From NCBI GenBank assembly GCA_016188985.1, contig JACPGM010000076.1, positions 1 to 43,794 on the forward strand: a DNA stretch of 43,794 bases. The letters are read 5' to 3'. Positions 1 through 43,794 of this stretch are shown piece by piece. The position numbers were made by a program, and so were the translations under genes. Each line of letters starts with the position of its first letter. Position 1 is the stretch's first letter. The notes beneath the pieces are model-generated. The model saw nothing but the letters and a program-made list of their open reading frames with translations. It did not search any database and was not told the DNA's origin. The DNA is from Lentisphaerota bacterium (GTDB taxonomy: Bacteria > Verrucomicrobiota > Kiritimatiellia > JAAZAB01).

Positions 1-94
1 AGCGGGACTCCGATCGGAAAACGAAAGGAATGCTTGAGCTGTACCGGCTCAAGTGTTATCAATCAAAACACAGCGTCGCTACGCTCCGAATACC

Positions 95-136
95 GTTCAC
101 TTTCGGATGAGAACAGGTGTTCACTTTGGTGAGAAT
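95..136. mobile_element. Possible terminal repeats of an IS21-like element (edge remnant)
   Basis: Two direct copies of a 19-20 bp word lie 24 bp apart: GTTCACTTTCGGATGAGAAC at 95-114 and GTTCACTTTGGTGAGAATAC at 119-138. Multiple short direct repeats at an element end are typical of IS21-type elements bound by IstA. No transposase is visible; frame 1 is open only from the window edge to about 132 and resembles nothing I recognise. The element assignment is a guess; the direct repeats are seen directly. Confidence 0.25.
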
Positions 137-248
137 ACGCAATTGACAGGCAAAGTTGCGCTGACAACATGATATTGGCATGGTTTCCTGCCTGCTGGCG
201 GGCAAGTCGGGCAGTTAGGCACGATGGCAATATCTGCTGGGGCGGAAA

Positions 249-665
249 TCACTCTCCGCGACCCGATAGGCCTCTTTCTCTTTCCCAGAATTGGCGGGGA
301 GTAATGATGTCAAGTGTGCCCACGCGCTTCAAGGTCAGCATCTCCTTATCACCGGTGACAAGCAGTTCCGCACCCCCATTGACGGCTGAAGTGATGATGG
401 CTATGTCGTCAACATCCTTGAGTGCGACGTTGAGGAGAGGTTGAGAGGCCGCCATGACGGTGTCTTGATGAAGGAGTTGAACAACATCGTCAACGAGGTC
501 GGGCGAGGAACCAAATTTATCTTTCAGAATCCTCTGGAGCTCGCCCAAGAGATGTTCCGAGACCACCAGTTCATGGAACTCAATGACCGTGCGTAACACG
601 TCGGCACATAACCCCCTCGTCGCGGTGGCGCTGGCGATCACGTTAGTGTCCAGAAACACCCTCAT
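249..665 (-). CDS. PIN-domain toxin (putative toxin-antitoxin ribonuclease)
   Basis: This 138-aa protein is a PIN-family metal-dependent ribonuclease, the probable toxin of a type II pair. Acidic active-site candidates are visible: D6 in the opening LDTNV motif, E42 in LLGEL, the D84/D86/D87 cluster in KDVDDIA and D106 in LLVTGDKEM. The layout resembles the family annotated as 'putative toxin-antitoxin system toxin component, PIN family'. The start codon overlaps the stop of the upstream antitoxin by 4 bp (ATGA), so the two are translationally coupled. The last residues (SGRGE and stop) lie in a 20-bp word that recurs with one mismatch at 1147-1166, so the 3' end runs into a dispersed repeat. 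RNA target unknown. Confidence 0.85.
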   Translation of the reverse strand: MRVFLDTNVIASATATRGLCADVLRTVIEFHELVVSEHLLGELQRILKDKFGSSPDLVDDVVQLLHQDTVMAASQPLLNVALKDVDDIAIITSAVNGGAELLVTGDKEMLTLKRVGTLDIITPRQFWERERGLSGRGE

Positions 666-883
666 GATACATGAGCAAGAACGTCTTCGTCTGTAAGGAA
701 CCCCCGCGCTTCGGCAAAGGGCATCATTCGGCGGCGAATGGCCTCAAACTGTGTGAGACGAAGTTGACGCCGCAAGGCGTCGCGAGCCACTTCGCTCCGG
801 TTCCTGCCGGTCTGGCGGCTGGCCTTGCCCAGAAGACGAGCCAAGTCTTTATCCAATCGAATGCTAAGAGTTGATGTTTTCAT
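662..883 (-). CDS. Ribbon-helix-helix antitoxin partnering the PIN toxin
   Basis: A 73-aa protein with an N-terminal ribbon-helix-helix signature: a short beta strand (STLSIRLDKDL) followed by two helices containing the RSEVARDALRRQL segment typical of CopG/Arc-type antitoxins. The C-terminal part (about residues 45-73) would bind and block the PIN toxin. I chose the ATG at 883; an in-frame TTG at 892 would add three residues but has no better ribosome site. The stop overlaps the toxin start by 4 bp. Such proteins usually repress their own promoter, and an inverted repeat overlaps this start. Confidence 0.8.
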   Translation of the reverse strand: MKTSTLSIRLDKDLARLLGKASRQTGRNRSEVARDALRRQLRLTQFEAIRRRMMPFAEARGFLTDEDVLAHVS

Positions 884-902
884 GTCAGACAATGTACGAC
901 AT
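882..902. promoter_or_regulatory. Candidate operator of the RHH/PIN pair
   Basis: ATGTC (882-886) and GACAT (898-902) form an inverted repeat with an 11-bp spacer overlapping the antitoxin start codon, where RHH autorepressors commonly bind. The short arms make this weak evidence. Confidence 0.3.
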
Positions 903-1178
903 TACCGTTTTGTTGTCAAGTTTCTTTCCTCGCCGTCGGACATCAACAAGTCCGGAACATGATACGCATCTCCGGCGGTGTGAGAGCGGGGAACTTCCGC
1001 CTTGGCGGATGCTACTCTGCGAAGCCGCTATGCTGGGCGTAGAAGAGTCGCTACGACCTTTTCAGCCTTCGTAGCCGAAGCTACTTCGGCGGAGTAGGCC
1101 CTTTGACCACCGAAGCGAGGGCTTCGCGAAGGCGGAAGCACGAGTCTCCTGGGGCGGAAATCACTTCCCTTTACACGA
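903..1178. repeat. Intergenic mosaic of short palindromic repeats, no gene
   Basis: About 275 bp between the HEPN gene and the antitoxin hold no credible gene. From about 985 to 1150 the DNA is a mosaic of GC-rich words. GCTACTCTGCGAAG (1011-1024) recurs inverted at 33415-33428. CTTCGTAGC/GAAGCTACTTCGGCGG lies around 1063-1092. CTGGGGCGGAAATCACT at about 1149-1165 recurs at 236-252. These are pieces of the repeat families seen elsewhere in the window. Confidence 0.6.
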
Positions 1179-1886
1179 TTAGCTCGGTAGTTGTTTCCTG
1201 TATGTGAAGGTAGGCCATGGTTCTTTCCCTGTAGCCTTGAGTATGGTCTCATGAACGGCGTTACTTGTCTGCACCGCAACGCGATTCACGAAATCAATGT
1301 GATCCTTCACATTCTTCTTCAGGACCTTACTACTTGATTTCACGCGATGCGCAATACTACCACGGAGTTCTATGAGTTTGTCGAGTCGCGTCCGGGCGGT
1401 GTCAGGCGTCATTTTCTTCCAGTGCCAGCTGTCAGACAACTGCTTGATGCCAAGCAGGGATTCATACAGTGCATCGACTTGCGATGGACGGGGCGTATTC
1501 AACTTCCCTATGTAACGTTCGAAGAGTGCAGTCTTGTGGTCTTTCAAGACGCTACGCCACCCGTCGCCGGCGAGTTTCCATATGTCACACGGGTTATTTG
1601 AGTCCTTAAGAGATTTGCCGGCCTCAGTCAGAACCTTGTTGGAAAACACACCATGGTTCTTGACTCTCCGGAGCAGGATTGTGAAGGCGTCTTCGGCGAG
1701 ATCCTCGACGAACGCTTCCCAACAGGCGACGAGAAGAACGATGGCACTCTTGTTCAGAACCTCCACTCCATACTTTCGTCCTTTCTTCTTGCCAACAGTC
1801 TTGGCGTGGATTTCCAACAACCGCTCGACTTCTGCCATGTTCTTCCAGAGTATTACATGCGGGTATACGTGTGCCCTGCGTCCCAT
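1179..1886 (-). CDS. HEPN-domain protein (RiboL-PSP-HEPN type), candidate RNase effector
   Basis: A 235-aa, mostly helical protein. The segment WEAFVEDLAEDAF near residues 56-68 and the R175-GSIA-H180 sequence (the Rx4-6H motif of HEPN ribonucleases) point to the RiboL-PSP-HEPN group, which is found in RNA-damage and defence contexts. The start at 1886 is supported by an AAAGGAG ribosome site 6 nt upstream; the internal methionine at 1838 is less well placed. It lies 88 bp downstream of the SNF2-Mrr gene on the same strand, so it may be its third operon member or an independent gene. The catalytic motif is seen; RNase activity and a role as abortive effector are inference. Confidence 0.75.
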   Translation of the reverse strand: MGRRAHVYPHVILWKNMAEVERLLEIHAKTVGKKKGRKYGVEVLNKSAIVLLVACWEAFVEDLAEDAFTILLRRVKNHGVFSNKVLTEAGKSLKDSNNPCDIWKLAGDGWRSVLKDHKTALFERYIGKLNTPRPSQVDALYESLLGIKQLSDSWHWKKMTPDTARTRLDKLIELRGSIAHRVKSSSKVLKKNVKDHIDFVNRVAVQTSNAVHETILKATGKEPWPTFTYRKQLPS

Positions 1887-1974
1887 ATCATCTCCTTTGA
1901 GCTAACGTCATCGCGCACCCTCGCCGGTGGAGCGCAACGGAACCGGCGTAGTGGTGCGGCGCGTTGTTCGACTC

Positions 1975-4329
1975 TCATTCTATCCGGTATTTCTTCAGGA
2001 GTCCTTCCAGTTCGTGGCCTGTGATTATTTGCAGCCGTCCGTTCTGCCTGGCCAATTCGACGGCGTCTCTACTGGCATCCGCATTAGTCACGAGAATACC
2101 TCGCGTGAAGGTGGAGTCAGAGGCCACAACACCCAATAATTGTTGAAGTGCCGGACGACCGATGGGTGTTCTCTGAAACTTGCACTGAACCGCGTTCTTC
2201 TCAACTGATAAACCGACTTCCCTCGACGCGATGACATCAATTCCACCGTCCTTCGAGTATTGGGTAACACGTGTGGAGAATCCCATTGCCTGGAAAAGCC
2301 GCCCCACGAGCAACTCAAAATCCCTTGGGGAACCGACCGACTCAAGCGCGAACTCCAAATCCTTCCCGGAACGGTTTGCTTTCGGCCTGTCCCCCAGGTG
2401 AAGCGGCTTGAAGCCGTGTTTGACGAGTAGATCGTCGTAGATCTCAAAAAGCAGTTCTTCGGATATACCGCTGGACAGACTGTCGATAACCTCGTCGTAG
2501 AGTCGTTGCTTTGCCAATGTCTTTTGCAGGACAAGTTCCTCGATGGTGTCTTCAACCCATAGGTGATAGACAAAGACCTTCTTCGTCTGGTTGGGCCGAT
2601 GGGCTCTTGCCGTTGCCTGATTCGTGACAGCAGGGTTCCACCAGTGATCAAAGTGAACCACATAGTTGGCGGCAACCAGTTGGTTGAGGCCGAGGCCGGC
2701 AGTCCGGGGGTGGCCGAGAAAGACACGGTTGGCCGGGTTGGTCTCAAAGGCGTGTAGCAGTGACTCTCTCTTGTTGTCTGTGTCCGCATGGCCGTAGTTG
2801 AGCGGGCCATATTCTTGGAGCTCTTTTTCCAGCCATTCTGTTCCGCCAAACTGCTGCTGCCGGTACTGGGTGAAAATAAGAACCTTGTCTCCGGCTTCAA
2901 GAACGTCCGGGATGTTCTCAACCAACCATTCGAGTTTTGCGCTATCACCTGACACCGGGTCCCTGTTACATATCTTCTTCAACTCGCCAATGAGCGTGAC
3001 AATGCTCTGTGCCGAAATGGCTGTGCCCTGCTTATGCAATTCGACGACCCGCTCCCTTTCCATTTGTTCGTAGGTTTCCTGTTGTCGTTCGCCCAGCCGT
3101 AGCCAGATCGGGAATTCTTCTTTTGCCGGAAGGTCTTTCAGTACATCTTCCTTCCGGCGCCTCAAGAAGAACGGTTCTATGAGCTTCTTGGCGTACTCGG
3201 GAAGCACCTCATGGGTGGGAAATAGACCGGGGCTAAGGAAGGCGAAGATTGAGGCAAGTTCCGCAATGCGGTTCTCGATGGGCGTTCCCGTCAAAGCCCA
3301 GCGGTACTTTGTCGCCAACTGGCGGACTGCTTGGGATATGCCAGCGGAACGGGTCTTGATTCGCTGTGTCTCGTCCACGATGGCGAGTTCAAAGGAACTG
3401 TAACGATTGCCAAGCAAGAAGTCCATGTCCTGGCGTAGCGTCTCGTAGGTGGTGAGCCACACGTGGGCGGGCATTGTCCAGCAGACTTGACGATGTTCAA
3501 CGCTACCCCGGACAACAGTTGTTCTCAGGCATGGTGCCCACTTCTCCAGTTCCTTGTCCCATTGGGCGAGCACGCTCAATGGGCACACAACTAAGCACTT
3601 CTGAACGAGTCCACGTTGAAAAAGGAGGCGACATGCCAAAATGCTCTGCACCGTCTTGCCGGTTCCCATGTCGTCACCAAGCAATGCCGCAGAACGCTCA
3701 ACGAGAAACTTGATTCCTTCCCATTGATACGGGTAGGGCGCGCAACGCGGGGGTAGATCGAGGATATCGACAAAGGCGTGATCGATGGGCGGTTGTAGTA
3801 AAGGAAGAAGCAAGTCCCACAGGTCGACGCCCTTCCGGGATAAGTGATTCCGGTCTGCCCTTGTCTCAGTGAAACTCTTCCGGTATCCGTCGATCTTGTT
3901 CGTCTTGTGGTTCTCGACCCCGAAATCCGAGAAGAGTGTCAGCTGGGCTGGTGACGGTTGTCTGTAGTTCTTGCCGCCTACTTGATGCTTGCCCAGAGGC
4001 TGGAAGAGATTCCCGGACACTGTGGGCAGTTCATGAAAAATGGCCGTCGCTTCGATCGTCTCTTGCTTGTCGATAAGTCTCACGGGGTAGGACGTGGCAG
4101 GAAAAATTCCAATGTCTTCATAGGGCAGGTAGAATGTTCCGTCCGGTTCCAATAAATCGGGCGCAACAGTAGAGGGGGAATGGAACAGGTATTCTACGGA
4201 AGCAGTCACCATAAGATGGATGTCGAACGAAAGGGGGACGACATGTGTCAGCGGTGGTGGCACTTTGGACAGCCGCCGTCCGAGTCGGTAGCGGAAACGA
4301 CGCTGGAATGAAACCGCACTCGTCTTCAT
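1975..4329 (-). CDS. SNF2-family helicase fused to an Mrr-type restriction endonuclease domain
   Basis: A 784-aa, two-enzyme fusion. Residues about 195-615 form an SNF2 ATPase: motif I GDDMGTGKT (218-226), motif II as DETQ (319-322) instead of the usual DEAH, motif III LTGTP (346-350), motif V TAGLGLNQL (543-551) and motif VI QATARAHRPNQ (571-581). Residues about 668-784 form an Mrr_cat nuclease: E672, GGID with D698, and Q715-x-K717, the D-(E/Q)xK core. Residues 1-190 match nothing I know. The start overlaps the stop of the 199-aa gene by 4 bp (ATGA), so both are made together. DNA-translocating ATPase plus type IV-like nuclease suggests cleavage of foreign or modified DNA, but that is inference. 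No methyltransferase lies nearby. Confidence 0.88.
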   Translation of the reverse strand: MKTSAVSFQRRFRYRLGRRLSKVPPPLTHVVPLSFDIHLMVTASVEYLFHSPSTVAPDLLEPDGTFYLPYEDIGIFPATSYPVRLIDKQETIEATAIFHELPTVSGNLFQPLGKHQVGGKNYRQPSPAQLTLFSDFGVENHKTNKIDGYRKSFTETRADRNHLSRKGVDLWDLLLPLLQPPIDHAFVDILDLPPRCAPYPYQWEGIKFLVERSAALLGDDMGTGKTVQSILACRLLFQRGLVQKCLVVCPLSVLAQWDKELEKWAPCLRTTVVRGSVEHRQVCWTMPAHVWLTTYETLRQDMDFLLGNRYSSFELAIVDETQRIKTRSAGISQAVRQLATKYRWALTGTPIENRIAELASIFAFLSPGLFPTHEVLPEYAKKLIEPFFLRRRKEDVLKDLPAKEEFPIWLRLGERQQETYEQMERERVVELHKQGTAISAQSIVTLIGELKKICNRDPVSGDSAKLEWLVENIPDVLEAGDKVLIFTQYRQQQFGGTEWLEKELQEYGPLNYGHADTDNKRESLLHAFETNPANRVFLGHPRTAGLGLNQLVAANYVVHFDHWWNPAVTNQATARAHRPNQTKKVFVYHLWVEDTIEELVLQKTLAKQRLYDEVIDSLSSGISEELLFEIYDDLLVKHGFKPLHLGDRPKANRSGKDLEFALESVGSPRDFELLVGRLFQAMGFSTRVTQYSKDGGIDVIASREVGLSVEKNAVQCKFQRTPIGRPALQQLLGVVASDSTFTRGILVTNADASRDAVELARQNGRLQIITGHELEGLLKKYRIE

Positions 4330-4925
4330 TTGTTGGGCAACGCGCCCTTCTCTTGGAGCAGTTTCAAAGCGTTGCAGATGCGAGAAAAGGGTTCAGTAAT
4401 GTCCATTAGGGTGAACAAGCCGGAGAGTGGTGCGAGGATAGAGCGCATATCATCCTTATACTCCCAGTGACAAGTGAGAACAACGGGGTCAAACTTCCCG
4501 GTAGGACTCGGTAGCAGTTCTTGTTTGGAGGTCTTTGCGTTCTCCTCGTCAACCGCGATTGTTTCACCTTGCTTGGCAACAAGCAGCACTGGCAGATCAA
4601 TGAACGGCCTGAGTTCCAGAAATTCATCTTGTTTGACCAAAACGACTTTGGGTTTCTCTTTCAGCACTGACAGTAGAGGCCGCCCTGCCAACTCGACTGC
4701 CATATGTGTTCGCAGTGTGCTTCCGTACAGCGTCTTCTGGACATTGTTGGGTTGAATCGCCGATGTGCATCTGAACTCTATTGGCTTTCCCCGTGAGTCA
4801 GTCACGAGCACGCCGCCACGAAACACGTCCTGGTCAAGTTCGCACAAGGCGACAAACGCCAGACAGGATAGTTGCAGTTCCCCGCCCGGCTGGGTATTTG
4901 CCTGCGCTGTTATGTCAGCACTCAT
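4326..4925 (-). CDS. 199-aa protein of unknown function, coupled to the SNF2-Mrr gene
   Basis: I do not recognise this family with certainty. The protein is soluble, without signal peptide or membrane segment. Residues about 36-70 carry an ordered, conserved-looking stretch (GGVLVTDSRGKPIEFRCTS followed by an LYG motif near 66-68). A helical tail at about 170-195 (EPFSRICNALKLLQEKG) could mediate dimerisation or binding. An AAGGAGG ribosome site lies 5 nt before the ATG, so this is the first and well-translated gene of the operon. Its stop overlaps the helicase start by 4 bp, which argues that it works with that protein, for example as sensor, adaptor or inhibitor. No function should be assigned from sequence alone. 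Confidence 0.75.
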   Translation of the reverse strand: MSADITAQANTQPGGELQLSCLAFVALCELDQDVFRGGVLVTDSRGKPIEFRCTSAIQPNNVQKTLYGSTLRTHMAVELAGRPLLSVLKEKPKVVLVKQDEFLELRPFIDLPVLLVAKQGETIAVDEENAKTSKQELLPSPTGKFDPVVLTCHWEYKDDMRSILAPLSGLFTLMDITEPFSRICNALKLLQEKGALPNK

Positions 4926-5002
4926 TTGTTCCTCCTTATCTTTTAAGTTGAACCATTAATTGACAGATTCTTTTGACCTGATAACTTGATATTGAGACTT
5001 TA

Positions 5003-5021
5003 ATCGGTCACATTGACCGAT
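5003..5021. promoter_or_regulatory. 19-bp palindromic operator candidate upstream of the defence operon
   Basis: ATCGGTCA (5003-5010), CAT, TGACCGAT (5014-5021) is a perfect 8-bp inverted repeat with a 3-bp centre, 78 bp before the start of the 199-aa gene and 146 bp before the divergent membrane/winged-helix gene. A second, wider pair TGATAAC (4979-4985) and GTTATCA (5025-5031) surrounds it. The form and place suit a dimeric repressor controlling the divergent promoters; its ligand protein is unknown. Confidence 0.5.
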
Positions 5022-5092
5022 GTCGTTATCAGTATCAGTGTTTAGGGATATGGTAGGCATTCGTGATGCCGAGTCAACAACAAACTGGCGGT

Positions 5093-5160
5093 GGATGACA
5101 GACAACGGATGACAGACACCGGACGACAGACCGGAAAAGACGGAAGACAGAAGACGAAAG
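5093..5160. repeat. GACAGACACCGGACGACAG-type low-complexity repeat
   Basis: A run of short near-repeats of GGATGACAGACA / CCGGACGACAGACC / ACGGAAGACAGAAGACG. The same kind of tract is found inverted at 12039-12079 and again at 15923-16001. It has no strong hairpin and no reading frame of note. Confidence 0.55.
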
Positions 5161-5166
5161 TGCCGG

Positions 5167-5829
5167 ATGCCAAATGAATATGCAGGAGGACAATCCCTGG
5201 AAACACAATCATCTGACGCAAACCCGGACGCATTGCCGCCGGAGTCCCGCGCGCCGTTCAACGAACTCTCGGTTTTGTTTCCGTTATTGACGCTTTACAC
5301 GGTGGCCTACCTGGGGCTGATGCTGGCGGAGTTTGTCCTGCGCGGCGCGTTCGTGGTTCCGGCGGGGATGATGCCGGTCTATATCGCCCTGGTGGGGGCC
5401 TATGCGGCCGATAAGGAAATCCGGCGCTGGGCGACAGGCGCTCAACCGTCGCGTAAGGGCGCTTTGTTTGTCTATCTCTGGATGATATTTTTCCTGGCGG
5501 CCTTTCTGTTGCATAGTTTCCGGGTTGACTTTACGATGCCGGACGAACTCAGCAAGGTTGTGCTCCAGGTGTTGGGCATCTTCTTCGGGTCGCGCGCCTC
5601 GAAATATATCCATGCGACCCGCCGGTCGCAGGACCCTGGGGTGGTCAGTCTGCGTGAGACGGAAATCCTGGAGATGATCAAGGGCTCAGGCAAGGTGGCC
5701 ACGCGTGAGGTTGCGGCCGGGTTACAGATATCGGACAGGACCGCAAGTCGGCTGTTGAACGCGATGGTGGATAAAGGGCTCATCCGGCGCGTCGGGGAGA
5801 TGAAAGCGACCTATTATGTGCTCCCCTGA
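5167..5829 (+). CDS. Membrane protein with C-terminal winged-helix DNA-binding domain
   Basis: A 220-aa protein with three clear hydrophobic segments (about residues 33-55, 62-81 and 98-117) and possibly a fourth near 128-142. A cytoplasmic tail (about 160-220) folds as a winged helix: LRETEILEMIKGSGKVATREVAAGL, then a recognition helix SDRTASRLLNAMVDKG and a wing ending in YYVLP. This suggests a membrane-anchored, MarR-like regulator. The start is uncertain: ATG 5167 has no ribosome site, while a perfect AGGAGG (5184-5189) lies 7 nt before an in-frame CTG at 5197, which would remove only ten residues. It is divergent from the SNF2-Mrr operon with a palindrome between them, so it may regulate that operon; this is inference. 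Confidence 0.7.
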   Translation: MPNEYAGGQSLETQSSDANPDALPPESRAPFNELSVLFPLLTLYTVAYLGLMLAEFVLRGAFVVPAGMMPVYIALVGAYAADKEIRRWATGAQPSRKGALFVYLWMIFFLAAFLLHSFRVDFTMPDELSKVVLQVLGIFFGSRASKYIHATRRSQDPGVVSLRETEILEMIKGSGKVATREVAAGLQISDRTASRLLNAMVDKGLIRRVGEMKATYYVLP

Positions 5830-5884
5830 CATGACGATTTTCGCAGGGCAGGCGTTCAATGGAAATTGGCTGCATGACCGATAA

Positions 5885-5980
5885 TGGCGTATAAATGGCG
5901 CGTAATGGCGCGTAAATGGCGGATAAACGCGATAACCGTGTCCGGGATGGCGCGTAAATGGCGGGTAAGTGGGTGATAAA
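5885..5980. repeat. Helically phased TGGCGnGTAAA repeat array
   Basis: The word TGGCG(C/T/G)(G/A)TAA(A) starts at 5885, 5896, 5906, 5917, 5948 and 5959, with a diverged unit TGGGTGATAAA at 5970 and a partial CGCGATAA at 5928. Steps are 10-11 bp and the gap between clusters is 31 bp (about three turns), so all copies face one side of the helix. It lies 56 bp behind the membrane/winged-helix gene. The rest of 5830-6121 shows no gene. Confidence 0.6.
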
Positions 5981-6121
5981 AATCGTGTCAGAACCCGGTT
6001 AAGGGTTATGCGGTGGCCCTGGGCGTTCCGGCCCGCGTCGCGCGCGACCGGCGGCAACCCAAGCCGTAAAGGCAGAACGAACGGCGCGAACGGAGCCGTG
6101 CCCTCCTGCGGATGCATTATA

Positions 6122-6270
6122 TGGAGGGCGGGCGGCCTCGACCGCCGTGGGCGCGGCGACGGGGCCCGTCGCCCTCCATGGAATTCAGAATCTTGGAGGG
6201 CGGACGCTTTTCCCGTGCTTGCCACGCTTCCGGCGTGGTCTGGGCGGACCTCCGTGTCCGCCGCGCATGC
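6122..6270. repeat. Two GC-rich palindromic repeats in front of the lipoprotein gene
   Basis: TGGAGGGCG (6122-6130) pairs with CGCCCTCCA (6170-6178), bounding a 57-bp imperfect palindrome. A second unit beginning TTGGAGGGCGGACG at 6192 runs to about 6265, ending in TCCGTGTCCGCCGCGC. The open frame continues through them but codes for arginine-rich, unnatural peptide, so the gene start was placed downstream. Confidence 0.6.
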
Positions 6271-6273
6271 AGG

Positions 6274-8565
6274 ATGCGCGCGAAACTGAATCCTATGTTG
6301 TGGCTTCTTAAAATTCTTTTTACCCTGGTCCTCCTTGTTCCTCTGTCCGGTTGCGCCCCTGATCTCAGTCAGAAGGCCCCGCGCGCTCCGGCCTCAGCAT
6401 CAACCATTTCCGCCGAAGGCGGATCCGCCTATGGCGGAAACCATCAACCATCAACCATCACGCAGAAGGTCCCACCTGATCAGGCCGCTGAACTCCGCAC
6501 CCTGACCACCGAGAAAATCCGCGCGGTCTGGTGCCAGGATATCGGCGATGGCGCCGATGCCGGCGCCGAAGGCGTTCACCTGCGCCTGATGGGCTACGAT
6601 TCCGAAGATGGCCGGGGCGAGCGGGCCATCCTCGCAAAGCCTGCCAACTACGCCAAACCGCTGCTGACCCCGCGCGGCGAGCGCATTGTCTTTTCCAACC
6701 CGCGGGAACAGAAAATTTACGTGGTTAACTTCGATGGTTCCGGCTTGCGGGCGTTTTCCGATGGCTTTGCCCTGGCTGTGTGGGAGGATCCGCTCAACGG
6801 CAATGAATGGGTCTATGCCGGCACCGCCGTCAGTAACAGCACGGCGCTTGAGCATATCCGGCGGCAGCTCCTGAACCAGGCAAGCGTCAGCGAACCGGTT
6901 TGGGACCGAACCCTCCTCGATATTGACAACTTCCAGTTGTCGGCCGATGGCCGCCGCGCCAGCGGCTCGTATCCCTGGCCGGCCTGCGGCCTGCTGGAGC
7001 TGCCTAACGGCGCAGCCGAAAAATTCGGCGATGGCTGCTGGCCTTCGCTGGCGCCCGATAACAGCTACCTCCTCTGGTTTTTTGACGGCGCGCACCGCAA
7101 CTTGACGCTTTGTGCCACCACCAACGGCCGGCGCTGGGTGATCCATCTGGCCCAAGCGCCGGGTATTGAAGGGTTTGAGGTCTATCACCCGCGCTGGAGC
7201 TCGCATCCCCGGTTTATGGCTATGACCGGCCCGTATAAAGAGGGCGAGGGCGATAACCGCATCCGGGGCGGCGGCGCCGGCGTCGAAATTCATCTTGGCC
7301 GGTTCAGTCCCGATTTTCAAAATATCGAGCAGTGGGTTCAGCTTACGCACAACACCAACGCCGATTTTTCCCCGGATGTCTGGATTGCCCGCCCGCAACG
7401 CTGGAGCGTAGCGACTGCGGGCGCGGCCGGCAGCCGCTCCGTGAGCGCAAGGCCGAGCGAGCCCGCGCCGGCCGTGGCGGATAAAGCGACTTCCGCGAGC
7501 TGGCCGGGGCGCACGGATAACCTCGTGTTCCTGTGGGAGAACCGCTCGAAAAACAACGAGGTGTTTGACCCGGAAAGCGGACAGAAGCGTATTTGCCGGA
7601 CCGAGCCGCATGGCTTGGCCCGCTATGGCCGGTTCCTGGAAATGGATACGGAAGGCGGCGCCTTTGTCGCCGAGAGCGGCGCCGATGAATTGCTGGCCGG
7701 CTGCCTGAAAAGTTATCAGTTTGGCATAGAGGCCCTGGTTACGGCCACGCGCACTTCGCAGTCCGGCCCCACGCGCTCCGGCCTCAGCATCAACCATCAA
7801 CCATCAACCATCAACCATCACTCAGAAGGCCCCGCGCGCATCATAGCCTGCTCGTCGGGTCCGGATTCGTTTAATTTCATCCTCGGTCAGGAACAGGACC
7901 GGCTGGTGTTCCGTCTGCGCACGGCTACTAATCAAGTCGCGGCGCATGATCCGGTTTTTGACCTGGGCGCCATTACGGCCGATAAGCCCTGCCATGTTAT
8001 TGTCAGTTACCGTCCGGGTGAACTCTCCGCCTACATGGATGGAAAACAAGTGCTGCTGGCCAAGTCCATCGAAGCCGGGCACTGGGGACCGCAGCACCTG
8101 ATCTTTGGCGACGAATGGACCGGCGGAATCAATTGGGCCGGGAAGCTGGAAGGCGTTGCCCTCTATACGCGCTGGATTGACCCTCAAGAGGCGCGCCGGA
8201 AGTTTGAGTTGTATGCCGAACGGCTGCCGGGCCGCAAGCCGGCCACGCGCCTGGCGCTGATGGCCCGCCCGGTGGAACTGGCCCGCATCCCCACGTTAGC
8301 GGCCATCGCGCCCTATCGCCGGGCCCTGGTAGTCAACCGTTACGACGTGGAAAAAGTTGCGCAAGGCCGCTACGCCGAAGCGCAGGTGATGGTGGCGCAT
8401 TGGGCAATCCTCGACGGCCAAGTGCTGCCGGACGCCACGCGGGATAAGAACCAGACCTACCAGCTCATTCTCGAACCGTTCGACGAGCATCCCGAACTGG
8501 AAGGCGAGCGCTTGATCATGGAAAGCGACGAATTCCGCCTGAGCTTGTATTACCAAGTCCGCTGA
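6274..8565 (+). CDS. Large lipoprotein with TolB-like propeller region and LamG/concanavalin-like domain
   Basis: A secreted lipoprotein. A hydrophobic signal (LLKILFTLVLLVPLSGC) ends in an LSGC lipobox, supporting a start at ATG 6274 or 6295; the frame is open back to 6112 but only through palindromic repeats. The first two thirds contain propeller-like segments of the type 'phrase + FSNPREQKIYVVNFDGSG', 'LDIDNFQLSADGRRASG' and 'HPRWSSHPRFMAMTGP', as in TolB/WD40-like periplasmic proteins. A later part (nt about 7850-8210) reads as a LamG/concanavalin fold: FILGQEQDRLVFRLRT, then VSYRPGELSAYMDG and FGDEWTGGINWAGKLEGVALY. A binding role at the cell surface is likely; the ligand is unknown. 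Two DNA repeats interrupt it. Confidence 0.7.
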   Translation: MRAKLNPMLWLLKILFTLVLLVPLSGCAPDLSQKAPRAPASASTISAEGGSAYGGNHQPSTITQKVPPDQAAELRTLTTEKIRAVWCQDIGDGADAGAEGVHLRLMGYDSEDGRGERAILAKPANYAKPLLTPRGERIVFSNPREQKIYVVNFDGSGLRAFSDGFALAVWEDPLNGNEWVYAGTAVSNSTALEHIRRQLLNQASVSEPVWDRTLLDIDNFQLSADGRRASGSYPWPACGLLELPNGAAEKFGDGCWPSLAPDNSYLLWFFDGAHRNLTLCATTNGRRWVIHLAQAPGIEGFEVYHPRWSSHPRFMAMTGPYKEGEGDNRIRGGGAGVEIHLGRFSPDFQNIEQWVQLTHNTNADFSPDVWIARPQRWSVATAGAAGSRSVSARPSEPAPAVADKATSASWPGRTDNLVFLWENRSKNNEVFDPESGQKRICRTEPHGLARYGRFLEMDTEGGAFVAESGADELLAGCLKSYQFGIEALVTATRTSQSGPTRSGLSINHQPSTINHHSEGPARIIACSSGPDSFNFILGQEQDRLVFRLRTATNQVAAHDPVFDLGAITADKPCHVIVSYRPGELSAYMDGKQVLLAKSIEAGHWGPQHLIFGDEWTGGINWAGKLEGVALYTRWIDPQEARRKFELYAERLPGRKPATRLALMARPVELARIPTLAAIAPYRRALVVNRYDVEKVAQGRYAEAQVMVAHWAILDGQVLPDATRDKNQTYQLILEPFDEHPELEGERLIMESDEFRLSLYYQVR
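6375..6473 (+). repeat. Intragenic repeat copy 1, carrying a 32-bp palindrome insertion
   Basis: The word beginning GGCCCCGCGCGCTCCGGCCT and ending CAGCATCAACCAT (6375-6407) matches 7765-7797 with one mismatch. It is followed by a 32-bp near-perfect palindrome, TTCCGCC (6408-6414) to GGCGGAA (6433-6439) with central GGCGGATCCGCC. An ACCATCAACCATCAACCAT tract then ends in CAGAAGG. Copy 2 lacks the palindrome. Confidence 0.75.
7391..7422 (+). repeat. In-gene hairpin related to the CCCGCAAtGCT palindrome family
   Basis: GCCCGC (7391-7396)/GCGGGC (7417-7422) with an inner ACGCT/AGCGT pair forms a nested hairpin inside the lipoprotein gene. Its left arm (GCCCGCAACGCT) resembles that of the palindromes at 14671 and 34543 (CCCGCAATGCT). 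Confidence 0.4.
7765..7834 (+). repeat. Intragenic repeat copy 2 (uninterrupted)
   Basis: Same DNA as 6375-6473 without the palindrome: GGCCCCACGCGCTCCGGCCT, CAGCATC, then ACCATCA repeated four times, CTCAGAAGGCCCC. It is read in a different frame from copy 1 (here GPTRSGLSINHQPSTINHHS), so the duplication is of DNA and not of a protein motif. Confidence 0.75.
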
Positions 8566-8625
8566 AATCAGCCGATTGCCATTCTGCCGCTTGTCCGCCT
8601 GCTGGTGGATCATGCCTGAGGCAGA

Positions 8626-8640
8626 CCCGCCTCTGGCGGG
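8626..8640. repeat. Small intergenic palindrome CCCGCCtctGGCGGG
   Basis: A perfect 6-bp-arm hairpin between the lipoprotein gene and hicB. It resembles half of the 32-bp palindrome at 6408-6439. The rest of 8566-8811 shows only the hicB leader. Confidence 0.45.
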
Positions 8641-8811
8641 AACGGCGACTACACCGGAAGAATGCGGAGGCCGTGATATCGGGCGGCGTGAGCGGCCTGA
8701 CCGCCTCGCCCGAGCCCAGCTAGGGAGCGACGGCGTGAAAGATGCATGAAAAATCAGTATTGCTTAAATCGCCAGGTCCCAGTAGAGTGAGAATAGAAAT
8801 GGAGTTGTAAC

Positions 8812-9021
8812 ATGCGTCAATATACGGCAGTTATCGAGCATTGCTTTGATACTAATCTATATGTCGGCTACATTCCTGGTTTTCCAGGAGCGCATTCCCA
8901 GGGGGCAACCCTTGACGAGCTTAACCGTAATCTGAATGAGGTGGTAACCATGCTTCTTGAAGATGGCGATCCCCGCTTGGAAGCTGAATTCGTCGGAACG
9001 CAAAATGTTGTCGTGACGTAG
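8812..9021 (+). CDS. hicB: HicB-family antitoxin
   Basis: A 69-aa protein with the HicB partial RNase-H-like fold: an opening beta strand (YTAVIEHCFDTNLYVGYIPGFPGAHSQG) and the helix TLDELNRNLNEVVTMLLED. It lacks the C-terminal HTH or RHH domain of longer HicB proteins, so DNA binding and autoregulation are unclear. A GGAG ribosome site lies 8 nt before ATG 8812. hicA follows after 2 nt. The antitoxin-first order is one of the two known orders for hic modules. Confidence 0.85.
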   Translation: MRQYTAVIEHCFDTNLYVGYIPGFPGAHSQGATLDELNRNLNEVVTMLLEDGDPRLEAEFVGTQNVVVT

Positions 9022-9023
9022 TC

Positions 9024-9248
9024 ATGGGCAATGTTCCCGTACTCAAACCTCGTGAAGTTGTCAGGGTCCTGGAAGCGTTGGGCTTTGCGAACGTGCGTCA
9101 GCGTGGGTCCCATAGGCAATTTCGGCATCCTGACGGCCGTTGTACTACAGTTCCATTTCATGTGGGCCGTGATATCTCGCCTATACTTCTCAAGCAGATC
9201 GTCAAGGACGTTGGGTTGACTATGGACGAATTTCTCAGGCGCCGGTAA
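9024..9248 (+). CDS. hicA: HicA-family mRNA interferase toxin
   Basis: A 74-aa double-stranded RNA-binding-fold toxin. It starts with the typical KPREVVRVLEALGF helix and carries the catalytic-type GSH motif (H30) followed by RQFRHPDGR and a VPFH strand. The C-terminal helices contain LLKQIVKDVGLTMDEFLRR. Family members cleave mRNA and are blocked by HicB. It follows hicB by 2 nt, so the pair is one transcript. Nothing suggests inactivation: length and the histidine are normal. Confidence 0.9.
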   Translation: MGNVPVLKPREVVRVLEALGFANVRQRGSHRQFRHPDGRCTTVPFHVGRDISPILLKQIVKDVGLTMDEFLRRR

Positions 9249-9347
9249 GGAAATGGGTAAGCGAAACGACAGCGTGCCGGCCAGGGAACCGCAAGTGACC
9301 GGCCAGTCGTAATTGCAACTGTCAACCAGGCAAAAAGGGACCGGAAT

Positions 9348-10727
9348 ATGGATACAACCCCGAAACGACCGAATAACGCCAAGTCTTTCCTGGAAAAGCA
9401 TGCCGCCACTTTTAAAATGGCAGGAATCCTGATTCTGATTCTCGTATTATTGATCCCGCTGGCCATGATCCGGTCAATTCTCCATGAACGAATGGTCCGC
9501 CGCAACGAGGCGGTGGCGGGTATCACGGCGACCTGGGGTGGCGAACAGGAGCTCGTCGGCCCGGTGCTCGTTATTCCGTATCTATACAAGGTCAAAGCGT
9601 GGCGGGAACAAACGGTGAACGGCAAGCCGGAGCGGCTTGAAGTTGAAGAAACGCACACAGCCAATGCTTTTTTCCTGCCCGCGGAATTGGCCATCGCGGG
9701 CACGGTCACTCCGAGCAAGCTGCACCGGGGCATTTACGAGGCTGTCGTTTATAAAGGGCGATTGACGATTACCGGCCGTTTTGCACCACCGGCTTTTGCC
9801 GAACTCGGAATTGCGGCTGAGAATATGCTGTGGGACAAAGCCTTGGTGACCCTGGCGGTCAGTGATTTGCGCGGAACCGGTGAAATGCTCAGGCTCAAAC
9901 TGGGCACGCGGACCTATGACTTCATGCCGGGAAGCCGATTAAAATACTATGTCTCCGGCATCAGCGCGCGGACGCCGGGGGTGTGGGCGGAAGGGACGAA
10001 CCTGGAGTTCCAGATGGCTCTCGATCTCAAGGGTAGCCGGGGCATTAGTTTCGCGCCGGTGGGTCAGCAGAACCGGGTGAAGCTGACGTCAACCTGGGCT
10101 GATCCCAGCTTTTCCGGCGCCTTTCTGCCGGCCGAACGTGAAGTCAGTGCCGCGGGGTTTGATGCCGCATGGGAGATATCATGGTACGGGCGCCGCTACC
10201 CGCAACAGAGTAGCGACCAGGGCCAGGGCTATGCCTTCACGGCGGACAGCATTACGCCGTCACTGTTCGGGGTGGATTTCATCCTGCCTGTGGACACGTA
10301 CCGCATGGTGGAACGCGCCACGAAGTATGGCGCGCTTTTCATCACCCTGGTTTTCGCAGCGTTCTTCCTGTTCGAAGTCCTGGCAGCCCTGCGCATTCAC
10401 ACGATCCAATACACGCTCATCGGTGCTGCGCTCTGCCTGTTCTACCTGGCAGTGTTATCGCTGTCCGAATTCATCCGCTTTGGCTATGCCTACGGCGCCG
10501 GAGTCCTGGCTTCATCGCTGCTGATCATTCTCTATAGTCTGGGCGCGCTGAAGAGCGGGTGGCGGTCAGCGCTGATTGCGGCCATACTGCTGGCGATTTA
10601 CACTTACCTGTATGTGGTCCTGCAGTTGCAGGATTATTCTCTATTGTTCGGGACTGCCGGGCTGTTCGTGGTCCTCGGGATTGTGATGTACGTGACCCGC
10701 AAGCTGGACTGGGCGACGCGAGCGTGA
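9348..10727 (+). CDS. creD: CreD-like inner membrane protein
   Basis: A 459-aa membrane protein of the CreD family. The N-terminus has a single membrane segment (about 24-41) followed by the diagnostic run RRNEAVAGITATWGGEQ and GPVLVIPY. A large periplasmic region (about 75-325) follows, then five or so membrane helices (about 328-455). In E. coli creD is induced by the CreBC two-component system and its loss affects envelope integrity, but no creBC is seen here. It stands 99 bp behind hicA and may have its own promoter. The gene symbol rests on family resemblance only. Confidence 0.85.
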   Translation: MDTTPKRPNNAKSFLEKHAATFKMAGILILILVLLIPLAMIRSILHERMVRRNEAVAGITATWGGEQELVGPVLVIPYLYKVKAWREQTVNGKPERLEVEETHTANAFFLPAELAIAGTVTPSKLHRGIYEAVVYKGRLTITGRFAPPAFAELGIAAENMLWDKALVTLAVSDLRGTGEMLRLKLGTRTYDFMPGSRLKYYVSGISARTPGVWAEGTNLEFQMALDLKGSRGISFAPVGQQNRVKLTSTWADPSFSGAFLPAEREVSAAGFDAAWEISWYGRRYPQQSSDQGQGYAFTADSITPSLFGVDFILPVDTYRMVERATKYGALFITLVFAAFFLFEVLAALRIHTIQYTLIGAALCLFYLAVLSLSEFIRFGYAYGAGVLASSLLIILYSLGALKSGWRSALIAAILLAIYTYLYVVLQLQDYSLLFGTAGLFVVLGIVMYVTRKLDWATRA

Positions 10728-10829
10728 CAGTCCGGAGCCAAGGAACATTCGGGAGGGAGTCGGGGGGATATCGAGGACGAGTTTTACCCGCCTTCCTTTC
10801 GAAGTGCGAAAAATACCCGTGCTATCTGC

Positions 10830-11876
10830 TCAGAGCGGAGTGGCCCGGATGCGCTGGGCGTTGCGCCGGCACTGCTCAATCAGGCGCAGAACCGCCAGCG
10901 GTTCGCGCGGGTCCACCAGCGGCTTTTTCCCGGTGCGAATGGCGCGCGCCAGGTCATGATACACGTCCACCGCGTAGCGCTGGTTAACGGGTATGTGCTC
11001 TTCCTTAAAAGGCAGCCCCTCGTGAGGATATTGCCGCTGCGCCGCGGCCAGGCTTGCGTTCAAGCGCTTGGGTTTCAGCGCGCTTTTGGCGAAGTAGCGG
11101 ATATGGAATGTGCCCGCTTGCAGGATAATCACGCCGGTGGTGCCGATCACTTCCAGCTCATACAGGCGCTGCGCGCAGGCCTGGTTGATGTCGGTCTCGC
11201 CGATCAAACCGCGTTTGGTTTCAATCACGATTTTGACCACGTCATCGGCGTCGCCCAGGCTGGCCACCCGCCGTAATTGGCAGAAGACGCGCTGCACGTC
11301 GTAGCCGACCAGTTGCAGAACCAGGTCCAGGGCATGCGCCCCATAATTATTCAACATGCCGCCGCCGAATTTTCTCAGGGCCTGCCAATCGTTACGGCGC
11401 GCAAATCCGAACATGCCCTGACGCGCATGATACACCGTTCCGATTTTCCCCGCGTTAATCAGGCGGCACAGGTGCTGAAAGAAAGCCGCCGCGCGCTGCG
11501 GCTGGTAGACCGTCAAAAGCCGGCCGCGTGCCTGAGCGGAGCGCAAAATCGCTGCGCCTTCCGCGGCGGTGGCCGCCATCGGTTTTTCCAGCATCACGTG
11601 CAGTCCGCGGTCCAACGCCGCCAGGGCCATTGGCCGGTGCAGGTGCGTCGGCGCGGCAATGGTCACGACTTGCAGCCCCGGCAGCTTCAACAACTGCCGG
11701 TAATCGGTGAAAGCCGCGCAGTGGTAGGCGCGTTCGGCCTCCGCGCACCGGTCGCGCAGCGGATCGGCCACGCCGACCAGCTCGAACTCGCGGTGCTTGG
11801 CGATGGCCTCACAATGAAACTGCCAGCCAATCCGGCCTAAGCCGATAACGCCGATTTTCAGTTTGGATTCCGGCAT
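10830..11876 (-). CDS. Gfo/Idh/MocA-family NAD(P)-dependent oxidoreductase
   Basis: A 348-aa protein. An N-terminal Rossmann fold shows KIGVIGLGRIGWQFH, the domain linker EKPMAATAAEG carries the conserved lysine, and a C-terminal half begins around LINAGKIGTVYHARQGMFGF and contains GGGMLNNYGAHALDLVLQL. Family members oxidise or reduce sugars, inositols or amino sugars; the substrate here cannot be told. I placed the start at the ATG at 11876 (MPESKLKIGVIG); the frame is open to 11969 but the extra residues do not fit the family. It is transcribed towards creD and stands alone. Confidence 0.88.
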   Translation of the reverse strand: MPESKLKIGVIGLGRIGWQFHCEAIAKHREFELVGVADPLRDRCAEAERAYHCAAFTDYRQLLKLPGLQVVTIAAPTHLHRPMALAALDRGLHVMLEKPMAATAAEGAAILRSAQARGRLLTVYQPQRAAAFFQHLCRLINAGKIGTVYHARQGMFGFARRNDWQALRKFGGGMLNNYGAHALDLVLQLVGYDVQRVFCQLRRVASLGDADDVVKIVIETKRGLIGETDINQACAQRLYELEVIGTTGVIILQAGTFHIRYFAKSALKPKRLNASLAAAQRQYPHEGLPFKEEHIPVNQRYAVDVYHDLARAIRTGKKPLVDPREPLAVLRLIEQCRRNAQRIRATPL

Positions 11877-11961
11877 GGAAAGTTCATCCCGAACTGCAAT
11901 TAGCGGCGCGCAGTATCGCAGAATAATAATCAAAGTCAATTGTTGTTTTATTCTTTTGTAG

Positions 11962-12009
11962 GCCTTCATAGCATGAAGGCATCCACAAACGCCGCCATAC
12001 TATGGCGGC
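11962..12009. repeat. Tandem perfect hairpins GCCTTCATAGCATGAAGGC and GCCGCCATACTATGGCGGC
   Basis: Two perfect hairpins with 8-bp arms lie 10 bp apart (11962-11980 and 11991-12009). The second matches 25374-25392 in 18 of 19 bases, both intergenic, marking a dispersed palindromic repeat. They could also act as transcription stops but lack T-runs. Confidence 0.65.
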
Positions 12010-12038
12010 CCACGGAAAATAAAGATAATTTATGTAAT

Positions 12039-12079
12039 CCTGTCGTCTGTCCTCCGGTGTCCGGCGTCTGGTGTCTGCC
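12039..12079. repeat. GACAGACACCGG-type low-complexity repeat, inverted copy
   Basis: On the minus strand this reads GGCAGACACCAGACGCCGGA then CACCGGAGGACAGACGACAG, the same tract type as 5093-5160 and 15923-16001. It lies 45 bp before plsY. Confidence 0.55.
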
Positions 12080-12124
12080 TTGCGGCCTTGACTTACCCGC
12101 TCCTGTATGCTGGGATATCCCGCC

Positions 12125-12781
12125 ATGACCGCGCCGGCCATTTATCTGATTTACGGCCTCCTGGCCTATCTGCTGGGCGCCATTCCCTTCGGCTTCCTGA
12201 TCGCCCGCGCCCGTGGCGTGGATATCCGCACGGTCGGCAGCGGTAATATCGGCGCCACCAATGTCTTTCGCGCCGTCGGCAAGGGCTGGGGCGCGCTGGT
12301 ATTTGCCTGCGACGTGCTGAAAGGTTTTATTGCGGCCAGCGTGTTGCCCGCTCTGGCGGGAATTTTTTGGGCGTCCGACGGCCAAGAGTTCCTGGGTCTG
12401 ACCTGCGCCTGCCTGGCCGTTGGCGGCCATAACTGGCCGATCTATCTCAAGTTCAAGGGTGGCAAAGGCGTTGCCGCCAGCGTGGGCGCGCTGATCGGCC
12501 TGGCGCCTAAGGCGGCCGGTGTTGGCTTGCTGACTTGGGCGCTTTTTTTTCTGGCGACCCGCTATGTTTCCTTGGCCTCAATCGCCGCGGCCATGGTGGT
12601 CGGCGCCTCGGTCTGGTTTTTTTATGCTTCCCAGGGTATGCTCCTGCCGGCCGTGTTGACCGTGCTCTGTGGCCTGGTCATCTGGCGGCACAAGCGCAAT
12701 ATCCAGCGCTTGCTCGCCGGCACGGAAAACCGGTTTGAGTTCCGAAGCCGGCCCGAGCGTCGGCCAGGGGAAGCCGGATAA
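12125..12781 (+). CDS. plsY: Acyl-phosphate:glycerol-3-phosphate acyltransferase PlsY
   Basis: A 218-aa polytopic membrane enzyme that moves the acyl group from acyl phosphate to glycerol 3-phosphate, the first step of phospholipid synthesis. The family motifs are intact: GSGNIGATNVFRAVGKGWG in the first cytoplasmic loop, GGHNWPIYLKFKGGKGVA in the second, and a C-terminal basic stretch WRHKRNIQRLLAGTENRF. I chose ATG 12125 over 12107 because the protein then begins at the first membrane helix. gpsA, which supplies its substrate, follows 220 bp downstream on the same strand, so the two steps are side by side. Confidence 0.95.
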   Translation: MTAPAIYLIYGLLAYLLGAIPFGFLIARARGVDIRTVGSGNIGATNVFRAVGKGWGALVFACDVLKGFIAASVLPALAGIFWASDGQEFLGLTCACLAVGGHNWPIYLKFKGGKGVAASVGALIGLAPKAAGVGLLTWALFFLATRYVSLASIAAAMVVGASVWFFYASQGMLLPAVLTVLCGLVIWRHKRNIQRLLAGTENRFEFRSRPERRPGEAG

Positions 12782-12835
12782 CCGTGATAATGCGTCAGTT
12801 ATTTAGGGGCAGCCAGAATTATGTCACCCAAGCCC

Positions 12836-12903
12836 AGATGTCTCGACTTCGCTCGACATGACACGCAGCAACGGTCATTCCGAGCTTAAGCGAGGAATCT
12901 CAT
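12836..12903. repeat. Interspersed TCGACTTCGCTCGACATGACA / GGTCATTCCGAGC repeat
   Basis: A palindromic unit ATGTC-TCGACTTCGCTC-GACAT (12838-12859) is followed by GGTCATTCCGAGCTTAAGCG and AGGAATCTCA (12873-12902). I recall similar 'GTCATTCCGAGCGAAGCGAGG' words as interspersed repeats in unrelated environmental bacteria, but cannot search. A GTGAACTGTGAACC tract (12971-12984) follows and recurs at 15981. Confidence 0.55.
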
Positions 12904-13001
12904 TGGTGTGGACGAACCTTGTTACAGGACTAACCGTATTCATACCCCCTCAAGACTGGCCTTACTAACCGTGAACTGTGAACCCTTGAACTCTTAAACT
13001 C

Positions 13002-13997
13002 ATGCAGCGCATAGCCATATTGGGTGATGGCGGCTGGGGAACCGCTCTGGGCCTGCTGCTTGTTAAGCAGGGTCAGGCCGTGCGCCTCTGGGGCCCTTTC
13101 CCGGAATATATCGAGCGCTTGCGCCGTGAACGCGAGAACACCGCTTTTCTGCCCGGCGTGCCGTTGCCCCAAGAGTTGTTTTTGACCGCCGACCGCGATG
13201 AGGCCGTGGCCGAGGCCGAGGTGGTCATCCTGGCGGTGCCATCCAAGTTTTACCGGAACGTCCTGGAATCTTTTGCCGGCCGGTTGCGGCCGGGTTGTAT
13301 GCTCTTAAGCGTGAGCAAGGGCCTGGATGGCGCCACGCGCCGGCGCCTCTCCCAGGTGGCCGGCGAGGTGCTTGGCCAGAACCCGGTGGCGGTATTGTCG
13401 GGCCCCAGCCATGCCGAAGAAGTGGCCCGCGGGGTGCCTACCGCCGTGGTGCTGGCCTGCGAAGATCAGGAGCGCGCCGACGCGCTGCAGAAAATAATGA
13501 CCGCCGCGCAGTTCCGCGTGTACACTTCCGAGGATGTCGTCGGGGTAGAGTTGGGCGGGGCCTTGAAAAATGTCATGGCGCTGGCCGCGGGCATCAGCGA
13601 CGGCCTTGGTCTTGGCGACAATACCCGCGCCGCGCTCATCACCCGCGGCCTGGCGGAAATGACGCGCCTGGGCGTTGCCTTGGGCGCGCGCAGCGAAACG
13701 TTTGCGGGCTTGAGCGGTCTGGGCGATCTTGTCGTTACCTGCACTTCGCACTGGAGCCGGAATCGCGCCGTCGGCGAGCGGCTGGGGCGCGGCGAGACCT
13801 TATCAGAAATTCTCGGCAGCATGCGCCAGGTGGCCGAGGGCGTTACCACCGCGCTTGTTGCCCAGGAAGTGGCCCGCGAATATGGAGTGCGCTCTCCCAT
13901 AACCGACGAGGTCCATGCCGTGCTCTATGAGAATCGCCAGCCGAGCCTGGCGGTCGAAAACCTCCTGGCCCGCGCCACCCGGCCGGAACGGGATTAA
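13002..13997 (+). CDS. gpsA: NAD(P)-dependent glycerol-3-phosphate dehydrogenase GpsA
   Basis: A 331-aa soluble enzyme that reduces dihydroxyacetone phosphate to glycerol 3-phosphate for phospholipid synthesis. The dinucleotide-binding loop reads GDGGWGTALG (usual form GxGxWGTA). LSVSKGLD, LSGPSHAEEV and the catalytic-lysine region GVELGGALKNVMALAAGISDGLGLGDN are all present. GLSGLGDLVVTCTS and SRNRAVGERLGRG are further family motifs. Length is normal. It sits after plsY, the next enzyme in the route. The start at 13002 fits the family; no strong ribosome site is seen. Confidence 0.97.
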   Translation: MQRIAILGDGGWGTALGLLLVKQGQAVRLWGPFPEYIERLRRERENTAFLPGVPLPQELFLTADRDEAVAEAEVVILAVPSKFYRNVLESFAGRLRPGCMLLSVSKGLDGATRRRLSQVAGEVLGQNPVAVLSGPSHAEEVARGVPTAVVLACEDQERADALQKIMTAAQFRVYTSEDVVGVELGGALKNVMALAAGISDGLGLGDNTRAALITRGLAEMTRLGVALGARSETFAGLSGLGDLVVTCTSHWSRNRAVGERLGRGETLSEILGSMRQVAEGVTTALVAQEVAREYGVRSPITDEVHAVLYENRQPSLAVENLLARATRPERD

Positions 13998-14010
13998 AAT
14001 AACTACGCTA

Positions 14011-15441
14011 ATGGCAAAATCTGAAAAATTGCTCTCTACCTGTCGAAGCGCGCTACCATTCCGCGCGCGGACCTGTTGGTGCGCCGTGCTTCCCAGCGGC
14101 AAAGCCGTCATGGTCCGAGCTTGGCGGTCAGCGGGCGGAACTCTGCGCCATGTGGTTGAACCCCAGTCGGAATCGGTCGGGAAGAGCGGCCTTTGGGTGG
14201 GCTGTCTGCCCGTGCAGGAAAGTCTCACGCTCTGGCTGAACTCGTCGCTGACTTCCCTGGCCAAGGCCCGCAAGGTGTTGCCCACGCTTCTCGATATTCA
14301 ATTGCCCTTTCCCTTGGAGGAGTGCCTCTACCAGTTTGTGGAGTTTCGCCGGACAGCCGAAGGCACAGTCAGCGCCCTGGTTTGCGCCGCTCGCCGCGAG
14401 GCGGTCCAAGCCTGTTTGGCCCGTTACCAGGCGCAAGACTTGGACCCGATGCTCCTGGATCATGAAGGGCTTGCGCTCTGGACACAGAGCCTGGTTGAAG
14501 CACCCGCTGAGTCCGGGCGGCCGCGGGCGCTGATTTGCCTGGAAGACGATCATGTTACGCTTGCGTTGGGAATCGGCGATCGCTTTGGCCAAGCGCATAG
14601 TTTTCAAGCTGTGCTGGCGGCCGGCTCGGCTGGCGACTTGGTTAACCGCCTGCAACTGCTTCTGCACGCGGGCTTGCCTGCCCGCAATGCTACGCATAGC
14701 GTTGTAGGCGGGCCTGCCGTTTCCGGCGCCAGTGTGCAATGGCTATACTGCGGCGCGCGCGCCGGCGAAACGGCCATGGTTAATGCCTTGCATCAGTCCT
14801 TGGAGCAGTCCTGGCCGGGACCTTTAACGATTGTCAAGGAGCCGGCCTTATTCCTGGCGCGCGCCCTGTGTGAACGCGCGCTCAAACGCGGGCCGTTGCG
14901 TTGTAATTTGCGGCAGCCTCCTCTTGTCCATCCGGCCGTGCAGCGCGCCGTGGCGCTGCGCGCCCGCGCCGCCGTGGCAAGCGTCATGGTGGCCGGGTTG
15001 CTGTTAATCGGGTTCAGCGTGACCGCGCGGCTGTTGGCCGAGCAGCGCTTAAACCGCGTTAAAGCCGAGATTGATCTTGTGGCTGCTGAACTGGCGCCCG
15101 GCGCGGTGATTCCCTACGGCCGCGAAGTCGCGGAAGTTCAAAAGGCATGGGAAAAACGCGCGCCATTAACCAAGCCGTTTCTGGAGGCCTTTGCTCCTTC
15201 GCTGGCGGCGCGGCTGGCCGAGGTTGTCCGCTCCGGTCAGGCCGCGGCGGTGCGGTTTGAGACCTTGAGCCTGCGGCGCAACAGCCTGGTCCTGACCGGT
15301 CTGGCTGAGGACTGGGACCAGTGCGGCGAATTGGAAGAACGCCTGAAGGCGCTGGGTTATTCCGTGAAGCTGGAGCGGCAGGAAGCCGTGGCCGAAACCG
15401 CGGTGCGCTTCACGGTCAATGCCCAGGGAGGCGGCCCGTGA
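14011..15441 (+). CDS. GspL/PilM-PilN-like type II secretion or type IV pilus assembly protein
   Basis: A 476-aa protein with a cytoplasmic, actin-like N-terminal part (about 1-290), one membrane helix (about 321-342, VASVMVAGLLLIGFSVTARLL) and a periplasmic ferredoxin-like tail. This is the plan of GspL or of a PilM-PilN fusion. In such machines it links the ATPase to the inner-membrane platform. ATG 14011 was chosen because the longer frame only overlaps gpsA. The next gene overlaps it by 4 bp (GTGA) and looks like GspM/PilO. A palindromic repeat is inserted in frame at residues about 221-236 (LPARNATHS followed by GGPA). No other secretion genes adjoin, apart from a pseudopilin about 4 kb away. 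Confidence 0.6.
   Translation: MAKSEKLLSTCRSALPFRARTCWCAVLPSGKAVMVRAWRSAGGTLRHVVEPQSESVGKSGLWVGCLPVQESLTLWLNSSLTSLAKARKVLPTLLDIQLPFPLEECLYQFVEFRRTAEGTVSALVCAARREAVQACLARYQAQDLDPMLLDHEGLALWTQSLVEAPAESGRPRALICLEDDHVTLALGIGDRFGQAHSFQAVLAAGSAGDLVNRLQLLLHAGLPARNATHSVVGGPAVSGASVQWLYCGARAGETAMVNALHQSLEQSWPGPLTIVKEPALFLARALCERALKRGPLRCNLRQPPLVHPAVQRAVALRARAAVASVMVAGLLLIGFSVTARLLAEQRLNRVKAEIDLVAAELAPGAVIPYGREVAEVQKAWEKRAPLTKPFLEAFAPSLAARLAEVVRSGQAAAVRFETLSLRRNSLVLTGLAEDWDQCGELEERLKALGYSVKLERQEAVAETAVRFTVNAQGGGP
14671..14718 (+). repeat. Palindromic repeat inserted in frame in the GspL-like gene
   Basis: An imperfect 17-bp-stem hairpin around the core CCCGCAATGCTACGCATAGC. A 27-base stretch of it is identical to the minus strand at about 34553-34582 in the AlgJ-like gene. 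Both copies are read in the same frame and give LPARNATHS..GGPA. Confidence 0.8.
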
Positions 15442-15956
15442 AACTGAACAAAGGGCTAATCCTGCCGGCGTCCGCGCTGCTGGTGTTCCTGGCGGGCATA
15501 GTGGCGTCAGTTAATGCCCTGCGGCAGAATGCGATTACCCGCGCCAGGATTTCAGCCAAGCTGGAAACGCTTGCGCAATTAGCCGCGCTTAAGCAAACCC
15601 ATGACCGGCACCAGCGGAGCCGGCAAACTTTTGAGCATTTAACCAACGCCGCGCCGGCGGACTTGGCGAGCTTGGCGGGCGCCACGGTAAGCAATGCCAC
15701 GCCGGAAATCAGAGAGCGGGAAGCCCGCAACCTGGTTGCGGGCTGGACCTTGCGCCAAGCCGAGGTAGTGTTTAATGAAGTGGACCTGAGCAAGGTGTCT
15801 GGTTTTCTGCAGGCGGCCGAGAACCAGCGGCCGCCCTGGAAGTTGGTGGAATGCACGCTCCTCTCCTCGCGTAAGGCCGATGGCCTGGGCCGCGCCGTGC
15901 TGATTCTGGAAGCCCTGGAAAAGACCGGACGCCGGAGGACGGAGGACGGGCGATAG
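15438..15956 (+). CDS. GspM/PilO-like secretion or pilus protein
   Basis: A 172-aa bitopic protein: a short N-terminal tail, one membrane helix (about 5-22, LILPASALLVFLAGIVAS), a coiled-coil-like region (about 30-65), then an alpha/beta domain. That is the GspM/PilO layout, the usual partner of GspL/PilN. The start is a GTG at 15438 overlapping the upstream stop by 4 bp (GTGA), so the two are coupled. The last ten residues (TGRRRTEDGR) are encoded by the GACGGAGGACGG low-complexity repeat, suggesting that the repeat replaced the original end. Assignment is by topology and context, not by strong motifs. Confidence 0.5.
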   Translation: MKLNKGLILPASALLVFLAGIVASVNALRQNAITRARISAKLETLAQLAALKQTHDRHQRSRQTFEHLTNAAPADLASLAGATVSNATPEIREREARNLVAGWTLRQAEVVFNEVDLSKVSGFLQAAENQRPPWKLVECTLLSSRKADGLGRAVLILEALEKTGRRRTEDGR

Positions 15957-16001
15957 ACGACGGACGCCAGACACCAGACAGTGAACTGTGAACCGTGAAC
16001 T
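15923..16001. repeat. GGACGCCAGACACCAGACAG and GTGAACTGTGAACC low-complexity tract
   Basis: Near-repeats of CGGACGCC/GGAGGACGG/CCAGACACCAGACA run from the end of the GspM-like gene into intergenic DNA, then GTGAACTGTGAACCGTGAAC (15981-16000). Related tracts lie at 5093-5160, 12039-12079 and 12971-12984. Confidence 0.55.
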
Positions 16002-16081
16002 GGATAATAAATCCACGAATCATCTTCCGCATACGACGGACGCCAGATGACGGATAACGGACATCGGACGAAGTAAACGCC

Positions 16082-16283
16082 CAACGCCCACTTGTCCGCT
16101 GAAGGAGGAATCGCTGGGTAATTTGGTAAGTTCACTCAAAATGGGAGGGTCAGGCAACGCGACCCCAACGGGGTCGAACACTCGTCCTGCGAAGCCTCCT
16201 TGGCGAAGCAGGATCATAGCCCAGCGAGACTTGTCCGCCGAAGGAGGAATCGCTGGGTTAATTTCAAAAATGGGAGGATCAGG
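16082..16283. repeat. Duplicated leader in front of the PUR gene
   Basis: Two copies (about 16083-16155 and 16219-16281) share ACTTGTCCGCyGAAGGAGGA, ATCGCTGGGT, then AATTT and AAAATGGGAGGrTCAGG. In the second copy CCCAGCG and CGCTGGG form a stem. Between them CCTGCGAAGCC and GGCGAAGCAGG form another palindrome. The final GGGAGG acts as the ribosome site of the PUR gene. Nothing else is seen in 16002-16284. Confidence 0.65.
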
Positions 16284-16284
16284 G

Positions 16285-16482
16285 GTGGAAACACAATTAC
16301 TCAGCAGGCGCGTGCAGATTGAACGCAAGCAATTTGTTTTCGACTTCCGGGAAAATGCCAATGGCCGCTTTCTGAAGGTGACCGAAGAAGTCGGCAATCA
16401 CCGGGATACCATCATTATTCCGGCCTCCGGCCTGCCGTTGGTCCGGGAAACGATAGATCAGGTCCTGGCCGCCGATGCGTGA
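16285..16482 (+). CDS. PUR-domain (Pur-alpha-like) nucleic-acid-binding protein
   Basis: A 65-aa single-PUR-repeat protein, like the small bacterial PUR proteins (DUF3276) of Borrelia, Bacteroidetes and relatives. The core reads RRVQIERKQFVFDFREN, NGRFLKVTEEVGNHRDT and IIIPASGLPLVRETIDQVL, the beta-beta-beta-beta-alpha plan of the Whirly-like PUR fold that binds single-stranded DNA or RNA. I favour GTG 16285, because GGGAGG lies 9 nt upstream; ATG 16270 would add MGGSG, which is only repeat sequence. It is plus-strand, after the GspM-like gene but separated by about 330 bp of repeats, so it is probably independent. Confidence 0.8.
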   Translation: METQLLSRRVQIERKQFVFDFRENANGRFLKVTEEVGNHRDTIIIPASGLPLVRETIDQVLAADA

Positions 16483-16634
16483 AAAGTCAGAGCGTGCGAA
16501 AAAATTGCTCGCCTCGGCGAAGCGTTATCCGGCGGAGCCTGGGCGGACGACGTGGAAGTCTTCCCTCCAGATTGGAGGGTCGGGTTCCACCCCGACCATT
16601 GGGTACGCCTCCTGCTTGGCGAAGATTGCGAAGG
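16483..16634. repeat. Repeat-filled gap with hairpins and a possible gene remnant
   Basis: Perfect hairpins CCCTCCA-gat-TGGAGGG (16563-16579) and GGTCGGG-N6-CCCGACC (16578-16597) lie side by side, preceded by GCGAAGCG and GGCGGAGCCTGG words found also near 32810 and 33190. A small frame from ATG 16475 (MREKSERAKKLLASAKR) overlaps the PUR stop but dissolves into these repeats; it may be a truncated gene start. Confidence 0.5.
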
Positions 16635-17450
16635 CTAACTGCGAGGCACTGGCGCCGGCCTTGGCCGCCGCTCGGGCCTGACCAGCAGCGCCCCGCTATC
16701 TGGTTCCCGCCGCACGCGGATAGCGCAGTGATATACGGTGCCTAAAACATCTTCGCGCAGGACTTCGGCCGGCGCGCCATCGGCAACCAGCGCGCCATGA
16801 TCCAGCAGCAGCAGCCGGCGGCAGAACTCGGCGGCCTGGTTCAAGTCGTGGCTGGTCATGAGCACGGTTACACCTTGCTCGCGGTTCAGGCGTTCGACGA
16901 TCGTCATGACTTCCAGCGCATGGTTTAAGTCGAGATGAGTGGTCGGCTCATCCATGACAATGGCGCGGGGTTCCTGAGCCAGGGCCATGGCGATCACCGC
17001 GCGTTGCTTTTCGCCGCCGCTCAGGGCGTCCAGCGGACGGTCGCGCAATTCGCTGACATCCGTGTAAGCCATAGCCCGTTCGATGATCTGTAAATCCCGC
17101 GCGGTTGGCGCCTGCCAGGCTCTCAGCCGAATGGCGCGGCCCATGAACACCAGGTCCGCCACGCTGTAAGCCATAGGCGTCTTAAGCTCCTGCGGCACCA
17201 GGGCAATCAGGCGCGCGCGGTCGAGCGCTTGCAGCCGGCGCACATCCTGGCCGAAGAGACGCACTTGCCCGGCGCAGGGTTCGAGCAGACCGGTCAACAC
17301 GCGCAGGAGCGTGGATTTGCCCGCACCGTTGGGCCCCAGGAGGGCAACCATCTCGCCTTCGGCTATCCCGCAATGAATGTCGCGCAGCACGGCGCTGCGG
17401 TTGTAGCCGGCGGTTACGCCTTCAAATTCAAATGCCAGATTCATTCGCAT
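16635..17450 (-). CDS. btuD: ABC transporter ATPase, BtuD/FecE type (cobalamin or siderophore uptake)
   Basis: A 271-aa ATPase of the FecE/BtuD class that would power vitamin B12 uptake with BtuC. Walker A is GPNGAGKST, the Q-loop VPQE follows, the signature is LSGGEKQRA, Walker B is AIVMDEP and the H-loop is MTSHD. Start uncertain: ATG 17450 or 17444 fits the family, while ATG 17495 adds a basic tail and overlaps the exporter gene further. It overlaps the 3' end of the exporter permease by about 20 bp. Its usual partner btuC lies 3.3 kb upstream beyond three unrelated genes. The B12 role comes from the cobT-cobS-btuF-btuC context; iron-siderophore uptake is the alternative. Confidence 0.75.
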   Translation of the reverse strand: MRMNLAFEFEGVTAGYNRSAVLRDIHCGIAEGEMVALLGPNGAGKSTLLRVLTGLLEPCAGQVRLFGQDVRRLQALDRARLIALVPQELKTPMAYSVADLVFMGRAIRLRAWQAPTARDLQIIERAMAYTDVSELRDRPLDALSGGEKQRAVIAMALAQEPRAIVMDEPTTHLDLNHALEVMTIVERLNREQGVTVLMTSHDLNQAAEFCRRLLLLDHGALVADGAPAEVLREDVLGTVYHCAIRVRREPDSGALLVRPERRPRPAPVPRS

Positions 17451-18927
17451 CGGCCGGCTGCGGCGACGATCTTTGATGGTCAGTAAATTCGCCATTCCAT
17501 GCTCTTATCGCAAGGCGATAGCGCCGAACTACAAGCCATACGAGAGGGAAGCAGAAGAGGAGGTTGACCGCAAGCACGACACGGTAATGATGGGCTTTTA
17601 AGATCATCTCATGGTCGAATATATCGCCCCATATTCTGAAAAGACTAAGACGAAAAAGGGTGTCCGATTCAAAGATTGCTCCCAGTATGAGCGGCAATAT
17701 AAAATCCATGAGAATAATAAATCCAACAAAGACACCGATCTTGCTGTTGACCGGTTGGTAGACTACGTAACATTCCAGGAGAAGAAAGAGCAAGGCATAG
17801 ACCGAAAAATGCGTGAGGATAAAATGGGCCGTAAGTGACGGATTGTAGCCAGCCAGAAACCCATGCACTATCGCAAATCCAGTCCAGATGCCAAACAGAG
17901 CCAATCCCAGCGTCAGGTTGGAGATACTCACCATAACACGCCAAGATGAGTCGTCGCTACCCCCCTTCAATCCCAGCCGTTCCTGATAATGATTATAACT
18001 TTTGATAGCTCCAAACGGCACGAATAGCAATGGGATAAACGAAACGACCCAGAGAAGTCCTTTAACTGCGCTGTCGCTGCCGCGGCTCAAAGGCCAGCAC
18101 AATCCCATGGCCAGAACTATCATTCCCGTGACAAATAAACAAGCGCCAGATCGGCTGATCAATGGTTCTTCTTCGCGGTTGAATTGCCGGATTGCTCCCC
18201 GATATGTCCACACCCAGAAATAGAGAGCCACCATCGAAATAAGGAGGAGGGGCGAAGTCTTCGCATCAAAGAAATGCGAATTCATGCGCCCAAGTTCGAG
18301 GTATAGTCCTAAATCTTTCGCATACATTAGATCCAACATGAGCATCAGATAGGGGATTAGCAAAATTAGCGATATCAATACGGAAGCCAGAGATGATCGC
18401 TGTCCGGCACCGGCGGATCGGGATGACAGCAAGATGCCGATCAGGTTTAGTGGCGCTGCCACGGAAACGAGAGCAAGGAACATCTGAATCTGCAAGGTGA
18501 AAGGGGCTCCTACTTTATAGCCGAACCCCGCCACCCAAACCATATTTATGATGGCCAGTAATAAAGGGACCAAGTTCCGGCCAATCACTATTCCCCATGT
18601 TTTTTGTTGCGCGGAAAGAGGCAGCATTCGGAAAAAATCATATGACTTTCTCAGGATTTCGGCGCCGATGGCTGAGGCGGTATTATATGGAGTCCAAAAC
18701 CACAGGATCAGGATTTGCAGCCCCAAAAAATGAGCATACAGGTTCTTATACAGTTGCGGTAATGTGCGGTAGTTAGAGAAGGGCGTGCCTTTATTCAGTT
18801 GATAATAACCCACATTGAGTATGATAAGCATGGCCGCAACGGCAAGGTAGATAGCCATATATACCCATGCTTGGCGCGGTCGAAGCTGGCTATATTGAAA
18901 GCGTCGAATTAAGGGGTTTGGAATCAT
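17428..18927 (-). CDS. ABC-2-like exporter permease
   Basis: A 499-aa integral membrane protein with about ten to twelve hydrophobic segments (for example AWVYMAIYLAVAAMLIILNV near 22-41, LLLISMVALYFWVWTY near 230, VLAVNLLFCFPLVWLVV near 460). The ATG at 18927 overlaps the stop of the ATPase gene by 4 bp (ATGA), so it is that ATPase's partner. Substrate unknown. Base composition is visibly richer in A+T than btuC and the cob genes around it, which suggests a separate origin. The longer frame from 18948 was not used. Confidence 0.75.
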   Translation of the reverse strand: MIPNPLIRRFQYSQLRPRQAWVYMAIYLAVAAMLIILNVGYYQLNKGTPFSNYRTLPQLYKNLYAHFLGLQILILWFWTPYNTASAIGAEILRKSYDFFRMLPLSAQQKTWGIVIGRNLVPLLLAIINMVWVAGFGYKVGAPFTLQIQMFLALVSVAAPLNLIGILLSSRSAGAGQRSSLASVLISLILLIPYLMLMLDLMYAKDLGLYLELGRMNSHFFDAKTSPLLLISMVALYFWVWTYRGAIRQFNREEEPLISRSGACLFVTGMIVLAMGLCWPLSRGSDSAVKGLLWVVSFIPLLFVPFGAIKSYNHYQERLGLKGGSDDSSWRVMVSISNLTLGLALFGIWTGFAIVHGFLAGYNPSLTAHFILTHFSVYALLFLLLECYVVYQPVNSKIGVFVGFIILMDFILPLILGAIFESDTLFRLSLFRIWGDIFDHEMILKAHHYRVVLAVNLLFCFPLVWLVVRRYRLAIRAWNGEFTDHQRSSPQPADANESGI

Positions 18928-19862
18928 GTTCGTTCTCCGGGCGGGCAAACCGCCATGAATACGTCCTCGAGCGCAGTGGACTCCTCCGCAAAGCGTGTTA
19001 CCCGGAAGCCTTGAGTCACCAGGAGGGCGTTCAGCGATGCCAGTTCTTCCGGTCCGCGCTGCGGCAAACTAATTACAAGGCGCTGTTCTTCGGCGCTGAG
19101 GATGTCGCAGCCGAAATAATTCTTGATCGCGCGGGCGGCTTCCTGTCCACCCGATACCAGGCCGATTTCGATCCTACGCTGGCTGACGGCTGCGGCGTGG
19201 ACCGTTTGCACGTCGCCGCATACGACGAATCGTCCGCGATCCATGATGGCAATATGACTGCAGAATCCGGCCAGATCGTTCAGGATATGCGAAGAGATGA
19301 CAATTGTTTTGCCTTCGCCGCTCAAGCCGCGAAGAATATCCCGTAATTGAATACGCGCCCGCGGATCGAGCCCGGAAGCCGGTTCATCGAGGAGAAGAAG
19401 ATCGGGATCATGCACCGTCAATACCGCGACGCCCATCCTCTGCACCATGCCGCGCGAGAGATGCCTGATGAAATCGTTGCGTTTGGATGTCAGGTCCGTA
19501 AGCGTCATGGCACGCGTGACACGGGTTGGAATCTCGGCGGCCGGGACTCCATAGGCCGCTGCGAAGAACTCCAGGCATTCGCCGATCGTCAAGTCGTCAT
19601 AGAGGTTAAAAAAGTCCGGCAGGTATCCGATGCGTCGTCGGATCTCGATATAGTTCCGGCGCGAATCAAGACCGACTAAGCGTATTTCCCCCGCTGTGGG
19701 TTGCAAAATGGTGCTCAGCATCCTCAGAAGAGTGGTCTTACCTGCCCCATTCGGACCCACGAGCCCCAACACTTGGCCGGGTTGAAGCGAAAAGGATATG
19801 TTGTTGACGGCCAACAACGCCCCAAAATCTTTGCGCAGTCCGGTTACGTCTATCGTGTTCAT
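18924..19862 (-). CDS. ABC exporter ATP-binding protein (CcmA/NatA type)
   Basis: A 312-aa ATPase: Walker A GPNGAGKTT, signature LSRGMVQRM, Walker B LLLLDEPASGLDP and the H-loop SSHIL, followed by a C-terminal extension of about 100 residues typical of ABC-2 export ATPases. It forms a two-gene exporter with the overlapping permease. Family members export drugs, polysaccharides or lipids, or have unknown cargo; nothing here tells which. Located between the pseudopilin and the exporter permease inside the B12 region. Confidence 0.88.
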   Translation of the reverse strand: MNTIDVTGLRKDFGALLAVNNISFSLQPGQVLGLVGPNGAGKTTLLRMLSTILQPTAGEIRLVGLDSRRNYIEIRRRIGYLPDFFNLYDDLTIGECLEFFAAAYGVPAAEIPTRVTRAMTLTDLTSKRNDFIRHLSRGMVQRMGVAVLTVHDPDLLLLDEPASGLDPRARIQLRDILRGLSGEGKTIVISSHILNDLAGFCSHIAIMDRGRFVVCGDVQTVHAAAVSQRRIEIGLVSGGQEAARAIKNYFGCDILSAEEQRLVISLPQRGPEELASLNALLVTQGFRVTRFAEESTALEDVFMAVCPPGERT

Positions 19863-19939
19863 ATCGTTCGCTGTCCGTCCTGGTCCAAGCTCAATCGGCG
19901 GGTTGGTTTTGAGCTGCTGATCAGTTTAAACACGGCGCA

Positions 19940-20605
19940 TCAGTATAAAAATATAGCGGTATCAGAGTTTGTCTGAAACATTGCGGCAATGGCGGCATTA
20001 GTGATGCAACCATAATCCAATGAATCATTCGTCGTGCTCACCCACATGCCTGCTCCACTCACCTTAACGACATTGCCGCCTTTGGCGCGACCACGTTTGT
20101 CGCGATGGTTCAACCGATGGTTCAACCCCCAGTTGGCGGGAGTGGCTGCCGTTAAGGGGCCGCTCTGGTCGCAGAGAATAATCTTGTCTCCATCCGAATT
20201 ACGGCGCCCGCCAAAATAACAATAACTGCTGTTGCTCGCCGTTACAGAGGACAACGTGTTTGCCGGCTCCGTCCCATAATCTCCCGCCGCCGTCGGGCAG
20301 ACAAACATTTCCGGGGTAATGCCGCCTTCGGCCGTGATAACGCCGTTGCTCCCGCTTATTTGGCCGACCAAATTACCCGGCGGGAATTTTGGGCGGAATG
20401 GAGCCGCCGGATTCAAGCCCCAGGCCGAAATGGTTTTATAAATACCATTGAGGTTAGCCAGGCACTTCACGCGCCGCCCCTTTTCACGGATGGGATTAAC
20501 ATTCGGCAACAGCAAGACAGCTATCACAATAAGCAGGACAATCACCACCAGTAATTCAATCAATGTAAAGCCGTCTTGCCGGTTGCCCCGCCGCGGATTG
20601 TTCAT
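19940..20605 (-). CDS. Type II secretion-like pseudopilin
   Basis: A 221-aa protein with a classical class III prepilin leader: G12 followed by FTLIELLVVIVLLIVIAVLLL, with the conserved glutamate at position 5 of the mature protein. The globular part resembles the PulG-like proteins with repeated NxxGG and CPTA motifs that are abundant in PVC bacteria (related to DUF1559 proteins). Cysteines are present (for example in FVCPTAAGDYG). A GGGAGG ribosome site lies 8 nt before the ATG. It sits alone among uptake genes, with no peptidase or secretin here. Confidence 0.85.
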   Translation of the reverse strand: MNNPRRGNRQDGFTLIELLVVIVLLIVIAVLLLPNVNPIREKGRRVKCLANLNGIYKTISAWGLNPAAPFRPKFPPGNLVGQISGSNGVITAEGGITPEMFVCPTAAGDYGTEPANTLSSVTASNSSYCYFGGRRNSDGDKIILCDQSGPLTAATPANWGLNHRLNHRDKRGRAKGGNVVKVSGAGMWVSTTNDSLDYGCITNAAIAAMFQTNSDTAIFLY

Positions 20606-20754
20606 CGCACACCCTCCCGCTTATTGGTCGGCTGCCGCTTAGAGGACATCTCTGCTTCAATTGTCCACCTCTCTGGCTCATATACTGAGGCTGTATTATC
20701 CCAAAACAGGGACAATATCGCCAATACTATTTCTGAGCGCACCAAATGCCCGGC

Positions 20755-21720
20755 TCATTCGCTCCACTCCCCATGGCGCCGGCGGCGCAGGAGCACCAGA
20801 AAAAACGGCCCGCCCATCAGCGCGGTGATGACGCCGACGGGAATTTCAATCGGCGCGATCAGCGCGCGCGCCAGTGTATCGGCCAAGGTAAGGAACAGCC
20901 CGCCGGCGAGCGCGGAGGCCGGGATCAGCCGCCGGTGATCCGGGCCGAGGAGCGCGCGCATGGCGTGCGGCACAATCAGGCCTACAAACCCGATTAGTCC
21001 CGCGAGGGCGACGGCTGCCGCGGTCATCAGCGTGGCCAGGGCAAGCCCCATGGTAACGACCAGGCCGGTGCGCACTCCCAGGTGGTGGGCCATCTCGCGG
21101 CCGAGAGTTAGGGCATTCAGTTCGCGCGCCATGAGCCAGAGCCCGCCAAATGCCGCCAGGACCAGCGTGGCGCTGACGGCCAGCAGCGGCAAAGAGGTTA
21201 CCTGCAGATTGCCCAGCAGCCACCAGGTTATGCTGTGCAAGCCTTCGACGGGGGCAAGCGCAATGATCAGCATCAACAAGCTGGAACAGATGGAGCTGAT
21301 AATGACGCCGCTTAAGAGCAGCGCGTAGAGCGAAGGCGCGCCGCCCTGGTGCGCCAGCAGATAGACAATAAGCAGCGCCAGCACGCCGGCGACAAAAGCG
21401 CTGGCCGGCAGGATGAACACGCCGGCGGCGCCGAAAAAGATCGCCAGCGCCGCGCCGAGAGCCGATCCGCCGCTGACGCCCAGCACGTAGGGTTCGGCCA
21501 GCGGATTGCGCAGCAGCGCCTGCAGGACTGTTCCCGCGCAGGCCAGCGCGGCGCCAACAACAAATCCGGCCGCCACCCGGCTGGCTCTGAGCAAGAGAAT
21601 GGCGCGGAGCAAGGGCGTCAGCCCGTCCTGAATTGTGAAGTCAGCCGCGCCCACCAACAGGCAGGCTGCCAGGACCAGGGGCGTGATGGCCAGCAACAGC
21701 CACACGGCATTTTTTTTCAT
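20755..21720 (-). CDS. btuC: FecCD/BtuC-type ABC uptake permease
   Basis: A 321-aa polytopic permease of the FecCD family, close in length to E. coli BtuC (326). Hydrophobic segments fill the sequence. Typical family stretches are LLRASRVAAGFVVGAALACAGTVLQALLRNPLAEPYVLGVSGGSALGA near the N-terminus and LAGLIGFVGLIVPHAMRALLGPDHRRLIPASALAGG (the ATPase-contact loop) near 230-265. It would form the B12 channel with btuD and receive vitamin from the BtuF lipoprotein. Its ATG overlaps the vapC stop by 4 bp, so translation follows the toxin gene, an odd arrangement. Confidence 0.88.
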   Translation of the reverse strand: MKKNAVWLLLAITPLVLAACLLVGAADFTIQDGLTPLLRAILLLRASRVAAGFVVGAALACAGTVLQALLRNPLAEPYVLGVSGGSALGAALAIFFGAAGVFILPASAFVAGVLALLIVYLLAHQGGAPSLYALLLSGVIISSICSSLLMLIIALAPVEGLHSITWWLLGNLQVTSLPLLAVSATLVLAAFGGLWLMARELNALTLGREMAHHLGVRTGLVVTMGLALATLMTAAAVALAGLIGFVGLIVPHAMRALLGPDHRRLIPASALAGGLFLTLADTLARALIAPIEIPVGVITALMGGPFFLVLLRRRRHGEWSE

Positions 21721-22112
21721 ATCTTCAGTATTTTCAGGCCACAGTATTCAGCTAAGGGATTGAAGTCGCGATCCTTGTGAAGGAGCGGAATATCATGTTC
21801 AATCGCCACAGCCGCAATCATGCAGTCAACGGCGTTACGAATCGTGATCCCTTTGTGGCGCAATAGCCGATACAATTCCGCGGTCTTTACGAAAGTACGC
21901 TGGTTCATCGGGAGGAATAGGAAAGACTTAAATCGGGACAAGGTTTGGCGATAGTCTTCATCTTCCCGGATTCCTTGAAGAACTTCGGTGAGGATAATCC
22001 CGCAGACACAGATGTCTTCCCCCGTGGCAAGCATACCCTCCAGCACATGGACCTCCGCCGAATCTTTCCCATGGAAAAAATCGATCCACACGGATGTGTC
22101 GGCAATTATCAC
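21717..22112 (-). CDS. vapC: VapC-like PIN toxin inside the B12 uptake operon
   Basis: A 131-aa PIN-domain ribonuclease. Active-site acids are visible: IIADTSVWID at the start, an E in ILTEVLQG, D in RNAVDCMIAA and D in LLHKDRDF. I chose the GTG at 22112, which overlaps the antitoxin stop by 4 bp (GTGA); the ATG at 22136 would lie deep in vapB. Its own stop overlaps the btuC start by 4 bp. Family members cleave tRNA or rRNA. Both overlaps tie the toxin to the B12 transport transcript. Confidence 0.85.
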   Translation of the reverse strand: MIIADTSVWIDFFHGKDSAEVHVLEGMLATGEDICVCGIILTEVLQGIREDEDYRQTLSRFKSFLFLPMNQRTFVKTAELYRLLRHKGITIRNAVDCMIAAVAIEHDIPLLHKDRDFNPLAEYCGLKILKI

Positions 22113-22315
22113 GTCAGCCCTCGACCCCTTCGCCACGCGCGGAGGTTGCCCTGCCAGGCAACCCGCCCCTTCAACTCCAGGACTTTCTTTTGACCTGCAT
22201 GCCGCAGGAGTTCCTGCAGGGCGTGGTCAATGACGCCCCTCTGGGTCCTAATGCCGGTTTCCTTCTGGCATTTCGCCATGAGATTATCGTCCAAGACAAC
22301 ATTGGTTCTCGTCAT
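22109..22315 (-). CDS. vapB: VapB-like antitoxin
   Basis: A 68-aa antitoxin of the VapB type 'type II toxin-antitoxin system VapB family': the N-terminus TRTNVVLDDNLMAKCQKETGI is the usual strand-helix start, followed by a helix with HALQELLRHAGQKKVLELKG and a basic tail. ATG 22315 is preceded by AAAGGAGG (9 nt); an upstream TTG at 22360 was discarded. It probably represses its own promoter together with VapC; an inverted repeat lies upstream. Confidence 0.85.
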   Translation of the reverse strand: MTRTNVVLDDNLMAKCQKETGIRTQRGVIDHALQELLRHAGQKKVLELKGRVAWQGNLRAWRRGRGLT

Positions 22316-22339
22316 ACCCGCATCCCTCCTTTCAATACA

Positions 22340-22371
22340 CATACACATACTATACTGCAAAAATGTGTATG
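22340..22371. promoter_or_regulatory. Candidate vapBC operator
   Basis: CATACACA (22340-22347) and TGTGTATG (22364-22371) form a perfect 8-bp inverted repeat with 16 bp between, 25-56 bp upstream of vapB, in AT-rich DNA. This is the expected place and form for VapBC autoregulation. Confidence 0.45.
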
Positions 22372-22410
22372 ACCAGACTTTGTATCGTTATTAAATAGTC
22401 GCGAAATGGT

Positions 22411-23334
22411 TCAGAGGGTATTAGGTGGATATAAGTTTTCCGACGGTTGGATACACTCTTGCAGAGCTTCAATGCCTTCCAGCACGCGGGGACCGGGGCG
22501 GAGAATCAGGTTGTTGTCGAAGGCGCCGTAGACGCGACCCGCGCGCACGGCTTTGATCTGCGAGAAGCCCGTCCGCGCCGCCAGCCGCTTGACGGCGGCT
22601 TCTTCCGGGTTTTGCGCGCTGCCGCCGGCGATCGGGTATAAGCACAGAATAATATCCGGATCGCGCGCAATAACCCATTCGCTGGCTACGGGAAAATAAT
22701 CTTTGTCGGCCACTTCATCGCCCAGGTTTCGTCCGCCGGCCAGGGCAATAAGCTCGGCCACAAACGAGTTGCGGCCGACGGTCATCAGCGGGTCGCCCCA
22801 GATTTCGGCGAAAACCGTTGGCACGGGTTGCCCGGCGGCTTTATGCGCGGCAAGAGCCTCGCGCCGCTCAGCCACCTTGGCGGCAATGCGCTCGGCCAGC
22901 GAGGTGGCGGCCGGCTCAACCTGGGCAAGGCGGCCGATCGTAAGAATGGCCGTGGGAATATCATCAAGTTTGGCGCAGGGGACGCGCGCGCGCCGGATGC
23001 CCAGTTGCGCTATCAGCTTAGCCGTCGTTTCATCTTCCAGGGCTATATCCAGGATCAGGGTCGGTTTGCTTTTCAGCAACTCCTCCAGGTTGGGCGCGCC
23101 GAATCCGCCGATTACCGGCACGGTCTTGACGATCTCGGGCGGATAATCGCAGGCGCTGGTGCGGCCCACCAGCGCGGCGCCCGCGCCGACGGCGCAGATA
23201 ATTTCGGTGAGGTTGGGCGCCAGAGAAATAATCCGCGGCCCCTGGACCGGCGCCTGGTCCGAACGGCGCGGAGAGCACCCGCCCAAGAGGCAGCCGGCGA
23301 GCAACAGAAAAACCAGGCGCCGTGACCGAACCAT
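22411..23334 (-). CDS. btuF: Cobalamin-binding lipoprotein of an ABC importer (BtuF-like)
   Basis: A 307-aa substrate-binding protein of the BtuF/helical-backbone (PF01497) family. A lipoprotein signal (VFLLLAGCLLGGC) puts it on the outer face of the inner membrane. The mature part starts with RIISLAPNLTEIICAVGAGAALVGRTSACDYPPE, very typical of BtuF, and GRVYGAFDNNLILRPGPRVLEGIEAL ends the second lobe. It follows cobS by 4 nt, confirming the B12 role; vapBC and btuC lie downstream. Confidence 0.9.
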   Translation of the reverse strand: MVRSRRLVFLLLAGCLLGGCSPRRSDQAPVQGPRIISLAPNLTEIICAVGAGAALVGRTSACDYPPEIVKTVPVIGGFGAPNLEELLKSKPTLILDIALEDETTAKLIAQLGIRRARVPCAKLDDIPTAILTIGRLAQVEPAATSLAERIAAKVAERREALAAHKAAGQPVPTVFAEIWGDPLMTVGRNSFVAELIALAGGRNLGDEVADKDYFPVASEWVIARDPDIILCLYPIAGGSAQNPEEAAVKRLAARTGFSQIKAVRAGRVYGAFDNNLILRPGPRVLEGIEALQECIQPSENLYPPNTL

Positions 23335-23338
23335 ATAG

Positions 23339-24124
23339 CTACTCCATAAATCCTGAGCAGATGTTTTGCCAATAGGGCAAGGCGGCGGCCAGGGTTAAGA
23401 GCAAGACGCACTCCACGATCTCATTGGCAAACCCCAGCAGGTCGCCGGTGACGCCGCCAAAGGCCCGTTTCATCCAGCGTCCCAGCAGCGGTCCGAGCAG
23501 CAACGCCACCAGAAGCAAAAGAGGAGCGCAAGATTTTATCAGCAAGCCGCAAAGGATCAGGGCTAAAATGCCGGTGGAGATAAAATGGACGGGGGCAGCC
23601 TGCTTAACCAGCTCCTCGGCCGTGCCGCCTTCGGCGCGGGCATAGGGCAGCATCACGGCCAGGAGGACCTGCGTCAGGCGCGCGAGGATGAAGGGAACCG
23701 GAATTGCGGCCCATTGCCCCAGAACAGCCAACTGGGCCAGCGCCGCCGTTTTTATCAGCAAGACCAGCGTGATGGCCGTAACGCCGAAGGCGCCGGCATG
23801 ATGGTCTTTCATGATCTCGAGCCGGCGTTCGCGCTCGGTGCTGCCGAAATAGGCGTCAACCGTGTCGCTCAGGCCGTCCAAGTGCAGGCCGCGGGTGACG
23901 AGCGAGGACATCACCACTCCCACGATGCCCGCGCCCATGGGCCAAAGCACCACGGCGCCAAAGAACCAGACTGCCAGCGTCACCAGGGCGCCGATCAGCG
24001 CGCCGACCAGTGAAAAAAAATGGAGGGCATCGGCCAGGCGCGGCGCGTCTTTGCCGGGCATGGGCAGGATCGTGAGCGTGCGAACGGCGGTAATCAGGCC
24101 ACCTAACATAGTTGTGCTTTCCAC
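23339..24124 (-). CDS. cobS: Adenosylcobinamide-GDP ribazoletransferase CobS
   Basis: A 261-aa integral membrane enzyme that joins adenosylcobinamide-GDP and alpha-ribazole (phosphate), the last step of cobalamin assembly. The metal-binding signature GLHLDGLSDTVDAYFGS, then MKDHHAGAFGVTAITLVLL, is intact; several membrane helices follow. The ATG at 24124 was kept; 24109 is also possible. It lies between cobT, which makes the alpha-ribazole phosphate, and btuF. cobU and cobC are not in this window. Confidence 0.95.
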   Translation of the reverse strand: MESTTMLGGLITAVRTLTILPMPGKDAPRLADALHFFSLVGALIGALVTLAVWFFGAVVLWPMGAGIVGVVMSSLVTRGLHLDGLSDTVDAYFGSTERERRLEIMKDHHAGAFGVTAITLVLLIKTAALAQLAVLGQWAAIPVPFILARLTQVLLAVMLPYARAEGGTAEELVKQAAPVHFISTGILALILCGLLIKSCAPLLLLVALLLGPLLGRWMKRAFGGVTGDLLGFANEIVECVLLLTLAAALPYWQNICSGFME

Positions 24125-24146
24125 TTCAACGGGACGTTATGTCAAT

Positions 24147-24208
24147 GCAGAATGCAGAAATAAAACCATATAAGGATGGGGAAATAGGATATCGTTTCTG
24201 CATTCTGC
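24147..24208. repeat. Inverted repeat between cobT and cobS
   Basis: GCAGAATGCAGAAA (24147-24160) and TTTCTGCATTCTGC (24195-24208) are perfect 14-bp arms with a 34-bp loop, followed by more TTCTGCATTTC. It may shape the cobT-cobS transcript or be another dispersed repeat. Confidence 0.5.
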
Positions 24209-24228
24209 CTTCTTAATTCTGCATTTCT

Positions 24229-25293
24229 TCAGGCGCCCGGAGCGATGCCGGCCTCTTGAAAGGTTGCCATTTCGTTATAGATGGCCAGGGCGTTTTCCAT
24301 GATTTGCAGGGCAATCGCCGCGCCGGTGCCCTCGCCCAGGCGCATATCCAGGTCAACAATAGGCCGCAGGCGTTCCTTTTCAAAAAATTTCCGGTGGCCC
24401 GGCTCCGCGCTCATGTGGGCAAAGAACAGGTAATCCTTTACGGCCGGGCACAATCGCATGGCGGCCAGCGCCCCGGCCGTGGAGATGAAGCCGTCCACTG
24501 CAACCGGCCGTGCCCGCGCCGCCGCACCCAGGCATAGCCCGCAAATCCCGGCAATTTCCAGGCCACCCACGGCGGCCAGCGCTGAGAGCGGGTCCGTGCA
24601 ACGCGCCTGGTTGACCGCCACAGCCTTTTGCACGACCTGCCGCTTGCGCGCTACACCGGCGGCATCAAGCCCAGTGCCTGGGCCCACCAAGTCAGCAGCC
24701 GGCAGATCAAGCAGGACGGCCAGCAGGGCCGCCGCCGGGGTGGTGTTGCCGATACCCATGTCGCCGGTGGCCATCAGGGTTACGTGGTTGTCAGCCGCCA
24801 GGTTGGCGCGTTCAATGCCTACGGCAACGGCCCGCACGGCCTCGTCCACGGTCATGGCCGGGCCCCGGGCGATGTTGTCGGCCCCGCGCTTGACGTTCAG
24901 ACGCAGCAGACCCGGCAACTCGCCGGGGTCCGTGGCGACACCGATATCAATGACTTCGACTTGCGCGCCGGCGCGGCGGGCCAGCACATTGATGGCCGCG
25001 CCGCCGCCGACGAAATTTTTTACCATCAGGCCGGTAACTTCGGCGGGATACGCGCTGACGCCTTCGGCAACGACTTTATGGTCGCCGGCAAAGACGAACA
25101 CGCGTTTGCCTTCGATTTTGGGTTGTTCCTGCTGGAACACGGCTACCAGGCGCGCGGCTAATTCTTCCAGGTAGCCCAGGCTGCGCCGCGGCTTGGTCAG
25201 GGAATCCAGCCGCTGGTAGGCTTTGGCGATCCAGGCCGGGGCGACCGGTTGAATCATCGGCAGCGTGCGGTCGTATAGTTCGCGGTGCGTCAT
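24229..25293 (-). CDS. cobT: Nicotinate-nucleotide:dimethylbenzimidazole phosphoribosyltransferase CobT
   Basis: A 354-aa enzyme that makes alpha-ribazole 5'-phosphate, the lower-ligand nucleotide of cobalamin. Motifs are typical: RLDSLTKPRRSLGYLEELA at the N-terminus, VFAGDHKVVAEGVSAYP, NVLARRAGAQVEVIDIGV, TGDMGIGNTTPAAA, GGLEIAGICG and the catalytic-glutamate region DMRLGEGTGAAIAL. It is the first gene of the cobT-cobS-btuF group, transcribed leftwards. The 175 bp before it carry hairpins, but no B12-box was found. Confidence 0.96.
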   Translation of the reverse strand: MTHRELYDRTLPMIQPVAPAWIAKAYQRLDSLTKPRRSLGYLEELAARLVAVFQQEQPKIEGKRVFVFAGDHKVVAEGVSAYPAEVTGLMVKNFVGGGAAINVLARRAGAQVEVIDIGVATDPGELPGLLRLNVKRGADNIARGPAMTVDEAVRAVAVGIERANLAADNHVTLMATGDMGIGNTTPAAALLAVLLDLPAADLVGPGTGLDAAGVARKRQVVQKAVAVNQARCTDPLSALAAVGGLEIAGICGLCLGAAARARPVAVDGFISTAGALAAMRLCPAVKDYLFFAHMSAEPGHRKFFEKERLRPIVDLDMRLGEGTGAAIALQIMENALAIYNEMATFQEAGIAPGA

Positions 25294-25320
25294 AGGGCGG
25301 TGCTCCTCCTTTTATCCAAT

Positions 25321-25392
25321 GCCGCCCCGATTTTCCATCGGGGTGGCCTGCAGATGATGGCTTGAGATGCGGTGCCGCCATGCTATGGCGGC
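25321..25392. repeat. Two intergenic hairpins upstream of cobT
   Basis: CCCCGAT-N5-ATCGGGG (25325-25343, extended by GCC/GGC) and GCCGCCATGCTATGGCGGC (25374-25392). The second is 18/19 identical to 11991-12009. They are dispersed palindromes lying where a leader would be. Confidence 0.65.
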
Positions 25393-25468
25393 CTACAGTT
25401 AATGGACACAAGATAAGGCCAAGCGGTCTGGGCGTCAAAAGGAATTGTCGGATTGGCCCGCTGCGAAC

Positions 25469-27934
25469 TCAATACTCGCCGGAGTTGAGGCCGGTGGTGA
25501 CCGGAGCGTAGAAGGCGTCGCGGACGACCGCATAGCCGGCGTCGTTGGGATGATTGGCCGAAGGCTGGTCCATCAGCGACGATTCCCAGCCGGGGACGGC
25601 GGTGATGGCTTCATATACCGGGGCCACCCGGATATTGAAGTCGCTGGCAATGGAATAAATGCGCGGGTTGAAGGCCGCGATCCGCGCGGCCTGCTCGCTG
25701 CGGTCGCGGTAATTGTTGCTGATTACCGGCGGAATGGTGGCGATGATTACCGGGATGCCGCGAGCCAGGGCGGTGCTGACCATATTGCGCAGGTTCTCTT
25801 CGATCTCATCAAAGGGATTGCCGTAGAAATGATCGTTAGTGCCTTCCATCAGCAGAATCAGGTCGGGGTCGGTCGTATCAAGCGTCTCGACAAACCGCTC
25901 GAAGCCGTCATAAGTGTCTTCGCCGGGATTGCCGCGGTTGATGGAGAGAAAATAGCCGTCAAAATATTGTTTGAGCTTGTCCTCCAGCAGCTTCGGGTAG
26001 CCGGTGGCGGGGCCGTCGTTGCTGCTGCCGCCGCCGTAAGTAATGCTGTCGCCAAAGGCCAGGAACACCAGGTCTTCGCGCCAGAGCGGTTTGACCGCGG
26101 CGTCATTAGTGCCGCCGAAGAACATCTCGGCGCCCTGATAGCCGCTGCCGGAAAGCATGACCATCCAATTGGTTAGCGTCGCGGCATGGACCATCGGGTC
26201 GGCCCGGCCGTCGCCATCGTAATCGCCCGGCACCGGTTTATAGGCCGCGCTGCCCCAGGCGCCGGAGGCGGCGGCGTAGCCGCTGGCGGAAAGAAGCGCC
26301 TGCCAAAGGCCGTTGGTTTTATTATAGATGCACAGGTCCGTCCGGGCGTCGTTGTCGAAATCCGCCGGCACGGCCTCATAGCCTGGGCCGCCGAAGGTGG
26401 CGGAAACATCCAGGTACCCGCTGCCGGAAAGCAAGGTGCGCCATTCGCCGGAGGATTCATCATAAAGGCTGGGGTCGGCCTTGCCATCGCCATCAAAATC
26501 GGCCACGAGCGGAATGAAATTCGATGCGCCCCAGGTCACGGTGACGGCCTGGTAACTGCTGTCGGATAACAGGACTCCCCAAGTGCGGGAAGCCTTGCGA
26601 TAATAAGCCGGGTCGGTCAGGCCATCGCCGTCATAGTCGGCGCAGACCGGGCCGGCATTGGTCACGCTCAGATTGGTTGCCGCGATCGTATGAGCGCTGC
26701 CGGAAAGCATGATCCACCAAGTCCCGGTTTTACTCATGACGGCCGGGTCGGTTTTGCCGTCGCCATCATAATCGCCCGGCGCCGGCCGCCAGCCGGTGCT
26801 GCCCAGGACCGGCTGCAGGCCCGAGGTATAATTCAGGCTGGAAAAAAGGACGGTCCAATTGCCGGCGGCCTCTTCATAAATTGCCGGATCGGCTTTGCTG
26901 TCGCCATCATAATCATTGACCCGCTGCATGGAGCGGTTGGTCAGCGAATATTGGTAGGTATCAAATGTTTGCCAGGTTGTCAGGTTGGCGGAGCCTTTCC
27001 ATTCCAGCGTCACAACGAGGTTGGAAACGGTCACGAGGCAGTAGCCGTTGGTGAAACCAATGTGGCGGACTTTGACCGCCATGTTGGTTTCGCCAAAGTC
27101 CGCGCCGTAAGCGCCGTCCCAATCGTAGAACGGCGCGCCGCCGGAGCCGACTACCACTTGCCGGATGGTTCCGCCATTGGTTGTGCTCACAATAGCGTGA
27201 TTGTAAAAATGGTCGTGGCCGCAGAAATAGAGGCGGCTGCCGGCGGCGTGCAGGCTGTTAAGGAACGCGTCGCGCGCGGCTGGGTTCTGCGCCAGGATAT
27301 CGCTGTGATACATCTGAACGGCCGGCTCGTGGCCAAAGGTGAAAACGTGCGGCTTGGTGTTAAGGGCGAGCTGGTTGGTGAGCCAATCCTGGTTGACCTG
27401 GTGGGCATTGCGATATTGGTCGAGCGCCGCGAAGAATGCGTTTTTGTGAGTGAAGCTGTAGGTTAAACCCAGTTCATCGGTCGGGCCGTTGACCGGCAAG
27501 CTGTTGCTGAAGGCCGCTAAATAGGCTGTCCCCGTGGTGTCGTCGCCATAGGTTTCATGGTTGCCGCGCACGGGATAGACCGGAATACCGGCGGCGTAAA
27601 CCGGGGCCAGGGCATTCGTCCAGACGGCATACTGCGTGGCAAGGTTGGTGTCGTTGGATGATGCGACGCCGTAAATCAAGTCGCCGGTAACCAGCACGAG
27701 TTCAGCCTGATCATTGGTAATCGCCGTAGCCTGAGCCGCCAGGACATCCGTGTTGACCCAGGGAGCGCTGGGGGTGTTCGTGTTGTCGCCGCGGGTGTCG
27801 CCAATGACGGCGAAACGCCAGACGCCGGCCGGGGCCGGGTTGGCCAGAAGAAAAACCGCGAGACCGACCAACACTTGTAGCCCCAACTTTGCGCCGCGCT
27901 TGCGGGAAAATAATGGTATCGCGTTTACAACCAT
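25469..27934 (-). CDS. Secreted fusion: metallophosphoesterase, six VCBS/FG-GAP repeats, SGNH hydrolase
   Basis: An 821-aa exported protein (signal about 15-36, ending APAGVW). Residues about 38-300 form a calcineurin-like phosphoesterase with GDTR (45-48), GDLIY (84-88), GNHE (124-127), GHE (201-203) and GHDH (239-242). Six Ca-binding DxDxDxxxD repeats follow at about 341, 388, 433, 479, 525 and 571, about 46 aa apart. Residues about 622-815 form an SGNH/GDSL hydrolase with GDSI (S630) and EGTND (N700). Block V reads HPNDAGY (H795), with a serine (S792) where the Asp three residues before His is usual; D789 may substitute. It may release phosphate and acyl or ester groups from external polymers; substrates are unknown. 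Confidence 0.8.
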   Translation of the reverse strand: MVVNAIPLFSRKRGAKLGLQVLVGLAVFLLANPAPAGVWRFAVIGDTRGDNTNTPSAPWVNTDVLAAQATAITNDQAELVLVTGDLIYGVASSNDTNLATQYAVWTNALAPVYAAGIPVYPVRGNHETYGDDTTGTAYLAAFSNSLPVNGPTDELGLTYSFTHKNAFFAALDQYRNAHQVNQDWLTNQLALNTKPHVFTFGHEPAVQMYHSDILAQNPAARDAFLNSLHAAGSRLYFCGHDHFYNHAIVSTTNGGTIRQVVVGSGGAPFYDWDGAYGADFGETNMAVKVRHIGFTNGYCLVTVSNLVVTLEWKGSANLTTWQTFDTYQYSLTNRSMQRVNDYDGDSKADPAIYEEAAGNWTVLFSSLNYTSGLQPVLGSTGWRPAPGDYDGDGKTDPAVMSKTGTWWIMLSGSAHTIAATNLSVTNAGPVCADYDGDGLTDPAYYRKASRTWGVLLSDSSYQAVTVTWGASNFIPLVADFDGDGKADPSLYDESSGEWRTLLSGSGYLDVSATFGGPGYEAVPADFDNDARTDLCIYNKTNGLWQALLSASGYAAASGAWGSAAYKPVPGDYDGDGRADPMVHAATLTNWMVMLSGSGYQGAEMFFGGTNDAAVKPLWREDLVFLAFGDSITYGGGSSNDGPATGYPKLLEDKLKQYFDGYFLSINRGNPGEDTYDGFERFVETLDTTDPDLILLMEGTNDHFYGNPFDEIEENLRNMVSTALARGIPVIIATIPPVISNNYRDRSEQAARIAAFNPRIYSIASDFNIRVAPVYEAITAVPGWESSLMDQPSANHPNDAGYAVVRDAFYAPVTTGLNSGEY

Positions 27935-27980
27935 AGTCGCTACCTGAATGTAATCAGTGCTCTAAGTAATGTAGCCGCGG

Positions 27981-28071
27981 CCACGCTGAAGGCGTGGGAA
28001 ACACTCTGCTTGCCCCGCTCCGAGCGGGGCTGCCGCGTCCGTTCCGGAAAACGCCTCAACAGAGTGAGGCG
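27981..28071. repeat. Cluster of three palindromes running into the end of the membrane-protein gene
   Basis: CCACGCTGAAGGCGTGG (27981-27997), CCCCGCTCCGAGCGGGG (28013-28029) and CGCCTCA-N6-TGAGGCG (28052-28071). The stop codon of the gene that ends at 28056 lies in the last arm, so its final residues are encoded by repeat DNA. Confidence 0.65.
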
Positions 28072-29246
28072 GCTACACCTTCCTGCTGCCGCGTTCGGCT
28101 TCTGCCGCGGGAAGAGCGTTCGCACCAGGCCGCGACGCGGTCGGCCACCAGAGCGCATTCAAGGCCAAATGGCAGATATCCGGCGTAGCCCAGCACCGGC
28201 ATTTCAAAAATATGGAAACGGTTGACAAACGATACCGTATAAACCCACTTGGCCAGGCTGTTATAATTCCACATCTCCCAGAAGAAGCCGCAAATCAAAG
28301 CCGAAATCGCCAGGAGAAAAACCTGGCGCCAATCGCCGCGGCGGCACTCGGCCAATAACGTGGTGCGCCGGGCCAGGACCTGAATGCTTGCCAGAATGCC
28401 TAAGGGCGCCAGCCAGAGCAAGGGAAATAGATAGTTGGGCAAAAGTCCGAGGCCGGCCAAGCCGCAGGCGCAAACTATCAGGCTGATAAAGGCCGTCGGG
28501 CGCGGACGCGCCCAGGTAATCGGCCAGCACGAGCTTAAACCCGCATAAAGCCGCGGATAGGTCGCCAGCAGATCACAGGTGCCCATCACCGCCGGCAGCA
28601 CCGTGGCAAAGGGCAAAGTGGCATAGATAAAATATTCCAGAGGCGACAGCAGGTCAGTGCCGACATAATGCCAGTTCTGGACAAACCGGTTCAAGTACTC
28701 GAAAAACCACCAGAACAACGCACTGACCGGGAAGAGCAGGAAAAAATAGCATGGACGCCTGGTCAGCATGCATGCTCCTGTGCGCCGCCAGGTCAGGGCA
28801 TTGACCGTAATGATATAGCCAACCCACAGTGGACTGAACGTATGGCGCTGCAGCGGAGCAAACCAGTCGAAACGCGTCCAGGCCAGGACCCAGACAATGA
28901 GGCCGAAGCCGATTCCCAGCCAGCCCCAGACGGGAAATCGGCGTTGATTTCTTGGCAACGAGGCGGCTGCCAGCGGGCGAACGTAGCTGGAAAGTTCATC
29001 TGCCGTTTGGCGCTGGGGCCGGAGAACCCGGATAAGAAAGGGCAGCATGACCCCAAGTATTAAAATGGCCGATAGAAAAAAGACCGGCCAGGCAAAAGGG
29101 CGGTGTTCGACATACTGCGAGAGCGGCGGGAACTCGAGATAGCGCTCGATCGGCAACTTGCCGGCCAAGACGCCGAGCAAGGGCAACCCCAACAGTAACA
29201 CCAGAGCAACAAGTTCCGGCACGAATGATTGCGGGCCAATTTTCAT
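28056..29246 (-). CDS. Polytopic membrane protein of unknown function
   Basis: I do not recognise a family. The 396-aa protein has about nine to ten hydrophobic segments, among them VALVLLLGLPLLGVLAG (14-30), WPVFFLSAILILGVMLPFLI (53-72), GWLGIGFGLIVWVLAW (about 107-122), CYFFLLFPVSALFWWFFEY (about 165-183) and VFLLAISALICGFFWEMWNY (about 311-330). Aromatic-rich conserved-looking stretches such as FFWEMWNYNSLAKWVYTVSF lie near the C-terminus. The final 20 residues (RSSRGRSRTRQQEG and on) are basic and come from palindromic repeats. It stands between two large secreted-protein genes. Confidence 0.65.
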   Translation of the reverse strand: MKIGPQSFVPELVALVLLLGLPLLGVLAGKLPIERYLEFPPLSQYVEHRPFAWPVFFLSAILILGVMLPFLIRVLRPQRQTADELSSYVRPLAAASLPRNQRRFPVWGWLGIGFGLIVWVLAWTRFDWFAPLQRHTFSPLWVGYIITVNALTWRRTGACMLTRRPCYFFLLFPVSALFWWFFEYLNRFVQNWHYVGTDLLSPLEYFIYATLPFATVLPAVMGTCDLLATYPRLYAGLSSCWPITWARPRPTAFISLIVCACGLAGLGLLPNYLFPLLWLAPLGILASIQVLARRTTLLAECRRGDWRQVFLLAISALICGFFWEMWNYNSLAKWVYTVSFVNRFHIFEMPVLGYAGYLPFGLECALVADRVAAWCERSSRGRSRTRQQEGVAASLC

Positions 29247-29387
29247 GGCAGTGTTCCATATCCTGGAATATGGGTCAAATATGGGTTATCAGGTTCAGCG
29301 GTTTACTGTTCAATAGTTGCCGATTTTTCTATCGAATTTTCCAACCGCGAACCTCTCAACTATGGACCTTTGAACCATACCACATAT

Positions 29388-32300
29388 TTATGGCGCAATA
29401 GTGACTGTGGCGCTGTCATAAACCACATCGGGGTCCAGAACCCCGTTAAGCGTATCCACCCCGAAATAGAACGTATAGATTCCCGCCGGCAGGGCGGTGG
29501 TGTCCAACACCACCGCGGATTGCAGGCTGAGCAGACCGCCCTGATACACCGGCTGTAAAGCGGAGAAGTCGCTCGCCGCGGTCCATGCCAAGGCGCTGTT
29601 CAGATAATAAAGACCGACCGGCGTGGAAGACACCATCCACCAGTCCGCTGGATAACCCGCGTACTGCGCCGGATTCATGCTCACCGTGGCCACCAGTTGA
29701 CTACCCACGGCCACTATTACCGGACCCGCGGAGCCGTTGAGCCGCACGTCCGGACCGAGCAGCACTCGGCCTACGGCGCTCGTGCTGAACACGCTCGCGC
29801 CGCCTGCGTTTGTTGTCTTAACCCAGTAATAATAAGGTGTCCCCGCCGTCGCGGCCATATCGTCGTAGTTCGTTTCGGAGATACCCGTCCCGATGTTCGT
29901 TGCCAGGTCTGTGTCGTTACTCGCCCCGCGCCAGACCTCGTAGCCGGTCGCGCCGGCGGCGGCGTCCCAAGTCACCCGCACGCGGTCAATGTAGAAATCA
30001 TAGCTTGCGTCAACTCCCGTTGGCGCCGGCGGAAGCGCCAACACATAGGCCGCGCCCTGGGCAGCATTCCCGCCCACATCCGCCCCTTGCGCGCCGACGA
30101 TAACGGTGCTCCCGTCACTGCTCAACGCCGCAGAATAGCCAAAATAATCACTCGCGGCGCCGTCCGCCGCGATCAGTTTTTCCTGCTGGGTCCAGACCGC
30201 GCCGGAGCGCGTGAACACGTAGGCCGCGCCCTGGTTGATATTCCCGCCCACATCCGCCAAATACGCGCCGGCGATAGCGGTGTTCCCGTCACCACTCAAT
30301 GTAATTGAAATACCAAAGAAATCAGCCGCGGCGCCGTCTGCGGATGCTATTTTCGCCTGCTGGGCCCAGACCGCGCCGGAGCGCGTGAACACGTAGGCCG
30401 CACCCTGATCCGTGTTCCCGCCCACGTCCGCCCAAGCCGCGCCGGCGATGGCCGTGTCCCCGTCACTGCTCAACGCCACGGCAATGCCAAATAAATCACT
30501 CATGGCGCCGTCCGCCGCGGTAAGTTTTTCCTGCTGAGTCCAGACCACGCCGGAACGCGTGAACACGTAGGCCGCACCCTGGTTGATATTCCCACCCACG
30601 TCCGCCCGGTTCGCGCCGGCGATGGCCGTGTCCCCGTCGCTGCTCAACGCCACGGCAACGCCAAATACATCACTCGTGGCGCCGTCCGCCGCAATCAGTT
30701 TCGCCTGCTGACTCCAGGAAGCGCCGGAGCGCGTGAAAATGTAGGCCGCTCCCTGATCCGCTGTCCCACTCACATCCGCAAAATGCGCGCCGGCGATAGC
30801 GGTGTCCCCGTCGCTGCTCAACGCCACGGAATAGCCAAAATAATCACTCGCGGCGCCGTCCGCCGCGGTAAGTTTTTCCTGCTGGGTCCAGACTGCGCCG
30901 GAACGCGTGAACACGTAGGCCGCACCCTGATCCGCATTCGCTCCATACGCGCCGGCGATAGCGGTATTCCCGTCGCTGCTCAACGCCACGGAATAGCCAA
31001 AATAATCATTCGTGGCGCCGTCCGCGGCAATCAGTTTCGCCTGCTGGGACCAGGCAAGGCCGGAACGCGTGAAGACATAGGCCACGCCCTGGTTATTATT
31101 CCCGCCCACGTCCGCCAAATACGCGCCGGCGATGGCCGTATTTCCATCGCTGCTCAACGCCACGGCAATGCCCAATGTATCACCCGCAGCGCCGTCCGCG
31201 GCAATCAGTTTCGCCTGCTGACTCCAGGAAGCGCCGGAGCGCGTGAACACGTAAGCCGCTCCCTGGTTATTATTTCCACCCACATCCGCGTCGCCCGCGC
31301 CGGCGAAGGCGGTGTTCCCGTCACTGCTCAATGCCACGGCAATGCCCAATTGATCGTTCGCGGCGCCGTCCGCGGCGGTCAGTTTCGCCTGCTGGGTCCA
31401 GACCGCATTGGAGTGTGTGAAAACATAGGCCGCACCCTGATCCGTATTCCCGCCCACATCCGCGGAATATGCGTTGGCGAAGGCGGTGTTCCCATCACTG
31501 CTCAAAGTCACGGAATTGCCAAATCCAGCGCTCGCGGCGCCGTCCGCGGCGGTCAGTTTCGCCTGCTGACTCCAGGAAGCGCCGGAGCGCGTGAATATGT
31601 AGGCCGCACCCTGATCCGCATTCCCACCCACATCCGTGAAATACGCGCCGGCGATGGCCGTGTCCCCGTCACTGTTCAACGCCACGGACCAGCCAAATCC
31701 ATCACTCGTGGCGCCGTCCGCAGCGGTCAGTTTCGCCTGCTGCGTCCAGACAGCGCCGGAGCGCGTGAATATGTAGGCCGCACCCTGGCCGGCATTCCCG
31801 CCCACATCCGCATGATCCGCGCCGGAGATAGCGGTGTTCCCGTCACTGTTCAATACCACGCAAATGCCAAAACGATCGCTCGCGGCGCCGTCCGCGGCGG
31901 TCAGTTTCGCCTGCTGACTCCAGGAAGATCCGGAGCCCGTGAATATGTAGGCCGCTCCCTGACCAGCATTCCCGCCCACATCCGCCCCATCCGCGCCGGC
32001 GATAGCGGTGTTCCCGTCACCGCTCACCGCCACGCAAATGCCAAAATTATCGTTGGCGGCGCCGTCCGCGGCGGTCAGTTTCGCCTGTTGAGTCCAGACA
32101 GCGCCGGAGCGCGTAAATATGTAGGCCGCACCCTGATTTGCATTCGTGCCTACATCCGCCCCATCCGCGCCGGCGATGGCCGTGTCCCCGTTGCCACTCA
32201 ACGCCACGAAATAGCTAAAACGATCGTGCGCGGCGCCGTCCGCCGCAATCAGTCTCGCCTGCTGACTCCAGGCGGCGCCGGAGCGCGTGAATATGTAGGC

Positions 32301-33521
32301 CGCCCCCTGATCCGTGTTCCCGCCCACATCCGCAAAATGCGCGCCGACGATGGCGGTGTTTCCATTACTGCTCAACGCCACGCAAATGCCAAAAAGATCA
32401 TTGGCGGCGCCGTCCCAGGCGGTGGCGGTCAGTTTCGCCTGCTGAATAAATGGGTCTATGGTGATGGGATAGCGCGCTCCTTTGTCGTCCACGCGCACGA
32501 GTAATTTGTTTTCTCTTGTTTCCAGCCACGCCGGCAAGCGCGCCCCATCCGCGTCAAGTGCGGTTAAGCCGCTATACCGCAGGGCCGGTTCGCGCTTTCC
32601 GCCAATAGAGGAATACGTCAGCAGGGTCAAGCCTGCCTGGTCGGCGTCCACTTGGCTGTGGATATCGCCGGCGGGCAAGTTCAATACAAAAGTCAGCGGG
32701 CCGCAGTTCGTGTCGTGGCGCTCTTGCCTGGGCGCTGGCCTTGCGAAGTCTCGCCAAGGGCGGATAGCGCTCTCGCCGTCGCGAAGCGCTATGGCGGAGC
32801 ACGGCTGGCGGAGCCTGGCCGGCGGCGCGTGCACGGTGAACCCCTGTTGCAGGCCCAGCGGGCCATTAACATACCATTCGGTCAACGCTCCCCGGTGGTA
32901 TTCCACCCGGTTGGCGGAGACGAAAGGCGCCGGCACGATCGTGTTTTTCAACTCGGCCGGAAGCGCGTCGCCATAGCCCCACGCCTGCACGCGAAGGTTC
33001 CAATGTGTTCCGCCGCTTACGACGCAGGCGCCCTGCGCGTCGAAGCGCGCGTTGAAATGCTGATTGGGATTGGCGGCCTGGTAATCCGTGCTTGCCCTGC
33101 ATAGCCCATCAGGCGAAGCAGGGTGCTCTCCGGTCTCGCCTGGGTGAAGCGCTCTTGCCTGAGCGTAGCATTCCGGCGAAGCCTGGTCGGCGGAGCCTGG
33201 CGGGCTTGCCTGGGTCATGGACGCGACTCCCGCGAAGCGCGGAATAAAGTGATACGCTGTCTGATCCTTGCCCAGCGCGGCCGATACGGCGTATTGCGTC
33301 TCCAAGGGCAGCGTGCCGCTGCTCGCTCCGTGCTCCGCCGTAGCGTTCCCGCCTTCGTCCGGCGAGGCCGGACTTCGGTGGGCGCTCGTGCTTCGTAGCG
33401 AAGGGGCCTCGCCACTTCGCAGAGTAGCATAGGAAGGTCGCGACGGCGAGTCGGCGGACACGCTCAGGCCGATACTGCTCCACGCTACGTATAACCATGT
33501 CAGCAACAATGTGATTTTCAT
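29388..33521 (-). CDS. Giant secreted protein: 14 FG-GAP-like repeats, fibronectin type III domain and C-terminal domain
   Basis: About 1,377 residues from ATG 33521 (ATG 33524 is adjacent; GAGGG lies 4 nt upstream of the former). A signal peptide (LLLTWLYVAWSSIGLSVSA) leads a roughly 350-residue N-terminal part. Fourteen tandem repeats of about 58 aa follow (pattern QQAKLTAADGAASDxFGxSV, ALSSDGNTAIAGA, ADVGGNxxQGAAYVFTRSG), as in integrin-like FG-GAP propellers. Repeat 9 is shorter, missing the ADVGG step. A fibronectin type III-like domain (PAPTGVDASYDFYIDRVRVT onwards) and an Ig-like tail end the protein. It is probably a surface adhesin or matrix protein. The N-terminal part contains in-frame palindromic repeats that give odd peptides. 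Confidence 0.82.
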   Translation of the reverse strand: MKITLLLTWLYVAWSSIGLSVSADSPSRPSYATLRSGEAPSLRSTSAHRSPASPDEGGNATAEHGASSGTLPLETQYAVSAALGKDQTAYHFIPRFAGVASMTQASPPGSADQASPECYAQARALHPGETGEHPASPDGLCRASTDYQAANPNQHFNARFDAQGACVVSGGTHWNLRVQAWGYGDALPAELKNTIVPAPFVSANRVEYHRGALTEWYVNGPLGLQQGFTVHAPPARLRQPCSAIALRDGESAIRPWRDFARPAPRQERHDTNCGPLTFVLNLPAGDIHSQVDADQAGLTLLTYSSIGGKREPALRYSGLTALDADGARLPAWLETRENKLLVRVDDKGARYPITIDPFIQQAKLTATAWDGAANDLFGICVALSSNGNTAIVGAHFADVGGNTDQGAAYIFTRSGAAWSQQARLIAADGAAHDRFSYFVALSGNGDTAIAGADGADVGTNANQGAAYIFTRSGAVWTQQAKLTAADGAANDNFGICVAVSGDGNTAIAGADGADVGGNAGQGAAYIFTGSGSSWSQQAKLTAADGAASDRFGICVVLNSDGNTAISGADHADVGGNAGQGAAYIFTRSGAVWTQQAKLTAADGATSDGFGWSVALNSDGDTAIAGAYFTDVGGNADQGAAYIFTRSGASWSQQAKLTAADGAASAGFGNSVTLSSDGNTAFANAYSADVGGNTDQGAAYVFTHSNAVWTQQAKLTAADGAANDQLGIAVALSSDGNTAFAGAGDADVGGNNNQGAAYVFTRSGASWSQQAKLIAADGAAGDTLGIAVALSSDGNTAIAGAYLADVGGNNNQGVAYVFTRSGLAWSQQAKLIAADGATNDYFGYSVALSSDGNTAIAGAYGANADQGAAYVFTRSGAVWTQQEKLTAADGAASDYFGYSVALSSDGDTAIAGAHFADVSGTADQGAAYIFTRSGASWSQQAKLIAADGATSDVFGVAVALSSDGDTAIAGANRADVGGNINQGAAYVFTRSGVVWTQQEKLTAADGAMSDLFGIAVALSSDGDTAIAGAAWADVGGNTDQGAAYVFTRSGAVWAQQAKIASADGAAADFFGISITLSGDGNTAIAGAYLADVGGNINQGAAYVFTRSGAVWTQQEKLIAADGAASDYFGYSAALSSDGSTVIVGAQGADVGGNAAQGAAYVLALPPAPTGVDASYDFYIDRVRVTWDAAAGATGYEVWRGASNDTDLATNIGTGISETNYDDMAATAGTPYYYWVKTTNAGGASVFSTSAVGRVLLGPDVRLNGSAGPVIVAVGSQLVATVSMNPAQYAGYPADWWMVSSTPVGLYYLNSALAWTAASDFSALQPVYQGGLLSLQSAVVLDTTALPAGIYTFYFGVDTLNGVLDPDVVYDSATVTIAP
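30040..32440 (-). repeat. Fourteen tandem ~174-bp coding repeats
   Basis: Inside the giant protein gene the units are highly alike at the DNA level (for example GCGGCGCCGTCCGC and GTGTTCCCGTCACTGCTCAA recur in many units), so the array may expand or shrink by recombination. Because the unit is a multiple of 3, long antisense frames also stay open; they are shadows. Confidence 0.85.
32725..32830. repeat. In-gene palindromic repeat mosaic (N-terminal region of giant protein)
   Basis: AGCGCT..GAGAGC-like stems and the words GCGAAGCGCTATGGCGGAGC and GGCGGAGCCTGG lie within the coding sequence, giving the peptide RQPCSAIALRDGESAIRPWR. The second word recurs at about 33190 and 16512. Confidence 0.55.
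33100..33430. repeat. In-gene palindromic repeat mosaic (signal-proximal region of giant protein)
   Basis: A second, longer mosaic of CAGGCGAAGCAGG, GGCGGAGCCTGGCGGG, CTTCGTAGCGAAG and CTTCGCAGAGTAGC (33415-33428, inverted match to 1011-1024). It is open in the coding frame and gives low-complexity peptide rich in S, P, A and R. Confidence 0.55.
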
Positions 33522-33584
33522 CATGCCCTCAGTTGATCTGCGTTTTAAAAAACTCAAACTTCCAGCCACGATCTTCTTTTGAAA

Positions 33585-33611
33585 ATTATCTCTTTTTATG
33601 TTGCATGTCAA
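33585..33611 (-). promoter_or_regulatory. Sigma-70-like promoter of the giant-protein gene
   Basis: On the minus strand TTGACA (33611-33606) is followed after 15 bp by GATAAT (33590-33585); TAATTT at 17 bp is the alternative -10. It lies about 60 bp before the start in AT-rich DNA that stands out from the surroundings. Confidence 0.5.
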
Positions 33612-33806
33612 AACCATTTTAAAATGTCCAAAAAATTTCAAAAAAAGATTTGACTGGTGGTGAACATTGACTGTTTTTTTATTTTCACGCCACGTCGGCG
33701 GCCTCCGCCATAGGCGGATCTGTCTCCGGCATGAAAGTGGCCACTTGCCCCTCGGCGGGGCGAAGCGGAAGTAACGCAGAGCGCGCAGGACCGGAACTCA
33801 GCGTTC

Positions 33807-35510
33807 TTAGCGCTGTAATTTGCCCCAGCAGGGTTCGATGAGTTGCAGCTCTTGATCGGGCAGTTCGGTGCGGTTGATCCGCTCGTAGCGCTTCGCCACG
33901 TCCGACCACGGGCGCAACGCTATCATTACCGTATCGCCGGAGCGCAGGCGGGCGGCGCGGGTCCAGACATTGTCGCGCATGCTCTCGAAATACACGAGCG
34001 CCTGGCCGTTGCCAGTTGCATCAGTCAGGTCCACGATATGAGCTGCAACGATATGGTCCTTGTAAGGCACGGTGCCGGGGCGTGGCACGGGGGCAATCGT
34101 CTTCACTACACCTTTCAAGCTCAGTATCTGGCCGGGCTGCGGCAGCACGAAGCCGGCTTGCTCTGGTTGGCCGAGCTTCAGCGTTATCTCCGGCCAGTCT
34201 CCGCTGGAGAGCTCGCGCATGGCAAACTGCCAGATTACCAGGCGTTTGCCTGCCAGCCGGTCGCGCCCGCGGGCGAGTTCGCGCGCCAGGAGCGCCCGCG
34301 TAGCATAGGCGCCATTGTCATTGATTACCAGGCGATCCAGCGGCCACTGCAGCTCAAAGCTCAACTGCTCGATAAGTCCGGCGCTTTCGCCCCAACCCAT
34401 GGCCGCCAGGGAATATACATTGCAAAAACTGTCGCCCAGCACCAGCACGTCGGCGGTTATATCGGCCTGAAAGTACTCGCCGCGCGGAGTCAGAATCTGC
34501 TTGAGGCGCACCGATTCCGGCGGATACCCTTGGCTCCCGGCCGGCCCACCTGCAGCGCTATGCGTAGCATTGCGGGCAGGCAGCCGCAGCATGACTGCAA
34601 TATCACCGCGATTGGTAACTCCGACGGTCTGAGCGGAATAGCCCGCGGCCGGCCGCACGGGCAATTTCGTATGGCGGTCAATATATTGCTTGAGGCTGCG
34701 TGCGGCAAGTTCCATGGCCTCCGGCCGCCAATGTGTATCGGTGGCCAGATACGTATTGCTGGAGCGGGCTGCTTCCAGCAAGGTGCTCGTAACATCCATT
34801 ACGTGCACGCCGGAGCGTTCCAGATCGCTAAGCCAAGCGGCATAGGAGGGATTCTGCAGAGGGGCAAATCCGTTCTTGAACCGGCTCGAAAACTTTTCTG
34901 GCTGGATGGCGGTTTTAGGCGGGATCGGCAAGACGACCAGTTGAATCCCCATTTTTTCCAGTTGCCGTTGGAAATCGAGGATGGCCGGCCGCGGGTCGGG
35001 CTGCGGCGCGCGGGTCCACTCATTACCGCCGGCGGCGCGGCGCGCAAGCTGAACGGGATTCAGGAATCCCGGGCCGGTCAGATAATCCACATCGGCGCGG
35101 TAAAACAGCCAGGGGTACACGCCGCAATAGGCTTTTTCATTGCCGCTGCCAAGGTAGCGCGCCAGGACATATTGGATGGCCGGCCGTATTTTCCGGCCGA
35201 CAACGGACTCGTCCTCCAGCGCATCTTCAAGGGAATGCATTCCCTTGAGCAGTTGGCGGTTGGCGGCGAAGACCCGTGCCGGCAACGCGCCCGGAGTCTG
35301 GGCCAGCGCGGTGAGCGCCGCGCTGCCCGACCAGTGCGCGCGCGTTTCGGGTGCGCCAAGATCATGGAACTCTTGAATGATCCCGACAGCATAAATGCAA
35401 ATCAGAAACAGGCCGGTCAGGAACCAGGCCAGGGCCGGGCGGATAGTTGTCTGACCAACTTCCCGCAGGGCTTGCTCTTCGCGATTCAGGTATGGTGAGA
35501 ATACCTTCAT
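33807..35510 (-). CDS. AlgJ/AlgX-like SGNH O-acetyltransferase
   Basis: A 567-aa protein with one N-terminal membrane segment (about 25-46), so it faces the periplasm. The AlgX-N-type SGNH-like domain shows GDSF (G359-D360-S361) and D258-T-H260-W, the catalytic Ser, Asp and His candidates, as in AlgJ/AlgX. A C-terminal part (about 455-567) looks like an OB-fold or binding domain. With the MBOAT gene 2 nt upstream it would transfer acetyl groups to an exopolysaccharide or peptidoglycan-like polymer. A palindromic repeat is inserted in frame at residues 310-324, between the DTHW and GDS motifs. Confidence 0.82.
   Translation of the reverse strand: MKVFSPYLNREEQALREVGQTTIRPALAWFLTGLFLICIYAVGIIQEFHDLGAPETRAHWSGSAALTALAQTPGALPARVFAANRQLLKGMHSLEDALEDESVVGRKIRPAIQYVLARYLGSGNEKAYCGVYPWLFYRADVDYLTGPGFLNPVQLARRAAGGNEWTRAPQPDPRPAILDFQRQLEKMGIQLVVLPIPPKTAIQPEKFSSRFKNGFAPLQNPSYAAWLSDLERSGVHVMDVTSTLLEAARSSNTYLATDTHWRPEAMELAARSLKQYIDRHTKLPVRPAAGYSAQTVGVTNRGDIAVMLRLPARNATHSAAGGPAGSQGYPPESVRLKQILTPRGEYFQADITADVLVLGDSFCNVYSLAAMGWGESAGLIEQLSFELQWPLDRLVINDNGAYATRALLARELARGRDRLAGKRLVIWQFAMRELSSGDWPEITLKLGQPEQAGFVLPQPGQILSLKGVVKTIAPVPRPGTVPYKDHIVAAHIVDLTDATGNGQALVYFESMRDNVWTRAARLRSGDTVMIALRPWSDVAKRYERINRTELPDQELQLIEPCWGKLQR
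34543..34587 (-). repeat. Palindromic repeat inserted in frame in the AlgJ-like gene
   Basis: Minus-strand core CCCGCAATGCTACGCATAGC, sharing 27 identical bases with 14671-14718 and read in the same frame (LPARNATHSAAGGPA). Confidence 0.8.
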
Positions 35511-35512
35511 GC

Positions 35513-36961
35513 CTAAAAAATAAAATAGATGAACGGGTTATAGGCCTGGGTGGCCAGCACGGCCAGGGATAGGAGCAACAGGATCAGGATAAGCGCTGCC
35601 TTGGCGCCCGTTATGGCGCGGGTCCAGTCCCAGGTCTGGGCGCCGAGCCAGGTGACGGCCGCCGCGCAGAAAAAAACGCCAACATAATATGGCTGATAGA
35701 TGATGCCGCCCAGCAGCGCGGCATTGGGACTTACCGCGCCCAACCCCAGCATGTGGCCGAGATACTTTAGCGCACTGGGCAGATCGCTCGCCCGGAAAAA
35801 TACCCAGGCCACCAGCACGATCAGAAAGGTGATAGCCACGCGCAGGGGACGCGGCAAGCCCTGGTAAATCGGGTTTTTCCCGCAGAGACGCTCGAGGCTC
35901 AGGAAAGCCCCGTGGATTCCGCCCCAGATCACAAAGTTCCAGGAAGCCCCATGCCACAACCCGCCCAACAGCATAACCAGCGCCAGGTTGACGTAGGTGC
36001 GCGCGGGCCCTTTACGGTTGCCGCCCAAGGGGAGGTAGAGATAGTCGCGCAGCCAGGATGAAAGCGAGATGTGCCAGCGGCGCCAGAACTCCGTGATGGA
36101 TTCGGCGCGATAGGGCGAATTGAAATTCTTTGGGAACACAAAGCCCAGCATAAGCCCCAACCCGATAGCCATATCGGAATAGGCGCTGAAATCAAAATAA
36201 ATCTGGAAGGCATAGGCCGTAATACCATACCAGGCGTCCAGAGTCCCAAGCGTATCGGCCTGAAAGGCCACTTCCACAATTTTGCCGCAGGGATTAGCCA
36301 GCAGGATTTTCTTGGCCAGACCCAAGCTGACGAAGGCCACCCCGCGCGCGAATTTCTGCACTGTATAAGTCCGGGACTGCAACTGATCGGCCACTTCGGC
36401 AAAGCGGATAATCGGCCCGGCCACCAGTTGGGGGAACATGGAAACGTAGCAGGCGAAATCGGTGAAACTGCGCAGGGCCCGCGCCTGGCCGCGATAGACA
36501 TCAATCGTGTAACTCATGGACTGGAACGTGTAGAAGCTGATGCCCAGCGGCAGCGTCACGCGCAGAGCCAGCTCCAGTCCGGGAAAGCCCAGCGCCTGCG
36601 CCAGGGCATTGAGATTGTCCACGGCAAAATTGAAATACTTGAAGAACCCCAGCAAGCTCAGGTTCGAGCAGATGCTGGCCACCAGCGCGGCCTTTTGCCG
36701 CCGGCTGCGTCCGGCGCCGCAACCGAGGGGTTGCTCCGGCTGGCGCCAGCGGAAAGAGTCGTTAGCGATGATCAGGCCGCAGACATAATCTATGGCGGTC
36801 GAGGCCAGCATCAGCACGGAAAAAAGCGGATTGGCCCAGCCGTAAAAAACATAGCTGATGAGCGTCAGCAGGCCGTGTTTGCCCCGGCGCGGCATAAGAT
36901 AATAAAGCAACAGCGCGCCGGGCAGGAAATAAAACAGGAATAGATGGGAACTGAAGACCAT
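35513..36961 (-). CDS. MBOAT-family O-acyltransferase (AlgI-like)
   Basis: A 482-aa polytopic enzyme that passes acetyl groups across the membrane for polysaccharide acetylation. It begins MVFSSHLFLFYFLPGALLLYYLMP, the usual MBOAT opening. Family motifs include SITEFWRRWHISLSSWLRDYLYLPLGGNRKGPARTYVNL and GLWHGASWNFVIWGGIHG, whose histidine is the catalytic candidate. The AlgJ-like partner follows after 2 nt. The start is only 14 nt downstream of the tRNA-Phe 3' end and no clear ribosome site is visible. Confidence 0.93.
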   Translation of the reverse strand: MVFSSHLFLFYFLPGALLLYYLMPRRGKHGLLTLISYVFYGWANPLFSVLMLASTAIDYVCGLIIANDSFRWRQPEQPLGCGAGRSRRQKAALVASICSNLSLLGFFKYFNFAVDNLNALAQALGFPGLELALRVTLPLGISFYTFQSMSYTIDVYRGQARALRSFTDFACYVSMFPQLVAGPIIRFAEVADQLQSRTYTVQKFARGVAFVSLGLAKKILLANPCGKIVEVAFQADTLGTLDAWYGITAYAFQIYFDFSAYSDMAIGLGLMLGFVFPKNFNSPYRAESITEFWRRWHISLSSWLRDYLYLPLGGNRKGPARTYVNLALVMLLGGLWHGASWNFVIWGGIHGAFLSLERLCGKNPIYQGLPRPLRVAITFLIVLVAWVFFRASDLPSALKYLGHMLGLGAVSPNAALLGGIIYQPYYVGVFFCAAAVTWLGAQTWDWTRAITGAKAALILILLLLSLAVLATQAYNPFIYFIF

Positions 36962-36975
36962 GTTTCAAATGAGGG

Positions 36976-37048
<73 letters not shown>

Positions 37049-37169
37049 CTGACAATCACAGCAGGAATAATTACGCCAAAGATACTATCGGGGGCTTTTG
37101 GGCGAAGCAATGCCTTTTTTCCTTTGCGCGGCGGATGAAAAATATTGCCACGCCATATTATCTGGCGTT

Positions 37170-39068
37170 TTACTTGATGACACTGGGAGTGGCCGAGCGC
37201 GCGTGGGTGAAATAATGGCCGTCGCTCGCGGACACGGACCCGAGCGGTTCCAGCCTGGCCGCCAATTCAGGGATAGCGTTGATTCTTCCTTTCAGGTAAT
37301 CAGCAACCCGGCTGTGCAGGCGTTCCAGCCGCGCTCTTAAGAGGCCATAGCGGCCTTCCAGGACTTCGAGGCCGAAGGGTTTATACAGGCTTAGCCAGAG
37401 CGCGGTGTGTTCGCTTTGCAGCTTGGCCACGGCCTTGAGCAGCGCCTCGATTTCCTGGGCCAGTTGCTTGAGGCGGGTCTGGTTGCCGGCCCGGTAGGCA
37501 ATGGCCAGTTCATTGCGCAGGTTGCATTTCAGCGCTACCGCGCGCGCCGCGAGCGCCGGGAACATGAGCCGCCGGTTGGCGGGCGGATGCCGGGCCGCGC
37601 GCGCCAGGCTGGCGGCGAGCCGTTCGTAATGGATTTTGAGCGCGGATGGGTCCTTGATCAGCGGGTCGTAAATGCTTAAGGCCGGATCCTGCCACAAGAG
37701 CCACTTGCCGGCATTACTGGCGCTCATTTCCGGATTGCTGATTTCCGGGATCAGGTCCAGGTCGCAGGCCTTGACCCAGGCATTGAATTCGCCCTGGCAG
37801 ATGCCGCGGAAATTGGCGCGCAGCAGAGCGTTGTTCACCCGGTCGCTGTAGCCATGCTCCGCGAAAAACTGGAGGGCGGGCAGAGCCGAGAAGATGTCGC
37901 ACTCCGCGCCATCGTCGCCCCACATGGTGGTGAACACCTGGCGCAGGCGCTTGTTTTTGCAGGCGCGCAGAGCGGCCTCCGTAGTGGTGAAGGCAAACGG
38001 CAGGGCCGCCCAGAAACGGTTCCAAGTCCACACCCCGCCGGCAAACACCGGCTCCGTGCCCAGCGCGCGATGGCGGTCAATCCATTCCTCGTAGAATTCA
38101 GTTTCCGTGTGATAATAATCCCAATAGACCAGGTCCACGTCGGCGGGGATGCCGGCGGCAACCTGGCGCGGGATCTTGCTGGCGCGGTCGTAATAGTCGT
38201 GGGTCTTGGAGCCCAGGCGGAAATACATGTCGCTCCAGATCATCGGCCGCACGCCCAGCTTGCGGCACAGTCGGCGCACTTCCTTCAGATGGCGGTTCAT
38301 GATGGCGAAAGGGCTCTGTTCGCCGAACCGCGCGCGATAGCGGCCCGTGCCCAAGCCGTGAGCCTCATCCATGCCCACGTGAATGCGCCGGGAATGGAAA
38401 GGTCCTGAAGCGGCGGCAATCATTTTTTCCAGGAGCGCATAGGTCTTGTTGTCGTTGGCCAGGATAATATCGTCCGTATCGCGATAGTCGGCATAGGCCG
38501 GCCATTGCAGGACTTGCTCCAGGTGAGCCAGCGTCTGGATACAGGGGATCATTTCAATGCCCAGATGGGCGGCATACTGATCCAGGCTCTTCAATTCCTC
38601 CCAGGTGTAACGGCCGCGCAGGTAGCCGAAAAAAGGCTCGCCGGGCACTTCATAGGTGTCCTCGGTGTAAAGCATGGCCATGTTAAAACCCATCAACGCC
38701 CAGCGGCGCAGCAGCGTTCTGACCGTCTCCGGCCGCGGAACGCCGTTGCGGGAGCAGTCCAGCATGACGCCCAGCAGGTCAAACCGCGCGGTTTCGCTGA
38801 AATCGGCGTGCAGCGCCGGACCTTCCTCGCCCAGCAGCCGGCCCAGGGCGCGAAAGGCGTCCGTTTTGCGGCCATAACGCACGGTAAGGCGTTTGCGTGA
38901 TTTAGTAACGGCCAGGCCGCCGCGCTTGTGGGCGGGGTCCTTGATAAAAACCACCTGCGGGGCGCGCGGCGAAGCCGTGAAGCGTTTGATATAGTCGGCC
39001 TTGATTTCGCTTAAGCCCGCCTTGAGTTCCAGCGGGCAGGTATTCAGGTCGAGGACGAATGCATGCAT
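37170..39068 (-). CDS. GH20-like beta-N-acetylhexosaminidase
   Basis: A 632-aa, cytoplasmic-looking glycosidase (no signal peptide). A small N-terminal alpha/beta domain (about 1-90) precedes a TIM barrel starting RFDLLGVMLDCSRNGVPRPETVRTLLRRWALMGFNMAMLYTEDTYE. The GH20 catalytic pair is D234-E235 in HVGMDEAHGLG. Later barrel motifs include PMIWSDMYFRLG, VYWDYYHTE and TTMWGDDGAECD. It would remove terminal GlcNAc or GalNAc from short oligosaccharides. The ATG has an AAGGA site. It follows the kinase gene by 11 nt. Confidence 0.85.
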   Translation of the reverse strand: MHAFVLDLNTCPLELKAGLSEIKADYIKRFTASPRAPQVVFIKDPAHKRGGLAVTKSRKRLTVRYGRKTDAFRALGRLLGEEGPALHADFSETARFDLLGVMLDCSRNGVPRPETVRTLLRRWALMGFNMAMLYTEDTYEVPGEPFFGYLRGRYTWEELKSLDQYAAHLGIEMIPCIQTLAHLEQVLQWPAYADYRDTDDIILANDNKTYALLEKMIAAASGPFHSRRIHVGMDEAHGLGTGRYRARFGEQSPFAIMNRHLKEVRRLCRKLGVRPMIWSDMYFRLGSKTHDYYDRASKIPRQVAAGIPADVDLVYWDYYHTETEFYEEWIDRHRALGTEPVFAGGVWTWNRFWAALPFAFTTTEAALRACKNKRLRQVFTTMWGDDGAECDIFSALPALQFFAEHGYSDRVNNALLRANFRGICQGEFNAWVKACDLDLIPEISNPEMSASNAGKWLLWQDPALSIYDPLIKDPSALKIHYERLAASLARAARHPPANRRLMFPALAARAVALKCNLRNELAIAYRAGNQTRLKQLAQEIEALLKAVAKLQSEHTALWLSLYKPFGLEVLEGRYGLLRARLERLHSRVADYLKGRINAIPELAARLEPLGSVSASDGHYFTHARSATPSVIK

Positions 39069-39079
39069 GTTGTTTTTCC

Positions 39080-40732
39080 TTAATTGCGCCGCGTGCCGAT
39101 AAACTCTCTAAGCAACGAAGTGGCCGGCACGGCCTGTTGAGGGACGGCCAGAAAGTGCAATAAAAACTCCTGCAGCCGGCGCGCCTCAGCGTATTCGTAG
39201 TCGGCGGGCTTGACCTGCATGAGCAACGGTTCCACCAGGGGTTTGAGCACCGCCAATTCATAATCGAGCGCCGAGTTGAAGGTGGCGTCGGCCGAAGCCT
39301 GGAAGGGAAAAACCCACCTTTTCTCGCCGCGTCGCACCGAGGGCCACATGCGCAGAGTGGCGAGCGCCGAGTTGCCCCGGTTGGCATGATCCCGCACCAG
39401 CCGGCGCATCAGGCGATTATCCGTCGTGGAAATGCGGTTATGGGCATCAACGGCCAGTTGGGTCAGGGCGCTGATGTAGATCTTGAATTTCTGCCGGGCG
39501 GGAATCCGGTAGGTGGCGCGCGGATTGAGCCCGTGAATGCCTTCAATGATCACGATCTGGCCGGAGCGCAGCTTGAGCGGCGCGCCGTTGCGTTCGCGCC
39601 GCTTGGCTTCGAAATTAAAGCGCGGAAGCTCAACGGTCTGGCCGGCAAAAAGTTGCCTCAGGTGCTGGTTAAAGAGCTCGGCGTCCAGCGCGCGGATATG
39701 CTCGTAATCCGGCCGGCCATCGGCGCCGTGGGGCGTCTCGGCATCGTCCACATAATAGTCGTCCAGCGAAATTATGACCGGCTGCAGGCCATTGACTTCC
39801 AACTGGACGGCCAGGCGCTTGGCAAAGGTGGTTTTGCCCGCCGCGGAAGGACCGGAAATCAGGATGGCGCGAAGCTGAGCGCGCCGCGCGCTGATGCGAT
39901 CGGCAATCCGGGCGATTTTCTTCTCGTGCAAGGCCTCGGCGACGCGGATAAACTCGCCGACGTTGCCGTTGGCAATCAACTCGTTAAGCTTGCCGACATT
40001 GGTTACGCCGAGAATCCGGCCCCAGACCTTATGCTCGTGAAAAATCTGGAAGAGCTGCCGCTGGTCCTGGAACGGCGCCACCCGCCGCGGGGCTTCGCGG
40101 GTGGGCAGTTGCAGCACTACCCCCGGCGGATAATGAATCAGTTTGAACCAGCGCAGGGTTCCGGTGGCCGGCGCCAGCGGGCCGTGGGCCAGGTCCGTAA
40201 AGCCTTCGCATTCATAAACCACGACCTTGGGCGGGTTGTGGAACCGCAACAAATTAACTTTGTCCCGGAAGCCGCGCCGCGCGAAGTGTTCCAGGGCGTC
40301 GGCAAACGCGAGTTTCCGGCGGCGGATCGGCAGGTTGCGGCTAACCAGCGAGCGCATGGCCGCTTCCAGCGCGGCTACCTGGCGCGTGGTTATTCCGGGT
40401 GTTGCCGCAAACCGGCAGAAGAGACCGGTGCCCAGTGAATGTTCGATGCAGAAGCGGCGTTCGGGATAGAGGGTGCTGGCGGCTTTGGCCAGCAGGAAGG
40501 TCAGCGAGGCGCGGTAAATCCGCATGCCGGCCGCGTCGGTCATGGTCAGGAACAGGACACTCGCGTTGACGTCCAGCGGATAGGTCAGCGAGACAATGTC
40601 ATTGTTCACCCGGCAGCCGATGTAGGGCAGGCCGTGCGGATCGCACGGCTTTTTCAATAATTGGCTGACCGGCGTGTTGCTCCGGCACCGCCGGGCGGCG
40701 CCGTCTTTCAAGGTTATGCGAATCAAGTTCAT
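39080..40732 (-). CDS. TGS-SAD-uridine kinase-like nucleoside kinase
   Basis: A 550-aa protein in three parts: a TGS domain (about 1-65, IRITLKDGAARRCRSNTPVSQLLKK), a threonyl-tRNA-synthetase-like second additional domain (about 90-205, with YECEGFTDLAHGPLAPATG) and a C-terminal uridine-kinase-like P-loop domain (from about 288; GPSAAGKT at 294-301, LDDYYVDDAETPHG, FNFEAKRRERNG, IVIIEGIHGLNP). This fusion is known as a 'nucleoside kinase' or 'uridine kinase-like' family in several anaerobic phyla; its exact substrate is not settled. The start at 40732 gives the TGS domain its usual beginning. The site before it is a palindrome. Confidence 0.85.
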   Translation of the reverse strand: MNLIRITLKDGAARRCRSNTPVSQLLKKPCDPHGLPYIGCRVNNDIVSLTYPLDVNASVLFLTMTDAAGMRIYRASLTFLLAKAASTLYPERRFCIEHSLGTGLFCRFAATPGITTRQVAALEAAMRSLVSRNLPIRRRKLAFADALEHFARRGFRDKVNLLRFHNPPKVVVYECEGFTDLAHGPLAPATGTLRWFKLIHYPPGVVLQLPTREAPRRVAPFQDQRQLFQIFHEHKVWGRILGVTNVGKLNELIANGNVGEFIRVAEALHEKKIARIADRISARRAQLRAILISGPSAAGKTTFAKRLAVQLEVNGLQPVIISLDDYYVDDAETPHGADGRPDYEHIRALDAELFNQHLRQLFAGQTVELPRFNFEAKRRERNGAPLKLRSGQIVIIEGIHGLNPRATYRIPARQKFKIYISALTQLAVDAHNRISTTDNRLMRRLVRDHANRGNSALATLRMWPSVRRGEKRWVFPFQASADATFNSALDYELAVLKPLVEPLLMQVKPADYEYAEARRLQEFLLHFLAVPQQAVPATSLLREFIGTRRN

Positions 40733-40739
40733 GTGGCAT

Positions 40740-40763
40740 GGGCGGAGTTTCGAAACTCCGCCC
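40740..40763. repeat. 24-bp perfect palindrome between ilvC and the kinase gene
   Basis: GGGCGGAGTTTC/GAAACTCCGCCC is a perfect, loopless palindrome 7 bp before the kinase start and 55 bp after the ilvC stop. There is no T-run on either side. It is either a dispersed element, an operator or a weak terminator. Confidence 0.6.
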
Positions 40764-40817
40764 CGGGGCACGGCTGTCCGTGGACACTATTTTCGCATCT
40801 GGTTAATCGGGCGCTTC

Positions 40818-41915
40818 TCAGGCCTTCCGGCCGGCGACGCCCTTCGTGCCGCGAGCAATTACCCGGGAGGCTTCCTTCGGGCGCAAGGCGCGCACGGCTT
40901 TGCCCGCGCGCCACATTTCTGAATTTCCTATGGCGTTCAATTCCCTGGCCAGGTCGCACTGATAATTGGGTTTTCCGCAGGCGGAGATTACCCGCCGGGT
41001 TTCCTTGCCGGCCTTGACCGAGTTGTACAGCCGCTTGAAAACCGGCAGGGTGGCGGCCTTGAAGCGCGGCTTCCAGTCCAGCGCGCCGCGCTGGGCCGTG
41101 GCCGAGCAATTGGAAAACATCCAATCCATGCCGTTCTCGTCCACCAGCCGGATCAGGCTCTGGGTGAGCTCCTCGACCGTTTCGTTAAAGGCCTCGCTGG
41201 GAGTATGGCCGTGCTGGCGCAGGACGTCATACTGCGCTTCCATCACGCCGGCCAGCGCGCCCATCAGGATGCCGCGCTCGCCGGTGAGATCGCTGAGCAC
41301 TTCGTGCTCAAAGGTAGTGGGGAAAAGATAGCCGGAACCAATGCCGATCCCGACGGCGATGCAACGGTTGCGCGCGCGCCCGGTGGCGTCCTGGAAAACC
41401 GCGAAACTGGAATTGATTCCCGCGCCGGAAAGGAAATTGCGGCGCACGGAAGTGCCGGAACCCTTGGGCGCCACCATGATGACATCCACGTTTTTGGGTG
41501 GAATTACGCCGGTCTGATTGCGGAAGACAATGGAGAAGCCGTGCGAAAAATAGAGCGCGTCGCCGGGTTTAAGGTTGCGTTTGATCAGCGGCCAAATCTG
41601 CTTTTGGGCGGCGTCGGAGACCAGCATCTGAATGATGGTCCCGCGGCGCACGGCTTCGGCGATATCAAAGAGCGTCTTGCCGGGCACCCAGCCGTCGCGG
41701 CGCGCGCGGTCCCAGTCGCGCGGGAAAGCCGGCGACTGGCCGATAATGACTTTGAAGCCGTTGTCGGCCAAGTTGAGCGACTGGGCCGGGCCCTGGACGC
41801 CGTAGCCGATTACGGCAATGGTTTCATTGCGCAGAACGCGCCGGGCCCTGGCCATGGGGAACTCTTTGCGCGTTACCACGGTTTCCTTGACGCCGCCAAA
41901 ATCAATGCGTGCCAT
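40818..41915 (-). CDS. ilvC: Ketol-acid reductoisomerase IlvC
   Basis: A 365-aa enzyme of valine and isoleucine synthesis (acetohydroxy acid isomerisation and reduction). It opens MARIDFGGVKETVVTRKEF, followed by IAVIGYGVQGPAQSLNLADNGF (NADPH fold) and later APKGSGTSVRR, FQDATGRARNRCIAVGIGIGSGYLF, DLTGERGILMGA and SNCSATAQRGALDW, the Bacteroidetes/Verrucomicrobia-like variant. A strong AAAGGAGG lies upstream of the ATG. No ilvB, ilvN or ilvD is next to it. Confidence 0.96.
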   Translation of the reverse strand: MARIDFGGVKETVVTRKEFPMARARRVLRNETIAVIGYGVQGPAQSLNLADNGFKVIIGQSPAFPRDWDRARRDGWVPGKTLFDIAEAVRRGTIIQMLVSDAAQKQIWPLIKRNLKPGDALYFSHGFSIVFRNQTGVIPPKNVDVIMVAPKGSGTSVRRNFLSGAGINSSFAVFQDATGRARNRCIAVGIGIGSGYLFPTTFEHEVLSDLTGERGILMGALAGVMEAQYDVLRQHGHTPSEAFNETVEELTQSLIRLVDENGMDWMFSNCSATAQRGALDWKPRFKAATLPVFKRLYNSVKAGKETRRVISACGKPNYQCDLARELNAIGNSEMWRAGKAVRALRPKEASRVIARGTKGVAGRKA

Positions 41916-42062
41916 AACAGTTCCTCCTTTTTATTGAAGCTTGATTCTAAACCTTCCTTGGCTGAAATCAGACATCAAATCGAGAAAGTAGCCACAAAGA
42001 GGCGCAAAATTCACAAATAAGGCAAGCGAAAAAACAAATAATTTTGATTTTGTGCTTCTTGT

Positions 42063-42081
42063 GCATTTTTTGGAAAAATGC
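42063..42081. terminator. Possible terminator of the phosphate transport operon
   Basis: GCATTTTT-TGG-AAAAATGC, a perfect 8-bp stem, 23 bp after the PiT stop. No direct T-run follows on the minus strand, so the evidence is modest. The rest of 41916-42103 is AT-rich leader of ilvC. Confidence 0.35.
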
Positions 42082-42103
42082 CATTTTGAAAGTAGCGCGC
42101 TGC

Positions 42104-43084
42104 TCAAAACAATCGGATCAGCAGGGTCAGGAGCGCGCTGCCGATGGCGCAGACGGGAAGCGTAAGCACCCAGGCCGAGATAATCTTGCCGCCGATAAGC
42201 CATTTGACGGACTTCAGCCGGTAAGCGGTGCCGACCCCCATAATGGAGCCGGTAATGGTGTGCGTGGTGCTGACCGGTGCGCCCAGGTGGGCGGCCGCCG
42301 CTAGCACCATTCCGGCGGCAGTTTCGGCGGCACAGCCTTCAATCGGCCGGATATGGGTCAGTTTGGTGCCCAGGGTCTTGATTACGGACCAGCCGCCGGC
42401 GGCGGTACCGAGGGCCATCACTGTGGCGCAGGCCAGCATGACCCAGGCCGGCACGCTAATGGCCGAAATTTTGCCGGCGGAGAAAAGGGCCAACGTAATA
42501 ACGCCCATCACTTTCTGGGCGTCATTCATGCCGTGGGTGAAAGCCATAAAGCCGCTGGAACCAATCTGCAGCAGGCTGAATATGCGCCGCACGGTTGGCG
42601 GGCTCATCCGCGCGGCAATCCAGTAGAATGTAATCAGGAGCACGTAACCTACAGCGAAGCCCATGAGGGGCGAAAGCACCAGGGCGATCAGGACCAGGAG
42701 CAGGCCTTTGACTTTGAGGACGGCGATTCCGAAGCCTGCCAGCGCGGCGCCGACCAGGCTGCCGATCAGAGCGTGCGACCCGCTGACCGGCAGACCCAGC
42801 TTTGAACACACCATGACCCAACCGGCGGCTACCAGCATGGAAACCAGGATAACGGCGTTGGTTATGATCGTGGGGTCCACCAGGCCGCCGCCAATAGTTT
42901 TGGCCACCTTGGTCGAGACCAGCGCGCCGATGAAATTGAGGATGGTGGCGAAAATAATTGCGCTTAAAGGCGATAACACTTTGGTAGAAATGACCGTGGC
43001 AATGGCATTGGCGCTGTCGTTCTGGCCATTGGCAAAATCGAAAAGAAGAGCAGCGGCAACTACTAAAATGAGAATAATTTCCAT
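42104..43084 (-). CDS. PiT-family inorganic phosphate transporter
   Basis: A 326-aa polytopic transporter that couples phosphate uptake to ions. Both PiT signature halves are visible: FDFANGQNDSANAIATVISTKVLSP near the N-terminus and FTHGMNDAQKVMGVITLALFSAGK in the second half, with GAPVSTTHTITGSIMGVG as the inverted repeat. It is preceded 23 nt upstream by its DUF47 partner, the common pair in bacteria. Specific metal-phosphate or sulfate transport cannot be excluded. Confidence 0.93.
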   Translation of the reverse strand: MEIILILVVAAALLFDFANGQNDSANAIATVISTKVLSPLSAIIFATILNFIGALVSTKVAKTIGGGLVDPTIITNAVILVSMLVAAGWVMVCSKLGLPVSGSHALIGSLVGAALAGFGIAVLKVKGLLLVLIALVLSPLMGFAVGYVLLITFYWIAARMSPPTVRRIFSLLQIGSSGFMAFTHGMNDAQKVMGVITLALFSAGKISAISVPAWVMLACATVMALGTAAGGWSVIKTLGTKLTHIRPIEGCAAETAAGMVLAAAAHLGAPVSTTHTITGSIMGVGTAYRLKSVKWLIGGKIISAWVLTLPVCAIGSALLTLLIRLF

Positions 43085-43107
43085 GTCTTCCGGGAAAGGA
43101 TCGCTTA

Positions 43108-43731
43108 TCAGCCGTTTTCCTGGGCAATGCCCTCGAGCACATTGGCGCAGTCTTCGCAGCAGTCAATCGCGTCTTCAAGATATTCATAGACTTCTTTCCA
43201 TTTCATGATCAGGAGCGGGTCCATTCCGGACTTAAACAGCCCGGAGATCGCCTGGTGCATGATATGGTCCGCTTCGTTCTCGAGGCGGTTAATCTCGATA
43301 CTGCATTTTAGGATGTTGTTTACGCGACGAAGCCGGGGAAGCTCCTTTACCGCTTGTTGAATGACGCGGCTGGCCGCGGCCAGAATGGCGGCCATTTTTT
43401 TAGCGTCCGGAAGGATTTCCTTCAATTCATAGAGCGTGAACCAGCGGCCAGCGTCATTGATCAGGTCAATGATATTATCTATGGCAAACGTCAGGCGCCG
43501 GATATCGCCGCGATCCAGCGGGGTGACAAAGGATTTGTGCAGCATCTCCATGGTCTCATGGGCAATTTCATCGGCCGCGTGCTCCATGCGCTTGATGGTC
43601 TCCGCGCAATCCTGGTTGCGCCAGTTCTGCTCGATGTTGTCCCGCAATTGCTCGGCGGCGGTGACAACTAACTCCGTGGCTTTGTCGAACTGGTCAAAGA
43701 ATTTGTAGTTGGTGGGCAAAAGATTGAACAT
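43108..43731 (-). CDS. DUF47/PhoU-like accessory protein of the PiT transporter
   Basis: A 207-aa all-helical protein of the DUF47 (PhoU-like) family: NYKFFDQFDKATELVVTAAEQL at the start, MEHAADEIAHETMEMLHKSF with metal-ligand-type residues, PLDRGDIRRLTFAIDNIIDLIND, and a C-terminal EYLEDAIDCCEDCANVLEGIA. Such proteins regulate or assist PiT transporters. An AGGAGAAGG site precedes the ATG, and the PiT gene follows by 23 nt. The remaining 63 bp to the window edge show no gene. Confidence 0.93.
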   Translation of the reverse strand: MFNLLPTNYKFFDQFDKATELVVTAAEQLRDNIEQNWRNQDCAETIKRMEHAADEIAHETMEMLHKSFVTPLDRGDIRRLTFAIDNIIDLINDAGRWFTLYELKEILPDAKKMAAILAAASRVIQQAVKELPRLRRVNNILKCSIEINRLENEADHIMHQAISGLFKSGMDPLLIMKWKEVYEYLEDAIDCCEDCANVLEGIAQENG

Positions 43732-43794
43732 GCCTTCTCCTGGAATTTTATTGATTAGAGTTCATTAGCATCCCATAGAAAATGAAAAAGCTGG

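Follow-up and report, generated by a model that had tools for sequence, protein, structure and literature searches.

A short palindrome inserted in frame in genes of two distant bacterial lineages

Mobile palindromes that insert in frame are best known from the Rickettsiales, with scattered intragenic REPs elsewhere, and the translated product of a Rickettsia palindromic element (RPE) has been shown to be tolerated in Gmk of Rickettsia. Short GC-rich hairpins, some of them within genes, are also found in AT-rich genomes of fungal mitochondria as GC clusters or double-hairpin elements. RPEs are palindromic and dispersed, and they lie in frame in conserved protein genes, where the translated segment is tolerated (PMC2229807). 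GTAG REPs are high-copy, dispersed repeats of 20-50 nt that consist of a 5' tetranucleotide and an imperfect hairpin (PMC3733652, PMC8266576). CGTC REPs are short palindromes that include RPE-4 and RPE-6 and lie, in some cases, in frame within genes; several species have GTAG or CGTC REPs within genes, notably Opitutus terrae, which is also a PVC bacterium (PMC3733652). PARCEL, a coding repeat of palindromic form, is reported to be distributed horizontally (PMC2996958).

The window analyzed here, positions 1 to 43,794 of contig JACPGM010000076.1 of a Lentisphaerota bacterium, carries two copies of the same exact 36-nt (12-codon) unit, whose boundaries were set by aligning all copies and by comparison with empty sites (Table 1). 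An initial annotation of this DNA had reported 27 identical bases read in the same frame in two proteins. Both observations are borne out: the run identical in the two copies is TGCCTGCCCGCAATGCTACGCATAGCG, and the ORF translations contain PARNATHSVVGG (508-aa ORF) and PARNATHSAAGG (567-aa ORF) in identical frame. Of the names given to the hosts, AlgJ-like agrees with the Pfam assignment, and GspL-like is without Pfam backing.

Table 1. Coordinates of the element copies, their host genes and the alternative folds in the window
Feature	Position	Strand	Basis or remark
Element copy 1 (CCTGCCCGCAATGCTACGCATAGCGTTGTAGGCGGG; 12 codons, PARNATHSVVGG)	14677..14712	+	Inside GspL-like ORF
Element copy 2 (CCTGCCCGCAATGCTACGCATAGCGCTGCAGGTGGG; 12 codons, PARNATHSAAGG)	34545..34580	-	Inside AlgX/AlgJ-type ORF
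Host ORF 1, 508 aa, GspL-like (name from the initial annotation)	13915..15441	+	No Pfam match
Host ORF 2, 567 aa, PF16822 ALGX (SGNH hydrolase-like), E 8.6e-26	33807..35510	-	Pfam
5' tetranucleotide CCTG, unpaired in hairpin H2; putative REP-like tag	14677..14680	+	DNA minimum-energy fold
Hairpin H2, 32-nt imperfect: CCCGC/GCGGG, AA/G internal loop, TGC/GCA, T-T mismatch, NCGC/GCGN', loop ATA	14681..14712	+	
Alternative hairpin H1, 32 nt: CCTGC/GCAGG, CGC/GCG, A-A mismatch, ATGC/GCAT, loop TNC	14677..14708	+	

The core CCCGCAATGCTACGCATAGC occurs without mismatch at 14681-14700 (+) and 34557-34576 (-), and no core match arose in 100 dinucleotide shuffles. A search of the genome and its relatives for this core, which had been proposed earlier, was productive. 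The window's own assembly (Kiritimatiellota; 3.09 Mb in 173 contigs, ~86% complete) has 76 places with three or fewer mismatches to the core, 38 per strand, versus none for a reversed-pattern control; 67 copies were read with their flanks. Among genomes of relatives, exact cores are present in 12 of the 58 searched, with the window's own counted. The consensus of the 36-nt element is CCTGCCCGCAATGCTNCGCATAGCGN'TGCAGGCGGG, which has CCTG at its end on one strand and CCCG on the other. Because the shared arms CCCGCCTGC...GCGGGCAGG are matched exactly 85 times in the same genome, over lengths of 30-46 nt, the element is one subfamily within a larger 30-46 bp superfamily with common arms. Classes of 32, 36 and 39 nt dominate these arm-sharing repeats, and their middles differ (for example, at loci L295, L297, L302 and L319). 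The element has no match in Rfam, and the only Rfam match in the window is a tRNA elsewhere.

Joining the 14 flanking bases on each side of a copy and searching for the result yields empty sites with zero bases extra or missing, such as TATGTCATCCTGAA/TTTATTTCAGGATC and, on the same contig, CGATGCGGGGTAGA/GAAGCGGTATCTCG. Several tips of GTAG REPs in the own genome are also empty sites. Since no base is gained or lost at such sites, each insertion adds precisely 36 bp and neither duplicates nor deletes target bases. There is little sequence preference at the insertion point, aside from avoidance of a preceding T, which is the base 5' of the element in just 8 of 184 cases. CA beside the 3' end, predicted for a CCTG guide by the REP guide rule, was not seen in the flanks. 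In GC-rich genomes, the element prefers the loops of existing hairpins: after look-alike flanks were collapsed, 19 of 89 copies were found within loops of strong hairpins, compared with 4.5% of control points (p 1.6e-8). The corresponding value in AT-rich genomes is 4 of 75 copies versus 2.3% of control points, which is not significant (p 0.09). Because GC-rich genomes are full of REP-like hairpins, part of the preference may reflect the spread of composite units. The intergenic regions of the own genome contain many GTAG-type REPs (for example, GTAGGGCGCGTTCGCCGAACGCGCC), some of which are broken exactly at the tip by the element. In Lentisphaerae GWF2_57_35 (loci L078, L101 and L152), the element is joined with a second, inverted hairpin in a composite of constant form that is repeated in the genome, an arrangement resembling a REPIN. 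At one other locus (L175:3120-3330), two tandem 5' fragments of tRNA-Arg each carry the element at the D-loop position beside an intact tRNA-Arg. This candidate for a disrupted tRNA gene was rejected because the interrupted sequences are partial tRNA repeats adjoining the intact gene.

The claims that the palindrome itself moved and that it inserts in frame are upheld by these zero-gap sites, by dozens of unrelated host proteins and by the orthologues of the two host genes. Comparison with orthologues had been set beforehand as the refuting test, and no orthologue of either gene that covers the site has the element (GspL-like orthologues in nine relatives, AlgJ-like orthologues in five). The AlgJ orthologues are shorter at the site by exactly 12 codons of DNA; for the GspL orthologues, two locally divergent residues add to the 12-codon difference. 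One relative (G003) has another, 42-nt in-frame insert in the AlgJ-type gene, adjoining the codon at which copy 2 is inserted. This different insert beside the same codon indicates that the spot was struck independently by another repeat. A copy can also persist, because two Patescibacteria whose Mur ligases are 68% identical carry the element at the same site of that protein. The AlphaFold model of the AlgJ-like host, made from a five-sequence alignment, has a mean pLDDT of 43 and was left out of the reasoning.

Sense phase 0 of the element encodes PARNA[STA]HS[VDA]AGG, and 36 is a multiple of three; phase 2 encodes LPAMLRIALQAG, phase 1 holds a stop, and the antisense frames are open. A host protein should thus gain the same twelve residues (PARNATHSVAGG) wherever the element lands between two codons. 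Frames were counted in the AT-rich genomes of Patescibacteria, in which a long ORF seldom arises by chance. There, 45 of 80 sites lie within ORFs of at least 150 aa, and 39 of these 45 copies take sense phase 0, one of five possible frames, versus 423 of 1814 random in silico insertions at the same loci. The bias of sense over antisense has a p value of 5e-7. Copies in genes therefore persist almost exclusively in the orientation and phase that encode PARNATHSVAGG-type peptides. The hosts named by Pfam are mostly essential genes, among them TrpRS, AlaRS, MetRS, PheRS beta, release factor 1 and peptidyl-tRNA hydrolase; ribosomal proteins S2 (two genomes), S9 and L25; SecA, GAPDH, several Mur ligases, ThiI, ornithine/aspartate carbamoyltransferase, UvrD and FtsK; and RNase J, ComEC, a ComM/YifB-like protein, a PurL-like protein (two) and a CCA-adding-type enzyme. 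DnaG is a Pfam-named host in the window's own genome. For TrpRS and SecA, alignment to PDB homologues leaves a gap of 12 residues precisely where the insert lies; the PDB homologue of GAPDH also has a gap there, but with local divergence.

A 17-bp stem had been described for the palindrome. Such a simple stem can be drawn and is the RNA-style optimum for one variant, but it is not conserved: around half of the variants cannot form its central pairs 11-26 and 16-21, and over 73 distinct variants its covariation does not exceed that of shuffles (90.1% of cells paired versus 90.3%). Scored over the same variants, the two interleaved hairpins of Table 1 behave otherwise. H1 (element positions 1-32) has 96.1% of cells paired versus 93.8% in shuffles and 19 compensatory cells versus 3.2 expected, and H2 (positions 5-36) has 95.7% versus 91.7% and 34 versus 9.3; relatedness of the variants inflates these shuffle tests, but a slid-partner control was also far lower. 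Pair 16/26 occurs as A-T, T-A and G-C, and pair 11/21 as A-T, G-C and T-A. H2 is the DNA minimum-energy fold for the consensus and the main variants. Thus, two mutually exclusive hairpins are kept through compensatory changes. Because H1 is built on one strand as H2 is on the opposite one, each strand presents a CCYG tetranucleotide and an imperfect hairpin of 32 nt that contains an AA/G loop and either a T-T or an A-A mismatch. The element can therefore be likened to two superposed REPs, one per strand.

The window's genus has exact cores in each of its five genomes, and two further genomes of the family and five elsewhere in the class carry them as well. When 85,000 species were scanned, at least 108 stretches matched the element, and among the 80 matches listed almost all come from Kiritimatiellota, Lentisphaerae, Verrucomicrobia or Patescibacteria, with full arms in nearly all. 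The initial annotation's wording "in this group" is too narrow, since Patescibacteria share the element. The Patescibacteria that carry the element are AT-rich. Occurrence is patchy in all groups, with the full element (two or fewer mismatches) in 8 of 192 Patescibacteria genomes drawn evenly, and copy number is erratic, ranging from none to ~80 core matches per genome. Nearly all carrier genomes are metagenome assemblies. Plasmid and phage collections contained no match to the element, and IMG/VR contained one contig with it. What looks like a copy in the Anaerolineae genome L118 has no arms and is probably a chance match.

The likeness to RPEs that had been pointed out, with a different sequence, is supported. 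Like RPEs (Ogata 2000, 2002) and the Wolbachia element WPE, the element is palindromic and dispersed and is inserted in frame in conserved genes that have element-free orthologues. However, RPEs are described as 105-146 bp long and specific to Rickettsia, whereas this element is 36 bp (30-46 bp across its superfamily), is unrelated in sequence and occurs in two very distant lineages. The resemblance to GTAG REPs extends to the 36-nt length, the tetranucleotide, the many dispersed copies (76 places) and, in H2, an imperfect hairpin with a conserved mismatch of the E. coli type. In contrast to the GTAG tag and mostly intergenic location described for those REPs, the element has at most a CCYG tag (CCTG and CCCG ends), two superposed strand signals and 45 of 80 AT-rich sites within ORFs of at least 150 aa. 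CGTC is likewise absent from both ends, and cognate copies flank none of 32 Y1_Tnp loci. The absence of either tag and of copies flanking the examined RAYT genes is the reason that the element is not classified here as a REP or an RPE. REPINs are likewise mobile units that combine a pair of inverted REP signals, but they have two separate hairpins and a spacer, whereas the hairpins of the element overlap and are mutually exclusive. MITEs (Correia, ERIC and RUP) are, like the element, short non-autonomous repeats that are in some cases fused in frame with genes; they have terminal repeats and target duplications, whereas zero-gap empty sites mark insertion of the element without duplication. 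The fungal mitochondrial elements have a similar form, although they are organellar and are likened to it by description.

That the element is mobile is close to certain, and we found no evidence against mobility itself. Its mode of movement is proposed on grounds of form. The E. coli TnpA_REP enzyme acts on single-stranded DNA bearing a GTAG tetranucleotide and an imperfect hairpin, in which a conserved AA-GC mismatch is needed (PMC8266576). Because the form of the element resembles such substrates, we propose that it would move as folded single-stranded DNA processed in trans by an HUH (Y1/TnpA_REP-like) transposase, which would read the CCYG tetranucleotide and the foot of the imperfect hairpin. 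With signals superposed on both strands, one short unit could serve as both ends. We judge the involvement of an HUH enzyme in trans to be evenly balanced between right and wrong, and the whole statement, a non-autonomous palindrome mobilized in this way, to be somewhat favored. Of the element-positive Patescibacteria, 31 of 36 have Y1_Tnp genes, versus 86 of 184 element-negative ones (p 1.4e-5), an association at the genome level only that is confounded by phylogeny and by unlike sampling of the two sets. Counting against the transposase step, 32 Y1_Tnp genes were scanned and none has a 36-mer copy within ~1.5 kb, although one of these loci holds an arm-related palindrome. The lack of CA in the flanks and the non-significant loop preference in AT-rich genomes weigh against this step as well. 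Five element-bearing Patescibacteria have no Y1_Tnp match, one of them (G078) with 18 core matches. No shared mobilizer was seen, because the sampled RAYTs of PVC bacteria and Patescibacteria are at most ~40% identical. Two Patescibacteria RAYT genes (L207 and L211) have their own, unlike palindromes on both sides, as in IS-like units. In genes, twelve hydrophilic codons containing Gly and Pro would make most in-frame insertions tolerable, and copies in essential genes would then survive as selfish passengers. The patchy presence in two distant lineages would reflect horizontal passage. A fuller synthesis, in which a selfish hairpin with superposed REP-like signals forms both ends of its own transposon, has evolved a harmless coding frame, invades essential genes and passes between Patescibacteria and Kiritimatiellota by HUH mobilization, is offered tentatively and is less likely than not.

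The same data bear on other explanations. A mobile palindrome might dispense with a dedicated transposase and spread as its hairpin provokes template switching or strand invasion while DNA is replicated, repaired or taken up, with transformation between co-resident cells. The lack of any 36-mer near the examined Y1_Tnp genes, the five carriers with no Y1_Tnp match and the insertions into hairpin loops of GC-rich genomes all fit such a route. However, the unit has base-exact ends across many sites and phyla, a precision seldom expected of template switching, and the landing sites have no homology, so we consider this route unlikely. A site used by the host, for protein binding, uptake or chromosome organization, could be under selection, with gene insertion a by-product. 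Strong conservation of sequence and structure between phyla and near absence from plasmid, phage and viral collections are consistent with this idea, which is nevertheless improbable given the erratic copy number, the patchy presence (8/192 Patescibacteria and 12/58 relatives) and the copies within essential coding sequences.

The insert might instead be removed from RNA or bypassed by the ribosome, in the manner of an intron or translational bypass, leaving host proteins without it. Essential-protein hosts and a stable hairpin would suit this mechanism, but frame and orientation would then be irrelevant, yet one frame accounts for 39 of 45 copies and the length of the unit, in its common form, is divisible by three; we regard it as very improbable. 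An assembly or binning artefact, or adapter-like contamination, is suggested by the prevalence of metagenome assemblies among carriers and is still harder to credit, because the element comes from many independent projects, shows base-exact insertions in genes and compensatory variation, and is conserved in the two Mur ligase orthologues. Least credible is that the peptide, which the two window proteins share in identical frame, belongs to a real conserved domain common to them. This reading is refuted by the covering orthologues, all of which lack the peptide, and by its presence in dozens of unrelated folds, including hosts with unrelated Pfam assignments; intergenic and nested copies also share the same DNA.

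Probably new here, relative to the systems described above, is one short in-frame mobile palindrome common to two very distant bacterial lineages and located inside SecA, ribosomal proteins and tRNA synthetases. In the openly accessible papers searched, neither the sequence nor the peptide was found (two matches were chance 11-mers), nor was any link between Patescibacteria and such repeats. The common sequence provides a defined substrate with which the mode of movement of such elements can be tested. Dominance of one of five open frames makes selection for a harmless reading frame testable, and exchange of short DNA between episymbiotic Patescibacteria and their hosts or neighbors becomes a testable question. 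For annotation, PARNATHSVAGG-type insertions in carrier genomes should not be taken for domains.

The window also contains longer coding repeats. Positions 30040-32449 hold ~13 tandem repeats of 174 nt (58 codons) that are 63-82% alike, with one unit of 162 nt, and likely encode a repeat protein. At 26143-26914, the minus strand of a series of 138-nt repeats encodes DYDGDG-like motifs, which suggests a calcium-binding or FG-GAP-type repeat protein.
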